Shown here: positions 1 to 64,000 of the stretch, piece after piece | Layout: each line of letters starts with the position of its first letter | Position numbering within the stretch: the first letter of the stretch is position 1 | Source: Paenibacillus phyllosphaerae | GTDB lineage: Bacteria > Bacillota > Bacilli > Paenibacillales > Paenibacillaceae | NCBI RefSeq assembly: GCF_014192105.1 | Contig: NZ_JACHXK010000001.1 | Location: 558,001-622,000 of the forward strand | Direction: 5' to 3' | Length of the DNA: 64,000 nucleotides | Notes under the pieces: model-generated | The model's database searches: none | The model's input: the letters and a program-made list of their open reading frames with translations, nothing else | What the model was told of the DNA's origin: nothing | Program-made: the position numbers and the translations under genes

Positions 1-1
1 G

Positions 2-376
2 CAAGACGAGACGAACGGCTTCTTGGTGTTCATTCCGTTGTCCATGCAGCCGATTAATCCGAAAGCCGGCATCCGAAGACGCAATTCGGCCTTCGAAGAT
101 CTCAAGACCATTGCGATCAGCCGCTTGATGCTCGATAATTTCCAGCACATCAAAGCATACTTCATCAACATCGGCACGCAGCTGACCCAAGTTGCGCTGA
201 CGATGGGCGCTTCCGATGCGCACGGCACGATCGTCAAAGAAAAGATCAGCCACGCAGCCGGCGCGCTTACGCCTGAAGGCATCACCCGCGAAGATCTGAT
301 CTGGTTGATTAAAGGCGCCGGACGTATTCCGGTCGAGCGCGACACGTTCTATAACGAGGTCAAGGTTTACGAGTGA
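2..376 (+). CDS. mqnE: Aminofutalosine synthase MqnE, C-terminal part (5' end outside window)
   Basis: The reading frame is open from base 2, so only about the last 124 residues are present. The text has the radical-SAM aminofutalosine synthase tail: a FIPLSMQP segment, then HIKAYFINIGTQLTQVAL, then GASDAHGTIVKEKISHAAGA. MqnE makes aminofutalosine in the futalosine route to menaquinone. The catalytic CxxxCxxC cluster motif would lie upstream and cannot be checked. MqnC is the closest alternative, but the EKISHAAGA wording fits MqnE better. Menaquinone suits the respiratory genes nearby (NDH-2-like, CtaA, CtaB, SCO). Confidence 0.8.
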   Translation, partial: QDETNGFLVFIPLSMQPINPKAGIRRRNSAFEDLKTIAISRLMLDNFQHIKAYFINIGTQLTQVALTMGASDAHGTIVKEKISHAAGALTPEGITREDLIWLIKGAGRIPVERDTFYNEVKVYE

Positions 377-485
377 TCGACCCCTCATCCGCACATACTA
401 CGTATGTTAGCGGACTTTTTCATCATGTATACCGGTCCATGACCGGTTCTACACATAATCGCTGATATGAAGGTTGGGATTTTCT

Positions 486-1553
486 ATGAAACGTTTTGTG
501 ATTCTTGGGGGCGGCTATGGCGGCTTTACGGTCGCCCATGAGCTGCTTGAAGGGGAAATTCCCGATGATACGGTGATCGTACTGATCGATCGCATGCCTC
601 ATCAGGGCTTGAAGACGGAATATTACGCGCTGGCAGCAGGTACAGTGTCCGATTACAATCTGCGCGTCCCGTTCCCGTCCGACCCGCGGCTGATCGTCAC
701 CTACGGCGAAGTAACCGATGTCGATCTAGAGAAGAAGCAAGTCCATCTCGCCGGCCAAGACCCGCTTGAATACGAGAAGCTCGTCATCGCGCTCGGCTGT
801 ACGGACAAATATCACGGGATTGAAGGCGCTGAGTTGTATTCCAATAGTATCCAAACCTTCTCCCAAGCACGCCAAACGTACAATAAGCTGAACGATGTCA
901 AGCCATACGGCCAGGTGTCCATTATCGGCGGCGGCCTGTCCGGCGTCGAGATTGCGGCAGAACTTCGCGAGAGCCGTCCGGATCTGAACATCCGCATCAT
1001 TGACCGCGGCGGTTCGGTTATGTCCGCTTTCCCTGGCAAAGTGCAGCAATACGTTTCCTCTTGGTTCCTGGAGCACGACGTCGAGATGCGCAGCCATGTT
1101 TCCTTGAATCGGTTGGAAGAAGGCGTGCTCTATGATGCGAATTCGCCTGAGCCGATCTACACCGATGCTACGGTATGGACTGCAGGCATCCAGCCGGTTC
1201 CGCTCGTACAAAAGATGGCGCTGGCCAAAGATAAGCAAGGCCGCCTGGTCATTAATGAATATCATCAATTGCCCGATTATCCGGAAGTATTCATCGTCGG
1301 CGACTGCGCCTCGATTCCATTCGCTCCGAGCGGCCAAGCCGCAGGCGCGCAGGGCAAACAGGTTGCCCAAGTCATGCAAGCGATGTGGAACGACAAGACG
1401 ATTCGCTTAGGTCCAATGAAGCTGAAAGGCGTGCTCGGCTCCCTCGGCAAGAAAGCCGGATTCGGCCTTATGGGCAAGACGACGCTTATGGGACGCGTAC
1501 CTCGTATGCTGAAGAGCGGCGTGCTCTGGAAATCGAAGCACCATATCGGTTAA
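486..1553 (+). CDS. NDH-2-like NAD(P)/FAD-dependent dehydrogenase (YutJ-like)
   Basis: A 355-residue flavoprotein. An N-terminal FAD-binding Rossmann motif (ILGGGYGGFTVA) is followed by a second, NAD(P)H-binding GGGLSGVEIAAEL near residue 155. A C-terminal FIVGDCASIP segment is the usual FAD-contacting motif. This is the type II NADH:quinone oxidoreductase architecture; B. subtilis YutJ, YumB and Ndh are relatives. Such enzymes pass electrons from NADH to menaquinone at the inner face of the membrane. ATG 486 (MKRFVILGG) is preferred over the in-frame TTG at 474 because homologues begin just before the Rossmann strand. YuzB and a NifU-type protein follow, as near yutJ in B. subtilis. Confidence 0.85.
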   Translation: MKRFVILGGGYGGFTVAHELLEGEIPDDTVIVLIDRMPHQGLKTEYYALAAGTVSDYNLRVPFPSDPRLIVTYGEVTDVDLEKKQVHLAGQDPLEYEKLVIALGCTDKYHGIEGAELYSNSIQTFSQARQTYNKLNDVKPYGQVSIIGGGLSGVEIAAELRESRPDLNIRIIDRGGSVMSAFPGKVQQYVSSWFLEHDVEMRSHVSLNRLEEGVLYDANSPEPIYTDATVWTAGIQPVPLVQKMALAKDKQGRLVINEYHQLPDYPEVFIVGDCASIPFAPSGQAAGAQGKQVAQVMQAMWNDKTIRLGPMKLKGVLGSLGKKAGFGLMGKTTLMGRVPRMLKSGVLWKSKHHIG

Positions 1554-1570
1554 TCGGCGGCGGTGAAGCG

Positions 1571-1843
1571 TTACATATCGTCGATTAACCGATCAAGCGC
1601 TTCACGCTCGGCTTGCTGCTTCTCTACGGCTTCCAGGATGAGTTGTTCCAGCTCGTCCACCGTTTCGGCCGCGATAATCTCGCCATTCACTAATCCGAAC
1701 GGTGCCAAGTAGCATTCGCCGCAGTTACCCAGACAGCCATACTCGATCACATCGTAATCGGGATTCTGTTCGAGCCGATTCATTATCCGGTCTGTTCCAT
1801 GATGCATATTGCTCGCACAAAATTCAATGATTGGCTTTAACAT
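1571..1843 (-). CDS. yuzB: YuzB-family (DUF1450) small cysteine protein
   Basis: A 90-residue protein with FCASNMHHGTDRIM near the start and a CLGNCGECYLAPF cysteine cluster near residue 37. This is the signature of the DUF1450/YuzB family, whose function is unknown. The CxxCxxC spacing suggests metal or Fe-S binding, which is inference. It is divergent from the NifU-type gene 82 bp away, so an Fe-S link is plausible. GGTGTGGTG precedes the ATG. Confidence 0.85.
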   Translation of the reverse strand: MLKPIIEFCASNMHHGTDRIMNRLEQNPDYDVIEYGCLGNCGECYLAPFGLVNGEIIAAETVDELEQLILEAVEKQQAEREALDRLIDDM

Positions 1844-1925
1844 TCATTCACCACACCTAACGTTGATATCCATTTTCATTTGACTCACTTTGTACTATAA
1901 TAGAGGAAGAAAGGAGTTGATTGCA

Positions 1926-2168
1926 ATGAGCGATAATACAGCAACGATGTATGATGAAGTATTGGACGTTCTCGATAAGCTCCGCCCGTTCCTACAACGT
2001 GACGGCGGTGACGTAGAGCTCGTTGACGTAGAAGACGGAATCGTTAAGCTGCGCCTGATGGGTGCATGCGGTAGCTGCCCAAGCTCCACGATCACGCTCA
2101 AGGCAGGCATCGAGCGTGCACTGCTTGAGGAAGTCGAAGGCGTACAAGAGGTTGTCCAAGTATTCTAA
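1926..2168 (+). CDS. yutI: NifU-type Fe-S scaffold (YutI)
   Basis: An 80-residue NifU C-terminal-domain protein. It has [15 protein letters not shown], then the cluster-binding [13 protein letters not shown] with the CxxC pair, then a GIERAL helix. Stand-alone Nfu proteins of this size carry or transfer Fe-S clusters in the cytoplasm. ATG 1926 is chosen because AAAGGAG lies 8 bases upstream; an in-frame ATG at 1890 would lie at the -10 TATAAT (1896-1901). A strong bidirectional terminator follows. Confidence 0.92.
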
Positions 2169-2184
2169 GGTACTTCCTTACAAT

Positions 2185-2228
2185 AAGAGTCTTGCCCGGT
2201 CCGCCAGCGGAAAGGGCAAGACTCTTTT
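2185..2228. terminator. Bidirectional rho-independent terminator
   Basis: AAGAGTCTTGCCC (2185-2197) pairs with GGGCAAGACTCTT (2214-2226), giving a perfect 13-bp stem flanked by A and T runs. It separates the converging NifU-type gene and the SDR gene. Confidence 0.9.
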
Positions 2229-2235
2229 ATTTGGC

Positions 2236-3015
2236 TTATCGGATCGAGGTCTTGATCGGATCGAATCCGCCCGTCACGTCGACGATATTGCCGGTCAAAT
2301 AATCCGATTGCGGCAAGCAGAGGAATGCGACCATCCGAGCGACGTCCTCCCCTGTTCCCGGGCGTCCAAGCCTGGATTCTTCATCCCGTTCGCCGAGTAC
2401 TTGATCGATCGTCTTCTCCTTGTTCGCGCCTCTAATATCTCCCGGACATATCATATGTACCGTAATTCCGTTCGGAGCTTCTTCGACGGCCAGCGTCTTC
2501 GTGAACGAGACAAGACCGGTCTTCGCAGCCGCATAGACGGACCGATGCGGCCATGCTCGCCCTTCTCCCGCATGACCGAAGCCGAAGTGGATAATCCGTC
2601 CCCATTGGCGCCCGCGCATCCCAGGCAGGAGCTTATGGTCAAGCAACATCACGCCCAATAAATTACCATTAACGAGCCTTGTAATCTCTTCCTCTTCATA
2701 ATCGGCGAACGAACGACGCTCGCGGATGAACGGGCCTGCGTTATTGATGAGAATATCGATGACTCCCGAGACCGACCATTGCTTCGCTTGAGCTGCCAGC
2801 TGCGTCACATCGCTTGCCTCCGCAATATCCCCGCGAATTGCGGTAGCCCGGACGCCATAACGTTCAAGATCTGCAGCCAACTGCTTAGCCTCCTGCTCGC
2901 TTGTGACGTAATTCAGGACGATATCGCAGCCAAGCCTTGCCAATGTGAGCGCTGTCACTTTTCCCAAGCCTTTGGCGCTGCCTGTGATAAGCGCTGTCCT
3001 CCCCTTGAGCTCCAT
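2236..3015 (-). CDS. Short-chain dehydrogenase/reductase
   Basis: A 259-residue classical SDR. The cofactor motif TGSAKGLG is near residue 10, NNAG near 90, and the catalytic YxxxK (VYAAAKTGL) near 158. The C-terminal GGFDP end is typical. The usual catalytic serine about 13 residues before the tyrosine is not there; the strand reads HFGFGHAGEG. The substrate cannot be named. The closest style is the FabG-like proteins annotated YtkK in Bacillus. ATG 3015 has GGGGAGGGTGG upstream; an earlier in-frame start would add 15 residues that do not look like SDR sequence. Confidence 0.8.
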   Translation of the reverse strand: MELKGRTALITGSAKGLGKVTALTLARLGCDIVLNYVTSEQEAKQLAADLERYGVRATAIRGDIAEASDVTQLAAQAKQWSVSGVIDILINNAGPFIRERRSFADYEEEEITRLVNGNLLGVMLLDHKLLPGMRGRQWGRIIHFGFGHAGEGRAWPHRSVYAAAKTGLVSFTKTLAVEEAPNGITVHMICPGDIRGANKEKTIDQVLGERDEESRLGRPGTGEDVARMVAFLCLPQSDYLTGNIVDVTGGFDPIKTSIR

Positions 3016-3095
3016 GATCCACCCTCCCCTGACATGAGGCGATAGACTTAAGCACCACATGCCTTAAGTCTGCCGCTCATGGAGAGTATAGCACA

Positions 3096-3806
3096 TTACC
3101 TCAGTTTCCTCATCTGCCGGCTCGCGTATTCGAACGTGATCAGCAGGCTATCGATAACAAGGTCAAGCCCTTGCTGGGAATCCGCCATCTGCGCACCAAG
3201 ATCCTCGACTTTATGGTAACCGCCGTAATCTTCGTGATTCTGCTTCAGATCATCCTGCATTTCGGAATTCATATAATGAATTTCGGTATTACGCCGTTTG
3301 CGAAGACGATTCACGGCTTCCTTATGCTTGTCCTTCAGCGCATTCAACCCGCCAGACAACTCTTGATGCAAATTATGCTCGCGCATGTTGCGAAGCACCG
3401 TAAAATAAGAAAATTGCGATTTGATCCGCTCGGTTCCGAGCGATAAAAAGTCATTCAAGAGCGTCCCCAGCTTATCCAGAAGCGCGAATAGCCGAATAAA
3501 TCCATTCTTATCGTAATAAATATGCCGTTGATAATTAAGCCGCTCCTGTGGAGACATGGCTTCCAACGAATCGGATTTGACCATCGCCGCGAATTTCTGC
3601 GCGGCATAGTAGCTTTGCTCTAGCTCGTCCAGCGAGGCGAGCAAACCATAGGTCCAAATTTCATACTTGCGCAATTTATGGTCATCGTCTCGACCAGCGG
3701 CGATCCGCTTGTGAAGCATGGCAGCGAACTTCTCCATCGCCTGGATGGACTCGAGCAGTCTGCCATGCGCCTCACGCGGCGATTCGCCGAACATTCCTCG
3801 AAGCAT
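3096..3806 (-). CDS. HEPN-domain protein (Cthe_2314-like)
   Basis: A 236-residue, mostly helical, charged protein. RRNTEIHYM near residue 170 matches the R-x4-6-H motif of HEPN domains, and RNMREHNLHQ lies just before it. The composition and motif resemble the Cthe_2314 HEPN family common in Paenibacillaceae. HEPN proteins are often RNases in toxin or defence systems, but no nucleotidyltransferase or antitoxin partner is adjacent: neighbours are an SDR and heme A synthase. A housekeeping role is equally possible. AGGAGGTG lies 12 bases before ATG 3806. Confidence 0.6.
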   Translation of the reverse strand: MLRGMFGESPREAHGRLLESIQAMEKFAAMLHKRIAAGRDDDHKLRKYEIWTYGLLASLDELEQSYYAAQKFAAMVKSDSLEAMSPQERLNYQRHIYYDKNGFIRLFALLDKLGTLLNDFLSLGTERIKSQFSYFTVLRNMREHNLHQELSGGLNALKDKHKEAVNRLRKRRNTEIHYMNSEMQDDLKQNHEDYGGYHKVEDLGAQMADSQQGLDLVIDSLLITFEYASRQMRKLR

Positions 3807-3898
3807 CGCTTGTCCGTCACCTCCTGGCGCATCGTTGATCTAGCTTACCCGGCATCCGGAGCCGTCAAACGTGGTAATTCCATGCGTCCAAGCTTGGG

Positions 3899-4834
3899 TT
3901 ATCCACGGTAACGTCCTTCCCGCCAGCGCCATGAACGAATCGCCAGATCGGTCATCACCCCGAACAAGAACGAGACAATGACATTGTGCAGCAAGCTCGT
4001 GAACAAGAACCAATCTTCGTTCGTCAATGTCGCCGTGAGCAGCGCGCCGCTGAAGATTTGGCAAATGACGAGAACGAACGAAGCTCTCGCGGAACGTCGG
4101 ATACCCGGCATGTCGGACGCAACCTTGGAAGCCTTAAAGTACAGCCAGCCGATGAGCGAAGCCAGAATAATGGCTCCGACGCGGTGCGCGAATACAATGC
4201 TCGTGGCACCTTCCATCTCCGGAATGACGGCACCGTTACATAGCGGCCAGCCGATACATCCGCCCGCCGAATCCGTATGACGGATGAACGCTCCCAAATA
4301 AATAACAACGTAGGAAAAGGCCAGCGCCCCCATGGTGAGCGAGAAGACGGCAGGATGAACCGCTCGCGCCGGCTTGCTCTCATCGTAGCCTCTCTGCATC
4401 CTTCTTACCCACATGACGTGAAGCATTGTACAAGTAAAGGCCATGATCGAGAAGCCAAAATGCAGCGCCATGACCGGCGGCGATGTCGGCCATATGACGG
4501 CAGCAGCGCCAAGAAGCGCCTGGAGGATCGTGAAGAATCCCGTCCCCGCCGAATACCATACCGCTTCCTTATATTGCCGATAATCCTTAAGTGTAAGTGC
4601 AAATACCGCCAGCACGATCAAGCCGACCACGCCGGTTACGAGCCTGTGCGAATATTCAATGAGCGACTCAACCGTATAAGCCGGGACGAATTTGCCGTTG
4701 CACAGCGGCCAATCATCTCCGCAGCCACGCCCCGACTCCGTATTCGTTACAAGCGCTCCCGCTAACAAGACAAGGAGCATGCCGATACAGGCCGCAAGCA
4801 CAAGTACACGATAGCGTCTAGATATCAAAGTCAT
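3899..4834 (-). CDS. ctaA: Heme A synthase CtaA (COX15)
   Basis: A 311-residue protein with eight predicted membrane segments. It oxidises the C8 methyl of heme O to give heme A for aa3-type oxidases. The two halves each carry a cysteine-pair loop (GCGDDWPLCNG and GGCIGWPLCNG). The heme-ligand histidines are visible in IEYSHRLV, ALHFGF, FAHRVGA and LLHNVIV. The start is uncertain: ATG 4834 gives the family's usual length, ATG 4867 adds 11 residues, and neither has a clear ribosome site. Its partner ctaB is about 18.5 kb away. Confidence 0.93.
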   Translation of the reverse strand: MTLISRRYRVLVLAACIGMLLVLLAGALVTNTESGRGCGDDWPLCNGKFVPAYTVESLIEYSHRLVTGVVGLIVLAVFALTLKDYRQYKEAVWYSAGTGFFTILQALLGAAAVIWPTSPPVMALHFGFSIMAFTCTMLHVMWVRRMQRGYDESKPARAVHPAVFSLTMGALAFSYVVIYLGAFIRHTDSAGGCIGWPLCNGAVIPEMEGATSIVFAHRVGAIILASLIGWLYFKASKVASDMPGIRRSARASFVLVICQIFSGALLTATLTNEDWFLFTSLLHNVIVSFLFGVMTDLAIRSWRWREGRYRG

Positions 4835-5065
4835 CACCTGGTTTCTATGCGTATGATCTTCACTCATTATAACGATTACAAATATCAAATACCATGTTGA
4901 AAATGTGAACACAATCACAAAGTCTGCCCGGTTCACAGCTTTGTCATCATCTCTATTGTGCGCAATAATCGGCCCAAACAAAGCAAACATGCCCACCATT
5001 CCTTACCCCCGCCCAAGGCGGATGAAAGAATCGGTGAGCATGCAGTTCGGTGGTGCTGCTAAACC

Positions 5066-5410
5066 TTAAAGTGCGGCTGCGACCTGAAGCGCACGCTCAA
5101 GAAACTGTTCGATCTCGTCGCGCGTCTTGCGCAGCTTGCTTACGAAACGGACGACTTCGTTGCCATTGCGGAATGCGATAAAGCTCGGAATGCCGAGAAT
5201 GTTCAGCTCGCTGCACAAGTCCGGCAGGTCGTCGCGGTCGATTTGGTAAAACTTGATCTTGCCTTCGTATTTCGCTTCAACGTCAGGCATAAAAGGATCA
5301 ATAAAATGACAGTCCGCGCACCATGTCGTCTTGAACACGACAACGCTTAAGCCTTCTTGCGCAACGGCTTCACGGAATGAAGCCTCTTCGCGGATGATTT
5401 CCATCGTCAT
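5066..5410 (-). CDS. Thioredoxin-family protein
   Basis: A 114-residue thioredoxin fold. The active-site motif is WCADC in FKTTWCADCHFIDPF near residue 30, and the cis-proline loop is GIPSFIAF near 76. WCADC in place of WCGPC marks a divergent subgroup, so a general disulfide reductase role is likely but the partner is unknown. There is no signal peptide, so it is cytoplasmic. ATG 5410 has GAGAGG 5 bases upstream; GTG 5416 and ATG 5404 are alternatives. Confidence 0.85.
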   Translation of the reverse strand: MTMEIIREEASFREAVAQEGLSVVVFKTTWCADCHFIDPFMPDVEAKYEGKIKFYQIDRDDLPDLCSELNILGIPSFIAFRNGNEVVRFVSKLRKTRDEIEQFLERALQVAAAL

Positions 5411-5450
5411 CAGCACCTCTCATCTAGAACCCGCATCGAACGCGGATGTC

Positions 5451-7061
5451 TTACAGATCGCGCTCGATGACGAGATATTTGAAGTCCTCATAGTCTTCAT
5501 AGTTCCAGTATACCTTACCGCCGAATATTTTCACAAAGTCGCGCGCGGCTACATAAGTAACGCCGTCAATCGTCGTCACCGGATACGACGCGGCAACGAT
5601 CTCGCCATTCACGTCGAACTGTTTGCCGCCGATCTGGAACTTGACGGTCTTCCCTGTCGCTTCATCATAGACAAGAATCTGTTGCTTGTTCCCGGATACG
5701 TTAGCGCCGAATTCATTCGCGACGAAACGCAATGGGATGAGCGTAATGTGCTCCGGCGTCTCGATTGGCGCATAAGCCTCATCATAATCCGGGAAGAGCA
5801 TGACTTGTTGTTTGAAGACGCCTAGGTCGTCATGCAGCAGCTTATACAGGTCCGAACCCGGATCGATCTGCTTCAGGAACTGGTGCTGCTGCATACGCTC
5901 GAACTGGTAATCCTTGATCGTCTCGAACGGTCTTGGGTAGATCACATCCGGCGTGATCGACTCGTTCACCTTGGACATCTCCGTCGTTGACGTTACGGTA
6001 AAGCCGTTAAACGGCATAACTTCCTCTTCCACCAGCTCTTCTCCGGCAACGAAGGAAGCTTGAACGACCGATTTGCGGATATCGAGCTTGCCGTCGACAT
6101 ACAGATCCGCTTTCACGGACGTATTCGCATTGAAGATCGCCTGGAAGGTTTCCGGATCTTCGGTTTTGGCTTGCGTGAGCTCTTCCTTCATCTCGGCAAT
6201 GCTGTCCACCATATCATTCACGGCTTCGTCGATCTCCGCCCGCGCTTCCTCTGTCGTCGAGCCGAACAGCTCTTCCAAGCTCTCCCCGCCGACTGCGGAT
6301 TCCTGGCTCTCCAGCAGGTCGACGATGGAATGGAGCAGCGTCTTGAGTCCTTCTTTATCTTGCGAGAGTGCATCCATGAAAGCTAGCAGCCATTCATAGA
6401 TCTGCTCGCCGCTGAGCGAAGCGGATACATGCATGGCATTGATCGATTGACCGCCCACCGTCACTTCAGCAGGCTGCACGGAGATGCCGCTCGGATTCGG
6501 AAGATGGTCGATCACGAAACCGGAGATCAGGTCGGTCAGCTGCTCTAGCGCAGCCATAGCCGATTCTTCGGTCGCTGCTGCTTCAGCTGCATCTTCCGCG
6601 CTCTCGAAATCTTCGGGAACCGCGAGAAGCGAACTGTCCAGCGGCATGCCGAGTCGATCCAGATTGAGATCGAATACTTTGTTGATGCCATCGAGCTCGA
6701 ACGTGACCTTGTTCTTGTTCACCGTCGCAGCGAAGCCGATGCTGCGGTCCGTCAGCTCAAGCTTGCCTTTAAGCGACATATGCTCTTCATCCGCTACCTT
6801 CAGATCAGTAAGCGACAGCTTTACATTCGAGAACAACTTGAGCAGTTTCGCTTCTTCCTCATCCATCGCGGCGATTGCTTGCTCATCGGTCAGAAGCTGA
6901 AGCTCTAAAGTCTGACTGCCTTCATAAGACGTCACCTTAAGCGACTGCTTCAGCATTTGATTCAAGTCCAGCCCGCCTACGGCCTGACAGCCGGCCGCAA
7001 TGATCATGACGACCGCTAGCGCAGCGGCCAGCAATGTTTTTCTCCCCAAAAACCTTTTCAT
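5451..7061 (-). CDS. Lipoprotein with C-terminal copper-amine-oxidase-N-like (stalk) domain
   Basis: A 536-residue secreted lipoprotein. Residues 1-25 form a signal peptide ending in the lipobox IIAAGC. The middle, about 30-410, is an acidic, alanine- and glutamate-rich region of unknown fold. The last 120 residues (LIPLRFVANEFGANV, then a VTTIDGVTYVAARDF repeat) match the stalk/Cu-amine-oxidase-N-like domain. In Paenibacillaceae this domain decorates many surface proteins and does not imply oxidase activity. ATG 7061 is preceded by GGAGGGG. Function unknown; probably an envelope protein. Confidence 0.75.
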   Translation of the reverse strand: MKRFLGRKTLLAAALAVVMIIAAGCQAVGGLDLNQMLKQSLKVTSYEGSQTLELQLLTDEQAIAAMDEEEAKLLKLFSNVKLSLTDLKVADEEHMSLKGKLELTDRSIGFAATVNKNKVTFELDGINKVFDLNLDRLGMPLDSSLLAVPEDFESAEDAAEAAATEESAMAALEQLTDLISGFVIDHLPNPSGISVQPAEVTVGGQSINAMHVSASLSGEQIYEWLLAFMDALSQDKEGLKTLLHSIVDLLESQESAVGGESLEELFGSTTEEARAEIDEAVNDMVDSIAEMKEELTQAKTEDPETFQAIFNANTSVKADLYVDGKLDIRKSVVQASFVAGEELVEEEVMPFNGFTVTSTTEMSKVNESITPDVIYPRPFETIKDYQFERMQQHQFLKQIDPGSDLYKLLHDDLGVFKQQVMLFPDYDEAYAPIETPEHITLIPLRFVANEFGANVSGNKQQILVYDEATGKTVKFQIGGKQFDVNGEIVAASYPVTTIDGVTYVAARDFVKIFGGKVYWNYEDYEDFKYLVIERDL

Positions 7062-7140
7062 CACAATAAAACCCCTCCCCAATATAAGAGACCGAGGTCT
7101 ATTCTATCATGGGAAGGGGGCGTTCTGGTAGATTTGGAGA

Positions 7141-8769
7141 CTATTTACTTTTCGACAAATTCCGCGCGGTTAACCGCATGAGCGGACGCAGCAGTTTCCG
7201 CATCGGACCCGGATATTGACCGATCTCTTCCGGCGTAATGACGCGAAGCACGATAAGCAGCACGGCATAAACGCCGAGGGCCGCGATTCCCGTCGCGCCA
7301 AGGGTAAGCAAATACGTTACCTTGGCCGGCAGCGCATCCAGCAAGTTGCGACCCGCTAGGTCAACGATAAAGCCGACGCCAGCAGCCACCGCTACGGTAA
7401 CGATATAGCCCGTCCACCGCTTGCCGAGTACTGATAGCGGGATTTCCTGGCGGATAACCCGGAGGTTGAGCGTGCTGATCGTCAAGAAACATAACGTTGA
7501 TGCGATAATGAGCCCGTATGCGTCCAAGAATGGCGCTAAGGCCACGCTTCCGACCACTTTGACGAGCATGCCGATAATCGTATGCTTCATCGGGATTCTC
7601 GCTTTCCCCATGCCGAAGAGCACCGAGTTGGTCGTCATCATCGTAATTTGGAAAATGGTGCCCGCCGTTAGGGCTGCCACCAGACCGCTGCCGTCCGTAT
7701 CTTCGAAGAAGAATCCGGTGGCGGAGACGGCCGCGACCGTTAGCGCCAGCGCGGCCGGAACGCCGGTCAGCACGACGATCCGCATGACGAGCGAGGTCTG
7801 GCGTTTCACTTCATCCATATTACGGATCGAGTAGGCCGAAGAAATAATCGGGATGATGGATGTGCTCAGCGCGATCGCGAGGATCGGCGGAATGCCGGCC
7901 AGCGCCTGCGCTCTTGTGCCCAGTGCCGCGAATGCTTGCTCCGCGACTCCCCGGCTGACGTAATCGGTCAACCGGTAGAAGACCGAAGTGTCGAAGAAAT
8001 AGACGAATTGAACGGTTACCGCCGCGACCACGATCGGGACCGAGATGCCGAACATTTCCCGGTAGATCGTCTTGAACGGGAGCGTCCTGCTCGTATCCGG
8101 CTGATCCTCTAGCTGTGACGAATTGTCCTGGCCACGCAGCTTGCGAGCGTAATAGAGCATGATGACAAATGCGCCTACGCTGCCGAATACGCTGCCGAAA
8201 GCGGCTCCTGCGGCAACCCACTCCGTATCCCAGTTCCAGGACAAGATGATGAGTACGAGCGCGATCGCCGTGACGACGCGCGCAATCTGCTCGACAATCT
8301 GCGAGATTCCCCCCGCCATCATGAACTGGCGGCCTTGGAAGTAGCCGCGCATCATCGCAATGACCGGGAACAGAATGAGCGATGGGGCGATGGCGGCAAC
8401 CGCCAGATGCGCGCCGGGATTATCCGCGAGCCGCGCATAGAGCGGGGCGAATGCAAACAGCAAAACAGCGATGACGACACCGGTTACGGCGCCGAACATA
8501 ATCGCTGCCTTGTAGATCTGCTTCGCTTCGCGTTTGCGTCCTAGCGCATAACGCTCGGACACCATTTTGCTGATCGCGCTCGGAATCCCGCCGGTCGCGA
8601 TCACAAGCAGCAGTAAATACACGTTATTCGCGGTGTTGAAATACGTATTGCCCGCATCATCCATTAAATAATCAAGCGGCACGCGCTGGAAAAGCCCGAG
8701 AACTCGGGCTACCAGCGCTGCTGCCGCTAGGATGATCGTACCTTTAATGAGTGAATCCTTCTTTACCAT
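7141..8769 (-). CDS. MurJ/YtgP-type polysaccharide (lipid II) flippase, SpoVB family
   Basis: A 542-residue polytopic protein with about 14 hydrophobic segments. The start VKKDSLIKGTIILAAAALVARVLG and the helices following TGGIPSAISKMVSERYA are the pattern of the SpoVB/YtgP branch of the MOP superfamily. B. subtilis YtgP (MurJ) flips lipid II; SpoVB has a similar role in the spore cortex. Which of these it is cannot be decided without alignment. It is followed on the same strand by the lipoprotein gene. Confidence 0.85.
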   Translation of the reverse strand: MVKKDSLIKGTIILAAAALVARVLGLFQRVPLDYLMDDAGNTYFNTANNVYLLLLVIATGGIPSAISKMVSERYALGRKREAKQIYKAAIMFGAVTGVVIAVLLFAFAPLYARLADNPGAHLAVAAIAPSLILFPVIAMMRGYFQGRQFMMAGGISQIVEQIARVVTAIALVLIILSWNWDTEWVAAGAAFGSVFGSVGAFVIMLYYARKLRGQDNSSQLEDQPDTSRTLPFKTIYREMFGISVPIVVAAVTVQFVYFFDTSVFYRLTDYVSRGVAEQAFAALGTRAQALAGIPPILAIALSTSIIPIISSAYSIRNMDEVKRQTSLVMRIVVLTGVPAALALTVAAVSATGFFFEDTDGSGLVAALTAGTIFQITMMTTNSVLFGMGKARIPMKHTIIGMLVKVVGSVALAPFLDAYGLIIASTLCFLTISTLNLRVIRQEIPLSVLGKRWTGYIVTVAVAAGVGFIVDLAGRNLLDALPAKVTYLLTLGATGIAALGVYAVLLIVLRVITPEEIGQYPGPMRKLLRPLMRLTARNLSKSK

Positions 8770-8799
8770 AGGTCAACCTTCCATTTACTGTGGAATGCC

Positions 8800-9522
8800 T
8801 TACTTCGACTTGATCTCCTCGAGCGGTTGGTGATTGCCGCGCACCGGAGCTGCCGCGCCGGATGGCGCTGCCCAACGAATGCCGTTGCGGATAACTTGAA
8901 GGACGTTATTGTTGTAGTAGGTCGGGTACGTCTCGTGGCCTGGGCGGAAGTAGAAAATCTTCCCTTGGCCGCGGCTCCAAGTGCAGCCGCTGCGGAACAC
9001 TTCGCCGCCTTCGAACCAGCTGACGAAGATCAGCTCGTCCGGAGCCGGAATATCGAAGTGCTCGCCGTACATTTCTTCATGCTCGAGCTCGAAGTATTCC
9101 GGCAGGCCGCTTGCGATCGGATGCGCCGGGTTGACGGTCCAGATCCGTTCTTTCTCGCCCGCTTCGCGCCATTTCAGATCGCAGCCCGTGCCCATCAGCT
9201 TCTTGAAGATTTTCGAGAAGTGGCCGGAGTGCAGGACGACGAGACCCATGCCGTTCATGACGCGCGCATGCACGCGCTCAACAATCGCATCGTCTACTTT
9301 ATCATGGCCCATGTGGCCCCACCAGATGAGAACGTCCGTGTTCGCCAATACTTCTTCCGTAAGGCCGTGTTCCGGTTGGTCCAACGTTGCCGTGCGCACC
9401 TCGAAACCGTCCGTGCCGATGCCTTGAGCCAATGCGTTATGTATGCCGTCCGGATAAACCTTCTTCACTTCTTCGTGTACAACCTCGTGCAAAAACTCAT
9501 TCCATACCGTAACTTTAACCAT
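8800..9522 (-). CDS. ThuA domain protein (trehalose-utilisation type)
   Basis: A 240-residue ThuA-like, class I glutamine amidotransferase-fold protein. Visible are [10 protein letters not shown] at the start, [14 protein letters not shown] near residue 85, [14 protein letters not shown] near 118 and [15 protein letters not shown] near 195. ThuA of rhizobia takes part in trehalose/maltitol use; the family's enzymatic role is poorly defined. No sugar genes are adjacent, so the substrate is unknown. AAGGAGG lies 9 bases before ATG 9522. Confidence 0.88.
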
Positions 9523-9552
9523 TCTTGAATTCCTCCTTGTATATGCGGGTCT

Positions 9553-10032
9553 CTATAAGATCCATAGAATGAACAGAACGATCATCACGACCTGCAGAAT
9601 GATCTTCACGACCATGCTAGAGAATAATCCGACCACGGAGCCGAAGCCCACCTTCAGCGATTTCTCGAAATCCGATCCGGCGATGAGCTCCCCGATTATC
9701 GCCCCGAGCAGCGGTCCTAGCAACAGGCCGAACGCCGGAATGACGAACGGTCCGAAGATGGCCCCTATGGTGCTGCCGATGATGGAAGCTTTGGAGCCCC
9801 CGAACCTCTTGACCCCCCACGCGCTGACCGCATAGTCCGCCAAGAAAAGCACCGCGACGATCAACGTCTGCATCGTCCAAAACCAGAAGCCGAAATGCTC
9901 GAACGTCAGGAAGAAGCCATATACGAAGAATGCGGCGTAGATCGCGACAGCGCCCGGCAGAATCGGAAAAATCGTACCGGCCATGCCAACAAGGAATAGA
10001 ACGATAACAAGAATCCAACCGGCTATCTCCAT
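9553..10032 (-). CDS. DUF456 membrane protein
   Basis: A 159-residue protein with four or five membrane spans and the DUF456 glycine-rich segments GSTIGAIFGPF and LLLGPLLGAIIGELIAG. Function unknown. It begins 7 bp after the HAD gene stop on the same strand, so the two are probably co-transcribed. Confidence 0.85.
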   Translation of the reverse strand: MEIAGWILVIVLFLVGMAGTIFPILPGAVAIYAAFFVYGFFLTFEHFGFWFWTMQTLIVAVLFLADYAVSAWGVKRFGGSKASIIGSTIGAIFGPFVIPAFGLLLGPLLGAIIGELIAGSDFEKSLKVGFGSVVGLFSSMVVKIILQVVMIVLFILWIL

Positions 10033-10039
10033 CGCAAGG

Positions 10040-10792
10040 TCACCCCTTCAGCACATAATGCTCGAGGAGATGGGCGACCGCATGCTCGGTGTTCTTCACG
10101 ATGACGGCATCGGCTGCTTCCTTCACCGCCAGCTGCGCATTGCCGACCGCAACGCCTAGGCCCGCTTCTTGAATCATGGCGATATCGTTCAAGCTGTCGC
10201 CCATGGCGGCTACTTGCGACATCTCGATCCCGAGCACTTGGCATAGCTCGCGAAGCGCGCTCGCTTTGGAGACGCCTTCCGGGTTCATCTCCCAGTTCCA
10301 TGGCGACGAGTTCGTAATCTCCATGCCGCCCCAGCTGGCGACTTCCTCATAGATGCTCATTCTGGCTGCATCGTCCTCGGTGTAGTAGCCGAATTTCAGC
10401 CAGTGATGGGCCTCGTAATCGTCGGCAGGCGTAATCCATTTTTCCTTATTGTAGATGCCGTCCACCGTATACGCCCAGTACCAGACCTCGGGGAAACGCT
10501 GCGCCAGCTCGTGCATCCGCTTGATCGACGAAACGGGCATGAGCGAGCGGCGGTGCAGCACATGCGGCTTGGACCAGATCTCCCCGCCGTTGACCGTAAT
10601 CATCGGCGTATCCAGCTTCAGCTGCTCCGCGTAGGGCAGCGCGCTGCGAAATCCGCGTCCCGTCGCAAAACATACCTTGATGCCTGCGTCCAATGCTTTG
10701 CGGATCCACTTCGCATTCTCGGCGCTGATCTCCTGCACATCGTTAAGAAGCGTCCCGTCCATGTCGAGCGCTACCAGCTTGATTGTATTCAT
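10040..10792 (-). CDS. HAD-superfamily hydrolase, Cof type
   Basis: A 250-residue Cof-type (IIB) HAD phosphatase. Motif I is LVALDMDGTLLND at residue 6, motif II is CFATGRGFRSA, and the C-terminal metal motif is AAMGDSLNDIAMI. The family dephosphorylates sugar phosphates or other small phosphometabolites; the substrate here is unknown. ATG 10792 has AAGGAGG at 6 bases; a much longer open frame upstream runs into non-coding repeat sequence and is rejected. A likely promoter (TTGGAA-N16-TAAAAT) lies just upstream. Confidence 0.88.
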   Translation of the reverse strand: MNTIKLVALDMDGTLLNDVQEISAENAKWIRKALDAGIKVCFATGRGFRSALPYAEQLKLDTPMITVNGGEIWSKPHVLHRRSLMPVSSIKRMHELAQRFPEVWYWAYTVDGIYNKEKWITPADDYEAHHWLKFGYYTEDDAARMSIYEEVASWGGMEITNSSPWNWEMNPEGVSKASALRELCQVLGIEMSQVAAMGDSLNDIAMIQEAGLGVAVGNAQLAVKEAADAVIVKNTEHAVAHLLEHYVLKG

Positions 10793-11532
10793 CCTTGCCC
10801 TCCTTAAGCATGATGCGCCCCTTAAGGGCTGCAGCATCCCATGACATAGAGCAATTTTAACACATGTTGGGCTGATTCCAAACTCAACGCCTATTATACG
10901 TGCACGTTTTGTGCAACGCTGTATCGGATATTGGGCAAAAGTTGTTTGATTTTGCGGGGGGTGCCCCGTACGCCCCCTTCTTCTACACCAAAACCTCCTA
11001 AGTTCCTTTTCCCCTCGCCCCTTCCCCCTCCGCCGAGGGGAACCAAGGGCAACCGCCCAGCTTATGCTTCCGAAGTGAGTTTTCCGTTGGAAAACTCTGA
11101 GGATACCCGTAATCGGCATCGCTCGATACGCGGCCGTCTTCGATCTGTCCTTTCGTGGCGGGCACGCGTTGTCCCACGGCGGATTAGCTTGCATGTCATT
11201 GACACGCAGCCCCCGCAATGCGGGACAAAGCTTTTGTTCGAGCTTCGTTCGCGACTTTGCGCCTTGGGAGCAGACACCAACTATTGTGCGAATTAAAAAT
11301 AGCGTGCTGACTCTCGCTTGACGTCCACGTTGTGGACACGCTGATTTTCTTTGTCCTGTTCAGTGTTTCATGAACAGTTAGCCCGAAACGGAGTGTTCGA
11401 ATGATTCTGAAGAAGCGGCAGCGTTCGCCTTTGTGAGGGGAATCCCACCTTTACCATTTCAATCAAGGAATCCCCGAACAACAGCGATCGGAAGAACATT
11501 TCGAATACGCAGTTGAACTCGGCTAACAGTTC
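10793..11532. other. Long intergenic region without a gene
   Basis: A 740-bp non-coding gap. From the HAD side it holds that gene's likely promoter and a small palindrome (TGCAC-AAAAC-GTGCA, read on the minus strand) next to a TATAAT at about 10890-10915. Then comes repeat copy A (11011-11342). The rest, about 11343-11532, has no feature I can name. No convincing ORF is present on either strand. Confidence 0.6.
11011..11342 (+). repeat. Hairpin-rich dispersed intergenic repeat, copy A
   Basis: Shares ordered blocks with copy C (34065-34360) and partly with copy B (28874-29016). In order: a C-rich block with GAGGGGAACCA (about 11021-11045); a 29-base block identical to C at 11127-11155 containing TACGCGGCCGTCTTCGAT; a TTGTCCC...GGGACAA stem (11169-11175 with 11222-11228); TTCGAGCTTCGTTC (11237-11250); and a 37-base block (11306-11342) with the hairpin GTCCAC-gtt-GTGGAC. 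Its own insert at about 11078-11100 forms the hairpin GAGTTTTCC-gtt-GGAAAACTC. Confidence 0.8.
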
Positions 11533-11533
11533 A

Positions 11534-11574
11534 CAAAAACAATAGCCCTGCTCGCCTTGACGGCTCGCAGGGCT
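11534..11574 (-). terminator. Terminator of the mnt operon
   Basis: AGCCCTGC (11544-11551) pairs with GCAGGGCT (11567-11574), with an inner GCC/GGC pair. On the minus strand a T-rich tract follows, just past the last permease gene. Confidence 0.8.
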
Positions 11575-11587
11575 TGCAGGGTATGGA

Positions 11588-12466
11588 TTATAAGCTTTGC
11601 TGGTTCATGCGGCGCCATAGTTTGCGCGCCACCAGACCGTGGGTTGGCGAGAGCAAGAACGCGAGGATGAACAGAACCGCTGCCGCGCAGACCATACAGC
11701 CTGCGATCGACGCATCTAGCACGTAAGCCGCGGCATAGCCGAGCACGGTGCTGGCGATACCGATCGCGACGCTGATGACGATCATCAGGCCCAGACGGTC
11801 GGTGAGCAGATAAGCGGCCGATGCCGGGATGATCAGCATGCCGACGACCAGGATCGCGCCGACGCTCTCGAAGGAACTGACCGTCGCCATCGACACGAGG
11901 CCCATCAGCAGGTAGTGGAACAGCGCGACGGGAATGCCCACCGCAGCGGCCAGCAGCGGGTCGAAGGCGCACAGCTTGAACTGTTTGTAGAACAAACTGA
12001 CGAGCGTGACGATGACCAGCAGCGTGAAGCCGAGCAGCCAGACCGCCTTCGGCCCCATGTCCGTCCCGCCGAGCGTCCACGTATTCCAGTGCACGTGGGC
12101 GATCTCCCCATAGAGCACGCAGTCCAGATCGAGATCCACCTGGCGCAAATTCAAGCTGACGAGCACGACGCCGACCGCGAATAACGCGGTGAAGACGACG
12201 CCGATCGAGGCGTCCGATTGGACGCCGCTCTGTTGGAACAGCTGAATCAGGAAGACCGTGACGAGACCCAGCACCGAAGCGCCCAGCAGCATAATGAACG
12301 AGTCTCGGGAGCCGCTTACCATGAAGGCAATGACGATCCCGGGAAGTACGGAGTGGCTGATCGCATCGCCGATAAGCGCCATCCGCCTTAGAATCAGGAA
12401 GCAGCCTAATATCGAGCAGCAGGTCGCCACCAGCGAGCCCGTCAGAATAATCCAGAAATCCGTCAT
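11588..12466 (-). CDS. mntD: Manganese ABC transporter permease MntD
   Basis: A 292-residue ABC-3 family permease with about eight or nine membrane spans (MTDFWIILTGSLVATCCSILGCFLILRRM; GDAISHSVLPGIVIAFM; ESVGAILVVGMLIIPASAAYLL). ABC-3 permeases carry Mn, Zn or Fe. Its ATG overlaps the mntC stop as ATGA, and the order SBP-ATPase-permease-permease is that of B. subtilis mntABCD. The MntR-like operators upstream of mntA favour manganese over zinc. Confidence 0.88.
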   Translation of the reverse strand: MTDFWIILTGSLVATCCSILGCFLILRRMALIGDAISHSVLPGIVIAFMVSGSRDSFIMLLGASVLGLVTVFLIQLFQQSGVQSDASIGVVFTALFAVGVVLVSLNLRQVDLDLDCVLYGEIAHVHWNTWTLGGTDMGPKAVWLLGFTLLVIVTLVSLFYKQFKLCAFDPLLAAAVGIPVALFHYLLMGLVSMATVSSFESVGAILVVGMLIIPASAAYLLTDRLGLMIVISVAIGIASTVLGYAAAYVLDASIAGCMVCAAAVLFILAFLLSPTHGLVARKLWRRMNQQSL

Positions 12467-13404
12467 GCATCGACACCTCCTTTTCCGCTGACCGTAGCGC
12501 GCATGCGCTGCTCCTCCTGCAGGACGAGCTTCGCCTTACGATGCGTCAGCCGTTTGGCCAGCAGACCGCGGCGCGGTCCGAGCAGCAGCGATAGTCCGAA
12601 CAACAGCGTCTGCGCCAGCACGCTGACCGGTCCTGTCGGCAAGCTGACCGTCGTGGAACTGAGCCAAGTCCCCACCACGCCGCTCAAGGCGCCGAACAAT
12701 CCGGAGAGCAGCACCATGACGCCAAGTCGATCCGTCCAATACCGCGCAGAGACCGCCGGCGTAATGAGCAGCGCCGCCACGAGCACGACGCCCACCGCCT
12801 GAATCCCGATCACGACCGATACGACGATGAAGAACATAAGCAGTTGATCCAGCAGCGCAATCGGGAATCCGAGCCCTTTAGCGAAACCCGGGTCAAAGGA
12901 AAGCAGCTTGAACTCCTTGAACAGCAGCGTGCAGGCCGCGACGATAACTAGGCTGACGATCAGCATGATCGTCACGTCCGAGCCGATCATCGAAGCCGCC
13001 TGGCCGAACAGGAATTTGTCCAGACCGCTCTGATTGCCGTAATTGCTATGCTGAATTTGCGTGAGCAACACGATGCCGAGGCCGAAGAAACTCGAGAGCA
13101 CGATGCCCATCGCAGCATCGCTCTTAATACGGGAATAGCGCGTGATCCAACCGATCCCGAATGTTGCGAGCAGACCCGCTATGCCTGCGCCGACCAGGAA
13201 CAGCCCGATCGATTTGGTGCCCGACAGCATAAAAGCGATGCAGATGCCCGGCAAGGCGGCATGTGCCAGCGTATCGCCCATCAAGCTCTGTTTGCGCAAA
13301 TACGCGAAACAGCCGATGACGCCGCTGCACAGCCCGAGCAGCATACAACCAAGCAGAATCCATTGGGCATTCGGATCCGTCAGCATCGACCAGAACGATT
13401 CCAT
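12463..13404 (-). CDS. mntC: Manganese ABC transporter permease MntC
   Basis: A 313-residue ABC-3 permease (SVIGCFAYLRKQSLMGDTLAHAALPGI; IQAVGVVLVAALLITPAVSARYW). It probably pairs with MntD as a heterodimer in the membrane. ATG 13404 is chosen because GGGAGAGG is 9 bases upstream; GTG 13413 would abut that site. The start lies 5 bp after the mntB stop. The C-terminal 25 residues are a charged cytoplasmic tail. Confidence 0.88.
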   Translation of the reverse strand: MESFWSMLTDPNAQWILLGCMLLGLCSGVIGCFAYLRKQSLMGDTLAHAALPGICIAFMLSGTKSIGLFLVGAGIAGLLATFGIGWITRYSRIKSDAAMGIVLSSFFGLGIVLLTQIQHSNYGNQSGLDKFLFGQAASMIGSDVTIMLIVSLVIVAACTLLFKEFKLLSFDPGFAKGLGFPIALLDQLLMFFIVVSVVIGIQAVGVVLVAALLITPAVSARYWTDRLGVMVLLSGLFGALSGVVGTWLSSTTVSLPTGPVSVLAQTLLFGLSLLLGPRRGLLAKRLTHRKAKLVLQEEQRMRATVSGKGGVDA

Positions 13405-13409
13405 GCCGA

Positions 13410-14213
13410 TCACCCTCTCCCGATCCCGGAAGCTGCGCCGGATTCGTTCATCTCTGCATCCTGCTGGTTCAAGTAAGCGAAGCGCCCGCCATAGGTTTGT
13501 GCCAGATTAGCCGTCGTGAACACCTCGGCCGTCTTGCCGAACGCCTGCACCTCTACGTTGAGAAGCAGCACCGAATCAAAATATTCCTTCACCGTCGCAA
13601 GGTCATGATGAACGACCATAACGGTCTTCCCTTCGCGCTTCAGCTCCTGCAGCAGGCCGATAATCGCCTTCTCCGTAGCCGCGTCTACGCCGGCGAACGG
13701 TTCATCCATGACATACAGACGCGCATCCTGCGCCAGCGCCCGGGCCAGGAACACCCGCTGCTGCTGGCCGCCTGATAGTTGGCTGATCTGTCTATTCGCA
13801 TAATCGGCCATGCCGACCTTCGCCAGACATTCCAACGCGAGGCGCTTCTCTTTCGCTCCGGGGCGGCGGAACCACCCCAGATGGCCGTAGCGGCCCATCA
13901 TGACGACATCGAGCGCGTTCGTCGGAAAATCCCAGTCGACCGATTCCCGCTGCGGCACATAGCCGATCAATTTGCGCTGGGACGCGCTAGGGGCTCCGAA
14001 TACTTGAACCTCGCCGGCAAGCTTCGGAATGAGCCCCAAGGCGGCTTTAATGAGCGTGGATTTGCCGGCTCCGTTCGGGCCGACGACACCGACGAGCTCG
14101 CCATGAGGCAGCTGAAACGATACATTGCGAAGCACGGGCTTCTTCTGGTAGGCGACGCTTAGGCCGCTAATCGCCAAGGGAGGGGCAGTAAGGGCTTCCG
14201 TTGTGCGCTGCAT
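13410..14213 (-). CDS. mntB: Manganese ABC transporter ATP-binding protein MntB
   Basis: A 267-residue ABC ATPase. Walker A is GPNGAGKSTL near residue 40, the Q-loop YVPQRESVDWDFP near 83, the signature LSGGQQQRV near 142, Walker B LYVMDEPFAGVD near 162, and the H-loop histidine is in VVHHDL. The DWDFPTNALDVVMMGRYG stretch is usual for Mn/Zn-type importers. ATG 14213 has AGGAG at 9 bases; ATG 14219 is in frame but too close to that site. Confidence 0.9.
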   Translation of the reverse strand: MQRTTEALTAPPLAISGLSVAYQKKPVLRNVSFQLPHGELVGVVGPNGAGKSTLIKAALGLIPKLAGEVQVFGAPSASQRKLIGYVPQRESVDWDFPTNALDVVMMGRYGHLGWFRRPGAKEKRLALECLAKVGMADYANRQISQLSGGQQQRVFLARALAQDARLYVMDEPFAGVDAATEKAIIGLLQELKREGKTVMVVHHDLATVKEYFDSVLLLNVEVQAFGKTAEVFTTANLAQTYGGRFAYLNQQDAEMNESGAASGIGRG

Positions 14214-14247
14214 GGACATTCACTCCTTATTCGTTCGCGGATCGCGG

Positions 14248-15201
14248 TTATTTCAATGCGGCTGCAATGGTGTCGACATTATGCCGGACCATTCCGATAT
14301 ACGTGCCTTCCTCCGTGCCGGATGGGCCGAGTGCGTCCGAGAACAGCTCTCCGCCGATCTTCACCTCATGACCCAGCTTGGCGGCTCCTTCAATGACGGC
14401 CTCGATCGATTTTTTCGGCACGCTGGATTCGACGAAGACGGCCTTGATCTTGTTGTCGACCAGATAATCCCGCAAATTCGCGACATCCTTCGACCCGTAT
14501 TCCGAAGCGGTGCTGATCCCTTGCAGTCCCATCACTTGAATGCCGTACGCGTCGCCGAAGTAACCGAACGCATCATGCGCGGTCACGAGCACGCGATCCG
14601 CTTCGGGAATGGATGCGATCTGCTCGCTGACATAGGTGTCCAACTGCTCGAGCTCGGCCAGATAGGCTTCCGCTTGGGTGCGGTAAGCATCCGCATGTTC
14701 CGGATCCTGCTCCATGAGCGTGTCGCGGATCACCTCGGCCGCCGAGATCCAATTGCGCACGTTAAACCAAATGTGCGGGTCATGAACCCCTGATCCATCC
14801 GTCCGCAGCGCCGATTCCGGCAGCTGCTCAGATACGGCCACCACCGTCTTCTTCTCCGCCATCTTGTCGAACATCTCCGTCATCTTGCCTTCCAGGTGAA
14901 GCCCGTTGAAGAAAATAATGTCGGCGTCATCCAGCTTCCGGATATCGCCCTGCGTTGCCTTGTATAAGTGCGGATCCACGCCAGACCCCATAAGACCGGT
15001 AACGTCAACATATGCGCCCCCGATATTAGCCGCTACATCGGCAATCATGCCGGTCGTCGTCGTAATCTTCAGCTTCCCTTCGCCCTCAGCGCCCGTCGTC
15101 TCCTTGCTGTCAGCGCATCCGCTTAATACAAGTACGGAAGCCGTCAAGAACAGAACGACGTACATCCACCGACGGAACGGAGCTTTTACTTTATGTCGCA
15201 T
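14248..15201 (-). CDS. mntA: Manganese-binding lipoprotein MntA
   Basis: A 317-residue cluster A-I solute-binding lipoprotein. The signal peptide ends in a VLSGC lipobox. Metal-ligand positions of the ZnuA/PsaA/MntA fold are visible: GVDPHLYKA (first His), HDPHIWFNV (second His), FVESSVPKKS (Glu) and LFSDALGP (Asp). The Glu/Asp pair fits Mn or Zn binders. There is no His-rich loop of the sort usual in ZnuA, which agrees with manganese. ATG 15201 has AAAGGTGG upstream; the 25 extra residues from an earlier start lack signal-peptide logic. Confidence 0.9.
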   Translation of the reverse strand: MRHKVKAPFRRWMYVVLFLTASVLVLSGCADSKETTGAEGEGKLKITTTTGMIADVAANIGGAYVDVTGLMGSGVDPHLYKATQGDIRKLDDADIIFFNGLHLEGKMTEMFDKMAEKKTVVAVSEQLPESALRTDGSGVHDPHIWFNVRNWISAAEVIRDTLMEQDPEHADAYRTQAEAYLAELEQLDTYVSEQIASIPEADRVLVTAHDAFGYFGDAYGIQVMGLQGISTASEYGSKDVANLRDYLVDNKIKAVFVESSVPKKSIEAVIEGAAKLGHEVKIGGELFSDALGPSGTEEGTYIGMVRHNVDTIAAALK

Positions 15202-15324
15202 GATAAAACCACCTTTACCAAAATAATTAACTCTTGCGCTTGTATCCACAATCCGAAAACTGGTACGAACATCCATATTTATTTCCCTGGGTCACACTAG
15301 TTTACTCTATGCCTCTTTTTTAAT

Positions 15325-15352
15325 ATTATACAAAAAAGTTTCTCTAGTGCAA
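15325..15352 (-). promoter_or_regulatory. Sigma-A promoter of mntABCD
   Basis: On the minus strand TTGCAC (15347-15352), 16-base spacer, TATAAT (15325-15330). The -35 half lies inside the proximal MntR-like operator. Confidence 0.75.
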
Positions 15353-15353
15353 C
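15338..15353. promoter_or_regulatory. MntR-like operator 1
   Basis: GTTTC-TCTAGT-GCAAC. On the gene strand it reads GTTGCACTAGAGAAAC, which resembles the known MntR box (TTTGC..TTAAGGAAAC type). It overlaps the promoter's -35 and spacer, consistent with repression by Mn-MntR. Confidence 0.7.
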
Positions 15354-15368
15354 ATTTTCGATAAAAAA

Positions 15369-15384
15369 GTTTCCCGAACGCAAC
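15369..15384. promoter_or_regulatory. MntR-like operator 2
   Basis: GTTTC-CCGAAC-GCAAC, a second copy exactly 31 bp from operator 1, about three helical turns. Both copies are flanked on the gene strand by a T6 tract. Confidence 0.65.
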
Positions 15385-15432
15385 TTTTACAACCATTTAC
15401 AGCATGCCTGACTCTTCACTCCCGGATTTTGG

Positions 15433-15484
15433 CCACAAAAAAAGAACCGTCCCCTCTCGGTCTCCCGAGAATAAGACGGCCCTT
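15433..15484 (-). terminator. Terminator after the PBP gene
   Basis: On the minus strand GGCCGTC...GACGG with an inner CTCGG-gaga-CCGAG hairpin, followed by T7. Confidence 0.75.
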
Positions 15485-15494
15485 GCGCCGATCA

Positions 15495-17591
15495 TTATGG
15501 CTGCTGTTCGTCTGAAGCAGCATTCGTAGATGCATCCGTGCTGGTGCTATTCGCGGCCACTTCCGTGCCGGTCGCATTATCCGTAGCAGCGGTCGAAGGA
15601 TTGGCCGGTGTGCCATGCAGGCCAATCTCATCGTTGTAAGCGTCGAAAATTTTACGTGCGATCGGCGCTGCTCCATCCGAGCCGAAGCCGCCGTACGGTA
15701 CGATAACGGCCACTGCGAGAACCGGATTCTCGGCAGGCGCGTAAGCGATGAACACCGAGTTATCGATCGTCTTGCCGCCGACATCCTGCTGGGACGTACC
15801 CGTCTTGCGGTTAACTTTGTACGGCGCGTCATTGAACACCGAGACGTTAACCTTGGACATGCCGCGCTCGACTTCTTCCCAATACGACTCTGGTATATCG
15901 ATCGTGTTCAGAACCTCAGGCTTGTAGGATTGGACCACGTTGCCCTCGGAATCCTTGATCATATTAACGAATTGCGGCTTCATGCGCTTGCCGCGGTTCG
16001 CCAGCATCGCCGTATACTGCGCCAGCTGCAGCGTCGTGTACCGGCCTTGCTGACCGAAGGATGCGAAGATCATCGCGGACTGCACGCTCGCGGCTTCAGC
16101 TTCTTCAAAGTAGTTGATCTTGCCGGCGCTCTCGCCCGGCAGATCGCTGCCCGTGACGACGCCAAGTCCGAAGGCCTTCTCGTACTTGTCGAAAATCTCT
16201 ACAGCTTCCATGCCGGATTCCCGGCGATATAAGGCATCCCCGATCATCTTCGCCATCCACGGGTTCGATGATTTGGCGATCGCATTCGCCGGATCCAGCA
16301 CGCCGTAGGCATGCCCTTTGGCATTGCCGATCTTACGGCGATGCGCCGTTCCTTCTTTACCGTAATAGAACGCGCCTGTATCGTTCCATGTCGTCGAAGT
16401 CGTGAACAGACCCTCGTTCAACCCGATCAGAACGGATAACGGCTTCTGCGTCGAACCGAGCGGCACCAAGGACGAAGGCAGTTTGCTGATCTCCTTGTCA
16501 TCCTTATAAGGACCGTAGATCTGACGGATCGTGCCGTTATACATAATGCCCTTAATGTCGTCGTAATCCTCCGGACTGATCCGGCCGCCCTCCCAGACGT
16601 TCGGATCGTAATCCGGCATACTGGCCATCGCGATTACTTTGCCTGTGTTGACTTCCATCGCAACCGCATAACCGGTCCGGGCCATCGGCTGTCTTTTGGA
16701 GGAGTCGGACGTATGCTGCAAGTAATCGATCTGGTCGAGAATCGCTTCTTCCGTCTTCTGCTGCACCTGACGGTTAATGGTCAAGTACAGGTTATTGCCC
16801 TTCTCCGGCTTGGTGATGACCGGCGGGCCGATAATCCGGCCTTCCGAGTTGATCGGATACGTCTTCAAGCCGTTCTTGCCGCGCAATTCGTCCTGATAGA
16901 GCATCTCCAGACCGTCGAAGCCGACATCTTCCTGTCCCAGATAACGCTCCAGCGCCGGCACTTCATTGCTATCCCGGTCCTTATACGTCTCGGTCGACTC
17001 GGCGCCGCCTTCGAACTTCTTCAGATAGCCGACCAGCTGAACGGCCAGCGTCTCCTGATCGTAGTGGCGAATACTCTCCTCGACGACCTCAATCCCGCTG
17101 TATAGGTCGCGGTGTTCGAGGAAGTAGGCGATCTCCTTCGAGTTCAGCCCGCTCTTCACCCGCCTTGGCACCGAAATCGTATTCTTCCGGTAGTCCAGGT
17201 CCATGTTCTTGATGATTTTATCGAGCGTCAGCGCTGCTTTGGGATCGCCGTATTTCTCGAATACGCCAGACAGACGGTTCGCCAGCGCGATCGAATCGTC
17301 CTTGCTCGTACCAGGCTCAATCGTGTAATACAGCGACTGGGTCGAGGTCGAATAAGCGACCGCCTGATTGCCGGAATCGTAAATATTACCTCGGATCGGA
17401 GGGATCAGGACGTTCTTGGAGCCCATCGAAGACTCCTCTTCTTTCAATTGCGGTCCTTCAACGAATTGCAGGATCGCCAGACGAACGATCAGGATGCTGA
17501 ATAGAAAAAAAGTGACGAAAAAGAACATGTTAAGCCGGAACGAAAAATGTCTCCGGTTGCTAATCTCCCGCTTCTGCGGATCCTCCTGCAC
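15495..17591 (-). CDS. Class B penicillin-binding protein (PBP2-type transpeptidase)
   Basis: A 698-residue peptidoglycan DD-transpeptidase. One membrane anchor (residues 20-42) is followed by a pedestal/dimerisation region with IPPIRGNIYDSGNQAVAYS near 64. The transpeptidase motifs are SxxK in LGSTQKPLS near 385, SxN in KSSNPW near 450, and KTG in NRKTGTSQ near 618. A Ser/Thr/Ala-rich, disordered 40-residue tail follows. It resembles B. subtilis PbpA/PbpH, the elongation-type monofunctional enzymes. The GTG start has GGGAGGAGG 8 bases upstream. It is 24 bp downstream of the transglutaminase gene. Confidence 0.88.
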   Translation of the reverse strand: MQEDPQKREISNRRHFSFRLNMFFFVTFFLFSILIVRLAILQFVEGPQLKEEESSMGSKNVLIPPIRGNIYDSGNQAVAYSTSTQSLYYTIEPGTSKDDSIALANRLSGVFEKYGDPKAALTLDKIIKNMDLDYRKNTISVPRRVKSGLNSKEIAYFLEHRDLYSGIEVVEESIRHYDQETLAVQLVGYLKKFEGGAESTETYKDRDSNEVPALERYLGQEDVGFDGLEMLYQDELRGKNGLKTYPINSEGRIIGPPVITKPEKGNNLYLTINRQVQQKTEEAILDQIDYLQHTSDSSKRQPMARTGYAVAMEVNTGKVIAMASMPDYDPNVWEGGRISPEDYDDIKGIMYNGTIRQIYGPYKDDKEISKLPSSLVPLGSTQKPLSVLIGLNEGLFTTSTTWNDTGAFYYGKEGTAHRRKIGNAKGHAYGVLDPANAIAKSSNPWMAKMIGDALYRRESGMEAVEIFDKYEKAFGLGVVTGSDLPGESAGKINYFEEAEAASVQSAMIFASFGQQGRYTTLQLAQYTAMLANRGKRMKPQFVNMIKDSEGNVVQSYKPEVLNTIDIPESYWEEVERGMSKVNVSVFNDAPYKVNRKTGTSQQDVGGKTIDNSVFIAYAPAENPVLAVAVIVPYGGFGSDGAAPIARKIFDAYNDEIGLHGTPANPSTAATDNATGTEVAANSTSTDASTNAASDEQQP

Positions 17592-17615
17592 GGATATGCC
17601 TCCTCCCGCTCTCCA

Positions 17616-18776
17616 TCAAATCTCTTTAATATGCGTCTCTTCAAAGTCTTCCGGGTTAAACCAGTTGCCTGATGATGCCCAAGTCGCGTCGAGCGGTATC
17701 CAGCCGCCCTCTTGATCATTCAAGCGAACTTCATTCCACGCATGCGGCCCGAAGCCGCCCCGTCCGTCGGCGCCCTGTCCGGTCACGACCTTCACTTCAA
17801 GCCCTACCGTGCGGGCCATCACCGCATAAAGTCTTGCTATGTCAATACAAACGCCGGTCTTCGTCTGGAACGTCTCGGCAGGCGATTGTTCCTTCCATAT
17901 CCCATGCTCCTCATAATTGCGGGCTTTGTCCCAATCGTAAGCGATTCGCGTACCGAGCCAATCGTACAGCGCCTTCGCCTTTTCTTCGTCGCTGCCGGCC
18001 TTCAGCGTCACTTGGCGCGCTGCCTCCTCGATATCCGGCGGCACGGCCGCATCGATCACTTCATACTTACGCTGCAGCACGCGCTTGAATTCCGTCTGGA
18101 CCGCTTCGGTCAGCACCGGCCCGCGTTTGGCCAGCACATCACCGGCTACCGGCATCAGCACTTCATCGGCTGTCTTCGCATAGAAGGACGACCCCCGGAT
18201 GGAATCCACGAGCGGCGCATCCGGCAGCAGCGTCACATAGACGAACAGAATGGCCAGCACGATGAATGCCCGGCCAACGCCAAGCAGGCTGCCGATAATC
18301 GCACCGGTCGCCCGGCTTGCCGATCGCATGCCGGCGTCGCGCATCCGCGTCTCCGTTTGGCTCCGGGACAGCAGATCGAACAGCATCGCGCCAAGCGGAT
18401 GAAGCAGGCTAAGCAGGAAGCGCAGCAGAAAGTATACGGCCAGGAACAAGATCCCGAAGCGCATCAGCTCGAAATCCCGCAAGCTCGTTATCAGTGTATA
18501 CCAGAGCTGGCTAAACATGCCAAGCTCTTGCTTCGGTACCGTTATTTCCCGCGCAATAAGCCAATCTCGGACATAAGGTGACAGCCAGGAGGCAGCACGG
18601 CCTGCCACGATCAAGGACAGGACTGCGGTAGCCGCATCCCATACAAAAAAGAAAAGGTGCTTCGCAGAACCCGACGCACCTCTCCTCATCCCTTGAATCA
18701 GCGAGCCGAGCAGGACGACCAAGATGATAAGCGCTACAGGCTCCGGCTTTATCAATGCCTGCATCCACGAATCCAT
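17616..18776 (-). CDS. CvpA-like membrane protein with transglutaminase-like domain
   Basis: A 386-residue protein with two parts. Residues 1-200 contain four or five membrane spans with a CvpA-like layout. Residues 200-386 form an outer transglutaminase-like domain whose triad is visible: Cys in TKTGVCIDIARLY, His in FGPHAWNEV, Asp in PLDATWA. The role is probably a peptidase or amidase in the envelope. It precedes a PBP gene by 24 bp, so a peptidoglycan-linked job is an inference from context. ATG 18776 has GGGAGGAG at 9 bases. Confidence 0.78.
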   Translation of the reverse strand: MDSWMQALIKPEPVALIILVVLLGSLIQGMRRGASGSAKHLFFFVWDAATAVLSLIVAGRAASWLSPYVRDWLIAREITVPKQELGMFSQLWYTLITSLRDFELMRFGILFLAVYFLLRFLLSLLHPLGAMLFDLLSRSQTETRMRDAGMRSASRATGAIIGSLLGVGRAFIVLAILFVYVTLLPDAPLVDSIRGSSFYAKTADEVLMPVAGDVLAKRGPVLTEAVQTEFKRVLQRKYEVIDAAVPPDIEEAARQVTLKAGSDEEKAKALYDWLGTRIAYDWDKARNYEEHGIWKEQSPAETFQTKTGVCIDIARLYAVMARTVGLEVKVVTGQGADGRGGFGPHAWNEVRLNDQEGGWIPLDATWASSGNWFNPEDFEETHIKEI

Positions 18777-18852
18777 GGCTTCGTTCTCCTCCCATTCCCT
18801 ATAGCTGCACCTGTCCGGCGCCGCACGGTTCAATCATCCGGCGTCAAGCATG

Positions 18853-19296
18853 CTAGCCGTTGTTCTTCGCCTGCGTAATTAACGCTTGGATCGTATCGTC
18901 AATCTCCCACGTTCCGATCTTGGTGCCGCGGAACATAACCTCTACCTTATTGTCGCCCGGCGTTCCGTGAAGCTCAACGTTCTTGGTCTTCACCGTAAAG
19001 GTACCGTCGCCGTTATTGGTGAACGTCGCGTCCTTCGCTTCGCCGACCATTGCCGCGATCGCCTGCTCCTTGGCCTCTTGGGCTACCTTGGTGCCGATAC
19101 CCTTCACGTCTTCCAGTGTATAACCGCTGTATACGATAATGCCGATGACGATAACCCCGACGATCAGCCACTTTACGACCGTCTTCACGATCCGGATGAC
19201 CAACCACAGTACGACGAGCGCAATCAGCAGAATGAGCCAGTTATCCTTGAAAAATTCAACCCACGTTTCCCAATCGTAATTCAAATTAAAGCCCAT
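18853..19296 (-). CDS. Small membrane protein of unknown function
   Basis: A 147-residue protein. One long hydrophobic stretch (residues 20-62, probably two spans) is followed by a soluble domain with a beta-type pattern (ATFTNNGDGTFTVKTKNVELHG). I do not recognise a family. It lies on the same strand as, and 76 bp from, the transglutaminase gene, and probably shares its transcript. Confidence 0.65.
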   Translation of the reverse strand: MGFNLNYDWETWVEFFKDNWLILLIALVVLWLVIRIVKTVVKWLIVGVIVIGIIVYSGYTLEDVKGIGTKVAQEAKEQAIAAMVGEAKDATFTNNGDGTFTVKTKNVELHGTPGDNKVEVMFRGTKIGTWEIDDTIQALITQAKNNG

Positions 19297-19681
19297 CCGA
19301 TTAACTCCTCCATTATACCGCCTGCATACCTTGAATACAAAACATTATACCCGAACGGTCTAGGCCCGTAAACGCTGCAGGGACAAGCTTTCCGGCTGGC
19401 TTGCGCCACGACGCGGCTGACATAACCTTCCATGTCCAAGCGTACAAGTAGTAACAGGTCACAATCGTGAACCGGCATTTGCGGATTCGCCGGTTAAAGA
19501 GCGGAGCGCGTTTCACTTCCGTAATACAAGATCATGAACATACCATCTTGTATCTCAAGTAAGCCAAGCTCAGCTGGTCCACTTGCAAGGCACCGTCGCC
19601 GCAACCGTAACACCTTAAAGAAGAACGTCTATAGCGGACGGGCAAGTCGTTCGCCAAGGGGCGTGTGGGGAGGAAAAACCG
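19297..19681. other. Intergenic region between divergent genes
   Basis: 385 bp between the divergent membrane protein and MFS genes. It must hold both promoters, but I see no convincing hexamer pair. There is no recognised riboswitch or repeat. Confidence 0.5.
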
Positions 19682-20878
19682 TTGAAAACCGCAGTATGGC
19701 TGTATCTGTTCTTGTTCGTCGCGTTATTCGATTTGCATGCCCAGTACCCGATATTGACGCCATTCGCCATCTCCCTTGGCGCTGCGCCTTCATTCATCGG
19801 CCTCATGATGGGCATATACTCCATCACGCATCTGCCCGGGAACGTCGTCGCCGGCATCGGCGTAGACCGTTTCGGAAGCCGGCTGTTCATCGTCTTCTCG
19901 CTTGCGGCAGCCGGAATCATTCTTATCTTCCAATCGACGGTGACCGATCCTTGGCAGCTGCTCGCGCTTCGTTCGATCAGCGGCTTCGTGCTCGCCTTCC
20001 TCTCGCCTGCCTGCATGACGCTGCTTGCGCGCATCGCCCGAAACCAGGTTGAGCAGCGCAAGCTGATGGCCGGCAACGGCTTCGTACATACGCTTGCGTC
20101 CGTCGTTTCGCCAGCGGCAGGCGCTTATCTGGTCGCGCAGATCGGGTTCACGACCGCGTTCCTGGTGCTCGGTTGGGTACTCATCGGCACGGCTGCCTGC
20201 GCTCTCCTGTTCATTCGCGAAGCGCCCAAGAAAGCCGTTGCGGCCGACGGTATCGACGAGGTCGGAGGCCATGACGCCCCGGCACTCGGCCGTGATGCAG
20301 ACAGCGACGCAGGTACGGGACAGACGATCCCGTGGCTCGTCTTCGTTATCCCGGTGGCCATGAGCTGCGCGCAAGGCATCTTGTCCTTCGAGCTGCCGAT
20401 GATGGCCAAGACGCAAGAGGCGATGATGACGACAGGACTGCTGTTCTCGGTCGTCAGTCTCGGCGCCTTGTCGACGCTCAGCATGATGTTCCTGAATCGC
20501 AAGTCGCCTTATCTGCGCACGCTGTGGGGGGCTTTCATGATGGCCATTACCTACTTTGCGATCGCTGCCGGCGTTCCGCTGCCGTTCTATGTCCTGCTCT
20601 TCATTCTTGGTATGGCCAAAGGCGTTATCTTCCCGGCTCTGTCATCCCTGCTTATTGAGCTTAGCGGAGGCGCGCGGTACGGGCGAACGTTCTCCGTCCT
20701 GTCGATTGCGTTCTCGATCGGCGCGTTCATCGGCCCGCTGATGGCCGGCCACTTCCGCACCTACGTATCGCCTTATTACATCGCCTTCGTCGCACTGATG
20801 CTCGCCGTCTCCATTCTCCCTTTCCACGCGATCAAGAGCTCGGGAGGGAGCAGCGCCCATTTTTCAAAAACTGGGTAA
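19682..20878 (+). CDS. MFS transporter
   Basis: A 398-residue major facilitator with 12 predicted spans. The loop 2-3 motif appears as GIGVDRFGSRLF near residue 60, and a cytoplasmic central loop lies at about 180-220. The substrate is unknown; the layout is like drug or metabolite exporters. The start is TTG 19682 with GGGGAGG 8 bases upstream; no ATG sits at a better position. Confidence 0.82.
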   Translation: MKTAVWLYLFLFVALFDLHAQYPILTPFAISLGAAPSFIGLMMGIYSITHLPGNVVAGIGVDRFGSRLFIVFSLAAAGIILIFQSTVTDPWQLLALRSISGFVLAFLSPACMTLLARIARNQVEQRKLMAGNGFVHTLASVVSPAAGAYLVAQIGFTTAFLVLGWVLIGTAACALLFIREAPKKAVAADGIDEVGGHDAPALGRDADSDAGTGQTIPWLVFVIPVAMSCAQGILSFELPMMAKTQEAMMTTGLLFSVVSLGALSTLSMMFLNRKSPYLRTLWGAFMMAITYFAIAAGVPLPFYVLLFILGMAKGVIFPALSSLLIELSGGARYGRTFSVLSIAFSIGAFIGPLMAGHFRTYVSPYYIAFVALMLAVSILPFHAIKSSGGSSAHFSKTG

Positions 20879-20996
20879 ACGCACAGGGCCGCTAACCCCC
20901 TCCTACATAGGATATGGTGTGGCAAACGACTAACGCGGTAAACGCGGAAGCGTCGGAGCCAAAGAAACTTAGATCCGAAAGAGGGGTGAATATACC

Positions 20997-21113
20997 ATGT
21001 CCCAATATGTTGATCATGGTTGCCATGGCAAGGTTGGCGGTTTCAATTCGGCAGGAATTATCCTCGTACTGTTTATCCTGCTCGTAATCGTACTTGGCGG
21101 TTTCTGGTGTTAA
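20997..21113 (+). CDS. YjcZ-family sporulation peptide (38 aa)
   Basis: A 38-residue ORF, MSQYVDHGCHGKV... then one hydrophobic helix (AGIILVLFILLVIVLGG) and the ending FWC. This is the YjcZ/YrhC-type small sporulation protein pattern: a glycine-rich head, one transmembrane helix and a short end. GAGGGGTGA precedes the ATG by 7 bases and a hairpin terminator follows, so the gene is well bounded. Confidence 0.82.
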   Translation: MSQYVDHGCHGKVGGFNSAGIILVLFILLVIVLGGFWC

Positions 21114-21130
21114 TCCTTCTCCCCTAAGTT

Positions 21131-21170
21131 AAAGGCGGCTTGCTACTAGCAGGTCGCCTTTCTCCTTTCT
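21131..21170 (+). terminator. Terminator after the YjcZ peptide
   Basis: AAAGGCG (21131-21137) pairs with CGCCTTT (21155-21161) with partial pairing inside, then a CT-rich tract. Confidence 0.7.
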
Positions 21171-21291
21171 TTAAGACGAGACAGCCGATCAAAAAGTAAC
21201 AGTTGCACCGCCCTGAAAAATCGCTGAATCATCAGTCAATCTATGGGCTTCCTGGCAAAATGGGCTACAATAAGGAAGAGGTGATGAAGCG

Positions 21292-21663
21292 ATGGACATT
21301 GCGATTATCGTCGAGGGTAAAAATGACCGCAGCCGCCTAAGACGCGTACTGAGCGAGGAAATTCCGATCTATTGTACATATGGAACGCCAAGTACGAACC
21401 AGATTGAAACGTTGCGCAAGCAAGTCGGCCGCAAGCAGGCTTACCTGTTCACCGATAACGATTCGTCCGGCAAGCGGATCCGCGGGATGCTGCGCGACGC
21501 CTTCCCGGATGCCGAGCATATCTACACGCGCAGAGGGTATCCCGGCGTGGAGAAGACGCCCGAGGATTATTTGATCGAACAATTAGAAAAAGCGGGTCTG
21601 GAGTCGTACATTCTGTACCCGTCCCCAGATCCCGCTCCATGGAGCAAAGAAGATCAAATTTGA
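21292..21663 (+). CDS. Toprim-domain protein (YusF-like)
   Basis: A 123-residue, stand-alone Toprim domain. The metal-binding glutamate is in AIIVEGKNDRSRL at residue 8, and the DxD motif is in LFTDNDSSGKRIRG near 55. Related domains occur in RNase M5, DnaG and topoisomerases. At this size it is like B. subtilis YusF, whose function is not established. The last 10 bases overlap the 3' end of the convergent AEC gene. Confidence 0.8.
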   Translation: MDIAIIVEGKNDRSRLRRVLSEEIPIYCTYGTPSTNQIETLRKQVGRKQAYLFTDNDSSGKRIRGMLRDAFPDAEHIYTRRGYPGVEKTPEDYLIEQLEKAGLESYILYPSPDPAPWSKEDQI

Positions 21664-22586
21664 ATATTCAGCGCGAAGATCACGACCGTTACGGTAACGA
21701 TGCTTAGAACGGTCGACATGAATACGGTCTGCGAAGCGAATTCCGGCTCATTGTCGAACTCGACGGCAAGCAGGACGCTGGATAACGAAGTCGGTACGGC
21801 GGAGGCCACGATCAGCGCCTGCGCCATCAGCCCGTCGATGCCCATCGCCCACACGACTGCGGCAGCGAGCAAGGGACCTGCGACAAGACGAAGCCCGCAG
21901 GACAGCCACACGTCAGGCAGCGCGAGTGCGCGCAGCGACCATTTCATACTGCCGAGCTGGACGCCCAGCGTAATGAGGGCCGTTCCGATGAACGCTCCCG
22001 CCAGATAGCCGATCGGCGCGGTGAGCGCGACGGGCAGCTCGATCTTGAACGTACGCATCAGCGCCCCGAGCGGGATCGCGTACAGCACCGGCTGCGTCAG
22101 AATCGTGCGCATGACGTCACGCAGACTGCTCTTATGCGCATTGACGCTATAGATGCCATACGTGTTAGGCAGCAACGACTGGGTCATCATGACGATCACC
22201 TGCACCGACATGGTGAACGGGTTGTTCGCGAATACCAGCTGGTTGAGCGGAATCGCGTAGTTCGCGCTGTTGAAGAACAGCACGCTGTTGCGCATCGCCG
22301 CCCGCATCCCGCCTTTATGGCCGCGCAGCCGTACCACCAACTCCACCACCGCGTATTGCAGCAGCATGAACAATACGATGAATAATAACGTCTTCAACGC
22401 GACCTCAAGCGAGATCGCCGTCGTATACAGCAAATTAAAGATGATGGCCGGCGAGAACAAATAAAAGTTCAGCTTGGACAACGTCCGAATATCGAGAGAG
22501 AACGACCGCTGCAGGATAAAGCCCAAGGCAATCATTACCGACAGCGGCAGCACATTGTTCATGACGATCGAGCTAAGTACGGTCAT
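21654..22586 (-). CDS. AEC-family (auxin efflux carrier-type) transporter
   Basis: A 310-residue protein with about ten spans in two halves, typical of AEC transporters (NVLPLSVMIALGFILQR; LNQLVFANNPFT; ALIVASAVPTSLSSVLLAVEFDNEPEFASQ). The family includes malate/malonate permeases; the substrate is unknown here. It starts 5 bp after the SCO stop, so the two genes are likely translated from one message. Confidence 0.85.
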   Translation of the reverse strand: MTVLSSIVMNNVLPLSVMIALGFILQRSFSLDIRTLSKLNFYLFSPAIIFNLLYTTAISLEVALKTLLFIVLFMLLQYAVVELVVRLRGHKGGMRAAMRNSVLFFNSANYAIPLNQLVFANNPFTMSVQVIVMMTQSLLPNTYGIYSVNAHKSSLRDVMRTILTQPVLYAIPLGALMRTFKIELPVALTAPIGYLAGAFIGTALITLGVQLGSMKWSLRALALPDVWLSCGLRLVAGPLLAAAVVWAMGIDGLMAQALIVASAVPTSLSSVLLAVEFDNEPEFASQTVFMSTVLSIVTVTVVIFALNIQI

Positions 22587-22591
22587 TCCCC

Positions 22592-23218
22592 TTATAAGTC
22601 GATGAGCGCGTCTGTTATCTCTTTCAGCTTATCGGCGGAGACCAGCTCGTCCATCGATCCTCTCACATATTTGCGGATATTGCCGTCGCGGTCAATGAAC
22701 GTAATGAGATCGCTGTGCGAATACAGCCCTGTCTCGGGATCCTTGACGACCATCATGCCGAAATCGGTCATCAGCTTGGCCGTCGCCTGCTCGTCATCGC
22801 CGCGCAAGAATTTCCAACCGGTCTGATCGATTTCATTCGGGATCTTATCGATAAAGCTGCGGATCGCATCCGGCGTGTCGCGCACGGGGTCGAACGTGAT
22901 CGAGATGAATTCCACGTCCTTGCCGAATGTGCCGTCGGCTTTCAGCTCGTTCTGCAGCTCGCTCATCAGGAATGTTGTCGGCGGACATACATCCGGACAA
23001 TTCGCGTAATAGAAATAGACGACCCTTGCTTTGCCGTTCGAATCCGACAGCTTCACCGGATTGCCGTCCAGATCCGAGAGCGTAAACTCCGGCGCAGGTT
23101 CATTCGACTCGAAGGTAACGGTCGTTTTGTCCTGCATCGAGATGAGCAAATAAATCCCCATCGCAACGCACAGCGCAAGCACCGCGATTTTGAATTGATG
23201 TTTACGTATGAATGCCAC
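22592..23218 (-). CDS. SCO1/SenC/PrrC-type copper chaperone
   Basis: A 208-residue membrane-anchored thioredoxin fold. An N-terminal anchor (residues 7-25) is followed by EPAPEFTLSDLDGNPV, then the copper ligands: CxxxC in YANCPDVCPPTTF and the distal His in LYSHSDLITF. SCO proteins load the CuA site of cytochrome c oxidase outside the membrane. CtaB is just upstream on the same strand, but a hairpin terminator (23340-23373) lies between. GTG 23218 has GGGGGAA upstream. Confidence 0.9.
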   Translation of the reverse strand: MAFIRKHQFKIAVLALCVAMGIYLLISMQDKTTVTFESNEPAPEFTLSDLDGNPVKLSDSNGKARVVYFYYANCPDVCPPTTFLMSELQNELKADGTFGKDVEFISITFDPVRDTPDAIRSFIDKIPNEIDQTGWKFLRGDDEQATAKLMTDFGMMVVKDPETGLYSHSDLITFIDRDGNIRKYVRGSMDELVSADKLKEITDALIDL

Positions 23219-23339
23219 TTTCCTATTCCCCCTATGATGTGGTGAAGGACATGTTGCCTGCTGCCCCTCGCCGAATTCGCCACGCTCCCCCAAGCGCAGT
23301 AAGCCTTCTTCCTCCTTTGCCGTCAGCTAAGGCCGATTG

Positions 23340-23373
23340 CAAAAAGCGGCTCCCATCAGGAGACGGTGCCGCT
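23340..23373 (-). terminator. Terminator after ctaB
   Basis: On the minus strand a GCGGC...GCCGC stem ends in T5; it separates ctaB from the SCO gene. Confidence 0.65.
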
Positions 23374-23381
23374 TACCATGG

Positions 23382-24245
23382 TTATGACCAAGTTGTGTTC
23401 GCGATCATGAGCAGGAAAATCACCATTAAGTAGTTAATGGAGAAGAAAAAATTCGTCTTCGCCCATTTGGTCTCGATCGCCTGATGCGCCTTGATGCCCA
23501 TCAAAGTCTGTACGAGCCAAGCTGCGCCGAGCGCAATCGAAATAATCAAGAAAAAGACCCCTACATAATCATACGCATAGAGCAGGATGCCTGTCGGAAT
23601 AAGCAGAACAATGTACGGAATCATCTGCAGCTTCGTACGGCTTACGCCTTTGACCACCGGCAGCAGCGGAAACCCGGCTGCGCGATACTCTTCGACCCTG
23701 CGGATCGCAAGCGACCAGAAGTGCGGCGGCTGCCAGAGGAACAGCAAGGCGAATAACAGCCAGGCGCCCAGGTCGACCACATTGGTCACCGCGCAATATC
23801 CGATAACCGGCGGCATCGCTCCGGAAATCCCGCCAATCGAGGTACTCCAGGTAGAGGAGCGCTTCAGCCACATGGTGTAGATGACCACATAGGCAAAAAT
23901 GCCAAGTACCCCAAGCCAGCCCGACAATGGGTTAACCAGCGTAAATAGGATGGCTAGTCCAACAATGCCCAGCACGATCCCGTAGATCAGCACATGCAAT
24001 GGCTGTAAACGGCCTTCGGCGAGCGCGCGCTTCTGGGTCCGTTCCATTTTCTTATCCAGTTCACGGTCCCAGTAGTTGTTGATGACACATGCAGATGCCA
24101 TCGTAAGCGTCGTCCCCACCAGCATATAGATCAGCAAGAGCCAATCAATGTCCCACTTGGAAGCCACCCAGAACCCGCCGAACGCGGCAAATGCATTCAA
24201 GCGCAACAATCCCGGCTTCGTCAGGGCTATGTATTCTTTCAACAC
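23382..24245 (-). CDS. ctaB: Heme O synthase CtaB (protoheme IX farnesyltransferase)
   Basis: A 287-residue UbiA-family prenyltransferase with about nine spans. It transfers farnesyl to heme B, giving heme O for CtaA. The Asp-rich site is NNYWDRELDKKMERTQKR near residue 58, and the second conserved loop is YTMWLKRSSTWST near 127. The GTG start has AGGAGG at 7 bases. Together with SCO it forms an oxidase-assembly group; no oxidase subunit genes are in the window. Confidence 0.94.
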   Translation of the reverse strand: MLKEYIALTKPGLLRLNAFAAFGGFWVASKWDIDWLLLIYMLVGTTLTMASACVINNYWDRELDKKMERTQKRALAEGRLQPLHVLIYGIVLGIVGLAILFTLVNPLSGWLGVLGIFAYVVIYTMWLKRSSTWSTSIGGISGAMPPVIGYCAVTNVVDLGAWLLFALLFLWQPPHFWSLAIRRVEEYRAAGFPLLPVVKGVSRTKLQMIPYIVLLIPTGILLYAYDYVGVFFLIISIALGAAWLVQTLMGIKAHQAIETKWAKTNFFFSINYLMVIFLLMIANTTWS

Positions 24246-24576
24246 AAGAGAGCCTCCTAAGCTTAGGTTACCAAGGTGAAACGGCTTACGCCACGGATGA
24301 CGATGCCCGTTTCATTCCGGCGGAATACAAGATGCCCGCGCATCGCGTATTCCGATAAAGACGCGCGAGGCGCACGTCCATCTATAGTAGTAGTAATAAG
24401 TCGATGTTAATCATACCTCAAGTCGCAATCCTTTGACAATGTTCGCGTTTGCACCGTCACATTTTCTCCACAGCCGGATGCGCAATCCGAAGGAACCTTT
24501 TCGCCCACCCCATAATAGTATGTGATTGTGGATTATCGCCCAACTGAAGACGGAAGGAAGTGAGATCCTACGACAC
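24246..24576. other. Intergenic region between divergent ctaB and cwlJ
   Basis: 331 bp without a gene. It must contain promoters for ctaB and the sporulation gene cwlJ. I see no motif strong enough to name. Confidence 0.5.
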
Positions 24577-24999
24577 ATGGCCGTCATAAAAGCAACCTCC
24601 GATGACATTAAAATGCTGGCCCGCCTCATGCGAGCCGAAGCTGAAGGCGAGGGCGACCTCGGTATGCTGATGGTCGGCAACGTCGGCGTTAATCGCGTCA
24701 GAAGCGGCTGTCTCGACTTCAAGAATATCCGTTCCATTCCGCAGATGGTTTACCAAAGTCCAGGGGGCTTCGAGGCCACGCAAAAAGGCTACTTCTACCA
24801 AAGTGCCCGCGATCGCGAAATCCGTCTTGCCAAGCGGATGGTTAACGGGGAGCGCCAGCACCCGGCTTCGAACGCGCTCTGGTTCTTCAAGCCTGCGGGA
24901 GGCTGTCCCGCTGAATGGTACGACCAAACCAATTCAGGACGCTACAAAGCTCACTGTTTCTTCATCCCTACGCGGTCCGATTGCCCACGCGTGTATTAA
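24577..24999 (+). CDS. cwlJ: Spore cortex-lytic hydrolase CwlJ
   Basis: A 140-residue Hydrolase_2/SleB-fold protein. Its start (MAVIKATSDDIKMLARLMRA), the catalytic AEAEGEG near residue 22, the VGNVGVNRV helix and the end PTRSDCPRVY match CwlJ over the full length. CwlJ sits in the spore coat and degrades cortex during germination, notably with Ca-dipicolinate. There is no signal peptide, as in other CwlJ proteins. The ribosome site is weak (GGAAG, 16 bases). gerQ follows by 61 bp, the arrangement seen in B. subtilis. Confidence 0.93.
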   Translation: MAVIKATSDDIKMLARLMRAEAEGEGDLGMLMVGNVGVNRVRSGCLDFKNIRSIPQMVYQSPGGFEATQKGYFYQSARDREIRLAKRMVNGERQHPASNALWFFKPAGGCPAEWYDQTNSGRYKAHCFFIPTRSDCPRVY

Positions 25000-25060
25000 G
25001 GCTTAGCAGCCTGCAAGAGCCTATCTCATGTTAATGTTCAGAAAGCGAGGAAATTGAATC

Positions 25061-25714
25061 ATGTCTAACGGTTACGGGTACAAAGGTGCAGTAAGTCCGG
25101 CAACAACTGCGGGTTATGGTTACGGCCATGCCACTCCATATCCTGGTATGACCGCTGCATCGGCACCTGGCTTTGGTTCTTCCATGATGCCTTCCATGAT
25201 GCCTTCCGCCATGCCAACGATGACGCCGTCGATGATGCCTTCCATGATGCCTTCCATGATGCCTTCCATGATGCCTTCCATGATGCCGCAAACAGCAGTT
25301 GCCGGTGTTCAGACGCAGCCTCCAGTAGGCGTACCTAGCGGTGCTTTTGTTACACCAACAGGCGGTAACATCGTTACGATGCCTGTTGTCGAGGAATCAT
25401 ATGTAGAGAACATACTACGTCTGAACCGCGGCAAGATGGCGACGTTCTACATGACTTACGAGAACAATAGTCAGTGGAATGCTAAAATTTTCAAAGGCAT
25501 TATTGAAGCTGCCGGCCGGGATCATATCATTATCAGCGACCCCGCAACCGGGATGCGCTTCCTGCTCCTGACGCTCAATCTGGATTATGTCACGTTCGAC
25601 GGCCCGATTGCCTATGAATACCCATTCCAAGGCGGCTCCATCTCGAACAGCACGCCGATCGCCTCCACGACTGCCCCTACAGCTACTACGCTTCCGGCTA
25701 CGAACGGACGTTAA
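25061..25714 (+). CDS. gerQ: Spore coat protein GerQ with MMPS repeats
   Basis: A 217-residue GerQ. The C-terminal part (about 108-190) is the conserved domain: EESYVENILRLNRGK, TFYMTYENNSQWNAKIFKG, AGRDHIIISDPATG. GerQ keeps CwlJ in the coat and is cross-linked by transglutaminase Tgl in B. subtilis. The N-terminal part holds nine consecutive four-residue units (SMMP or close variants) at about residues 43-78, coded by a 12-base tandem repeat. The GAAAGCGAGG ribosome site precedes the ATG. The stop overlaps the convergent gene by 4 bases. Confidence 0.93.
   Translation: MSNGYGYKGAVSPATTAGYGYGHATPYPGMTAASAPGFGSSMMPSMMPSAMPTMTPSMMPSMMPSMMPSMMPSMMPQTAVAGVQTQPPVGVPSGAFVTPTGGNIVTMPVVEESYVENILRLNRGKMATFYMTYENNSQWNAKIFKGIIEAAGRDHIIISDPATGMRFLLLTLNLDYVTFDGPIAYEYPFQGGSISNSTPIASTTAPTATTLPATNGR
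25190..25288 (+). repeat. 12-bp tandem repeat inside gerQ
   Basis: Units of ATGATGCCTTCC, with two degenerate units (SAMP, TMTP) in third and fourth place and five near-identical units after them. It is in frame, so copy-number change alters length without a frameshift. Confidence 0.9.
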
Positions 25715-25992
25715 GTTACCGGACGGAATGTCCACGCATGGAGTTTTGCCGGCCCTCCGGGAATCCACTCCGACAAGAGGCGCCACGAAGAACGCTCATC
25801 GCAGCGTTCTTTTTTTATGGCTTCCGCGGCTTGTACATCCGTTGCCTGCCAGACCTCGACGAACAATAACGGCTGATCCGTTCCTTCATATAATAGAAAC
25901 CGGGGATCGGCTGCTTGCTGCTGCGCTATCCATTCAAGGTATGCCTCTTCGTGTTCTTCTGCAATCCGATATTCGACAAAACAGACGGCCAT
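25711..25992 (-). CDS. Small protein, monooxygenase-like (ABM) fold suspected
   Basis: A 93-residue protein: VCFVEYRIAEEHEEAYLEWIA, then LLFVEVWQATD, then PAKLHAWTFRPV. The strand-helix-strand rhythm is like dimeric alpha-beta barrel proteins, but I cannot name a family. GGAGGAAG precedes the ATG. The 3' end overlaps gerQ by 4 bases and the coding sequence contains the gerQ terminator. Confidence 0.65.
   Translation of the reverse strand: MAVCFVEYRIAEEHEEAYLEWIAQQQAADPRFLLYEGTDQPLLFVEVWQATDVQAAEAIKKERCDERSSWRLLSEWIPGGPAKLHAWTFRPVT
25789..25816 (+). terminator. gerQ terminator within the convergent gene
   Basis: AGAACGCT (25789-25796) pairs with AGCGTTCT (25803-25810), loop CATCGC, then T-rich to 25816. 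It lies inside the coding sequence of the opposite-strand gene. Confidence 0.85.
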
Positions 25993-26089
25993 CTGGGAAC
26001 TTCCTCCTCCGTTATAATAACCAGCGATTCAGAAAATACTAAAACGTACAAATAGAAGTATACCATTTCGTTAGGCAGGTGCTACTCTA

Positions 26090-27079
26090 ATGGACAGCGG
26101 AACGCATTTGGTCATGGGACTTGGGCTTGCCGGCCTGGCTACCGTCGACCCTGTCGTCACTGCCGATCCAACGGTCTACTCGGCCATTCTGATCGGCACG
26201 ATTGTCGGGTCGCAAGCGCCAGACTTGGATACGCTGCTGCGGCTCAAGGGCAATGCCATCTATATTCGCAACCATCGCGGCGCCTCGCATTCGATTCCGG
26301 CGATCGCGATCTGGACGTTACTGATCTCCTTCTTGCTGCAACTTGCCTACGGGTTCACGTTGCCTTGGCTCCATCTTATCGGTTGGATCTTGCTTGCCGT
26401 CGTGATCCATGTATTCACGGATCTGTTCAACACGTATGGCACGCAGGCTTACCGGCCGTTCTCGAAGAAGTGGGTGTCCTGGAACATCATCCATATCTTC
26501 GACCCGGTCATTTTCACCGCCCATGTGATCGCCATTACCTGTTGGGCGCTTCGGCTTGCAGATCCCGCTTATTTGTTCCCGGGCCTGTATGCCGTCCTGA
26601 TCGTCTATTATCTATGGAGAGTCACCGCCCGCTACTCGCTTCACAAGCGGCTTCCTTCCCTAGATGATCATTATGAGGACCAGGATTCGTACCTGCTCAT
26701 TCCGACCATTTCCTTATACGATTGGAATGTGGTGAAGCAACGGGCAGACGGCTCCTACGTCATCGGAGATCTCAAACACGGCAGCAAGCTGCGCTGGGTG
26801 GACAGTGCCCGCTGCTCGGATCATCCGGCCGTCGAACAGTCGATGAACGACCGTTCGATTCAGTCATTCTTGTCGTTCACCTCGTTCGCCTGCGCGGAAG
26901 TGAAAGAACATTCCTGGGGCTATGAGGTCCGCTGGTCGGACGTTCGTTACCGCCATCGCAAGCAGTATCCCTTCGTCGGCGTGCTGCTCATGGACTCGGA
27001 ATACAAGACGCTCGGCTCCTATGTCGGCTGGCTCAGCGATGAACGGCTGCAAAAACGGCTGCGCATGAATACCTATTAG
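26090..27079 (+). CDS. YfhP-like membrane-bound metal-dependent hydrolase (DUF457)
   Basis: A 329-residue protein with about five spans in the first 190 residues. Conserved acidic/histidine sites are MDSGTHLVMGLGLAG at the start, GSQAPDLDTLLRLKG near 43 and RNHRGASHSIPA near 60. This is the DUF457/YdjM/YfhP pattern. A soluble C-terminal half (about 195-329) follows. The substrate is unknown. AGGCAGGTG precedes the ATG. Confidence 0.82.
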   Translation: MDSGTHLVMGLGLAGLATVDPVVTADPTVYSAILIGTIVGSQAPDLDTLLRLKGNAIYIRNHRGASHSIPAIAIWTLLISFLLQLAYGFTLPWLHLIGWILLAVVIHVFTDLFNTYGTQAYRPFSKKWVSWNIIHIFDPVIFTAHVIAITCWALRLADPAYLFPGLYAVLIVYYLWRVTARYSLHKRLPSLDDHYEDQDSYLLIPTISLYDWNVVKQRADGSYVIGDLKHGSKLRWVDSARCSDHPAVEQSMNDRSIQSFLSFTSFACAEVKEHSWGYEVRWSDVRYRHRKQYPFVGVLLMDSEYKTLGSYVGWLSDERLQKRLRMNTY

Positions 27080-27109
27080 TGGCACACTGGCAAACCTTGA
27101 CGAAAGAGC

Positions 27110-27146
27110 GTCCCTTCTTGCAGAATAAAGAAGGGACTTTCTTTTT
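27110..27146 (+). terminator. Terminator after the YfhP-like gene
   Basis: GTCCCTTCTT (27110-27119) pairs with AAGAAGGGAC (27128-27137), followed by a T-rich tract. Confidence 0.85.
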
Positions 27147-27204
27147 GCCTATGGGGAGCGAATCTTTCGGTTCCCGGCGGATACACGGTCATGATTGCGC
27201 GCAT

Positions 27205-27234
27205 ATAAAAAGGCTCAAGGTTTCCCTTGAGCCT
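27205..27234 (-). terminator. Terminator of the first SASP gene
   Basis: On the minus strand AGGCTCAAGG-gaaa-CCTTGAGCCT with T5 after it, 27 bp past the SASP stop. Confidence 0.9.
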
Positions 27235-27260
27235 GGTGTGGCCAACTCACAATCCGTTAA

Positions 27261-27485
27261 TTAACGGAATTGCGAACCGGACAGTTGTTGTTCGGCGATT
27301 TGTACAAGTTTGCGAGTGATGTAGCCACCAAGCGAACCTGCATCGCGTGTCGCGAAATTGCCGTAGTAACCGTCTGCAGGAATTTGGATACCAAGCTCCT
27401 GAGCAGCCTCGTATTTCAGTTGTTCCAGTGCTGCGCTTGCTTGAGGTACGACCAGCGTATTGCTGCTGCGAGATTGTCCTGCCAT
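27261..27485 (-). CDS. Alpha/beta-type small acid-soluble spore protein
   Basis: A 74-residue SASP. It has VVPQASAALEQLKYEAAQELGI and DAGSLGGYITRKLVQIAEQQL, the two conserved alpha/beta-type segments. The GPR cleavage site lies around KYEAAQELG (E-A/x-Q). These proteins coat spore DNA and protect it from UV. AAAGGAG precedes the ATG by 9 bases, and a sigma-G-like -10 (CATACTA) is upstream. Confidence 0.96.
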   Translation of the reverse strand: MAGQSRSSNTLVVPQASAALEQLKYEAAQELGIQIPADGYYGNFATRDAGSLGGYITRKLVQIAEQQLSGSQFR

Positions 27486-27514
27486 GTGGAATTTCTCCTT
27501 TCATCCTCTGCACT

Positions 27515-27546
27515 TAGTATGTGTTGCAAGCTTGCAAGCTTATTAT
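27515..27546 (-). promoter_or_regulatory. Sigma-G-like promoter of the first SASP
   Basis: On the minus strand CATACTA (27515-27521) matches the sigma-G -10. The best -35 candidate is TAATA, 19 bases upstream (about 27541-27545), so only the -10 is strong. Confidence 0.6.
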
Positions 27547-27619
27547 GATACGTAAGCGAGAAGAATATGCTTAGATTTGAATCTTATTTTTCAAAACCTT
27601 AAAAGGAGTGTCTTCCACC

Positions 27620-27796
27620 ATGTCCAAGCCTATCTCATTACTGTTCGCTATCGTCTCCGTATTGCTCATGACCGCTACCGGTATTGCCATCAGCTACAAC
27701 GCTTGGCTCACTCTTGCACTCTTCGTGCTGACGATGGGCTGCATCGGCTACGGGTTCGTGCTCAAAGCTAAACTAAGACGCCGCGCGCAGGGTTAA
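27620..27796 (+). CDS. Small two-span membrane protein (YlaF-like, DUF5325)
   Basis: A 58-residue protein with two hydrophobic segments and a basic end (LKAKLRRRAQG). The layout is like B. subtilis YlaF (DUF5325), function unknown. AAAAGGAGTG lies 10 bases before ATG 27620, so this start is better than the one 12 bases earlier. A bidirectional terminator follows. Confidence 0.72.
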   Translation: MSKPISLLFAIVSVLLMTATGIAISYNAWLTLALFVLTMGCIGYGFVLKAKLRRRAQG

Positions 27797-27816
27797 CCCC
27801 TGCCTTCGCGGCGTTT
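27778..27816. terminator. Bidirectional terminator between the DUF5325 and trpS genes
   Basis: ACGCCGCG...CGCGGCGT outer stem with a GCAGGGG/CCCCTGC-like inner pairing around GTTAAC, overlapping the small gene's stop. Confidence 0.75.
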
Positions 27817-27832
27817 GTTCTGTTGTCTTCTA

Positions 27833-28819
27833 TTAGCGCGGCAGCAAGAAGCCCATCCGCTCTTTGACGTCGCGCACCGTCTTGCTCGCCGTCTCCGTTA
27901 CGCGTTCCGCGCCTTGCTTGAGAATATCATGCACGGCTCCGGAGCTGCGAATCTCCTGATAACGCTGCTGCAGCGGCTCCAGCGTCGCGACGACATGCTC
28001 AGCCAGATCCTTCTTGAACGCGCCGTAGCCCTGCCCCTCATACTTCGCTTCGATCTCCTCCAGCGACATGCCTGCACAATGCGAGTAAATGCCCATCAGG
28101 TTGCTCACTTCCGGCTTCTCGGCCGGGTTAAACTTCACCTCGCGGCCGGAATCGGTCGTCGCGCGGCTAAGCTTCTTGCGAATGACGTCCGGCGGATCGA
28201 GCAGCGCGATATAGCTTGCCGGATTCGGGTTGCTCTTGCTCATCTTCTTCGACGCATCATCGAGCGACATAATCCGTGCGCCTACCTTCGGAATGTACGG
28301 CTCCGGAATATTGAAGTAATCGCTGAAGCGGGAGTTGAAGCGGCCCGCCAGATCGCGCGTCAGCTCCAGATGCTGCTTCTGGTCGTCGCCGACCGGCACC
28401 AGGTGCGCATTGTAGAGCAGAATGTCCGCCGCCATGAGCGTCGGGTAGACGAACAGCCCTGCGCCGACCGAGTCCTTGCCCTGCGACTTGTCTTTGAATT
28501 GCGTCATCCGCTCGAGCTCGCCCATGTACGCGAGCGTCGTGAACAACCATCCGAGCTCGGCATGCTGCGGCACATGCGATTGGATGAACACGTTCGCTTT
28601 GTTCGGATCGATGCCGGCAGCCAAGTAGATGGCGGCTACCGCTTCGGATTGTTCCCTCAGCGCGGCAGGATCCTGCGGCACGGTGATGGCGTGAAGATCC
28701 ACGACCATGAAGAAGCATTCATGCGTGTGCTGAAGCTTCACGAAATTTTGGATCGCGCCAATGTAGTTGCCGAGCGTCAGCTGGCCGCTTGGCTGGATGC
28801 CTGATAGGACTCTTTGCAT
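27833..28819 (-). CDS. trpS: Tryptophan-tRNA ligase TrpS
   Basis: A 328-residue class I aminoacyl-tRNA synthetase. The HIGH-equivalent is QPSGQLTLGNYIG at residue 9, GDDQKQHLELTRDLA is near 145, and the KMSKS loop (KKMSKSNPNP) is near 195. Length and motifs fit bacterial TrpRS. The leader carries a T-box with a TGG specifier, but about 440 bases containing a dispersed repeat lie between the T-box terminator and the start codon. GGGGAGG precedes the ATG. Confidence 0.96.
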   Translation of the reverse strand: MQRVLSGIQPSGQLTLGNYIGAIQNFVKLQHTHECFFMVVDLHAITVPQDPAALREQSEAVAAIYLAAGIDPNKANVFIQSHVPQHAELGWLFTTLAYMGELERMTQFKDKSQGKDSVGAGLFVYPTLMAADILLYNAHLVPVGDDQKQHLELTRDLAGRFNSRFSDYFNIPEPYIPKVGARIMSLDDASKKMSKSNPNPASYIALLDPPDVIRKKLSRATTDSGREVKFNPAEKPEVSNLMGIYSHCAGMSLEEIEAKYEGQGYGAFKKDLAEHVVATLEPLQQRYQEIRSSGAVHDILKQGAERVTETASKTVRDVKERMGFLLPR

Positions 28820-28873
28820 AGTGGTTATGCCTCCCCTTCACTTTTAAAGAAAACTTCTTCTTTTTTAAAACAA

Positions 28874-29016
28874 TTCCCCCTCCCTAAGTCCCTCCTGAGG
28901 AGGGATTCCGAGGGCACGCGCCCTCTGGACACCCCGAATCGGCGACTTCTGCTACGCGGCCGTCTTCGATGAGACTTGGGTGCGTGGCCCGCTTTTGTCC
29001 GCTTCGGACAAAGCTC
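28874..29016 (+). repeat. Hairpin-rich dispersed intergenic repeat, copy B
   Basis: Blocks shared with copy C: CCCCCTCC...GGAGGG, then GAGGGC-N5-CCCTCTGGACACCC (about 28910-28935), then TACGCGGCCGTCTTCGAT (28953-28970), then GGCCCGCTTTTGTCC-gctt-CGGACAAAGC (about 28987-29013) with a loop of only 4 bases. It sits in the trpS leader. Confidence 0.78.
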
Positions 29017-29100
29017 CGGGTTAGGCGCTCTTCCGCGGCTTGTTCGCCTCGATGGAGTGGAAGGGTGTTGCTTTCGTTGGTGGATTGATGCGTTGGTGCT

Positions 29101-29259
29101 GGGACTCGCTTGTGACCTGCGGTCACAGGCTTACTGCGAATGTGCACTTGAGGTGCACGAAGTTCCTTTGGGACTCGCTTGTGGCCACAAGCTTACTGCT
29201 AGCGCGCACTTGATGTGCGCTAATTGCGTCCGTGCACTTGGGTGCACGAAGTTCCTTTT
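29101..29259. repeat. Imperfect tandem repeat in the trpS leader
   Basis: Two units, 29101-29169 and 29170-29259, both start GGGACTCGCTTGTG and end GGTGCACGAAGTTCCTTT. They contain three hairpins of the type GTGCAC-TTGAG-GTGCAC. It directly follows copy B and may be its variable end. Confidence 0.8.
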
Positions 29260-29264
29260 AAAAC

Positions 29265-29530
29265 AAAAAAGCCCTTCCTCCCGTAAGGGACGAAGGACCG
29301 TGGTACCACCCTAATTCGCTTGTCTGCCCGCTTCAACATGAAGCATGCGCGAACAAGCCTTGAGTTCCTTAACGCGGAACGAAACGATAGCCGCATACTG
29401 CGTTCGACCGAACGCTTTCCTCAGCCCTGCTCCGGGATCCATTCACCGCGCTCGCTCCGACCGGTTCGCACCAACCACCGGCTCTCTGACAGATACGACT
29501 GCACGATTACTTATTCCCATCCTCGCATTT
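29265..29530 (-). ncRNA. Tryptophan T-box riboswitch
   Basis: On the minus strand the leader has the AGAGAG motif in stem I, the specifier region GGTGAATGGATCCCGG with TGG (Trp), the T-box AGGGTGGTACCACGG (about 29299-29313 on the plus strand) and the terminator CCTTCGTCCC-ttac-GGGAGGAAGG with T6. Uncharged tRNA-Trp should favour the antiterminator and trpS expression. Confidence 0.94.
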
Positions 29531-29536
29531 ACGTAG

Positions 29537-29564
29537 ATTATAACTCCCGTTTTCGAAAAGTCAA
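29537..29564 (-). promoter_or_regulatory. Sigma-A promoter of the trpS leader
   Basis: On the minus strand TTGACT (29559-29564), 16-base spacer, TATAAT (29537-29542). Confidence 0.85.
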
Positions 29565-29725
29565 GCAACACTTTCCAATTTAATGCCAATTGGGCGAATT
29601 GAATGAAATTGTCTCAAGTGGTTGTCCTGTGCGGCTCCTCGCACGCATATCTTAGTAACTAAGACAAAGACAAGTTCACGCTTTAGAAACCAAGACAAGT
29701 TTTCTTCGAAAGGAGTTTATGCCCC

Positions 29726-30760
29726 TTGAGTGTCGTCTATCGCTTTGGCACACCGCTCTTGGGCGTCGGCTGCCTGCTCATGCTGATGCTCATTCTGGCC
29801 GATCATGGTCTAATCGAACAGCTCTCCTCCATCGACAGCGAGGTGCTGCAATCTTTCAAGCTGCTGTTTATCGGCATCATATTGGAAACCTTCCCGTTTA
29901 TCCTGCTTGGCGTCATCGTATCGGCCATTCTGCAAGTGTTCGTCTCGGATGAAAGGCTTGCCCGCATTACGCCCAAAGGTCCCGTAGGCGGCGTCCTATT
30001 CGGAAGCCTGCTCGGCCTGCTGCTGCCGCTATGCGAATGCGGCATGATCCCGGTCGTGCGCAGATTGATTCGCAAAGGCATGCCGGCCTACATCGGCATG
30101 ATCTTTATTTTCGCCGGACCGATCATCAATCCCGTCGTCTTCACTTCGACCTTCACCGCGTTCCGCGGGCAGCCGAGCATGGCTTACTCCCGCCTTGGGC
30201 TTGCGCTGGCCGTGTGCGTCATATTCGGCGTCGTGCTGTACAAGTTCATGAAACGCGATCCGCTCAAGCATGATGCCTATTCCCTTGCCAAAGCCAATAA
30301 CGGCATCGCCGGCATCTACGAGCATGACCATTCGGCCGGCAACAAAGGCTTGCGCGGACGCATAACGGCCACGCTCGCCCATGCCTCTGACGAGCTGTTC
30401 GACATCGGCAAATACGTCATTCTCGGCGCATTCCTGACCGCGCTGGTCCAGACGACGATCGACCGTGAAATATTACTGTCCCTCGGCAGCGGCGCGATCC
30501 AGGGTAGTGCTTTCATGATGGGCTTCGCGTTCCTGCTATCGTTATGCTCCACCTCGGACGCCTTCGTCGCGTCTTCGTTTAACGGCGTATTCCCGCCCGG
30601 CGCGCTCCTCGCCTTCCTCGTATTCGGGCCGATGGTCGACCTGAAAAGCACGCTTATGCTGTTGGCGACATTCCGTACGAAGGTTGTCGCGGCCATGATT
30701 GCTTTGCTGTTCGTCCTCGTGCTGGCGGGATCGATTATTACCGGACACTTGCTCATGTGA
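29726..30760 (+). CDS. YcgR-like permease (UPF0718/DUF318)
   Basis: A 344-residue protein with about eight to ten spans. The DUF318 features LPLCECGMIPVVRRLIRKGMP near residue 100 and LLSLCSTSDAFVASSFNGVFPPG near 275 are clear. The family acts as a permease or efflux-type protein with an as yet uncertain substrate. It is always paired with a TIGR03943 protein, as here and in B. subtilis ycgR-ycgQ. The start is TTG 29726 with GAAAGGAG about 10 bases upstream. Confidence 0.85.
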   Translation: MSVVYRFGTPLLGVGCLLMLMLILADHGLIEQLSSIDSEVLQSFKLLFIGIILETFPFILLGVIVSAILQVFVSDERLARITPKGPVGGVLFGSLLGLLLPLCECGMIPVVRRLIRKGMPAYIGMIFIFAGPIINPVVFTSTFTAFRGQPSMAYSRLGLALAVCVIFGVVLYKFMKRDPLKHDAYSLAKANNGIAGIYEHDHSAGNKGLRGRITATLAHASDELFDIGKYVILGAFLTALVQTTIDREILLSLGSGAIQGSAFMMGFAFLLSLCSTSDAFVASSFNGVFPPGALLAFLVFGPMVDLKSTLMLLATFRTKVVAAMIALLFVLVLAGSIITGHLLM

Positions 30761-30788
30761 AGCTTTCACGGCAGAAAGGATGATGACT

Positions 30789-31700
30789 GTGGCAACGAAT
30801 GACCGCAGACGGTTCGTTCACCATCTGGTGCGCGCCGCGCTGCTTACGGGCTTCGCCCTATTCATCGCTCATCTGGTCATGCAGGATAATCTCGGGCTGT
30901 ATATCGCCCCGCGTATGGCAACTTTCGTCAAGCTGTCCGCGCTAGCGCTGTATGTGACGGCGATCTATCAAGTGTATGCCGCCCTGCAGGCGTGGAACGG
31001 TCAACAAGCAGCCGACTGCGGTTGCGATCATGAGCCCCCAAGCTCGATTACCAAAAATATCATCGTGTACGGCCTGTTCATACTGCCGCTCGCGCTCGGC
31101 TTCGTCCTGCCGGAATCGACGCTAGGCAGCTCGCTTGCCGCCAAGAAAGGAATGACGTTCGGCGGCGCCGAAACGCTGCAGGCATCGAGCGGCGGTCAAG
31201 CGACGCTGCCCGCTGCGGCGATGGATAGCAGCGCCGGCGGCGCAAATGCGCTTTTTCCATACGACGAATATACGAAATCCTACGCCGCATATGGCAAGCA
31301 GCTTGTTCAGCAGCCGGCGATCGACGTCACGGACAAGTGGTTCATCGAGACGCTTACTACGATCGATCTATATCGGTCGGCATTCCAAGGCAAGACGGTT
31401 ACCGTCAGCGGCTTCGTGTATCGGGATGAAGCGATGGGAAGCGAGCAATTTGCCGTCAGCCGGTTCGCTATGAATTGCTGCTCCGCCGATTCTCTTCCTT
31501 ACGGGCTCATGGTGAAATCGGATCAAGCCGCTGCATTCCAGAAAGATACGTGGGTGAGCGTTACCGGAACCGTCGAGGAAGGCAGCTACGACGGCGGCCC
31601 CATCCTGCAGCTGAATGTGACCCGGATTACGCCGATCGCCGCGCCGTCCTCGCCTTACGTGTATCCGGATTATAATTTTGACCAACAGTTCGACTCTTAA
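30789..31700 (+). CDS. YcgQ-like TIGR03943-family membrane protein
   Basis: A 303-residue protein. Two or three N-terminal spans and a CGCDHE motif near residue 78 are followed by a soluble outer domain with the family's FVYRDEAMG...FAVSRFAMNCCSAD segment near 225 and a GLMVKS strand. The CxC and CC cysteines suggest metal binding, which is inference. GTG 30789 is chosen since AAAGGA lies 8 bases upstream; the two ATGs at 30780 and 30783 overlap that site. Confidence 0.82.
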   Translation: MATNDRRRFVHHLVRAALLTGFALFIAHLVMQDNLGLYIAPRMATFVKLSALALYVTAIYQVYAALQAWNGQQAADCGCDHEPPSSITKNIIVYGLFILPLALGFVLPESTLGSSLAAKKGMTFGGAETLQASSGGQATLPAAAMDSSAGGANALFPYDEYTKSYAAYGKQLVQQPAIDVTDKWFIETLTTIDLYRSAFQGKTVTVSGFVYRDEAMGSEQFAVSRFAMNCCSADSLPYGLMVKSDQAAAFQKDTWVSVTGTVEEGSYDGGPILQLNVTRITPIAAPSSPYVYPDYNFDQQFDS

Positions 31701-31739
31701 CTGGAAAAAATTACTTCCGTTTCCTCTGTATCCGTTTTC

Positions 31740-31769
31740 GCATAAACATTCATCCAACTAACCATACTA
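31740..31769 (+). promoter_or_regulatory. Sigma-G promoter of the second SASP
   Basis: GCATA (31740-31744), 18-base spacer, CATACTA (31763-31769). This is a full match to the sigma-G pattern gHATR-N18-cATWHTA. Confidence 0.85.
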
Positions 31770-31795
31770 TGATTACACAAGGGAGGTGAACACAG

Positions 31796-32023
31796 ATGGC
31801 AGGACAAGGACAATCCCGCAGCAGCAACACTCTTGTTGTACCTCAAGCTAGCCAAGCCCTGGACCAATTGAAATATGAGGTCGCTCAAGAGCTCGGCATC
31901 CAAATCCCGCAAGACGGCTACTACGGCTATATGGCAACACGCGATACTGGCGCCATTGGCGGTTACATCACTCGCAAGCTCGTTCAAATAGCGGAGCAAC
32001 AACTGGCTGGTACATATCGCTAA
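31796..32023 (+). CDS. Alpha/beta-type small acid-soluble spore protein
   Basis: A 75-residue SASP, highly similar to the one at 27261-27485: the same SRSSNTLVVPQAS start and GGYITRKLVQIAEQQL end. Differences cluster in the middle (YMATRDTGAIGG against NFATRDAGSLGG). GGGAGGTG precedes the ATG by 7 bases, a perfect sigma-G promoter is upstream and a terminator follows, so it is a single-gene forespore unit. Confidence 0.96.
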   Translation: MAGQGQSRSSNTLVVPQASQALDQLKYEVAQELGIQIPQDGYYGYMATRDTGAIGGYITRKLVQIAEQQLAGTYR

Positions 32024-32043
32024 TAACGAGCTCTAGCAATAAC

Positions 32044-32082
32044 AAAAATGCTGCCTCTCCTTACGGGGGCAGCATTTTTCTG
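32044..32082 (+). terminator. Terminator of the second SASP
   Basis: AAAAATGCTGCC...GGCAGCATTTTT, a near-perfect stem around TCTCCTTACGGG, with a T tract. Confidence 0.9.
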
Positions 32083-32089
32083 TATGTGG

Positions 32090-32542
32090 CTATGAGGACG
32101 AATCCCTGAATGTTTGTTGTCCGTGCTTCGGCTGATATCGGAACATGCTGCTCGCGACGTTCATGTTGTAGTTCGACTCCATCGTAATGCTTGCCGACCA
32201 GTTCCCCTTACGGACGCTGAAGTCGAATTTGATCTCCCCGTGCGTCCATCCCCGCTTATAGCGAAGCGAATCCACGGCCAGCTTGCGGAAAGCTTGCACC
32301 TGTTCGAACGACAGGCCTTGCTCGCTCTCCTGCTCTTCTATAATGCCGTTACGGCTCTCAATGGGATTGTGGCAAATCCCATACTTGCCGACGACATTGT
32401 TGCGAATATGTAGGATGACTGTACCTGCTGCGGCATGCGTTAATTCTGCTTCCATTTGCCGAAAAACGTAATCTACCTGCCGCGCAAGCGGCATTGCCTC
32501 CATGCTCATCAATTCCATACACCTCGTTAAGTGAAATTTCAT
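32090..32542 (-). CDS. Conserved-looking cytoplasmic protein of unknown function
   Basis: A 150-residue protein with no signal peptide or span. Segments such as GTVILHIRNNVVGKYGICHN, DSLRYKRGWTHGEIKF and ITMESNYNMN look constrained, but I recognise no family. ATG 32542 has GGAAAG at 5 bases; ATG 32554 and ATG 32518 are alternatives. It is divergent from the chemoreceptor gene. Confidence 0.6.
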   Translation of the reverse strand: MKFHLTRCMELMSMEAMPLARQVDYVFRQMEAELTHAAAGTVILHIRNNVVGKYGICHNPIESRNGIIEEQESEQGLSFEQVQAFRKLAVDSLRYKRGWTHGEIKFDFSVRKGNWSASITMESNYNMNVASSMFRYQPKHGQQTFRDSSS

Positions 32543-32709
32543 AAATCTTTCCATTAGTTCCTAAGACTCATTATATGCCAGTCTTCTTACAATTTTCAAA
32601 CATTTTTTATAAAATTCTTACATCTTATTTCATTTTTCTTTCAAAAATGACACCATCAGATTAGTTTCAGTGCCACATGTCGACCTAAAGTACTGTTTTT
32701 AGACAAATA

Positions 32710-32737
32710 TAGACAACCAAAATGCCGATGTTATAAT
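32710..32737 (+). promoter_or_regulatory. Overlapping sigma-A and sigma-D type promoters of the chemoreceptor gene
   Basis: Sigma-A: TAGACA (32710-32715), 16-base spacer, TATAAT (32732-32737). Sigma-D: GCCGATGT (32724-32731) differs by one base from GCCGATAT and has CAAA 16 bases upstream. Motility control would fit the gene. Confidence 0.6.
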
Positions 32738-32793
32738 AAGGAAAGTTACCTAGAATAATTTGGCTATAGGTCGAAAGGGGCGCGTTACGTTCG

Positions 32794-34044
32794 ATGAATT
32801 GGTTGCACTCTTTATCCATCCGCAAGAAATTAATGATAGGCTTCTATTTGAATGTGGTATTGTTCGCCATCCTGTTGCTTGTCGCATTGCTCGTCTCTGA
32901 TGGTTCGCTGCTCGCTGGTCTCATCATCATTGCTGTGATCGCCATTCTTACCTTCCCGATTGCACTTTTCTTCGAGCGATCCTTAACGAGCACGATCGAG
33001 GAGATGAAGACGATTGCGTATTCCGTCTCCAAAGGTGACTTCACCCAGAAGCTCGATACGGCCAAAGGCGGCGAGCTTGCTCATGCATTCAACAACATGA
33101 CCACCAAAATTCGCGATATTCTGAAAGAAACTTCCGGTATCTCCACGGTCGTCAACGATTCAAGCAGTACGATCTTCAGCAAGAACAATGAGCTGAAGCA
33201 AGTGATGGATCAAGTGTCCGCCTCAGCCGGAGAGCTGGCGACGGGCGCCTCCGAAATCTCCTCCGATATTAGCGTGATGGCTGACTCCATCCGCGATATG
33301 GAGCATAGCTTCACTAATTACGTGGAAACGACCAAGCAAATGAACGAACGCTCCGAACTCGCGCTTACCCTGGTCGACAAAGGCCGTCAAGCCGTGGAAA
33401 GCCAAGCGGACGGCATGAAACGCAACGTGGAAGCGACCGCGAACGTCGCCGCTTCGATCGAAGATCTGGCGCATAAAGCGGACGGTATCTCGGCCATCAC
33501 GCATACGATTTCGGAGATTGCCGAGCAGACGAATCTGCTGTCGCTCAACGCTTCCATCGAGGCTGCACGCGCAGGCGAGCACGGACGCGGCTTCGCGGTC
33601 GTCGCTCAGGAGGTACGCAAGCTGGCGGAGGAATCCAATTCCGCTACCAAGGAAGTCTTCACGCTGGTCAAAAGCATTGAAGCCGCCGTTAAGCAAGCCA
33701 TTACCGGCATTCAAGCCAATGAAGAGGTCGTGAAGCTTCAGACCGAAGCGCTCCATCAGACCGAGCAAACCTTTGCCGAAATTATCGCAAGCGTCCAGTT
33801 CATCAGCGAACAGATCGGCCACTTCGCTGCCGAAAGCAACGCGATGCTCGACAGCACGCGCAAGATTTCCGACACCATTCAGAACATCTCGGCGATTACC
33901 GAGCAATCCGCTGCCGGCACGGAGCAGGTGGCTGCCTCGATGAACGAGCAGATCGCATCGGTACAAGCCGTCATCTCGGAGACGGAGCGGATGCAGCAGA
34001 ATGTGAGTCAGCTACAGCGGACCATATCGGTGTTTAAAGTTTAA
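32794..34044 (+). CDS. Methyl-accepting chemotaxis protein without extracellular sensor domain
   Basis: A 416-residue receptor. Two membrane spans (about 15-35 and 40-60) are separated by only a few residues, so there is no outer ligand domain. A HAMP region follows (about 60-112), then a long coiled coil with the kinase-control tip [28 protein letters not shown] near 245. Methylation-type glutamines and glutamates flank it. It may sense membrane or cytoplasmic state or pair with another receptor. A sigma-D-like promoter lies upstream. Confidence 0.9.
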
Positions 34045-34064
34045 GGGGCGCCTTAACCCTTTCT

Positions 34065-34360
34065 TAGCCTCCCCCTTCCCCCTCCATCGGAGGGGAACCA
34101 GAGGGCCCCGTCCCTCTGGACACCCGGAATAAGCGTATCTCGTTACGCGGCCGTCTTCGATCTGTCCTTTCGGGGTTGGCCCGCTTTTGTCCCGATGACG
34201 CTTGCATGTCGATTCTCCATGCAAGCCGTCATTTGGGACAAAGCTCTGCGTTCGAGCTTCGTTCATTACTTTGGTGCCTTGGGGTGGTGACCTGCTGATT
34301 TTAAGCAGATAGCGAGACCATGAGCTGACTATCGCTTGACGCCCACTTTGTGGACACGCT
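34065..34360 (+). repeat. Hairpin-rich dispersed intergenic repeat, copy C
   Basis: The most complete copy. Blocks in order: CCCTCC-atc-GGAGGGG; GAGGG-ccccgt-CCCTCTGGACACCC; the 29-base block (34144-34172) identical to copy A; a long stem from CTTTTGTCCC (34184-34193) through ATGACG-CTTGCATG to CATGCAAG-C-CGTCAT and GGGACAAAG (34235-34243); TTCGAGCTTCGTTC (34251-34264); and the 37-base block (34324-34360). It lies between convergent genes. Confidence 0.82.
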
Positions 34361-34381
34361 TACCTAAATACAAGTGCAATT

Positions 34382-34431
34382 AAAAAGGGCTCTCCAAGTC
34401 ATCTTCGATGACTTGGAGAGCCCTTCTTCTT
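34382..34431. terminator. Strong bidirectional terminator
   Basis: AAGGGCTCTCCAAGTCATC-ttc-GATGACTTGGAGAGCCCTT: a 19-bp stem with a 3-base loop, A and T runs outside. It serves the SGNH esterase gene and shields the convergent region. Confidence 0.93.
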
Positions 34432-35091
34432 TTACAAACCTTTGTTGTAGTCGTAGCCGATGGCTTGCAGGAACGCGCGAGCGAGCACGGCGTGGCCCGT
34501 CGCTGTCGGATGCACGCGGTCCCATGCCAACGTGGCTGGGTAGATGTGCTTCATCACCTGGTTGAAGGCGGCTTGGGTATCGACGAATTGCGCGTCGTAC
34601 TTGGCGGCCAGACGCTTCACGGCCGCGCCGTATTGGTCCATCGTGCTGCGCATCGCGTCCAATGCATTCGGCTCAATGTAGAACGGAGTCATAAGGATAA
34701 GACCTTGCAGCTGCGGACGCGTCTGAGCTATCAGCTGTTCCAACGTCTCTTCGTATTCTTCGATGTACACATGCTGCTCGGGAATGGTCGGCAGGTCGTA
34801 CTGCCGCCATACATCGTTCGTGCCGATCATGATCGACAGCCAGTCCGGCTTCAGATCAAGCACGTCCGTCTGCCAGCGCGCTTTCAGGTCGCGAACGGTA
34901 TTGCCGCTCGTTCCCATATTGACGATACGCAGGCCCAGCTCCGGGTAGGCCGCAGTCAGCAGCGCGTCTACGAGTGACACATACCCTTTGCCGTTGGCGC
35001 CGAACAGCCCTTCGCCAATCGGTCTTGCCCGGTCGCAATCGGTGATCGAATCGCCGATCATCACCAGTTTGGATTTTGCATGCAGCAACAT
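34432..35091 (-). CDS. SGNH/GDSL-family esterase
   Basis: A 219-residue SGNH hydrolase. Block I is VMIGDSITDCDRA with the nucleophile Ser near residue 15, block II has NMGTSGNTVRD, block III is MIGTNDVW near 89, and block V is WDRVHPTATGH with the Asp/His pair near 191. There is no signal peptide. Such enzymes in Paenibacillus often deacetylate plant-polysaccharide oligomers, which fits the adjacent acetyl-xylan-esterase-like gene 12 bp upstream. Confidence 0.88.
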   Translation of the reverse strand: MLLHAKSKLVMIGDSITDCDRARPIGEGLFGANGKGYVSLVDALLTAAYPELGLRIVNMGTSGNTVRDLKARWQTDVLDLKPDWLSIMIGTNDVWRQYDLPTIPEQHVYIEEYEETLEQLIAQTRPQLQGLILMTPFYIEPNALDAMRSTMDQYGAAVKRLAAKYDAQFVDTQAAFNQVMKHIYPATLAWDRVHPTATGHAVLARAFLQAIGYDYNKGL

Positions 35092-35103
35092 TGCATATCC
35101 CCC

Positions 35104-35970
35104 TTAAGCGCTCTCCGATGAAAGCAAGAATTGAATGATCTTGTCGTGCAGCCCCGGCAAGCCTTCGTGGCCGAAGTCCGGATAGATCTCGACCGATTTG
35201 GGCGCGCCGATCTTGTTGTAGGCGGCGAACTGCGTCGAAGGCGGACAGATCGTATCCATCAGCCCGACGCCGAGCAGCACTTCCCCTTGAATCCGCTCAG
35301 CCAGATGCTGAATGTCGATATACCCCAGTTTCGTGAAAATCTCATCCTCGCGCTTATGCTGCGGGTCGAAATGACGGAAGTAGGTGCGCAGCTCCCCATA
35401 CGCATCCTTGGCCAGATCCATCTCCCATACGCGGCGATAGTCGCTCAGGAACGGGTAGACCGGAGCCAGCTTACGGATCCGCGGCTCCAGGGCAGCGCAG
35501 GCAATCGTCAGCGCCCCGCCTTGCGACCAGCCGGTCGCATAGACCTGATCGGCATCCACCTCGTCCATCCCCATCGCGATCGAGGCCAGCTGCGCGGTAT
35601 CGAGGAAGATATGGCGGAACAGCAGGTTATCCGGCTCGTCGTCGAGGCCGCGGATAATGTGCCCGTGGTGAGTATTTCCTTTGGTGCCGCCGACATCCTC
35701 GGACCCGCCGCCTTGGCCCCGGCAATCCATCGCGAATACCGAATAGCCAAGCGATACGTAACCTAGGCGTTCGCTCCAATCCCCGACATTGCCCGAGTAG
35801 CCATGGAAGTGCAGCACGGCCGGATGCGGTCCTTGATCGCCTCTCGGACGGGCGTATTTGACATGGATGCGGGCTCCGCGAACGCCCGTGAAATACAGGT
35901 CGAAACATTCGGCGAGCGGCGTCTGGAACGAGCTCGGCACAAGCTCGACCTGCGGATCCACGGCACGCAT
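35104..35970 (-). pseudogene. CE7-family acetyl xylan esterase / cephalosporin-C deacetylase, 5' end apparently decayed
   Basis: A 288-residue alpha/beta hydrolase of the CE7 type. The nucleophile is in YATGWSQGGALT near residue 150, the oxyanion motif is RGQGG near 85, and the catalytic end DFGHEGLPGLHDK is near 272; MDTICPPS also fits. The family is normally about 320 residues. Upstream of ATG 35970 the same frame still reads WERAIAE, typical of family N-termini, for 10 codons to a TAA at 36001-36003, and no proper start follows. So the 5' end looks frameshifted or deleted. The remaining domain could still fold, or a sequencing error may explain it. Confidence 0.7.
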
Positions 35971-36119
35971 CTCGGCGATCGCGCGCTCCCACCTTTGCAG
36001 TTAAAAATCGCGCCAATTCCCGTTGTCCTTCGCGCGCATGCATGAAGAGCTGTCATCAGTGGGAAAATGAGCAGACAACGATTTCTAAGCGAGCCCCTAC
36101 AGAATAGGAGGAGTTTGGA

Positions 36120-37046
36120 ATGGTTGGCATGCATCCGCCTGGACGGTACAAGCGTTTGCTCGTTAGCTCGCTAGCCGTCTGCTTGATTACTACCACTCTT
36201 TGCAGTTGCTCCTTATTCCCGCACACCGTCCCTGCCAAGCTAGCCCAGACTGTACGCCTAGACGATGCTGCAACTCGCGCTGCCGCCCCCGCTGGCGACG
36301 CCAGAGAAGTCAACGGCCAACTGGGCAAGCGCAAGCAGCACGGCAATGAGCAAATGTCGTGGATTGAGCTGCAACGCCACTACCCGGGAACCTTTTTCAC
36401 CCAAGGCTCCAGAACGAAACGCAAAGTCGCCCTCACGTTCGATGATGTGCCTGATCCGCGGTATACGCCCAAGGTGCTCGATATATTGGCCAAATACAAG
36501 GTGCGCGCCACGTTTTTCGTATTAGGCTCGAAGGCTGCCGCCTACCCGCATCTCGTGAAGCGCATGCGCAGGGAAGGGCATATGATCGGCAATCACTCTT
36601 ACGATCATCCGGTGTTCACTTCCCTATCCGCCCACCAGTTCGGCCAGCAGATCACCGAAGCCGACAAGCTGCTCCGCTCGCTCGCGGGCTACAGTCCGCG
36701 GCTCATTCGGCCGCCGTATGGGGCCATTACGCCGAATCAGGTCGAATGGGCTCGGCGCAACGGATACACGATCGTCAACTGGGACGTCGATTCCGAGGAT
36801 TGGCGCAGCATCAACAGCAGTTTGATTATGGCGAATATTAAGAGCACCTTGCAGCCCGGATCCATCATTCTGCAGCATGCCGGCGGCGGCGCGACGCAGG
36901 ACTTGTCGGGCACTTTGAATGCCTTGCCTCAGCTCATCAAGATGCTGCAGGCCAAAGGCTACGAGATCGTAACCTTGCCCGAGTTGATCAACCGACCCGT
37001 CGCACGCACGAAGCCTTTCAACATCAAACGGCGCCCCTCCCAATAA
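36120..37046 (+). CDS. Polysaccharide deacetylase (NodB homology, PdaA/YlxY-like)
   Basis: A 308-residue secreted enzyme. A hydrophobic signal with a possible lipobox (TLCSC) is at 13-30, and the NodB domain runs from about 100 to 290. Motif 1 is ALTFDDVPDPRYT, motif 2 (metal) is NHSYDHPVF, motif 3 is RLIRPPYGAI, motif 4 NWDVDSEDW and motif 5 SIILQHAGGG. It probably removes acetyl from peptidoglycan or chitin-type sugars outside the cell. AGGAGGAG precedes the ATG by 7 bases. Confidence 0.9.
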   Translation: MVGMHPPGRYKRLLVSSLAVCLITTTLCSCSLFPHTVPAKLAQTVRLDDAATRAAAPAGDAREVNGQLGKRKQHGNEQMSWIELQRHYPGTFFTQGSRTKRKVALTFDDVPDPRYTPKVLDILAKYKVRATFFVLGSKAAAYPHLVKRMRREGHMIGNHSYDHPVFTSLSAHQFGQQITEADKLLRSLAGYSPRLIRPPYGAITPNQVEWARRNGYTIVNWDVDSEDWRSINSSLIMANIKSTLQPGSIILQHAGGGATQDLSGTLNALPQLIKMLQAKGYEIVTLPELINRPVARTKPFNIKRRPSQ

Positions 37047-37096
37047 AGGAGAAGCGCCGTCATTTGTTGTATGTGCTTGGTCTTGCCCGGCCCGAC

Positions 37097-37789
37097 CTAC
37101 TTCAGGACATATACCGTCACGTACTGATAGCCGAATGTGCGTGCTTCCTGCTGGGAAGAAGGAACGAAGATATCGATCCGGTTGCCCTTGATCGCACCGC
37201 CCGTATCCGAAGCGATCGCGTACATGCCGCCTTGCGGCAATCCGTTGTAGTCATAGCCTGTTACGTACACTTTCGTTCCGAGCGGAATCCGCTCCGGGTC
37301 TACGGCAATCGTGCCGACCTTCAGGGCGTTGCCGAAATAATCGACTGCGCCGTATCCGCCATTCTCGCTTGCTGCCGCCGTGTAAGCACTTGCTTTTACC
37401 TGGAAGCTGTCTGAATACGCAATTGGTTGCCCGCTTACCGTCAGCGTATCGCTGCTCGGAGCTGCCGCTGCCGCGGTCTCGACCGCCATCATGCTCATTT
37501 TAGCGGATTTGACGGACGTTTCTTTCGCTTGGGGAGCAGCTGGAGCGGTTGCGCCTCCGTCTGGAATGACAATCGTTAGCCCAGCGTATATGTTAAGCGG
37601 GTTAACCGTCGGATTTGCTTTCATCAGCCCATCGATGTTGACGTTAAACCGTTTCGACATACTCCAGAACGTATCATTGTCCGTTGCCTTGTAGAGGGTT
37701 GCCGCACTCGCTGCGCCCGCATGGGACAACAGGGCCAGCCCGATGACAGCCGCTGCCATACCTTTTTTGAACTTCGTGAACAATTGCAT
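37097..37789 (-). CDS. LysM and 3D-domain cell-wall protein (YocH/YuiC-like)
   Basis: A 230-residue secreted protein. The signal peptide is residues 1-30 (ends AGAASA), one LysM is at about 33-75 (DNDTFWSMSKRFNVNIDGLMKANP), a linker rich in Ala/Pro follows, and the 3D domain is at about 140-230 (KASAYTAAASENGG; DTGGAIKGNRIDIFV with the three aspartates). 3D domains are lytic-transglycosylase-like wall enzymes. A c-di-AMP riboswitch lies upstream, the usual pairing for wall hydrolases in Bacillota. AAAGGAGG is very near ATG 37789; TTG 37783 is possible. Confidence 0.88.
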   Translation of the reverse strand: MQLFTKFKKGMAAAVIGLALLSHAGAASAATLYKATDNDTFWSMSKRFNVNIDGLMKANPTVNPLNIYAGLTIVIPDGGATAPAAPQAKETSVKSAKMSMMAVETAAAAAPSSDTLTVSGQPIAYSDSFQVKASAYTAAASENGGYGAVDYFGNALKVGTIAVDPERIPLGTKVYVTGYDYNGLPQGGMYAIASDTGGAIKGNRIDIFVPSSQQEARTFGYQYVTVYVLK

Positions 37790-37892
37790 ATCCTCCTTTG
37801 GTTTACGAAATCGCGCCGTCCTAACGACGCTCGACTTCGTCATCGCGAGCAGATCGAACACATAACCGTTCAATAGATCTGCTCCTGCTTGT

Positions 37893-38101
37893 GGCCTACG
37901 AGGTTAGTTGTCGGATTCGGGCCGAGGAGTTCAGCCCTACGCTCCCGGACGCGAAGCAAGCGTCCTTGGCGATTCACCCCAAGCGGCAACCGCATTGGAA
38001 GACATGTCCAAACTGCAGCGGTATTCGCGAAGTTCCGCTCTTGCATGGTTGAGCAAGAAGCGGCAGGTTCCATGCGTGGCATGCCCCTGTTTAGTCCCCC
38101 G
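37893..38101 (-). ncRNA. c-di-AMP riboswitch (ydaO-yuaA class)
   Basis: On the minus strand, in order: GGGGGACTAAACAGGGGCA, then GGGGTGAATCGCC, then GTAGGGC and the highly conserved end CCGAATCCGACAACTAACC followed by TCGTAGGCC. These are the ydaO consensus blocks. It is followed by a 9-bp hairpin (GAGCAGATC/GATCTGCTC, 37842-37883 region) before the gene, without a clear T tract. Ligand binding usually turns the gene off. Confidence 0.93.
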
Positions 38102-38223
38102 TACATAAAGTTTCGGCTCGTGTAAAAGGTTACCACGGCCAAACAGACCGCTCTAGCGGTAATATACGGAAGTCGGGTTCATGTCAGGTATCTCGGCAGC
38201 CGCTGCTAGACAGCGTGTTCAAG

Positions 38224-38264
38224 AAAAAGCATGAACGACGGGCGCGATCGACCGTCATTCATGC
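38224..38264 (-). terminator. Terminator of the tetR gene
   Basis: On the minus strand GCATGAATGACGG...CCGTCGTTCATGC with one G-T pair, then T5. Confidence 0.88.
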
Positions 38265-38322
38265 TCGGGATTCATTCGTTATAGTGCAAAAACTACCAGC
38301 GTTCCGTCTACATTATCGCGCG

Positions 38323-38985
38323 TTAATCGGCAGGCAGATCGGAATGCAGCGCGGTTTGCATGCCGCTGACCATCGTGCGGATGCCAAGTTCAAAATACGG
38401 CAGCGTCCGGCTCAGCAGCTGATCAACCGGCTCGCGATGATTCGTATACGTGGCGACATAACCTTGCACGTAATAAAACAGAATCCTTGCCCGGTTCACC
38501 GCCTCCTCGCCGGTCTCCGGCAGCTGCTGATGCGCGGATAAGGCAAGGTGAAGCGCCTTGCCGATATGATCGAACAACCGCTTGCGGATCTGATTAATCT
38601 CAAGCTCCGGCGCGTCCTCGTCGACGCGTACCGATCCGGCGTTGAACAGCACCGTATGCAGACTGCCGTGGGTCAGGCAAAATACGACATGCGCCTTCAG
38701 CAGCTCGACCAGCGCTGCGGCCCGATCCCCGCTTCCTTCCTCGAGCTTGCGGAGCATCGAATGCTCGAGTTCGAGCAGCGACGGGATCGCAATCTGCTGC
38801 AGCAGATCCTCCTTATTCTTGAAATAAAGGTAGATCGCCGTATGCGAGCATCCCGCTTCCTTCGCAATCTCGCGCATCGTTACGGCCTCATACCCCCGCG
38901 TAATGAATAGCCGCTCCGCCGCTTGGCGAACGGACTTCTTCATCTCTTCCGTCATTCTCTTGCGTCGATCGGCCGCTTCCGGCAT
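38323..38985 (-). CDS. TetR-family transcriptional regulator
   Basis: A 220-residue regulator with the TetR helix-turn-helix near residues 20-60 (AAERLFITRGYEAVTMREIAKEAG then HTAIYLYFKNKEDLL). The C-terminal ligand domain is not assignable. It is divergent from the DUF5316 gene 131 bp away, a possible target. ATG 38985 has AAAGGGG upstream; an earlier ATG (39024) adds 13 residues. Confidence 0.88.
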   Translation of the reverse strand: MPEAADRRKRMTEEMKKSVRQAAERLFITRGYEAVTMREIAKEAGCSHTAIYLYFKNKEDLLQQIAIPSLLELEHSMLRKLEEGSGDRAAALVELLKAHVVFCLTHGSLHTVLFNAGSVRVDEDAPELEINQIRKRLFDHIGKALHLALSAHQQLPETGEEAVNRARILFYYVQGYVATYTNHREPVDQLLSRTLPYFELGIRTMVSGMQTALHSDLPAD

Positions 38986-39116
38986 AAACTTTAGCGCCCC
39001 TTTACGTAATGTGATCGCAGTCATCGCAGATGCCGCTCCGCCGACTTCGTTTTTTCAATAATAACCATTGGTTACGATTTCGCGCAACTTCGCACCGCAA
39101 CTTCCTGTTTACGGGG

Positions 39117-39323
39117 ATGCAGGTATTCATCATTATTGGCATCGTTGGCTTCGTCCTTGCCGCCATATTCAACGGAACATTCGTATCGGGCGACCGGCAG
39201 CGGGCGAATTTCTATTCCGAGACGAAGGAAGATCGCCATGCGCGCGGGAAAGCGACCGATTGGCTGATGCTCGGCAGCGTGATCTCGTTCGGTATCGCTG
39301 CGCTAATCTATTGGCTGTCTTAG
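39117..39323 (+). CDS. DUF5316-like small membrane protein
   Basis: A 68-residue protein with two spans (FIIIGIVGFVLAAIF and MLGSVISFGIAALIYW) and a central FVSGDRQRANFYSETKEDRHAR segment. That central pattern is the DUF5316 signature as I recall it; function unknown. The start is unsure because GGGG directly precedes ATG 39117. Confidence 0.65.
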   Translation: MQVFIIIGIVGFVLAAIFNGTFVSGDRQRANFYSETKEDRHARGKATDWLMLGSVISFGIAALIYWLS

Positions 39324-39394
39324 CGGCCAAACGGATCGGAATAACCTTGTTATTTCGAGGCGCTGCGATACGCTCCTCATCTCCGGATATGCCA

Positions 39395-39438
39395 AAAGGA
39401 CGCGCTCTCGTCAGAAGAAGAGAATGCGTCCTTTTTTT
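39395..39438. terminator. Bidirectional terminator
   Basis: AAAAGGACGC...GCGTCCTTTT with additional CTCT/AGAG pairing, T8 on the plus strand; it lies between converging genes. Confidence 0.88.
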
Positions 39439-39460
39439 TCGATCAGCCATATCGATCCGC

Positions 39461-40597
39461 TTACTTCAACGTCGTTACATAAGTCACGAATTTAATCGCG
39501 TTGTCGACGAAGGACGAGGTGACGGCCATCACCTTGTTGCCGGCTTGGTTCCAACGCAGCGTATCCGATACATATTGCGCGTCCACCGTAATCTGCTTCG
39601 TCTCGCCGGAAACCGCATCGGCGACATAGATGCCTTGCGTGCCGCCGTCGCTGTTCATGACCGTATACGCCAGGCGCGTACCGTCCGGCGACCAGCTCGT
39701 TCCGAAGATCTGGTTTCCTTTGGCGATCGACTTCTTCGTCTTAAGCGCGGTGTCCGTCAGGACCAATTCCATCTTAAGCGGATCCTCGTCCTTGTTCACC
39801 TTCTTGACGACTGCGAACTGTTTGCCGTCCGGCGACGGTATGAACCACACGACATCGGTAGCCAGCACCTTCTTTTCTTTGGCGGTGGCCTGCGTATCGT
39901 AGGCGTACAAGGTGTAATTCGGGCCGATATAATAAATCGTCGAACCGATCTGCTTCGTATTGATCGTCGCCGGATGGCCAGCTTCGACGATGATCTCGGT
40001 CGCGCCGGTCAGATCGGATCTGGCGATGTCTCCGCTCTCCGTCGTGAACAGTAAACGTTCATTGTCTACCCACTCCGCATCCACCAGGCCGAGCGGCAGC
40101 GTACCAGTCTGTACGACCTCGCGAGTGGACAGGTCCATAATGAATCCCGATACCGTCCCGTTATCGTCCTGCTTGAAGAACAGATGCTTCTTATCCGGCG
40201 ACACGATGGCCGCGTACTGATCGAGATCGGCCTGCTTCAGCAGTTCATCGGCGCCTGTCGTCACATTGCGGATGTACAAATTGTTCGGGTAACGCGTAGT
40301 CCCCTCGAAGGTGAGCTGATTCGCCTGATCATTGGGCTTCGTAATGACGAGCAGCTCGTCGCTGATCCAATCCATCCCCCTCACGCCATCGAGCTTATCG
40401 ATTTTGCCAACGTCGATGCCGGCTTCGGCTTTGGCCGGCTCGCTGCTGACGACGGTAATCGTCTTGTCCGGCTTCGTGATAACCTCCCGGTCTTCATTGG
40501 CTTTGCTTGCGCTGCACCCTGTGATCGCTATTATACAAGCCAGGCCGGCTGCCGCTGCTGCTGTGCGAAATGGCTTCGGTTTCGAAGATGTATTCAT
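39461..40597 (-). CDS. Beta-propeller (TolB/PD40-like) lipoprotein
   Basis: A 378-residue lipoprotein: signal peptide with lipobox IAITGC, then repeated propeller strands such as YAAIVSPDKKHLFFKQDDNG, VVWFIPSPDGKQFAVVKK and GTSWSPDGTRLAYTVMNSD. The SPDG-type repeats mark PD40/TolB propellers. It lies 46 bp downstream of the two-component genes on the same strand, so it may be part of that operon as sensor accessory or target. Confidence 0.78.
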   Translation of the reverse strand: MNTSSKPKPFRTAAAAAGLACIIAITGCSASKANEDREVITKPDKTITVVSSEPAKAEAGIDVGKIDKLDGVRGMDWISDELLVITKPNDQANQLTFEGTTRYPNNLYIRNVTTGADELLKQADLDQYAAIVSPDKKHLFFKQDDNGTVSGFIMDLSTREVVQTGTLPLGLVDAEWVDNERLLFTTESGDIARSDLTGATEIIVEAGHPATINTKQIGSTIYYIGPNYTLYAYDTQATAKEKKVLATDVVWFIPSPDGKQFAVVKKVNKDEDPLKMELVLTDTALKTKKSIAKGNQIFGTSWSPDGTRLAYTVMNSDGGTQGIYVADAVSGETKQITVDAQYVSDTLRWNQAGNKVMAVTSSFVDNAIKFVTYVTTLK

Positions 40598-40643
40598 GTT
40601 GCTGCCTCCTCGTCAAAGTTCATAGCTTTATCCTACAGGTGCA

Positions 40644-42146
40644 TTATGTCGCCTTCGTCTCGGACTTGTTTCCGCGTTGTAAACGTTTCGGCGCTTCTGG
40701 AGCAAGCGGCAGCGTAACGGTGAATTCGGACCCCGCGCCGATCGCCGACTTCACCGCAATCTTCCCTTGCTGCAGTTCCGCCAGCTGCTTCACCAGCGAC
40801 AAGCCAAGCCCCGTTCCGCCCGTCGATCGGGCGCGGTCCTTGCTCACCGTGTAGAAGGGCTGGAACAACTTGTCCATCGCTTCTTCCGGGATCCCGATTC
40901 CGGTGTCACGGACACTGATGACCGCATAACCGCCTTCCGCTGTGCTGCTGACGACAATTTCACCGCCTTGCACGTTATATTTGATCGCGTTATCCAGCAA
41001 GTTGAGAAAAAGATGAACGAGGCTCTCCCGATCCGCCATCACCGTGACCTCGGCTAACTTCGTCGTTAGCGACAGCTCGAACTTCGTGGCCTTGCCGCTC
41101 ATTCGGGAGCAGCATTCGGCGAGCAGCGACGCCAGCTCCACGGGCTCGGCGTTCTGGTTGAATTCGTACTGCTCGAGCGCCGACAGCCGCAGCACCTTCT
41201 CGACCATTTCGAGCAGCCGGTCGGCCTCCCGACGCATATTGCACCGCGCTTCCTCCAACAATTCAGGATCGTCACGATACATATCAAGCAAATCCGTATA
41301 GGCGATAATCGAGGTGAGCGGCGTCTTGAATTCATGGCTGATGCTGCCGATGAATTGTTTCTGGCGGTCCATGCTCTGTTTGATCGCAAGGCTCATGTAC
41401 GTGATCCCCTCGCTCAGATCGCCCAGCTCATCGCTGCGCTTCACCGGGGGCTCGACGATGTATTCGCCCGAGCGAATTTGCTCCGTCGCCTGCTGCAGCT
41501 TCCGAATGGCGTGAACGACGCGCTGTACGTAAATCAGACCGAGCAGGAAGCTCGCAGCCAACGCTATCAGTCCGATCGTGCGGATGCTCAACGCGATGGT
41601 GTGATAGAACTGTTGATCGCCGGCAAGCGAATATTCGAATTGTACGACGCCGACTTGCCCGATCGTCCAGACGAGCGGCGACATATAGATTAACTGCGAG
41701 TCCGCCTCCTGATACACCGTCTTGCCCTGATTGGCGATCGCCAGCGTATCGGCCACATTCCCGGTCCGGGACAAAGGCTGCGAGTTGCCGACCTCGATAC
41801 CGTCCGCATTGTAGATCACGACATGCGTGCCGCTGAGCAGATTGCTCACGTCCGCCGCCAGCTGGGGACCGCTCCGTCTTAGAAAAGTTTGCGCATCGAC
41901 CTGCGGATCCCCCAGATACGTCTGCGAGATGCGCAAATTCGCGAGCTCGCTGCGCTGCTTCAGGATCGACTCGACTCGCTGCCGCTGATTCCGCTCGATA
42001 TCCCGCAGCACCAGCGTGCTCAGCACGGCGATCGTCAGGACGAGCAGCGCGGCCAAGGCGGCCAGAAACCGCCATCGCAAGCTGATGTAAGGCCGCCGCC
42101 GTTTCCTGGCCTTGGCCGCGCCTGACACCGCCTTCTGGCCACTCAT
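40644..42146 (-). CDS. Sensor histidine kinase
   Basis: A 500-residue membrane kinase. TM1 is about residues 25-47, an outer sensor region about 48-180, TM2 about 185-208, HAMP about 208-262. HisKA has the phospho-acceptor His271 in SISHEFKTPLT; the ATPase has the N box (LLDNAIKYNV), G1 (DTGIGIP) and G2 (GGTGLGLSL). The 20-residue head is Arg/Lys-rich. Its ATG overlaps the regulator's stop as ATGA, so translation is coupled. Confidence 0.94.
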   Translation of the reverse strand: MSGQKAVSGAAKARKRRRPYISLRWRFLAALAALLVLTIAVLSTLVLRDIERNQRQRVESILKQRSELANLRISQTYLGDPQVDAQTFLRRSGPQLAADVSNLLSGTHVVIYNADGIEVGNSQPLSRTGNVADTLAIANQGKTVYQEADSQLIYMSPLVWTIGQVGVVQFEYSLAGDQQFYHTIALSIRTIGLIALAASFLLGLIYVQRVVHAIRKLQQATEQIRSGEYIVEPPVKRSDELGDLSEGITYMSLAIKQSMDRQKQFIGSISHEFKTPLTSIIAYTDLLDMYRDDPELLEEARCNMRREADRLLEMVEKVLRLSALEQYEFNQNAEPVELASLLAECCSRMSGKATKFELSLTTKLAEVTVMADRESLVHLFLNLLDNAIKYNVQGGEIVVSSTAEGGYAVISVRDTGIGIPEEAMDKLFQPFYTVSKDRARSTGGTGLGLSLVKQLAELQQGKIAVKSAIGAGSEFTVTLPLAPEAPKRLQRGNKSETKAT

Positions 42147-42832
42147 GACGGCAGTTCCCGCAGCGATTTGTAACCGACGCCATAGACCGTCTGCAGCAGC
42201 TGCTGATACGGCTCGCCGAGTTTCTTGCGCAGGCGCTGCATATGAATGTCGACCGTGCGCGTCCCGCCGGCATAATCGAGACTCCACACGAGATCAAGCA
42301 GTTCATCCCGCGTATAGACCCGCTCCGGATGTGTAAGCAGCAACGCCAGCAGATCGAATTCCTTCGGCGTCAAGTCCAGCTGTTTCCCCTCGATCTCTAC
42401 CGTCCGGTTCGGTATATGAAGCGTCAAGCCGCCAACCTGGACGCTTTGCTTCTCATCCTCCGCCTTGTTCTCGAGCCGTCGAAGGAGCGCCTTCGCCCGC
42501 GCCACTAACTCACGCAGATCGAACGGCTTCGTCATATAATCATCGGCCCCAAGCTCAAGGCCGAGCACTTTATCGACAATATCGTTCTTCACCGTAAGCA
42601 GAATAATGCCCAGCCCGCTGCGGTTCTCTAGCTTCCGGCACACATCGTAGCCGCTCAGCTTCGGCATCATGACATCGAGAATCATAACGTGCGGCTCGAA
42701 CGTTGCGGCTTTCGCGAGCGCTTCTTCGCCGTCATGGGCAAGCTCCACCGTATAACCCTCACGCCGAAAAGCGTATGCGATCGCGCCCGCAATGCTTTGC
42801 TCGTCATCGACGACCAATATTCGTTTACCCAT
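42143..42832 (-). CDS. OmpR-family response regulator
   Basis: A 229-residue regulator. The receiver domain has the acidic pair VVDDE, the phospho-acceptor Asp53 (ILDVMMP), Thr in LLTVKND and Lys in MTKPFDL. The winged helix (about 130-225) has LTPKEFDLLALLLTHPERVYTRDEL and RTVDIHMQRLRKKLG. ATG 42832 has GAGGAG 10 bases upstream; GTG 42838 adds two residues. It is first in an operon with the kinase and perhaps the propeller lipoprotein. Confidence 0.94.
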   Translation of the reverse strand: MGKRILVVDDEQSIAGAIAYAFRREGYTVELAHDGEEALAKAATFEPHVMILDVMMPKLSGYDVCRKLENRSGLGIILLTVKNDIVDKVLGLELGADDYMTKPFDLRELVARAKALLRRLENKAEDEKQSVQVGGLTLHIPNRTVEIEGKQLDLTPKEFDLLALLLTHPERVYTRDELLDLVWSLDYAGGTRTVDIHMQRLRKKLGEPYQQLLQTVYGVGYKSLRELPS

Positions 42833-42987
42833 ATCCACCCATCTCCTCTATCGTGAAGATAGTTTACCCTTATTTCGCCAACATCTCTACTTTGTTTCCA
42901 ACTTGTAACATACGATCATTGCTTACGATTCAAGACGTTCAACTATCGATGGGCATATCACTCTTTTCAAATGTTCAGAATATTGTG

Positions 42988-43017
42988 TATAATATAACTA
43001 TAGTGTAAGCGCTTGCA
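42988..43017 (+). promoter_or_regulatory. Promoter and CcpA (cre) site of the small gene at 43055
   Basis: TATAAT at 42988-42993, preceded 17 bases upstream by a weak -35. The palindrome TGTAAGCGCTTGCA (43004-43017) is a full match to the cre consensus TGWAARCGYTWNCW and lies just downstream of the expected start point, a repressing position. Confidence 0.8.
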
Positions 43018-43054
43018 ATAAAGAAGGACGCTTATCCTAAAGGAGGAATGTGCG

Positions 43055-43240
43055 ATGTTATTCTTCGAATCCGAGTACCGCCGCCAAGCGATGGCTATTC
43101 TGAAGCGGGACCGCTCCCTTGCATCCCAGGAACTGAGCGAGGACCTCAAACGAAGCAAACAAACGTTATTCAGCTTACGCCAGCGAATAAGCACCATCTC
43201 CGCGCCGTTCTTCGGCCCTACGAACCGCCCCTCTCCATAA
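43055..43240 (+). CDS. Small basic protein of unknown function (61 aa)
   Basis: A 61-residue protein (MLFFESEYRRQAMAILKRDR..., with DLKRSKQTLFSLRQR in the middle). It is amphipathic and basic, without a span, and I recognise no family. It is likely real: AAAGGAGG sits 8 bases before the ATG, a TATAAT with a perfect cre site is upstream, and a terminator follows. Confidence 0.7.
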   Translation: MLFFESEYRRQAMAILKRDRSLASQELSEDLKRSKQTLFSLRQRISTISAPFFGPTNRPSP

Positions 43241-43259
43241 TATAAAGGCGAATCATACA

Positions 43260-43304
43260 AATACCGCCCGCGGAAGCCCAGAGGCTTTCGCGAGCGGTAT
43301 TTTT
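43260..43304. terminator. Bidirectional terminator
   Basis: AATACCGC-CCGCGGAAGCC-cagag-GGCTTTCGCGAG-CGGTATT with T6; between convergent genes. Confidence 0.88.
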
Positions 43305-43311
43305 TGCTTGT

Positions 43312-44568
43312 TTACAGTTCATCGAAGACGAAATCCAAATGATCGGCTTTGCGCAGGTTGCACTCCGCGCACGCGCAGACGCAGTTGTCCGGCGTGGAGA
43401 GGCCGCCCTTCGACTTGGGCATCACATGGTCGATCGTATCTCCGAACCGGCCGCAATATTTGCACACATAGTTATCCCGCTGAAGAATGAGCAATCGGAA
43501 ATCCGTCTTCGAATACAGCTTGTGGATGAGCGACGGATGGATAATGCCTGCCGCTCCCTCCGCTACCATCCGGACCGCCATCTCCGTCGGAATCTCCGTC
43601 GACCAGCGTTTGCCCGTCTCGCGGCGGCCCCGCAGGCGGATGAGCCCCGTCCCCCGGTCGTCGAGAATGGACGGGTCATACGTGAAGCGGCCTTTGATCG
43701 GCACAATCCGCTTGTAAGGCGGACGTACGGGCGGCGCTGCCTCCGTCTCCACAACGGCTGCATTCGCCCGCCGTTTGCGCCTGCGGCGGCGCTTGCGCTT
43801 GCGCGGCGATGTATCGCCATCTGCATCCGCGGCTTCCTTCTGCTCTTCCGATGGAGAGAGGCTGCCGATCCCTGCCGCGGCGCCGTGGACCAGGGTGAGC
43901 TCAGACTCGCCCGGTTTGGCGGCAGCCGGCTTCCAGTCGAAACCTGCCTGCTGCTCTCCTTCGGGCATCAGGCTGCTGGTAAGCACCTGCTTCGCCTTCG
44001 ATTTGCGCCTCCGCCTTCTGCGTTTGCGTTTTTTCGCCGGGGCGTCTACCGTAAGATCGGTAACGTCATCAGCCTCTTCGTAAGACGCATCGGCTATGTC
44101 TGCGTGATCGGTCTGTTCCTCCACCTTAGCATCCGTACTCTTGGCCGCTATGATCGCTTCCGCAGCCGAATCCGTATCAGCCGGTTGTTCCGATAATTGA
44201 ATTACTTTCCGTCTGCGGCGGCGCTTGCGCTTCCTTTTCTTCTTCGCTGGTTCTGCGCTCTCCGGTACGAGCAGCGCCGATCCCTCGGCCGTTTCTTCGA
44301 CCGTCGAATCTTCGGGCTGGTCATGTCCTTGACCGGTATCAACCGGTGCAGCAATAACGGCGTTTCCATTCATCGGGCGCAGAGCCTCAACATCCTTGGT
44401 CTCCGGCAACCTATCTTCAGCACCCGCGGTCTCCGCCGGATCGTCCGCCCGTCCGCGCCTGCGCAGGCAAGAACGGCACGTCCCCCGCCTTCCGCTGCGC
44501 CCGGAACGCTTCGTAAAGGAGGTTAACGGCTTTTCCTGGCCGCATACTCCGCATTGTTTCACATCCAT
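43312..44568 (-). CDS. HNH endonuclease-domain protein with three Arg/Lys-rich tracts
   Basis: A 418-residue protein. An N-terminal zinc-ribbon-like pair (CGVCGQ...CRSCLRRRG) lies at about 6-35. A long acidic, low-complexity linker (about 40-270) is interrupted by three basic tracts: KKKRKRKRRRRRK, KKRKRRRRRRKSK and RKRKRRRRRKRR. The C-terminal 120 residues are an HNH nuclease domain with CKYCGRFGDTIDHVMPKSKGG and CAECNLRK. HNH proteins of this type are often unassigned. The basic tracts suggest nucleic-acid binding. Start choice (ATG 44568) rests on homology to the zinc motif; ATG 44616 is possible. Confidence 0.75.
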   Translation of the reverse strand: MDVKQCGVCGQEKPLTSFTKRSGRSGRRGTCRSCLRRRGRADDPAETAGAEDRLPETKDVEALRPMNGNAVIAAPVDTGQGHDQPEDSTVEETAEGSALLVPESAEPAKKKRKRKRRRRRKVIQLSEQPADTDSAAEAIIAAKSTDAKVEEQTDHADIADASYEEADDVTDLTVDAPAKKRKRRRRRRKSKAKQVLTSSLMPEGEQQAGFDWKPAAAKPGESELTLVHGAAAGIGSLSPSEEQKEAADADGDTSPRKRKRRRRRKRRANAAVVETEAAPPVRPPYKRIVPIKGRFTYDPSILDDRGTGLIRLRGRRETGKRWSTEIPTEMAVRMVAEGAAGIIHPSLIHKLYSKTDFRLLILQRDNYVCKYCGRFGDTIDHVMPKSKGGLSTPDNCVCACAECNLRKADHLDFVFDEL

Positions 44569-44657
44569 GATTCGTAGTCGCTCCGATCTATTCGCACCGC
44601 TTGCCTCCCGCTTCATTATGAAGTTTGCCGCCTATAGCGGGACAAGCGCTCGATCTA

Positions 44658-45530
44658 TTAAGTAGCCCAGCCATGCAGCTTGCGGAATTGGTCCGGCGTC
44701 ATGTTCTCCGTCTTGCCGAACGCCGCGATGAAATGGCTCGGGTCCCGGTAACCGCATGCGAGCGCGATATCCTTGACCGATCTCCGCTCACCCCGGCTCA
44801 TCAGTTCCTTGGCCTTGCGGATGCGCAGCCGGATCAGATAAGCATATGCCGTAATGCCGAAGGCTTGGCGGAAGAGGGCATTCAAGTACCGCGGACTGAT
44901 CTCCAACTGCTGCGCCATATCCGTCAGCCCGATCTCCGGATCGCCGTAATGGACGTCCAGCCATTGCAGCAGCGGGTCGAGCTTCTCCAGATGGTGGAAC
45001 AACGACGAGCGGCTCCCGGTCTGGCCGTATTTCTTCAGTACGGTTATGAAATGATACAATTGGCTCGACGCATTCAGACCGGTACGGTCCTCATCGTGCT
45101 CCGCCTGCTCCACCATCGCCAGGAGCTGCTCCGTCACCGGCGCATCCTCGTTCCAATGGAACCATTCCGTATGGCGAATATCGAGTGCAGCGAGAATCGC
45201 GTCGGCCAGCGAGCCGCCAAAGGTCAGATAGAGCGTCTTCCACACCTTGCCTTTGGGCGCATACGCGTGCGGTACGCCAGGGAACAGCAGCGCCCCGTTG
45301 CCTGCAGGAAGCGAGAACTTGCGACCGCTCAGCTCGAACTCGCCTTCGCCTTCGAGCGTCTGCAACCAGTGAAAGACCGGGTAGCCGGTACGTCTGACCA
45401 TCGGCTCCTGCTCGGGATTAAAGCCGATGCTCTCCACATATAACGGCAGATCCCTATCGCTCAGCGCGAACAGGAACCGCCTCGTTTGACCTTCAACCAC
45501 AAACTCTGTTCGACGGACAATCTGTTCCAT
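44658..45530 (-). CDS. AraC-family transcriptional regulator
   Basis: A 290-residue regulator. An N-terminal cupin-like sensing domain (GNGALLFPGVPHAYAP near residue 80) is followed by two C-terminal helix-turn-helices at about 190-285 (GLTDMAQQLEISPRYLNALFRQAFG; SVKDIALACGYRDPSHFIAAFGK). It is divergent from the GH42 beta-galactosidase 137 bp away and so probably controls it. Confidence 0.9.
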   Translation of the reverse strand: MEQIVRRTEFVVEGQTRRFLFALSDRDLPLYVESIGFNPEQEPMVRRTGYPVFHWLQTLEGEGEFELSGRKFSLPAGNGALLFPGVPHAYAPKGKVWKTLYLTFGGSLADAILAALDIRHTEWFHWNEDAPVTEQLLAMVEQAEHDEDRTGLNASSQLYHFITVLKKYGQTGSRSSLFHHLEKLDPLLQWLDVHYGDPEIGLTDMAQQLEISPRYLNALFRQAFGITAYAYLIRLRIRKAKELMSRGERRSVKDIALACGYRDPSHFIAAFGKTENMTPDQFRKLHGWAT

Positions 45531-45631
45531 ATTTTCATACCCTGCTTGTTCATATATTATATTTCTCTAGCTTGAATGATAGCATAAAATGAAACCATAA
45601 TCCTAGCCATGCATGCAGGAAAGTGCTTACC

Positions 45632-45645
45632 TGTAAGCGCATGCA
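45632..45645 (+). promoter_or_regulatory. Near-consensus cre (CcpA) site upstream of the GH42 gene
   Basis: TGTAAGCGCATGCA differs from the cre consensus at one position. It lies 22 bases before the start codon, just upstream of the ribosome site. Confidence 0.6.
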
Positions 45646-45667
45646 TGATAATGAAGGAGCGAATGAG

Positions 45668-47689
45668 TTGGATACAACGAAACTGTCCAAAATGTTATAT
45701 GGCGGCGACTACAACCCCGAACAGTGGGATGAGAGCGTATGGCCGGAAGATATGCGCATGATCCGCCTGTCCGGCATGGATATCGCCACCGTGAACGTAT
45801 TCTCATGGGCGATGCTGCAGCCCGACGAGGTTACTTATAACTTCGAGACGCTCGACAAAATTATGGATATGCTGCATCAGAACGGAATTTTCGCCTGTCT
45901 GGCGACGGCTACAGGGGCTCATCCGGCTTGGATGGCGCGCAAATATCCGGAGATTCTGCGCGTCGATTTCGACGGACGCAAACGTAAATTCGGCGGCCGC
46001 CACAACTCCTGTCCGAGCAGCGAAGTCTATCGCAAATACTCGGTACAGCTTGCCGACAAGATCGCCGAGCGCTATAAGGATCACCCGGCGCTGCTGCTCT
46101 GGCACGTCTCCAACGAATACGGCGGCGAGTGCTATTGCGACAACTGCGCGGCAGCCTTCCGCGTTTGGCTCCGCCAAAAGTACGGCACGCTGGACAAGCT
46201 GAACGAGCAGTGGAACACCCGCTTCTGGGGTCATACATTCTATGATTGGGAAGAGATTGTGCCTCCGAACATCCTGAGCGAGGCATGGCATGGCGACAGA
46301 ACGAACTTCCAAGGCATCTCGCTCGACTATGCCCGCTTCAACTCCGACGGCCTGCTCGACTGCTACAAGCTCGAGTACGACGCACTGAAGAAGCATACGC
46401 CGGACGTTCCGGTCACGACGAACCTGATGGGCACCTACAAGCCTCTCGATTATTTCAAATGGGCCAAGCATATGGACATCATCTCGTGGGACAACTACCC
46501 GTCCGCCGATACGCCGTTCAGCTTTACGGCGATGACGCACGATCTGATGCGCGGCCTGAAGGACGGCGCGCCGTTCCTGCTTATGGAGCAGACGCCGAGC
46601 CAGCAGAACTGGCAAGCGTATAACACGCTGAAGCGCCCGGGCGTCATGCGCCTGTGGAGCTACCAAGCCGTTGCGCACGGCGCGGACAGCATCATGTTCT
46701 TCCAGCTGCGCCGCTCGATCGGCGCTTGCGAGAAGTACCATGGCGCCCTCATTGAGCATGTCGGCCACGAGCATACGCGCGTCTTCCGCGAGTGCGCCGA
46801 GCTCGGCAGCGAGCTGAGCAAGCTCGGGGACAAGATCCTTGGCGCGCGCGCCAAGAGCAAAGTCGCGATTATGTACGATTGGGAGAACCGTTGGGCGATC
46901 GAATTCTCCAGCGGCCCGACCGTTGCGCTTAAATACGTGGACGAAGTGCACAAGTATTATGATGCGCTGTACCAACTGGGCATCAGCGTGGATATGGTCA
47001 GCTTCGAGAGCGATCTCTCCGCTTACGATATCGTTATTGCGCCTGTTATGTACATGGTCAAGCCAGGCGTGGCCGACCGGATCGAAGCGTATACGAAGAA
47101 CGGCGGCACGTTCATTACCACCTTCTTCAGCGGTATCGTGAACGAGAACGATCTGGTCACGGTCGGCGGATATCCGGGCGAGCTGCGCAAGGTACTCGGC
47201 ATCTGGGCCGAGGAGATCGACGCGCTCTTCCCTGGCCAGACGAACAAAATCGTCATGAAGGATACGCTGGGCAATCTGCAAGGCGAATACAGCTGCTCGA
47301 TCCTGTGCGATCTCATTCACAGCGAAGGCGCTGACGTGCTTGCCGTATACGGCGAAGACTTCTACCAAGGGATGCCGGCGCTGACGCGCAATCGTTTCGG
47401 ACAAGGCGAAGCTTACTACGTGGCCACGAGCCCGGAAGCCAGCTTCCTGCAAGGCTTCCTCGGCGAGCTGTGCGAGGCGCGCGGCATTGCGGCGCTGCCA
47501 GGCGTGCAGAGCGGCGTCGAAGTGACCGAGCGCGTCAAGGACGGACGTTCCTACCTGTTCGTCATGAACCACAATGCCGAAGCGGTGAACGTGGATCTGA
47601 AGGACGGCGGCGTCGATCTCCTGACCGACCGCAGCGTATCCGGCGTGACCGAGCTTGCCGGACGCGGCGTGATGATCGTCGAGGCGTAG
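45668..47689 (+). CDS. GH42 beta-galactosidase
   Basis: A 673-residue glycoside hydrolase family 42 enzyme: MLYGGDYNPEQWDESVWPEDMRM at the start, the acid/base Glu in WHVSNEYGGECYC near residue 155, the nucleophile Glu in FLLMEQTPSQQNW near 305, and a trimerisation and C-terminal domain. It hydrolyses beta-galactosides, including plant oligosaccharides. There is no signal peptide. TTG 45668 has GAAGGAGC at 7 bases; the earlier in-frame start would overlap the cre site. It is under likely AraC and CcpA control. Confidence 0.93.
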   Translation: MDTTKLSKMLYGGDYNPEQWDESVWPEDMRMIRLSGMDIATVNVFSWAMLQPDEVTYNFETLDKIMDMLHQNGIFACLATATGAHPAWMARKYPEILRVDFDGRKRKFGGRHNSCPSSEVYRKYSVQLADKIAERYKDHPALLLWHVSNEYGGECYCDNCAAAFRVWLRQKYGTLDKLNEQWNTRFWGHTFYDWEEIVPPNILSEAWHGDRTNFQGISLDYARFNSDGLLDCYKLEYDALKKHTPDVPVTTNLMGTYKPLDYFKWAKHMDIISWDNYPSADTPFSFTAMTHDLMRGLKDGAPFLLMEQTPSQQNWQAYNTLKRPGVMRLWSYQAVAHGADSIMFFQLRRSIGACEKYHGALIEHVGHEHTRVFRECAELGSELSKLGDKILGARAKSKVAIMYDWENRWAIEFSSGPTVALKYVDEVHKYYDALYQLGISVDMVSFESDLSAYDIVIAPVMYMVKPGVADRIEAYTKNGGTFITTFFSGIVNENDLVTVGGYPGELRKVLGIWAEEIDALFPGQTNKIVMKDTLGNLQGEYSCSILCDLIHSEGADVLAVYGEDFYQGMPALTRNRFGQGEAYYVATSPEASFLQGFLGELCEARGIAALPGVQSGVEVTERVKDGRSYLFVMNHNAEAVNVDLKDGGVDLLTDRSVSGVTELAGRGVMIVEA

Positions 47690-47714
47690 TTTTGCCTTCC
47701 CCCATCAAATACAC

Positions 47715-47753
47715 AAAGGTCGTGCAGCCCAATTGGGACGCACGACCTTTTTT
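47715..47753. terminator. Bidirectional terminator
   Basis: AAAGGTCGTGC...GCACGACCTTT with T6 on the plus strand, between the converging GH42 and permease genes. Confidence 0.9.
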
Positions 47754-47777
47754 CATACCGTAATGATGCAGAGGCTG

Positions 47778-48659
47778 CTACTTCTTCATCTCGGACTCAT
47801 GCCAGGAGCTGAGCAGCAGGCTCGACAAATAGTTGACGATCAGGAACAGCCCGATTCCGAGAACGGAAGCCGACAGGCCGGCCGCGAACAGGAACGCCGT
47901 CTGCAGCTGCGAGGCCGCAATCGTGATCGCGTAGCCGAGGCCGCCCTTGCCGCCGCCGATTCCGGCGACGTACTCTCCGACGATCGCGCCGACGACGGCG
48001 AGCGTACAGGAGATTTTGAGACCGGCGACGATATAAGGCAGCGCAGCCGGTATCCGCAGGCGCCACATCGTCTGCAGCGGACTGGCATTGTACAGCGTGA
48101 AGAGATTCAACATATTCGTGTCGGTCGAATGCAGTCCGATCAGCGTATTCGACAGCATCGGGAAGAAGCCGATCAGGAAGGAAATGATTACAATCGCGTT
48201 CGTCCCGGCGCCGAACCAGATGACGATAATCGGCGCAATGGCCACGATCGGAATCGTCTGCAGGATGACGGCGTACGGATAGATCGCTTTTTCGATATAA
48301 CGGTTGCTGGCCAGCAGGATTGCCCCGCCGATCCCGAGCACGATGCTGAGCAGGAAGCCGAGCACCGCCTCCACGATCGTCGTCCATACCGATACCATCA
48401 GATTGTTGAAATTCTCGGCGGCAGCGCGAACGATGTCGCTCGGCTTCGGGAAGATATAGGCCGGCGTGCCGAGCAGCTTGACGATCAGCTCCCAGCCCCC
48501 GATGAATACGACGAAGGCGATAAGCGGCGGCAGAATTTTTACCCCCCAGCCTTTGAATGCGGAGTTTCTCTGCGCGATTACAGGCTTCCCGCTGTCCGTT
48601 GTTGACTTGCTGCTTGCATAGGCATGGCCTGCCGCGGACGGTTGTACGTTGTTCTTCAT
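47778..48659 (-). CDS. ABC transporter permease (SsuC/TauC/ThiX type)
   Basis: A 293-residue permease with six spans. The binding-protein-dependent transport signature lies around EYVAGIGGGKGGLGYAITIAAS near residue 245. The Ssu/Tau/nitrate-type family imports small organic anions or heterocycles. It is the last gene of SBP-ATPase-permease, whose promoter carries the inferred PucR operator, so the cargo is probably a purine-derived compound (allantoin, urate or similar). GGGGGAG precedes ATG 48659. Confidence 0.86.
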   Translation of the reverse strand: MKNNVQPSAAGHAYASSKSTTDSGKPVIAQRNSAFKGWGVKILPPLIAFVVFIGGWELIVKLLGTPAYIFPKPSDIVRAAAENFNNLMVSVWTTIVEAVLGFLLSIVLGIGGAILLASNRYIEKAIYPYAVILQTIPIVAIAPIIVIWFGAGTNAIVIISFLIGFFPMLSNTLIGLHSTDTNMLNLFTLYNASPLQTMWRLRIPAALPYIVAGLKISCTLAVVGAIVGEYVAGIGGGKGGLGYAITIAASQLQTAFLFAAGLSASVLGIGLFLIVNYLSSLLLSSWHESEMKK

Positions 48660-48699
48660 ACGTCTCCCCCTTCTCCAGCCACAATGGGCGGTAAAAATC

Positions 48700-49509
48700 T
48701 TAGTGCTGCATATGCTCCGACACGGTGCGGACCCATTGGCTGAAGGCAGCCGAAGTCCGGAAGCTATCATCTCTCGGGAACGGCTCGTCGACGTTCAGGA
48801 CGGCCGATACTCTACCCGGCCTTGCCGTCATGGCGACAATTTGGGTGGACAGGTAGACTGCTTCGAAGGTGTTATGCGTGACGAACAGGACGGTCATCGA
48901 CGGATCCTGCTGCCAGATCTTGAGCAACTCGTCCTGCAGCGACTGGCGCGTAATCTCATCCAACGCTCCGAACGGCTCATCCATCAGCAGCAACTTCGGC
49001 CGCGAAGCGAGCGCCCGCGCGATCGACACGCGCATCTTCATCCCGCCGGACAGATGGCGAGGCAGGGATTTCCGGTGATCACTCAATCCTACAAGTGCGA
49101 GCACCCGTTCTGCCTCCTGCAGCCGCTCCTGCTTCGGCACGCCTCTTAACTTGAGCGGCAGCATCACATTGTCGATGACGCTGCACCAAGGCAGCAACGT
49201 ATGATCCTGGAAGACGAAGGCGATATCGCTTTGCTTGCGCGCCTCCTTCGGTGACATGCCCAGAATCTCAATGTCGCCTCGCGTGCGTTCTTCCAGGCCC
49301 GCGATCAGCTTGAAGATCGTCGACTTCCCGCAGCCGGAAGGCCCGAGGAAGCAGATGAATTCACCTTCATTAATGGTCATATTGACATCGGACAGCGCGA
49401 CCGTGCCGTTACCGTAGACCTTATCCAGCTCTTTCATCGCCACGAGCTGGCGTCCTTTGCCCGTTGTCTCACGTTGTGTCTCACTTGCAAACGCATGCTG
49501 GCTGCTCAT
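48700..49509 (-). CDS. ABC transporter ATP-binding protein (SsuB/TauB type)
   Basis: A 269-residue ABC ATPase. Walker A GPSGCGKSTIFKL is near residue 55, the Q-loop FVFQDHTLLPW near 95, the signature LSGGMKMRVSIA near 148, Walker B LLLMDEPFGALDE near 170, and the H-loop is FVTHNTFEAV. It powers the importer with the SBP 100 bp upstream and the permease 40 bp downstream. Confidence 0.9.
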   Translation of the reverse strand: MSSQHAFASETQRETTGKGRQLVAMKELDKVYGNGTVALSDVNMTINEGEFICFLGPSGCGKSTIFKLIAGLEERTRGDIEILGMSPKEARKQSDIAFVFQDHTLLPWCSVIDNVMLPLKLRGVPKQERLQEAERVLALVGLSDHRKSLPRHLSGGMKMRVSIARALASRPKLLLMDEPFGALDEITRQSLQDELLKIWQQDPSMTVLFVTHNTFEAVYLSTQIVAMTARPGRVSAVLNVDEPFPRDDSFRTSAAFSQWVRTVSEHMQH

Positions 49510-49609
49510 CCATATCTCTCCCTTCGTCGCAAGGCATATCTCAAGCGAGAAGCCTGGCTGCTAACCAGGCCCTCTGCCTCCACTGCTATCTTCATCCCAT
49601 CCTTAAGGC

Positions 49610-50713
49610 TTAGGATTGCGGCAAATAGTCGGTCGTGAATACCGTGTTCACGTCGATCTCTTCCTTCAGCAAGCCGATCTCGACCAGCTGCTTCATCAGC
49701 GTGCTCCAGCGTTCCTCGGTCATGTAGCCGACGCCGTGCTCAGCCGCGTCATTGCCGAAGACGAAGTCGCGCTGCGTCACTTCGCCGAACTCCAACTCTT
49801 CTTTCTTCATGTTCGGGTTCACTTCGAGCAGTTTCGCGTGCACTTCATCTACGTTATCCTTGTAGTAGTTCCACCCTTTAACCGTAGCGGCGACGAAGTC
49901 CTTCGCTTCTTGCGGGTGATCCTTCAGGAATTTCTCCGTTGTGTAAATAACGGCTGCATACGGCTTGTATCCCGAATCGGCAACAAGCATCGTCTCGACT
50001 TCAACGCCTTGCGCCTCCAGTGCGTATGGCTCGCCGGACACGAAGCTTTGGCTTGCGGACGCCTCTTCTTTAATGAAGTTGGCATGTTGGCCGGTATACG
50101 CAAGCTCCTTGGCTTCCGTCAAGTTGTACGTGTGCTTCAGATATTCCCAGTACGCTTGGCCTTGTTGGATGAACACCGAGCGCCCGTTCAGATCCTCGAA
50201 CGATTTGATCGGCTGGCCTTTGTGGAACATGATCGCCTGCGGGCTGATCTGGAACGTCGTCGCGATCGCTACGAGCGGAATGCCTTCTTGTTTCGCCTGC
50301 AAAATTTGGTCCGCGTGCGCGATCCCGAAGTCCGCCTTGCCCGACGCCACCAGCTGGATGGAAGATACGCTCGGACCGCCCGGCTCAATCGTCACGTTCA
50401 AGTTCGCGTCCTTGTAGAACCCTTTCATATCTGCCGCATACAAGCCGCCGTGTTCATGCTTGGCGAACCAGTTCAGCACGATTTTCACATCGAGCGGATC
50501 TTTCGCTTCTGCGGCAGGCTCTGTCCCGGTATTCGTAGATTCTGTTGTGGACGCCGTGGAAGCTTCCTTCGTATTATTTCCTTCACTGCTGCCATTGCCG
50601 TTATTACCATTGCTGCTTCCGCAGCCTGCCAATACCACCAGCATCCCGGCAAGCATCATCAACACCATACTTTTGCTATGGAACCATTTTCCCTTCGACC
50701 AACCTTTACCCAT
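49610..50713 (-). CDS. NMT1/THI5-like ABC substrate-binding lipoprotein
   Basis: A 367-residue lipoprotein. The lipobox is VLAGC, a Ser/Asn/Thr-rich spacer covers about 30-70, then the NMT1/SsuA domain begins with VKIVLNWFAKHEHGGLYAADMKGFYKD. The WFAKxEHGGxYAA motif is shared with pyrimidine-precursor and related binding proteins, so the ligand is likely a heterocycle. The start ATG 50713 has GGAGGGG at 6 bases. The promoter has the same core and operator as the purine operon. Confidence 0.85.
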   Translation of the reverse strand: MGKGWSKGKWFHSKSMVLMMLAGMLVVLAGCGSSNGNNGNGSSEGNNTKEASTASTTESTNTGTEPAAEAKDPLDVKIVLNWFAKHEHGGLYAADMKGFYKDANLNVTIEPGGPSVSSIQLVASGKADFGIAHADQILQAKQEGIPLVAIATTFQISPQAIMFHKGQPIKSFEDLNGRSVFIQQGQAYWEYLKHTYNLTEAKELAYTGQHANFIKEEASASQSFVSGEPYALEAQGVEVETMLVADSGYKPYAAVIYTTEKFLKDHPQEAKDFVAATVKGWNYYKDNVDEVHAKLLEVNPNMKKEELEFGEVTQRDFVFGNDAAEHGVGYMTEERWSTLMKQLVEIGLLKEEIDVNTVFTTDYLPQS

Positions 50714-50757
50714 TCTTTTCCCCTCCATCAAGCTTACGTATGTGATTTGTTACTCTC

Positions 50758-50787
50758 ACTATAGCGAGCGTCGAATAGTAGCGTCAA
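50758..50787 (-). promoter_or_regulatory. Promoter of the ABC transporter operon
   Basis: On the minus strand TTGACG (50782-50787), 18-base spacer, TATAGT (50758-50763). The same hexamers and spacing occur upstream of the purine operon. Confidence 0.75.
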
Positions 50788-50797
50788 CTTACCTAAC
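50783..50797. promoter_or_regulatory. Predicted PucR operator, transporter operon
   Basis: GTCAA-CTTAC-CTAAC; overlaps the -35 hexamer. One of four sites with the pattern GTYAG-N5-YTRAC (either strand). Confidence 0.65.
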
Positions 50798-51109
50798 ATC
50801 AATTTGTGAATGGTTCTAAAAAAGAGAACGTTCTTTGGTTTCGTGCACAGAGGATTCGTGAAATGTGTGAAATTACTTAACAATCGATCCGATTTTGCGG
50901 GGAATGTTCAGATCTCGGCACTAGAATCTACTACCATTCACATTCTCAACCTCCATAGATTCCAACTCGGCCGATCGTCTGCCGCAGTTCTCTACCCAAG
51001 CCTGACAGTGACCCGCCCTATTGGCACAATGGCGCGTTCATTAACGCCGCAGAGCACTCGGCACCCGGCAGCCTCGTCACGCCACCATTCCCATCGTTCC
51101 CCTCCGCAT

Positions 51110-51145
51110 AAAAAAGACAGCTGCCCAGTCGGCAGCCGTCCTCCC
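51110..51145 (-). terminator. Terminator of the purine operon
   Basis: On the minus strand GACGGCTGCC-gact-GGGCAGCTGTC with T6, directly after pucG. Confidence 0.88.
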
Positions 51146-51151
51146 TTCACG

Positions 51152-52390
51152 CTATGCGATTCTCTCATGCTTGTCGTACACGTCGAGCGCCGCTTGCACG
51201 CCTGCGCCGGCGGGCAGCTTAAGTCCATGGCGCAACAGCACCGCCTCCAACGCGCCGAGCAGGTGCAGCACATTCTTGCGGTTACAGCTGTAGCCCATGG
51301 TGCCAATCCGCCATATTTTCCCCTTCAGCGGGCCAAAAGAGCTCGCGATCTCGATGCTGAATCGCTCGAGAAGCATCGCGCGAACGGATTCGCCGTCGAT
51401 GCCGTCCGGAATCTCGATACACGTGACGACCGGCAGCTTGCAGGCCGGATTGCCGTAGAGCGGCAGCTCCATCGCCTGAAGGCCGGCGACCAGCGCCTCC
51501 TCATGCAGCAGATGGCGGGCGAATCGCGCCTCCAGCCCTTCGGCGAGCAGAATGCGCAGCCCTTCGTGGAGGCCGTAGAGCATCGACGTCATCTCGGTAT
51601 GATGGTTCAGCCTCGCCGGGCTCCAGTAATCCTGCAGCTGGCTGAGATCTAAGTAATTGCTCTGGATGCGGAAGCCTTCGACCTTCTCCTGCTGTCCGGA
51701 CCGCAAGCCGCGCTCCACCCGCTTGCGGGACAGAATCTTGCGTTCGGCTCGTTCGTTATAGGAGATCGGCGCCATGCCAGACGGCACCGAGATGCATTTC
51801 TGCGTGCCGCCGATGACCGCATCGATGAACCAGGCATCCGTCTCTACCGGCACGCCGCCGATCGTAGCGACTGCGTCCACCGCGAACAACACATCAGCTT
51901 CCCGACAGGCGCGTCCGATATCAGCTAGCGGCTGCACGCGGCCAGTCGACGTCTCTCCGTGGACCATGGCAACCAGATGCGGCTTCACTTTGTGCATCTC
52001 GTCTATGACCGTCTGCGGGTCGAACACCTCGCCCCACGTCGTCTCGATGATCGACACTTCAGCTCCGCAGCGCTCCGCGATCTCGACGAGCAGATGGCCG
52101 AACCGTCCGTAGATCGGGACGAGCACACGATCCCCCGGTTCGATCAGCGCAGTCAGCACCGCTTCGATACCCGAACGCGAAGTGCCGTCTACCGGATAGG
52201 CCCATTGATTGCTCGTCTGGAACAGTTGGCGCAGCATCGCCATCGTATTGTTCATTAAATTCGTGAATTCCGGATCGAACTGGCCGAGAATCGGATAGGA
52301 CATCGCCCGCAGCACCCGCGGATCGACCTCGACCGGACCCGGTGTCATAATCGTGCGCAAGGACGGCGATAATTCCGGGAATACGTTCAT
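51152..52390 (-). CDS. pucG: (S)-ureidoglycine-glyoxylate aminotransferase PucG
   Basis: A 412-residue class V PLP aminotransferase. It has TPGPVEVDPRVLRAM at the start, HGETSTGRVQPLADIG near 145, the DAVATIGGVPVETD aspartate near 172, and the PLP-binding Lys in GGTQKCISVPSGMAP near 198. In B. subtilis PucG transfers the amino group of ureidoglycine to glyoxylate. It is last in the purine operon after pucF. AAGGAG lies 8 bases before the ATG. Confidence 0.9.
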   Translation of the reverse strand: MNVFPELSPSLRTIMTPGPVEVDPRVLRAMSYPILGQFDPEFTNLMNNTMAMLRQLFQTSNQWAYPVDGTSRSGIEAVLTALIEPGDRVLVPIYGRFGHLLVEIAERCGAEVSIIETTWGEVFDPQTVIDEMHKVKPHLVAMVHGETSTGRVQPLADIGRACREADVLFAVDAVATIGGVPVETDAWFIDAVIGGTQKCISVPSGMAPISYNERAERKILSRKRVERGLRSGQQEKVEGFRIQSNYLDLSQLQDYWSPARLNHHTEMTSMLYGLHEGLRILLAEGLEARFARHLLHEEALVAGLQAMELPLYGNPACKLPVVTCIEIPDGIDGESVRAMLLERFSIEIASSFGPLKGKIWRIGTMGYSCNRKNVLHLLGALEAVLLRHGLKLPAGAGVQAALDVYDKHERIA

Positions 52391-52426
52391 GGTGTTTGCT
52401 CCTTATCAACTTAATGTGCGCGGCGC

Positions 52427-53671
52427 CTAATACGCGAGCGCATACAGCATATCCGTCAGCAGCATGACGCCGTCGCTCAATTGCTCTGGCGTAGAGTATT
52501 CGTCCGGCGAGTGGCTGATTCCCCCTCGGCTCGGGATAAAAATCATCGCCGTCTTCGCGACGCCTGTCAGCAGCTGGGCGTCATGCCCCGCTCCGCTGAC
52601 CATCCGCCTTGCGCTTACGCCTTGCTCTTGGCAGATACGCTCCAGCATGCCGGTGAGCTCAGGCGACATCGGGGCCGGCTCGGTCAACAGCCAGTTGACC
52701 GCCTGGAAAACAAGTTCCCGGCGCTCCGCGATAGCGGCCAGCTCCTGCAGAATCCGCTCGCTAACCTGCGTGAGCGCTACTCCGTCATCGAGCCGGATGT
52801 CGAGCGTGAAGCTCACGCGGCCGGCGATAACGTTCGGCGTATTCGGCTCGCACGTGATCTTGCCTACCGTCGCCACGAGCGGATCGCCATATTGAACCGC
52901 CAGCCGCTCGATCGCTACGACCATCTCCGCCGCCCCGGCAAGCGCATCGCGGCGAAGTCCCATCGGCGTCGTCCCCGTATGATTGCTCTCGCCCTCGAGC
53001 GTCACGATATACCGCTTCTGCCCGACGATCGTATCGACGATCCCGATGCGAAGCTGCTGGCGCTCCAGCACGATGCCTTGTTCGATATGCAATTCGACGA
53101 ACGCTTCAATATCTTGCCGCACGGGGTCTGGCTGCGCTGGGTCGCCGAATCCAGCCGCCTCCATCGCTTCGCGCAAGCTAATGCCGCTTGCGTCCGCAAT
53201 GGCATCCGCTTGATCCCAGCTATGGCTTCCGACGAGATGTCCGGATCCCCAGTACGTAAGCGGAAACCGGCTGCCTTCCTCCTCGCAAAAGGAGATGACC
53301 TCCAGCGTCCTCTTCGGCGGTCCATAGGCCTCGAGCAAATATTCGATGGCCGCAATGCCCGCGGCGACGCCATACGCCCCGTCATACCGACCGCCATTGA
53401 CGACGGTATCGATATGGGACCCCGTCACGATCGCCCCGGATCCCGAATCCGTTCCGGCCAGACGGCCAATTAAGTTGCCCGCCCGGTCGAAACGCGCTTC
53501 AAGCCCTGCCTTGCGCATCCGCTCCGCCAAAAAACGCTGCGCGTCCACCCATGGCTTCGTATAGAGAAGACGGGTAACGCCGCCGCTCTCTTCGGCTCCG
53601 AATACCGCCAGCTCATCCAGCAGCTGAAGCGTCGACTGAGCGGCCATATCCCGATGCTCCGACAGCTTCAT
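52427..53671 (-). CDS. pucF: Allantoate amidohydrolase PucF
   Basis: A 414-residue M20/amidase-hydantoinase protein. Metal ligands are visible in GSHIDTVVNGGRYDGAYGVAAG near 83, CEEEGSRFP near 130, and ELHIEQGIVLE near 193; the closing segment is SGAGHDAQLLTG with His near 375. It cleaves allantoate to ureidoglycine (or ureidoglycolate), CO2 and ammonia. The order pucH-pucF-pucG follows the pathway order. Confidence 0.9.
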   Translation of the reverse strand: MKLSEHRDMAAQSTLQLLDELAVFGAEESGGVTRLLYTKPWVDAQRFLAERMRKAGLEARFDRAGNLIGRLAGTDSGSGAIVTGSHIDTVVNGGRYDGAYGVAAGIAAIEYLLEAYGPPKRTLEVISFCEEEGSRFPLTYWGSGHLVGSHSWDQADAIADASGISLREAMEAAGFGDPAQPDPVRQDIEAFVELHIEQGIVLERQQLRIGIVDTIVGQKRYIVTLEGESNHTGTTPMGLRRDALAGAAEMVVAIERLAVQYGDPLVATVGKITCEPNTPNVIAGRVSFTLDIRLDDGVALTQVSERILQELAAIAERRELVFQAVNWLLTEPAPMSPELTGMLERICQEQGVSARRMVSGAGHDAQLLTGVAKTAMIFIPSRGGISHSPDEYSTPEQLSDGVMLLTDMLYALAY

Positions 53672-53744
53672 AGGCCTCCCCCTCCCATACTTTCACTCGA
53701 TTCCAGACTTGCTCCTCTACCTGCCCATCTCCACAACGCGGCGG

Positions 53745-55145
53745 TCAAGCATCAACAGCCGCACCAGCTGGCCTCACCATCACGCCGGACCCGGATTGAA
53801 TCAAGCCGGCTTCCCTGCTATAGACCAGCTGCCCACGCACAAGCGTCGCCTCGACGCGACATGGGATTTCCCAGCCGATGTAAGGGCTGTGTTTGTGGCG
53901 CTGCAGCAGATCTTCCTCCCGCAGCGTATAGGACGCATTCGGATCGATAATGGCCAGATCCGCATCGAAGCCGACGGCGATCTCGCCTTTGCGCGGATAG
54001 ATCGATAAGCGTTTGGCCGGGCCGGAGGACAGTACCTCCGCCATCCGGGTGAGCGGGATCCCCCGTTTAAGCGCTTCGCCCACCATAAGTTCCAGACTGC
54101 TCTGCGCGCCTGCGATCCCGCCCCATGCTTGCGAGAACGTCCGGCCGCCAGCCATATCCTTCAGTTCGAACGGACTCGGCGAATGATCGGAAGCGACGAC
54201 GTCGATCCTTCCTTCGGCCAGATGCGCCCACAGCCGTTCCACTTGATCGGAGCCGCGCAGCGGAGGCGCGCATTTCGCCACAGGTCCGAGGCGCACCATG
54301 TCTTCATCGGTCAGGAGCAAATAATGCGGACACGTCTCCACCGTCACCGGGGTCCCCCGCCGCTTCGCTTCCTCGATCAATTCCACGCCGTCGGCGCTGC
54401 TGATATGGACAAAGTGCAGCTTGCATCCCGTCTCTTCCGCCATCGCGATCGCCTTCGCCACCGCTTCGAGCTCGGCTTCGACCGGACGCGCCTGAATGAA
54501 CGCCCAAGCGTCGGCCCTTCCTTCGGCCGCCGCCTCGTCATGCAGTCTCGAAGTCATTTCATCGCTCTCCGCATGCAGCGCGACAAAGCTGTCCAGGGAA
54601 GCGATGACCTTCATTCCTTCGAATAAGGTCGCATCGTCCACCTCGCGGAAACGCCCTTCGCCTTCGCCTCCCGGATTCGACATGAACGCCTTAAAGCCAA
54701 TGACGCCGTCTTCATGCAGCTCTGCCAAATGATCGAGATTGCCCGGCACAAGCCCGCCCCAGATCGTGTAGTCGACCGCCGAGCTTCCGTCCGCAAGGGC
54801 AAGCTTCAGCTTCATCGCATCGCGCGTCACCGTTGGGGGATTGCCGTTCAGCGGCATATCCGCATAAGCGGTAATGCCGCCGGCGGCAAGCGCCGCCGAG
54901 CCGGTCGCAAAACCTTCCCAATGGCCGAAGTTCGGCTCATTTAGATGAACATGCATGTCGATCATCCCCGGCAATACCAGCTGACCAGCCGCATCCAGCA
55001 CGTGATTCGCAAGTTCTAGCGGAAGCGTCTCGGCGAGCGCGGCAATCCGGCCGGCCCGAATGCCGATATCCAGCTTGCGCACCTCCGCAGCCGTCACAAC
55101 TTCTCCGCCGCGAATGATCCAATCGTAACGCTCAACCTCTGCCAT
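53745..55145 (-). CDS. pucH: Allantoinase PucH
   Basis: A 466-residue cyclic amidohydrolase. The metal site is GMIDMHVHLNEPNFGHWEGF near 64, the usual carbamylated-lysine segment is GVIGFKAFMSN near 150, and further histidines are in ALHAESDEM and LHFVHISSADG; the Asp is in VVASDHSPSPF near 315. It opens the allantoin ring to allantoate. It starts 14 bp after the pucM stop. Confidence 0.93.
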   Translation of the reverse strand: MAEVERYDWIIRGGEVVTAAEVRKLDIGIRAGRIAALAETLPLELANHVLDAAGQLVLPGMIDMHVHLNEPNFGHWEGFATGSAALAAGGITAYADMPLNGNPPTVTRDAMKLKLALADGSSAVDYTIWGGLVPGNLDHLAELHEDGVIGFKAFMSNPGGEGEGRFREVDDATLFEGMKVIASLDSFVALHAESDEMTSRLHDEAAAEGRADAWAFIQARPVEAELEAVAKAIAMAEETGCKLHFVHISSADGVELIEEAKRRGTPVTVETCPHYLLLTDEDMVRLGPVAKCAPPLRGSDQVERLWAHLAEGRIDVVASDHSPSPFELKDMAGGRTFSQAWGGIAGAQSSLELMVGEALKRGIPLTRMAEVLSSGPAKRLSIYPRKGEIAVGFDADLAIIDPNASYTLREEDLLQRHKHSPYIGWEIPCRVEATLVRGQLVYSREAGLIQSGSGVMVRPAGAAVDA

Positions 55146-55159
55146 GACGAACTCCCCCT

Positions 55160-55531
55160 TTAGCTGCCTCGGTACGTGCTATAGCCGCCGGGAGCAACCA
55201 AGAGCGGCACATGATAATGCGCATTCGGATCCGCTACCCGGAACCGGACCGGCACTTGATCGAGGAACGATTCTCCAAGCGCAGTAACGCCCCGGTCCGC
55301 AAAATACTCGCCAGCCGCGAATACCAGTTCATAAACGCCCGGTACCAGCTCCTCGCCTTGCAGCAGAGGACCATCTGCTCTTCCGTCATCGTTCGTGCGA
55401 ATCTCCTTGATCAGGACGGTTCCACCCGTTCCCCCATCTGCCTGTGGCACCTGCCACAGCTCGATCCGGAAACCGACGGCCGGACCGCCGGCGGCCATAT
55501 CCAGCACATGCGTCGTTAATCTGCCGCTCAT
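55160..55531 (-). CDS. pucM: 5-hydroxyisourate hydrolase PucM
   Basis: A 123-residue transthyretin-like enzyme with TTHVLDMAAGGPAVGFRIEL at the start, the Arg of TNDDGRADGPLL near 46, the His of NAHYHVPLLVAPGGYSTYRGS and the C-terminal YRGS tetrapeptide that marks HIU hydrolases. It converts hydroxyisourate, the urate oxidase product, to OHCU, which the next enzyme decarboxylates. Confidence 0.95.
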   Translation of the reverse strand: MSGRLTTHVLDMAAGGPAVGFRIELWQVPQADGGTGGTVLIKEIRTNDDGRADGPLLQGEELVPGVYELVFAAGEYFADRGVTALGESFLDQVPVRFRVADPNAHYHVPLLVAPGGYSTYRGS

Positions 55532-55604
55532 GAATCGCTCTCCTCCCCCATGCTACGGACGAAGGCGGGATACCCCGCCCTTCCCAATCTGCTCGCCTTA
55601 TGCG

Positions 55605-56105
55605 TTATCCTTCAATGAGATCATCGAGGCGCAGCCGCGTAATCCGCGTGATCTGACGAATCGCCTCGGCACGTTCCTCATCGACCGCATTATTGATCCT
55701 GACTTTCATCGCTTCCTCGATATCCGCTCTCGTCCTGCCGCGAACGGCGAAGATGAACGGGAATCCGAACTTCTCCATATACGTATCGTTCATCCGCGTA
55801 AACCATTCGAACTCTTCCGGGGTCAGCCGGTCAAGTCCTACGCCTTGTTGCTCTTTGGCCGAGTTCTCGCCGACAGACAATCTCGTCGCCAGATTCGGGT
55901 GTCTGCGAATGAACGCCAGCTCCTCATCGTTCGGCGCTTCCTTCACGATCCGCAGCATCGCCGCATGCAGCTCATCCAATGTTTCGTAAGGACGGCCAGC
56001 CGCCGCCTGCTCCGCCACCCAAGGCGAATTCTCGAACACCTCGCTCAGGAACGAAGCGAACTCTTCTTGCGATAATGCATTTAATTCCGACATGCTCTTC
56101 TTCAT
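55605..56105 (-). CDS. OHCU decarboxylase (UraD-type, PucL N-terminal domain equivalent)
   Basis: A 166-residue protein, all helical. It has FVEN-like FENSPWVAEQAAAGRPY near 27, LAFIRRHPNLA near 66 and the catalytic-region GLDRLTPEEFEWFTRMNDTYMEKFGFPFIFAVRG. It makes (S)-allantoin from OHCU. In B. subtilis this domain is fused to urate oxidase in PucL; here it stands alone. ATG 56105 overlaps the previous stop as ATGA and has GAGGGG at 8 bases. Confidence 0.92.
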   Translation of the reverse strand: MKKSMSELNALSQEEFASFLSEVFENSPWVAEQAAAGRPYETLDELHAAMLRIVKEAPNDEELAFIRRHPNLATRLSVGENSAKEQQGVGLDRLTPEEFEWFTRMNDTYMEKFGFPFIFAVRGRTRADIEEAMKVRINNAVDEERAEAIRQITRITRLRLDDLIEG

Positions 56106-56593
56106 TGCCAATACCCCTCATGCGCCGCCACCGCTTCTTCTTCAACTTCCGGGAACGGACCGACTACCGTGATCGGCTTGTTCCCGCGTGCGAAAACTTC
56201 CCGGCATGGCAGATCTAGCGTCGGATTCTGCTCATCTTCGCCGGTCAGCTCGGCCAGCCTTTTCTCCGAAATGCCATAGACAACCCGGCCGACATTGCCC
56301 CAATATATCGATCCCGCGCACATTGCGCAAGGTTCTGCCGACGTATACAGCGTACATGCCCACAATTCCTTCTTGCTATATTTGGCCGAGGCCGCTTCCA
56401 TTAACGTCGTCTCCGCATGCCCGGTACAGTTCGACTGCGTAATCTCGATATTGCCCTGCTCGAGCAGAATCTCCCCGCCCGGTCCGGCCAGCAGCGCCCC
56501 GAATGGCGTATTGCCCGACTCCCGTGCTGCGATAGACAGCTCGACGCACCGCTTCAGCAGGCGGATATGAATCTCTCTTTCACGTTCATCCAC
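56102..56593 (-). CDS. guaD: CMP/dCMP-type deaminase, probable guanine deaminase GuaD
   Basis: A 163-residue zinc deaminase. Zinc ligands are the His of CTGHAETTLM near 58 and the cysteines of SAEPCAMCAGSIYW near 90; the proton-shuttle Glu follows the His. Length and context match B. subtilis GuaD, which makes xanthine from guanine, though other nucleobase deaminases are possible. First gene of the purine operon. The GTG start has GGGAGG at 8 bases. Confidence 0.85.
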   Translation of the reverse strand: MDEREREIHIRLLKRCVELSIAARESGNTPFGALLAGPGGEILLEQGNIEITQSNCTGHAETTLMEAASAKYSKKELWACTLYTSAEPCAMCAGSIYWGNVGRVVYGISEKRLAELTGEDEQNPTLDLPCREVFARGNKPITVVGPFPEVEEEAVAAHEGYWQ

Positions 56594-56632
56594 GCGTAAC
56601 GCCTCCCTGAATTATCGATTCGAATTACTCCC

Positions 56633-56662
56633 ACTATAAGTTGGTCTATCTTACAGCGTCAA
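56633..56662 (-). promoter_or_regulatory. Promoter of the purine operon
   Basis: On the minus strand TTGACG (56657-56662), 18-base spacer, TATAGT (56633-56638). Confidence 0.75.
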
Positions 56663-56672
56663 TTAATCTGAC
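56658..56672. promoter_or_regulatory. Predicted PucR operator, purine operon
   Basis: GTCAA-TTAAT-CTGAC; overlaps the -35 hexamer exactly as at the transporter operon. Confidence 0.65.
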
Positions 56673-56734
56673 ATACTATTGGCGTTCGCTCTAAAAGGTA
56701 TCTGTTTTCATTGTGCACCGTGCCTCTAGAGACG

Positions 56735-56763
56735 CAAAAAGCGTGATGGACCTGCCATCACGC
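56735..56763 (-). terminator. Terminator of pucR
   Basis: On the minus strand GCGTGATGG-cagg-(T)CCATCACGC followed by T5. Confidence 0.88.
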
Positions 56764-56807
56764 CTTACCGCACACGCCCGACAGACGAGCGCCTTTATGC
56801 TCCGACA

Positions 56808-58382
56808 TTATCGCTCAAGCCGCTTGCGGAAGACGAAGGCCAGCTTCAAGCGCATAAGGTCGTTCATTTTTTTGAAATCGACGTTCAGCAGCTCGCTCAG
56901 CTTCTCGATTCGGTAGGTTGCCGTATTGCGGTGGATGAAGAGCCGCTTCGCCGTCTCGCCTAGCTGGCCGTCGCATTCGAGGTAAGTCTCGAGCGTGCGC
57001 AGCATCTCCTGCGCATACTCCGGTTCCTTCTCGAGCAGACTGCCGAGCCATCGGTCGCAGAACGTCTTCATCCGCGTCTCGGATACCTGTTCGAAGACAA
57101 GCGCCAGATCGAGCGAGTCGTAGCTGATAATCGAGTCGCCCAGCTCCCAATCCGAAGCCAGCTGACGCGCGCGGCAGCATTCGTCGAACGATTCGAACAG
57201 GTGATCGGCGCGCCTTTTGCGGCTGGAGATAATTGACTGCGGTTCATAACCGCGCTTCCATCCGTCGAAGCAGGAGATGAGCGCCGTCTTCACTTTCTCT
57301 TCCGCCTGGCCGTCCGGATCCGGCACCAGCGAGACAAGGCCGTCGTCCAACACGACGTGAACCCCTTGCAGCTCCTGCATCCGGGCATGGCTCAAGCACG
57401 CGGTCTTCAAGCTCTCGAGCAGCTCGAGCCGCTTCTTGCCGTCGAGCGCAGCGCGAAGATCCGTCACGACGCAGCGGTAAGGCTGGTTCAGCAAGTCGAT
57501 TTCCCATCGCTCCGCATACGTCTGCAGGGCGGCCAGCGGCAAGCCATGCTTCAGGTAACGCTTGAGCAGTTGGGCGAAATCCTTTTGCACCGAGATGGCG
57601 AAGTAATCTTCGAGCTTCAGATTGGTATGGTGCGCGATCAGCTCGGCCGCCTGCGAATACAACCCCTCTTCCATCGAAGAGAGGAACGGCTGCGCGCTGA
57701 AAAAGAGGGCGAATCCCGTGCATTCCTGCTGGCGCATAAGCGGAATCCGGTAGGCCTGCCACTCCGGCGCCTTCATCCACTGTTGCTGGATCGGCCACGG
57801 CCGCTTGGCGAGCAGCTGCTCATCCGGAATGCCCGATGAATTGAACATCATCTGGCCGCGCGAACCGATGACGGCGATCGGATAACCGATCACCTCGGCG
57901 ACCGATTCGAACAGGCTGCCGATCGGCTCGGACTGCAGCGCGTAACGCATGAGGCGGACCTGCTTGCCCATAATGTCCTGCAGCGCGCCGGTGTTGCGCT
58001 TCATCTCGTCGCGGAACAGCCCGCCCATTTGGTCCGAGAACGTAAATTGATACGGTAGCTCGATCAGCGGGAAGCCCAGCTCGTTCGCCTTCACGATCAG
58101 ATTCTCCGGCACCTGGGTCCAGAAGCGCCCGAGCTTGATGCCAAGCCCCGACGAGCCGCACTGGTTCAGCTTGTAGATCAGCTTCTCCGCATCCTCGGGA
58201 TGGTCCTTAATCAGATAGGCCGTCGTGAACAGCATCTCGCCTTCCTTGATCCAGTCCGTTATATCCGGCGCGTCCATCACGTTGACGGATTTCACGATCC
58301 TTCGCTTACCCGCTTCTCCCGCAATCAACTTCGCTTCGGTCAATGGGTAGACCGACAACGCTTGTTCAACGGTCATATACAT
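56808..58382 (-). CDS. pucR: Purine catabolism regulator PucR
   Basis: A 524-residue PucR/CdaR-type regulator. The N-terminal purine-catabolism domain (about 1-125) has MTVEQALSVYPLTEAKLIAG and ELGFPLIELPYQFTFSDQ; a GAF-like middle follows. The C-terminal PucR helix-turn-helix has ETYLECDGQLGETAKRLFIHRNTATYRIEKLSELL. In B. subtilis PucR activates the puc genes in response to allantoin-type compounds. ATG 58382 has GGGGGTG at about 7 bases. A predicted operator lies in its own promoter region, which suggests autoregulation. Confidence 0.93.
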   Translation of the reverse strand: MYMTVEQALSVYPLTEAKLIAGEAGKRRIVKSVNVMDAPDITDWIKEGEMLFTTAYLIKDHPEDAEKLIYKLNQCGSSGLGIKLGRFWTQVPENLIVKANELGFPLIELPYQFTFSDQMGGLFRDEMKRNTGALQDIMGKQVRLMRYALQSEPIGSLFESVAEVIGYPIAVIGSRGQMMFNSSGIPDEQLLAKRPWPIQQQWMKAPEWQAYRIPLMRQQECTGFALFFSAQPFLSSMEEGLYSQAAELIAHHTNLKLEDYFAISVQKDFAQLLKRYLKHGLPLAALQTYAERWEIDLLNQPYRCVVTDLRAALDGKKRLELLESLKTACLSHARMQELQGVHVVLDDGLVSLVPDPDGQAEEKVKTALISCFDGWKRGYEPQSIISSRKRRADHLFESFDECCRARQLASDWELGDSIISYDSLDLALVFEQVSETRMKTFCDRWLGSLLEKEPEYAQEMLRTLETYLECDGQLGETAKRLFIHRNTATYRIEKLSELLNVDFKKMNDLMRLKLAFVFRKRLER

Positions 58383-58469
58383 CTCAGCGCACCCCCGTAT
58401 CTCTATACTCGGATCTAATGTCATTTAACCTTACATTATGGTATAAGAGGAGGAATTTCAAGCCATAAT

Positions 58470-58484
58470 GTTAAGTTTTCTAAC
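58470..58484. promoter_or_regulatory. Predicted PucR operator, pucR promoter
   Basis: GTTAA-GTTTT-CTAAC; 9 bases upstream of a TTGAAA -35 (58456-58461, minus strand). Confidence 0.6.
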
Positions 58485-58505
58485 ATTTATTTTGGGGGAT
58501 GTTCA

Positions 58506-58542
58506 CAAAAAATGACGCCGCAGGCTATCGCCCGCAGCGCCA
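58506..58542 (-). terminator. Terminator of the GGT-like gene
   Basis: On the minus strand GGCGCTGCGGGC-gata-GCCTGCGGCGTC with G-T pairs, then T6. Confidence 0.8.
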
Positions 58543-58631
58543 TCGTCAATTGGTTACAGCCTCATTGGATGCTGTGTCATCATTGCTCGAACTTACAACT
58601 ATAAGTGCAATTCGCTCTTTATCTCTTTCGG

Positions 58632-60230
58632 CTACCAGCCGATCACCGATCCGTCGCTTCGCGGATCCGCCGCGCCGCTGATCACGCCGCTTGCATCGAT
58701 CGCGATGCCTTGCGACTGGCCGGTCCGGCCATCCCAGGCGTCCAGCACCTCGACCTGATGGCCCATCGCGCGCAGCCGTTCTACCGTTACGTCGCCGCAG
58801 CGGCTCTCGACCTTCAGCGTATCGCTCTCCTCTCCCCAGGTACGGCCGTAGATAAACCGCGGCAGTCCGATCGCCTCTTGGATCGTGAGCCCGTAGTCCA
58901 GCACGCCGGTCACGACCGACAGCTGGGTCTGCGGCTGCCCTTCGCCCCCCTGCGTCCCGTAGAGCAGGCAAGGCTTCCCATCCCTTGCCACCATCGCCGG
59001 CATCAGCGTATGGAAAGAACGCTTGCACGGCTCCAGCACGTTCGGCGAGGCGGGATCGAAGGTGAAGAAGGAACCCCGATTCTGCATGATGACACCGGTG
59101 TCTCCCGGGATATAGGCTGCCCCAAAATCGTAATATAAGCTCTGGATAAAGGAGACGGCGTTTCCTTCCTCATCCACGACGGCCGCGTACGCGGTATCCT
59201 GCCCCATCGCCTGCGACAAGAAGGACGCCGCTTGCGAGCCCGATTGCACGACCTCCTCCCACAGCTGGTCGCCGAATTCCTTGGACAAGAGACGTCCCAT
59301 CGGTATCGCTTTGAAATCCGGGTCGGTCAGCACTGCGTCCCGCTCGCGGAACGCCTTCTTCACCACCTCAACGGCGAGATGGTAGAAGTCGGCCGATTCG
59401 CGGGGAATCTCGCCAAGCCCCACATGCTCGAGCATGTTCATCATCATGAGAAGGGAGAATCCTTGCGAGTTAGGCGGCATTTGGTACAGGTCATAGCCGC
59501 GATACGTAACCGTAAGCGGCGTTACCCATTCCCCGTAGTGGCTGCGGAAATCCTCCTCGCGCAGCAAGCCTCCGTCCGCCTCGATCGCTTCGGCCAAGCT
59601 CAGCATCAAACCGCCTTTATAGAATGCGTCCCTACCTTCGGTCTGGATCGTCCGAAGCGTCCGGACGAGATCCGGTTGAATAAGCCGATCCCCTTCCTCG
59701 AGCAGTTCTCCGTCATCGCGGAGAAACAGCTTGGCAAGCGGACGATGCGCCCGAATAAGCGACTCGTCCTTCAGAATCCATTCCCGCAGGTGGCGCGAAA
59801 CCGGGAACCCTTCTTCCGCATACTGAATCGCGGGCGCGAGCAGATCCGCCCATGGCAGCTTGCCGTAACGACTCCATACGCTCCACCATGCGTCGACCAT
59901 CCCCGGCACCGTAATGGCGCTGTCTACGCCGCGCTGCGGGATTTGGTTCATCCCTTTGGCAAGATAATAATCAGGCTCCGCCAGCTTCGCGGATCGCCCG
60001 CTTCCGTTATATCCTTGGAACTGCTTCGTATCGGCATGATAGCACATGAAGAAAGCATCGCCGCCCAGCCCTGTCATATGGGGGTACACGACGGCAAGCG
60101 CCGCGCTGATCGCAACGGAAGCGTCGAACGCATTGCCTCCCTGGCGAAGGATCGCGGCGCCTACCGAGCTGGCCAAATAATGCGGCGCAGCCACCATGGC
60201 CCGATAGACCTTAGGCATAATATTGTGCAT
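58632..60230 (-). CDS. Gamma-glutamyltransferase-family protein (YwrD-like)
   Basis: A 532-residue Ntn-hydrolase of the GGT family. The start of the large subunit is VAAPHYLASSVGAAILRQGGNAFDASVA, and the predicted self-processing Thr is in GQDTAYAAVVDEEGNAVSFIQSLY near residue 340. No signal peptide is seen, unlike classical secreted GGT, so it resembles B. subtilis YwrD. The substrate is unknown. Its promoter carries a PucR-type palindrome, suggesting a role in nitrogen recovery with the puc genes. GGGGGAGG is 7 bases before ATG 60230. Confidence 0.88.
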   Translation of the reverse strand: MHNIMPKVYRAMVAAPHYLASSVGAAILRQGGNAFDASVAISAALAVVYPHMTGLGGDAFFMCYHADTKQFQGYNGSGRSAKLAEPDYYLAKGMNQIPQRGVDSAITVPGMVDAWWSVWSRYGKLPWADLLAPAIQYAEEGFPVSRHLREWILKDESLIRAHRPLAKLFLRDDGELLEEGDRLIQPDLVRTLRTIQTEGRDAFYKGGLMLSLAEAIEADGGLLREEDFRSHYGEWVTPLTVTYRGYDLYQMPPNSQGFSLLMMMNMLEHVGLGEIPRESADFYHLAVEVVKKAFRERDAVLTDPDFKAIPMGRLLSKEFGDQLWEEVVQSGSQAASFLSQAMGQDTAYAAVVDEEGNAVSFIQSLYYDFGAAYIPGDTGVIMQNRGSFFTFDPASPNVLEPCKRSFHTLMPAMVARDGKPCLLYGTQGGEGQPQTQLSVVTGVLDYGLTIQEAIGLPRFIYGRTWGEESDTLKVESRCGDVTVERLRAMGHQVEVLDAWDGRTGQSQGIAIDASGVISGAADPRSDGSVIGW

Positions 60231-60295
60231 CTCATTCCCTCCCCCTAAGTGACTTGCAGCTACCGTCCGCTTGGAACGGTTCAATGATTGCTCTC

Positions 60296-60324
60296 ATTGT
60301 AGTGCCAGTCACAGCCGTATACAA
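60296..60324 (-). promoter_or_regulatory. Probable promoter of the GGT-like gene
   Basis: On the minus strand TTGTAT (60319-60324), 17-base spacer, TACAAT (60296-60301). The -35 is weak, as expected for an activated promoter. Confidence 0.5.
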
Positions 60325-60343
60325 TCGGCAGAAGGAGCTTTTT

Positions 60344-60358
60344 GTTAGTTATTCTAAC
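60344..60358. promoter_or_regulatory. Predicted PucR operator, GGT-like gene
   Basis: GTTAG-TTATT-CTAAC, a perfect 5-5-5 palindrome, about 20 bases upstream of the -35. Confidence 0.65.
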
Positions 60359-60536
60359 ATGAGCCGCTTATTTTGGTAGCGATGCACGATGCCCGCCTTT
60401 TTCACCCTTGTCCGGATTAGGATAGCGCCCCCGCGGAATGAACATATTACACGTGGAACCAGATGGGGTGGTTCGAACGGCTATAGGCCGATCAGCATTC
60501 CATCAAGAAGCCATATCATAAAGGAGCGTTCTCTCG

Positions 60537-61163
60537 ATGAAGAAAAGGATTCTGGCCGCCTTGCTGGCTCTTGCCATGCTCCCGGCCGCCGCTGGCGCCG
60601 TTCACGCCGCGCCTGCCGATACGGACACGTATACCGTTAAGCCCGGCGACACGATGTGGATCATATCGGTCAAGTATCAGATCGGCTTATCCGAAATCAT
60701 CAATGCTAACCCTAGCATTGCCAACCCGCACTGGATTTACCCGGGACAAAGGCTGACGATTCCGCTCATGACCGGGACCAAATCGGTCGAATCGCAGGTC
60801 GCCCAGCTCGTGAACGCCGAACGGGCCAAAGCCGGCCTCAAGCCGCTTACGCTGAACTGGCAGCTGTCCCGCGTAGCCCGCGTCAAGTCCGAAGATATGC
60901 GCGACAAAGCCTACTTCTCCCACCAGTCGCCGACTTACGGCAGCCCGTTCGAAATGATGAAGGCGTTCGGCCTCTCGTACTCGTACGCCGGCGAGAATAT
61001 CGCCGCTGGCCAGACGACGGCCCAAGCGGTCATGACTTCCTGGATGAACAGTCCCGGCCATAAAGCGAATATCCTGAGCCCGAACTTCACGGAGATCGGC
61101 GTCGGCTATGCCGCTGGCGGCAGCATGCGCCATTACTGGACGCAGCAGTTCATCAAGCCTTGA
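60537..61163 (+). CDS. Secreted LysM and CAP/SCP-domain protein (YkwD-like)
   Basis: A 208-residue secreted protein. Signal peptide 1-25; LysM at about 31-76 (TYTVKPGDTMWIISVKYQIGLSEIINANP); CAP domain at about 85-206 (QLVNAERAKAGLKPLTLNWQLSRVARVKSEDM; YFSHQSPTYGSPFEMM; AGENIAAGQ; SPGHKANILSPNFTEIGVGYA). The LysM should anchor it to peptidoglycan. Such proteins are often spore-associated in Bacillales; function unclear. AAAGGAG precedes the ATG. Confidence 0.9.
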   Translation: MKKRILAALLALAMLPAAAGAVHAAPADTDTYTVKPGDTMWIISVKYQIGLSEIINANPSIANPHWIYPGQRLTIPLMTGTKSVESQVAQLVNAERAKAGLKPLTLNWQLSRVARVKSEDMRDKAYFSHQSPTYGSPFEMMKAFGLSYSYAGENIAAGQTTAQAVMTSWMNSPGHKANILSPNFTEIGVGYAAGGSMRHYWTQQFIKP

Positions 61164-61206
61164 TTAGGCATTAATCGACATTCACCGATACGATACGCAT
61201 GACGCA

Positions 61207-61245
61207 AGCAAAGCCGCTTCCTTGTCGGGAGCGGCTTTGCTTTTG
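61207..61245. terminator. Bidirectional terminator
   Basis: GCAAAGCCGCTTCC...GGGAGCGGCTTTGC with T4 on the plus strand; convergent genes on each side. Confidence 0.88.
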
Positions 61246-61261
61246 CGTAGTTGAGGCATTG

Positions 61262-61792
61262 TTAGTAGGCGGTCACGCCAAGACGGTTGATCGTCTCTTC
61301 AATAAAGTACGGCTCGTCCTCCGGCGTACGCGACGTAATCCAGTTCTCGTCGACGACGACCGGCTTGTCGATGAATCGTCCGCCTGCATCATTCAATTCC
61401 GCATGAAGCCCCGGATACGCCGTAATGTTGCGCCCGTGAATCAAGCCGGCTTTCTGGAGCAGGAGCGGCCCGTGGCAGATCGCGGCGATCGTCTTGCCTT
61501 GTTTGTCCATCTCCCGGACGAAGTCAAGCACGCGCTCGTCCTCCATCAGATGAGCCGGCGAATGGCCGCCGGGAATGATCAGCGCTTCGTAATCCGCCGC
61601 GTTCGCTTCATCTATAGCGAGATGGGATACGTATTTGGTGCCGTTCTTGCCGGCAAGCTCCGCCTTCTTCTGCAAGCTGATAATGACCGCATCGTTGCCG
61701 TTTTTCGTTATCGCATCATATGGATTTTTCATTTCGGAATCTTCGAATTCGTTTGCTAGCAGAAAAGCGACCTTTTTAGACTGACTTGTCAT
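61262..61792 (-). CDS. DJ-1/PfpI-family protein
   Basis: A 176-residue glutamine amidotransferase-fold protein. Glu is in LANEFEDSEM near 15, the nucleophile Cys in IAAICHGPLLL near 105, and the following His is present. GGHSPAHLM near 76 is the family's GG[HD]-loop. PfpI/YfkM-type proteins are stress-linked protein or aldehyde-damage enzymes (general stress protein 18 in B. subtilis). ATG 61792 has AAAGGAAG at 9 bases; GTG 61801 is too close to the site. Confidence 0.88.
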   Translation of the reverse strand: MTSQSKKVAFLLANEFEDSEMKNPYDAITKNGNDAVIISLQKKAELAGKNGTKYVSHLAIDEANAADYEALIIPGGHSPAHLMEDERVLDFVREMDKQGKTIAAICHGPLLLQKAGLIHGRNITAYPGLHAELNDAGGRFIDKPVVVDENWITSRTPEDEPYFIEETINRLGVTAY

Positions 61793-62022
61793 TTGGTCCA
61801 CTTCCTTTCGGACTGTTTGAGAAGCAGCTTTTCCTTACCTGTTAGGTAGAATAGGCGCTGCGTATGCTCTATTAACCTCCAAGGCTGTCCTATAAACAAC
61901 CTTCCTTCTTAACTCCCGGGCAAATCCACATTCCATATAAAGGTAATTCATCCATCGTTATCGAATATCTAAGAGTCAGTCTCGCAATGGCTGATCCGAA
62001 CCCAAAAGGGAGTGATGGTTTC

Positions 62023-63255
62023 ATGAGCAAAGACGTTCTTGCCCATAAGTCGCAATGGTTCAGCAGCTATCAAGAAGAGCTGCACGCCGATCCCTACCCG
62101 TTCTATACGGCGCTGCTGAAGGAAGATCCGCTGTTCTACATCGAAGAGCGCGGCATGTGGGTCGCCTCGCGCTACGCCGACATTCAGCAGGTGCTCAAGA
62201 GTCCGCAGTTCATCCGCGAGATCCCGCAGGAGCATCAAGGCGCGCCGTCCCCGGATGTTGCCGATGATTGGAAGCCCATCGGCGAGATGATGCACCACTG
62301 GATGCTGCTCCGCGATCCGCCGGATCATACCCGCCTGCGGGGTCTCGTCAGCCACGGCTTCTCGCCGCGCGCAATGGCCCAGCTCGAACAGCAGCTGCGG
62401 CACATCGCTTCCGACCTCGCCGCCGATTTGGCCGACAGCGATACGCCGGACCTAATCACCTCCTTCGCCTTCCCTTTCCCGGTCATTGTCATCGCGGAGC
62501 TGCTCGGCGTACCGTCCGAAGATCGGGAGCTGTTCAAAGAATGGTCCCATCTGATCGCCAAGCTGCTCGATGTTTCGTATCAGACGCCTGCGTTTATTCA
62601 ACAAGTGCGCGTCACGGTTTTGGAGATGACGGATTATTTCGAGAAGCTGGCCGAGGAACGGAGGCGCAACCCGCAGGAGGATCTGATCAGCAGCATGCTG
62701 AAATCCCAGAACGAGGGCAAACCGATCTCCGATGCGGAGCTGGTCGCCACCTGTATTCTGCTGCTCGTGGCCGGCCACGAAACGACGGTGAATCTGATCG
62801 GCAACGGCATCCAGTCGCTGCTGCTGCATCCCGATCAGCAAGAACTTCTCGTGCGCGAACCTTCGCTTATCCCGTCTGCCGTCGAAGAGATGCTCCGCTA
62901 CGAGCCACCGGTTCAGATGACGGGCAGATTCATTGGAGCGGATGTTGAAGTTAGCGGCCGCTTGCTGCGGAAGGGCCAGCACATCACCGTTCTGCTGGCC
63001 GCGGGCAACCGGGATCCGGAGCAATTCGCCGATCCGAACCGCTTCGACATTCATCGAAGCCCGAACCGGCATCTGTCGTTCGCCGCCGGCGTCCACTTCT
63101 GCCTCGGCGCGCCGCTCGCCCGCATGGAAGGCGAGATCGCCGCATCGACGCTGCTGGCGCACTATCCGGAGATGCGGCTGGCCGCCGGCAAGCCGCAGTA
63201 CAGGCACAATATTTTGTTCCGGGGACTAGAGCGGCTACCGATTCTGACCCTGTAA
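62023..63255 (+). CDS. Cytochrome P450
   Basis: A 410-residue, soluble bacterial P450. The I-helix is LLLVAGHETTVNLIG near residue 245, the ExxR in VEEMLRYEPPVQM near 288, and the heme-Cys loop SFAAGVHFCLGAPLARME near 350. It looks like the CYP107/109-type Bacillus enzymes, whose substrates vary (fatty acids, polyketides, steroids). No redox partner or biosynthetic gene is adjacent, so the substrate is open. ATG 62023 has AAAAGGGAG about 10 bases upstream. Confidence 0.93.
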   Translation: MSKDVLAHKSQWFSSYQEELHADPYPFYTALLKEDPLFYIEERGMWVASRYADIQQVLKSPQFIREIPQEHQGAPSPDVADDWKPIGEMMHHWMLLRDPPDHTRLRGLVSHGFSPRAMAQLEQQLRHIASDLAADLADSDTPDLITSFAFPFPVIVIAELLGVPSEDRELFKEWSHLIAKLLDVSYQTPAFIQQVRVTVLEMTDYFEKLAEERRRNPQEDLISSMLKSQNEGKPISDAELVATCILLLVAGHETTVNLIGNGIQSLLLHPDQQELLVREPSLIPSAVEEMLRYEPPVQMTGRFIGADVEVSGRLLRKGQHITVLLAAGNRDPEQFADPNRFDIHRSPNRHLSFAAGVHFCLGAPLARMEGEIAASTLLAHYPEMRLAAGKPQYRHNILFRGLERLPILTL

Positions 63256-63495
63256 GGAGACAGACGTCCATCGCTAATCCTTCCCCTCTCGCTTCTTAGG
63301 GTTGTCTCACGCATGCCGCCGTAGACCGCGCCTACCGGTTCGTCTGGCAGCCCCGCATTATTTGGCATATTTTTGAAAATATCCGCCATGCTATGAATCT
63401 ATCGGGGAATCTATGATACAATGTTATTTCCTACTAGCCGTCCTGTAACTAAACCAACGCAGATTCGTCTAAAGAACAGGTAGGAGGAGATAACC

Positions 63496-63924
63496 TTGAA
63501 CACAGAGTATTCAACCGCTTCCGCGAGCCCGATGGTGGAACGCAAAGCAAGACGCAGGACCGGCCCGTCGCCGATTATTTTTCTCGCCGTATGGGTCATT
63601 CTGATCGCGACCGGCGTGCTCGGCGCAGTCTGGTACACGGACAAGATCAAGCAGGACATCACAGCTGATGTCGGAGCGCAGACCTCGGCGCAGATCACGG
63701 CTATGCAGCAGGATTATAACAACCGGATCACGCAGCTGGAGACGCAGTACCAAGCGGATCTGACCACGCTCCAGGGCAAGGTCGACGCCTTGAATGAGCT
63801 GCTCCAATTCTCGAAGGACAACATTAGCTCGAAGACGGACAACAGCAACCAGCTGTTCACGCAGCTGAGCGCCGTGCAGAAGCAACTCGATGAGCTGAAG
63901 AAGAATTTGGACGTGCTGAAATGA
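63496..63924 (+). CDS. Single-span membrane protein with coiled coil
   Basis: A 142-residue protein. A basic, short cytoplasmic head (KARRRTG) is followed by one span (about 26-46) and an outer helix of about 90 residues with heptad-like spacing (ITQLETQYQADLTTLQGKVDALNELLQF; SAVQKQLDELKKNL). Function unknown. TTG 63496 has AGGAGG at 8 bases. Its stop overlaps the next gene's start as ATGA, so it is translationally coupled to it. Confidence 0.75.
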   Translation: MNTEYSTASASPMVERKARRRTGPSPIIFLAVWVILIATGVLGAVWYTDKIKQDITADVGAQTSAQITAMQQDYNNRITQLETQYQADLTTLQGKVDALNELLQFSKDNISSKTDNSNQLFTQLSAVQKQLDELKKNLDVLK

Positions 63925-64000
63925 TGATCAGCGTCAAACAAATCAACCGGTTCGGACTGCTCGTCACCGGCCCGTTCTTCGGCATCCTACTATACTTAAT
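63921..64000 (+). CDS. N-terminal fragment of a membrane-anchored protein (3' end outside window)
   Basis: The frame starts ATGATGATCAGC and encodes NRFGLLVTGPFFGILLYL, a basic stretch and a hydrophobic span, up to the window end. Only about 26 residues are visible. It probably forms a unit with the coiled-coil gene. Phosphodiester glycosidase family proteins have a similar start, but that is a guess. Confidence 0.5.
   Translation, partial: MMISVKQINRFGLLVTGPFFGILLYL

What the first reader, a model, noticed from the sequence alone, without database searches (positions are those of the whole stretch)
34065..34360. Three-copy modular hairpin-rich intergenic repeat family (copies A, B, C)
Three non-coding regions, 11011-11342, 28874-29016 and 34065-34360, share the same ordered blocks in the same orientation. 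All three contain TACGCGGCCGTCTTCGAT; A and C are identical over 29 bases there and also share a 37-base end block with a GTCCAC-gtt-GTGGAC hairpin. All three have a GCTTTTGTCC...GGACAAAGC stem whose loop ranges from 4 bases (B) to about 50 (A), and in C is filled by a further long stem. Blocks are gained or lost as cassettes. There are no terminal repeats, target duplications or coding capacity that I can see. The design suggests a structured RNA or a non-autonomous repeat. I do not know a named family that matches.
Basis: seen in the sequence. Interest (0 to 1): 0.72.

Follow-up and report, generated by a model that had tools for sequence, protein, structure and literature searches.

The report
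Replication-strand-locked hairpin repeat of Paenibacillus
The three stretches belong to a family of more than 80 non-coding DNA pieces in this Paenibacillus-like genome that nearly all point the same way relative to DNA replication and can fold into hairpins and perhaps a triple helix, which suggests an unrecognised kind of element tied to the replication fork.

Summary
Confirmed and far larger than reported. The three copies belong to a ~300-bp modular family with at least 83 copies in this 7.9-Mb Paenibacillus-type genome. Order: a triplex-type (TM/BoxC-like) mirror-repeat head with a hairpin; a near-invariant core ACGCGGCCGTCTTCGAT; a hypervariable hairpin on conserved feet; GAGCTTCGTTCG; a 3' hairpin. 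79 of 81 copies lie on the C-rich strand whatever the neighbouring genes do; heads in six congeners do so in 43 of 51 cases. The variable hairpin stays self-complementary, but G-T and A-C mismatches are about equal (49:42), unlike terminators of the same genome (73:17): DNA structure, not RNA. At 8 syntenic sites G020, the other genome with full elements, lacks 6. Y1 and Y2 transposases are absent from both genomes, RT from G020. Five copies are interrupted at one exact core position by an IS110-like end carrying a matching 11-base word, as IS621 does in E. coli REPs. Best reading: a non-autonomous element acting as folded single-stranded DNA on the lagging-strand template, mobiliser unknown; a host fork-polar site is the main rival. 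Rfam and my literature searches gave no named family.

The parts
34068..34364 (+). Element C (reference copy), whole
34068..34099 (+). C: triplex-type head (mirror repeat CCTCCCCCTT-CCCCCTCC-ATC-GGAGGGGAA)
34098..34119 (+). C: head hairpin CCAGAGGG..CCCTCTGG
34143..34172 (+). C: near-invariant core ACGCGGCCGTCTTCGAT + TGTCCTTTCG (the tract that an IS110-like element enters in five other copies)
34181..34244 (+). C: variable hairpin on feet GCTTTTGTCC..GGACAAAGC
34254..34264 (+). C: conserved block GAGCTTCGTTC
34265..34332 (+). C: spacer of nearly constant length and partly variable sequence
34333..34364 (+). C: 3' hairpin CGCTTGACGCCCAC-TTT-GTGGACACGCTTACC
34382..34428 (-). intrinsic-terminator-like hairpin just beyond the 3' end of C (not part of the element)
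11013..11342 (+). Element A, whole
11013..11044 (+). A: triplex-type head
11059..11097 (+). A: inserted cassette AGCTTATGCTTCCGAAGTGAGTTTTCC..GGAAAACTC in the head hairpin
11127..11155 (+). A: core
11162..11231 (+). A: variable hairpin
11240..11251 (+). A: conserved block GAGCTTCGTTCG
11315..11342 (+). A: 3' hairpin
28876..29199 (+). Element B with its tandem 3' hairpins; lies between a T-box leader (29283-29532, -) and trpS (27833-28819, -)
28876..28909 (+). B: triplex-type head CCCTCCCTAAGTCCCTCCTGAGGAGGGA
28908..28928 (+). B: head hairpin
28952..28970 (+). B: core
28988..29014 (+). B: short form of the variable hairpin (feet GCTTTTGTCC/GGACAAAGC)
29105..29137 (+). B: 3' hairpin 1
29174..29199 (+). 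B: 3' hairpin 2

Best explanation
A non-autonomous, replication-coupled DNA element. SHOWN: more than 80 modular copies, mostly between heuristically called genes; orientation locked to the replication strand (element strand C-rich, its complement G-rich); a triplex-type head and a hypervariable hairpin that stays self-complementary; presence differs between species at syntenic sites. INFERRED: the G-rich complement is the lagging-strand template (Firmicute skew convention; 75% of heuristic coding bases lie on that strand); when exposed as single-stranded DNA behind the fork it folds into a Y-R-R triplex and hairpins; this fold is the recognised form, and copies excise and/or insert as single strands at the fork in one polarity, set in trans by an enzyme not yet identified. 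It works like an IS200/IS605-type element without that family's transposase. Its conserved core in turn serves as a landing site for an IS110-like element.
For: Strand lock 79 of 81 copies (binomial p 5e-21 computed for 78 of 80). It holds for 18 of 18 copies whose called downstream gene is co-oriented with the element, and for the 10 of those whose called ORF has at least 150 codons and does not overlap the element. Of the two exceptions, C7:356302 is a degenerate copy without the variable hairpin; C13:176527 has local skew near zero (-0.015 within 2 kb, +0.027 within 8 kb), as a small inversion would give. In relatives 43 of 51 head motifs are locked (G020 20:3, G018 3:0, G009 4:0, G021 7:0, G001 4:2, G014 5:3), and 16 of 20 3'-hairpin matches. 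Interior of the variable hairpin beats all 20 shuffles in 60 of 67 copies. Pairs 980 WC, 49 G-T, 42 A-C, 45 other, against 917/73/17/19 for 77 terminator hairpins; Fisher p 1e-4, p 0.012 with matched score cut and flanked mismatches only. Head is a mirror repeat rather than a direct repeat in 49 against 5, 57 ties, of 111. At 8 bracketed syntenic sites G020 lacks 6 and has 2 in the same orientation. Precedent: IS608/ISDra2 orientation follows replication via the lagging template (review PMC5371812, passages).
Against: No enzyme: Y1_Tnp absent here and in 20 of 21 congeners; Y2_Tnp absent here and in G020; RT present here but absent from G020, which carries the family. No near-identical copies: 57 aligned copies average 62% identity, maximum 79%, so no sign of recent movement of the element itself. 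No target duplication or exact border could be fixed, because the species compared are too diverged. 123 of 321 alignment columns are conserved at 90% or more beside 60 below 50%, which points to selection on standing copies; up to 43 of the conserved columns were search seeds, so this is inflated. The lock is not perfect in relatives (8 of 51 opposite).
Confidence: 0.47

Rival explanations
1. A host-function, fork-polar chromosomal site: the folded lagging-template structure, or its duplex form, is read by a host protein (pausing, restart, topology or segregation), and selection keeps both the orientation and the conserved blocks.
For: Block-wise conservation without recent copies; two syntenic sites in G020 keep a family element in the same orientation while the variable parts differ; the orientation lock recurs across the genus.
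Against: Six of eight bracketed sites are empty in G020; 12 of 22 genus genomes have no BLAST match to C at E<=1e-6, and 3 of 8 congeners none to an 18-base head pattern; at least five copies tolerate interruption by an IS110-like element; much longer and more modular than the polar motifs I can recall (KOPS, Chi, SRS).
Confidence: 0.27
2. A structured non-coding RNA or RNA-level element made from each locus.
For: Conserved hairpins and covarying stems, for instance pair 5 of the 3' hairpin A-T 61, G-C 7, C-G 5 of 77 hairpins.
Against: No Rfam family at the gathering score; no G-U excess (3' hairpin 2 G-T, 4 A-C); copies sit in all gene contexts with orientation set by replication.
Confidence: 0.08
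3. The lock reflects gene orientation: the elements are placed antisense to, or just past the terminators of, leading-strand genes.
For: 38 of 67 copies have an opposite-strand terminator-like hairpin 3-82 nt beyond their 3' end; the downstream gene points against the element in 58 of the 76 copies where one was called.
Against: The 18 copies (10 by strict criteria) with a co-oriented downstream gene are locked too; the distance to the terminator is not fixed.
Confidence: 0.08
4. A passive palindrome/triplex product: replication slippage and quasi-palindrome correction, which act differently on the two strands, create and maintain the hairpins without mobility or function.
For: About equal G-T and A-C mismatches; internal tandem duplications; TM motifs are linked to instability in E. 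coli (PMC4666352, abstract and passages).
Against: Cannot explain the shared non-palindromic core and blocks at dispersed sites.
Confidence: 0.06

Closest known systems
Intrastrand triplex motif TM / BoxC / PIT (E. coli and >260 bacterial genomes; Holder 2015, PMC4666352: abstract, section 15 and passages seen)
   Same: The ~32-bp head is the same kind of G/C-rich hairpin plus third-strand mirror repeat, multi-copy.
   Different: In E. coli it is described as a motif of about 34-37 nt with no strand bias (13:10); here it heads a ~300-bp ordered element that is strand-locked. 'Paenibacill' and 'Firmicutes' do not occur in that paper's main text.
REP / BIME / REPIN with RAYT (TnpA-REP)
   Same: Multi-copy mosaic of imperfect intergenic hairpins, non-autonomous, and targeted by an IS110-family element as REPs are by IS621 (PMC11208160, passages).
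   Different: About 10 times longer than a 20-40-bp REP, one orientation, no RAYT/Y1 gene in the genome. CGTC-tagged REPs (PMC3733652, abstract and passages) also lack a known transposase; in many of the families described there, units sit close together in opposite orientation.
IS200/IS605 elements and their miniature derivatives
   Same: Works like: hairpins acting in single-stranded DNA (recalled for the ends), no TIR or TSD seen, orientation follows replication (PMC5371812).
   Different: No Y1 transposase; no matched terminal hairpins or cleavage site shown.
Integron attC sites (recalled)
   Same: Hairpins conserved in structure rather than sequence, variable terminal part, single-strand recognition.
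   Different: No protein over the integron-integrase cut-off (0 of 22 genomes), no cassette arrays seen, no R/L boxes recognised by eye (recalled consensus).

Membership tests
TM/BoxC intrastrand triplex (head module only) | Y tract, loop, complementary R tract and a mirror-symmetric third tract | tested here: met
   Mirror better in 49, direct better in 5, 57 ties, of 111 informative heads; 54 of 165 heads dropped as without a perfect hairpin or uninformative
TM/BoxC intrastrand triplex (head module only) | triplex forms in vitro and in vivo | not testable with these tools
   needs CD/NMR/footprinting
IS200/IS605 or RAYT-REP | Y1 HUH transposase in the genome | tested here: not met
   PF01797: 0 in G000 and G020, one weak hit just over the cut-off (G017) in 22 genomes; the control rang in 5 of 14
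IS200/IS605 or RAYT-REP | orientation follows replication | tested here: met
   79 of 81
IS91/Helitron-like (Y2) | Y2 transposase | tested here: not met
   PF04986: 2 of 22 genomes (G013, G017), neither G000 nor G020; none of the 14 control genomes rang
Group II intron derivative | intron RNA signature; intron-type RT in genomes with the family | tested here: not met
   no Rfam intron match; RVT_1 has 5 hits in G000 but none in G020, which carries the family
Integron attC | integron integrase | tested here: not met
   TIGR02249 over cut-off in 0 of 22; sub-threshold hits in all 22
MITE (DDE type) | terminal inverted repeats and target duplication | tested here: inconclusive
   none seen in the copies read; borders not fixed, no dedicated scan run
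Known Rfam RNA | score at or above the gathering threshold | tested here: not met
   below threshold only viral/animal miRNA, Staphylococcus sRNA and ctRNA models, 6 matches at E<=1
IS110 (the sequence that interrupts five copies, not the element itself) | non-coding end followed by an IS110 transposase, with a guide word equal to the target | tested here: met
   end alike in 14 plasmid records; the two read have an IS110 transposase about 170 nt downstream; 11-nt word GATGTGTCCTT shared with the core (9 of 20000 shuffles), homologues share 8 and 10 nt with their own left flanks at the same place. The transposase gene of this genome was not seen.

The most novel reading that the evidence does not exclude
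A new class of replication-fork-polar mobile or signalling DNA: a ~300-bp element whose active form is a triplex-plus-hairpin fold on the lagging-strand template, maintained at more than 80 sites by an enzyme or host protein that is none of the known HUH (Y1/Y2) or integron types tested here.
Probability: 0.35. Interest if true: 0.85.

Novelty: new variant of a known kind. Interest (0 to 1): 0.66.

Why it matters
Triplex motifs have been known in bacteria since the 1990s without an accepted role, and no polarity was seen in E. coli. Here a motif of that kind heads a large element whose polarity relative to replication is nearly absolute, so a link between non-B DNA and the lagging strand can be tested directly. 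If the element moves, an unknown single-strand-acting enzyme remains to be found; if it does not, it is a new type of fork-polar chromosomal site. The IS110-like insertions give a natural case of a guide tuned to a repeat core.

Tried and rejected
Structured RNA: rejected as the main reading. RNAalifold on a sequence alignment of 57 copies gave a poor consensus because the variable hairpins do not align by sequence, so stems were tested copy by copy. A plain pair count on the head hairpin was too noisy to use (254 WC, 82 other, 29 G-T, 27 A-C). Insertion at a fixed distance from a terminator, as recalled for group IIC introns: distances 3-82 nt, rejected. Y1, Y2, RT and integron integrase as the common mobiliser. 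Spread on plasmids, phages or viral contigs: no match to the element (exact core pattern). My first reading that contigs break on the hairpin fold was wrong: the five copies at contig ends are interrupted by an IS110-like end. I had also dropped C1:499882 as chance; it is a real copy. I had first read the hairpin pattern as not following the lock; against skew it does in 16 of 20 (the one G002 hit was not tested). Literature searches listed no description of this family; that holds only for those terms in an open-access library.

Full report
OBSERVATION. The three regions are real copies of one element, with small corrections: A's 5' foot is GCGTTGTCC, C's end hairpin is GCCCAC-ttt-GTGGAC, and B has lost the GAGCTTCGTTCG block and ends in a different set of hairpins.

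COPY NUMBER. BLAST with C gave 52 matches in the own genome, partial ones included, with 40 of 111 candidates scored. The core motif with up to 2 mismatches gave 86 hits against 2 for the backward control. I fetched stretches around most of these, not all (C5:221798, C14:158914 and C19:65192, among others, were not read). In the fetched stretches 84 core hits were scored. Four were dropped at first; on re-reading, three are chance (C1:617188-, C1:879005-, C12:100517-) and C1:499882+ is a real copy with head, core and feet. That makes 81; with C1:880728 (BLAST and sequence) and a C18 copy at least 83. Nine of the 80 copies of the working set lack a recognisable GAGCTTCGTTCG within reach, four of them because they are interrupted.

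ANATOMY. Order 5'-3': triplex-type head CCTC[G/C]CCCCTT-CCCCCTCC-loop-GGAGGGGAA; hairpin CCAGAGGG..CCCTCTGG; GACACCCGTAA; core ACGCGGCCGTCTTCGAT.TGTCCTTTCG; feet GCTTTTGTCC/GGACAAAGC around a variable hairpin; TTCGAGCTTCGTTCG; TGCCT..GG; a spacer of variable sequence; TCGCTTGACGTCCAC..GTGGACACGCT. The distance from GAGCTTCGTTCG to the 3' hairpin is 75-81 nt in 56 of 57 copies. Of 321 columns in 57 aligned copies, 123 are conserved at 90% or more and 60 below 50%; up to 43 of the conserved ones were search seeds. Pairwise identity averages 62%, maximum 79%: a star with no recent pair. The 3' unit is tandemly repeated in some copies, and a cassette replaces the head-hairpin loop in others, A among them.

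STRAND LOCK. Taking GC skew over up to 10 kb on each side, 78 of the 80 working copies lie with the element strand C-rich; with C1:499882, 79 of 81; counting the three chance hits too, 80 of 84. Gene contexts, element read as +: -- 34, +- 23, -+ 11, ++ 7, five with one neighbour unknown. The gene calls are heuristic ORFs, and in 13 of 80 copies a called ORF overlaps the nominal element. All 18 copies with a co-oriented downstream call obey the lock; so do the 10 whose call has at least 150 codons and no overlap. The exceptions are a degenerate copy (C7:356302) and a copy with local skew near zero (C13:176527). 75% of heuristic coding bases lie on the G-rich strand, as expected if that is the leading strand; I take the strand that carries the G-rich sequence to be the lagging template by that convention. 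In relatives, head motifs in selected 20-kb regions, all heads counted whatever their body, are locked in 43 of 51 cases; 5 of the 8 opposite ones (G014, G001) lie within 1 kb of a head on the other strand. The cousin 3' hairpin is locked in 16 of 20.

DNA OR RNA. Scoring G-T and A-C mismatches alike, the interior of the variable hairpin gave 980 WC, 49 G-T, 42 A-C and 45 other pairs in 67 copies, and beat all 20 mononucleotide shuffles in 60. The same scoring on 77 terminator hairpins of this genome gave 917, 73, 17 and 19; the G-T:A-C ratios differ (Fisher p 1e-4). Counting only mismatches flanked by WC pairs: 29:24 against 44:12 (p 0.014), and 26:22 at the terminators' score cut (p 0.012). 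In the 3' hairpin the fifth pair changes on both sides (A-T 61, G-C 7, C-G 5 of 77). So palindromy is maintained, without an RNA signature.

TRIPLEX-TYPE HEAD. Of 165 heads from this genome and relatives, 130 held a perfect pyrimidine/purine hairpin and 111 were informative; the upstream tract matched the mirror image better in 49, the direct repeat better in 5, tied in 57; perfect mirror 57, perfect direct 17. Copies are related, so these are not 111 independent tests. Read on the complementary strand the head has the Y-R-R order of the E. coli TM motif, reported without strand bias (PMC4666352). That it forms a triplex here is not shown.

TURNOVER. None of 12 trpS loci read from relatives (of 80 found) has an element between T-box and trpS, where B lies; P. 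glycinis and P. nasutitermitis carry cousin heads upstream of the T-box. In G020 three sites of L082 were read and are empty. A systematic bracket test found 8 testable copies: 6 with no core or head in G020, 2 with a family core in the same orientation. Most G020 regions had been chosen around G020 elements, which favours presence. A further site (C1:726625) carries a related-type element in G020, by inspection.

AN IS110-LIKE PARASITE OF THE CORE. Five copies (C3, C13, C18, C20, C34, all at contig ends) continue after ...GATGTGTCCTT (GATGTATCCTT in C18) with one and the same sequence, identical over the 66-90 bases available. Its first ~78 bases are alike in 14 plasmid records, mostly of Bacillaceae genera; in the two that I read an IS110 transposase follows about 170 nt downstream. 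The end carries GATGTGTCCTT, the word it has entered (shared words this long in 9 of 20000 shuffles); the two plasmid homologues carry at the same place 8- and 10-base words equal to their own, different, left flanks. This is what a bridge-RNA target guide would look like, and it repeats the known case of IS621 in E. coli REPs (PMC11208160, passages). The transposase gene in this genome was not seen; one contig (C43) begins with a probable right junction. It explains five contig ends; it does not explain how the element spreads.

RANGE. Exact core pattern: G000, and G020 of 39 relatives searched (one search listed 39 genomes with matches in 2). BLAST matches to C at E<=1e-6: 10 of 22 genus genomes, G000 included. 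The head hairpin pattern occurs in 170 of 392 genomes of the order, with 0 backward-control hits, mostly in the same family; in one genus (g17) it is a single copy in most positive genomes and may be something else. No match to C in plasmids or phages, none to the exact core pattern in viral contigs.

MECHANISM. The lock, the folding and the patchy presence are what insertion of a folded single strand at the lagging template would give, as documented for IS200/IS605 (review passages). But Y1 and Y2 transposases are absent from this genome and from G020, no protein in 22 genomes reaches the integron-integrase cut-off, and RT is absent from G020. I therefore say it works like such an element and do not file it as a member. 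The main rival is a host fork-polar site, favoured by the block conservation without recent copies. Neither is proved.

Noticed in passing
L089, L122, L127, L312, L313 (contig ends of C3, C13, C20, C18, C34): Five copies interrupted at one core position by an identical IS110-like end that carries an 11-base word equal to the target.
   Followed up: partly
window 11388-11440: CCGAAACGGAGTGTTCGAATGATTCTGAAGAAGC.. recurs in similar form 3' of other copies (C1:412530, C14:6392, C15:157766); looks like a second repeat family.
   Followed up: no
window 11059-11097: Cassette AGCTTATGCTTCCGAAGTGAGTTTTCC..GGAAAACTC inserted in the head hairpin of A and several other copies.
   Followed up: partly
window 28876-29532: Element B sits between the terminator of a T-box leader and trpS; none of 12 relatives' trpS loci read has it there.
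   Followed up: partly
window 37878-38128 (-): c-di-AMP riboswitch (RF00379).
   Followed up: no
window 25167-25300: 12-bp tandem array, 8 overlapping register copies listed.
   Followed up: no
G020 loci L063, L067, L069, L262: A second element type with the same kind of hairpin GCTTTTGTCC/GGACAAAGC but another body (TTCGTGC..GTTCGCGG..GGCACGCTTTTGTCC), here just 5' of the first type.
   Followed up: partly
genus g17 genomes: AGGGCGCAGCCCTCTGGACACC occurs once in most of the g17 genomes that match; perhaps an unrelated conserved site.
   Followed up: no
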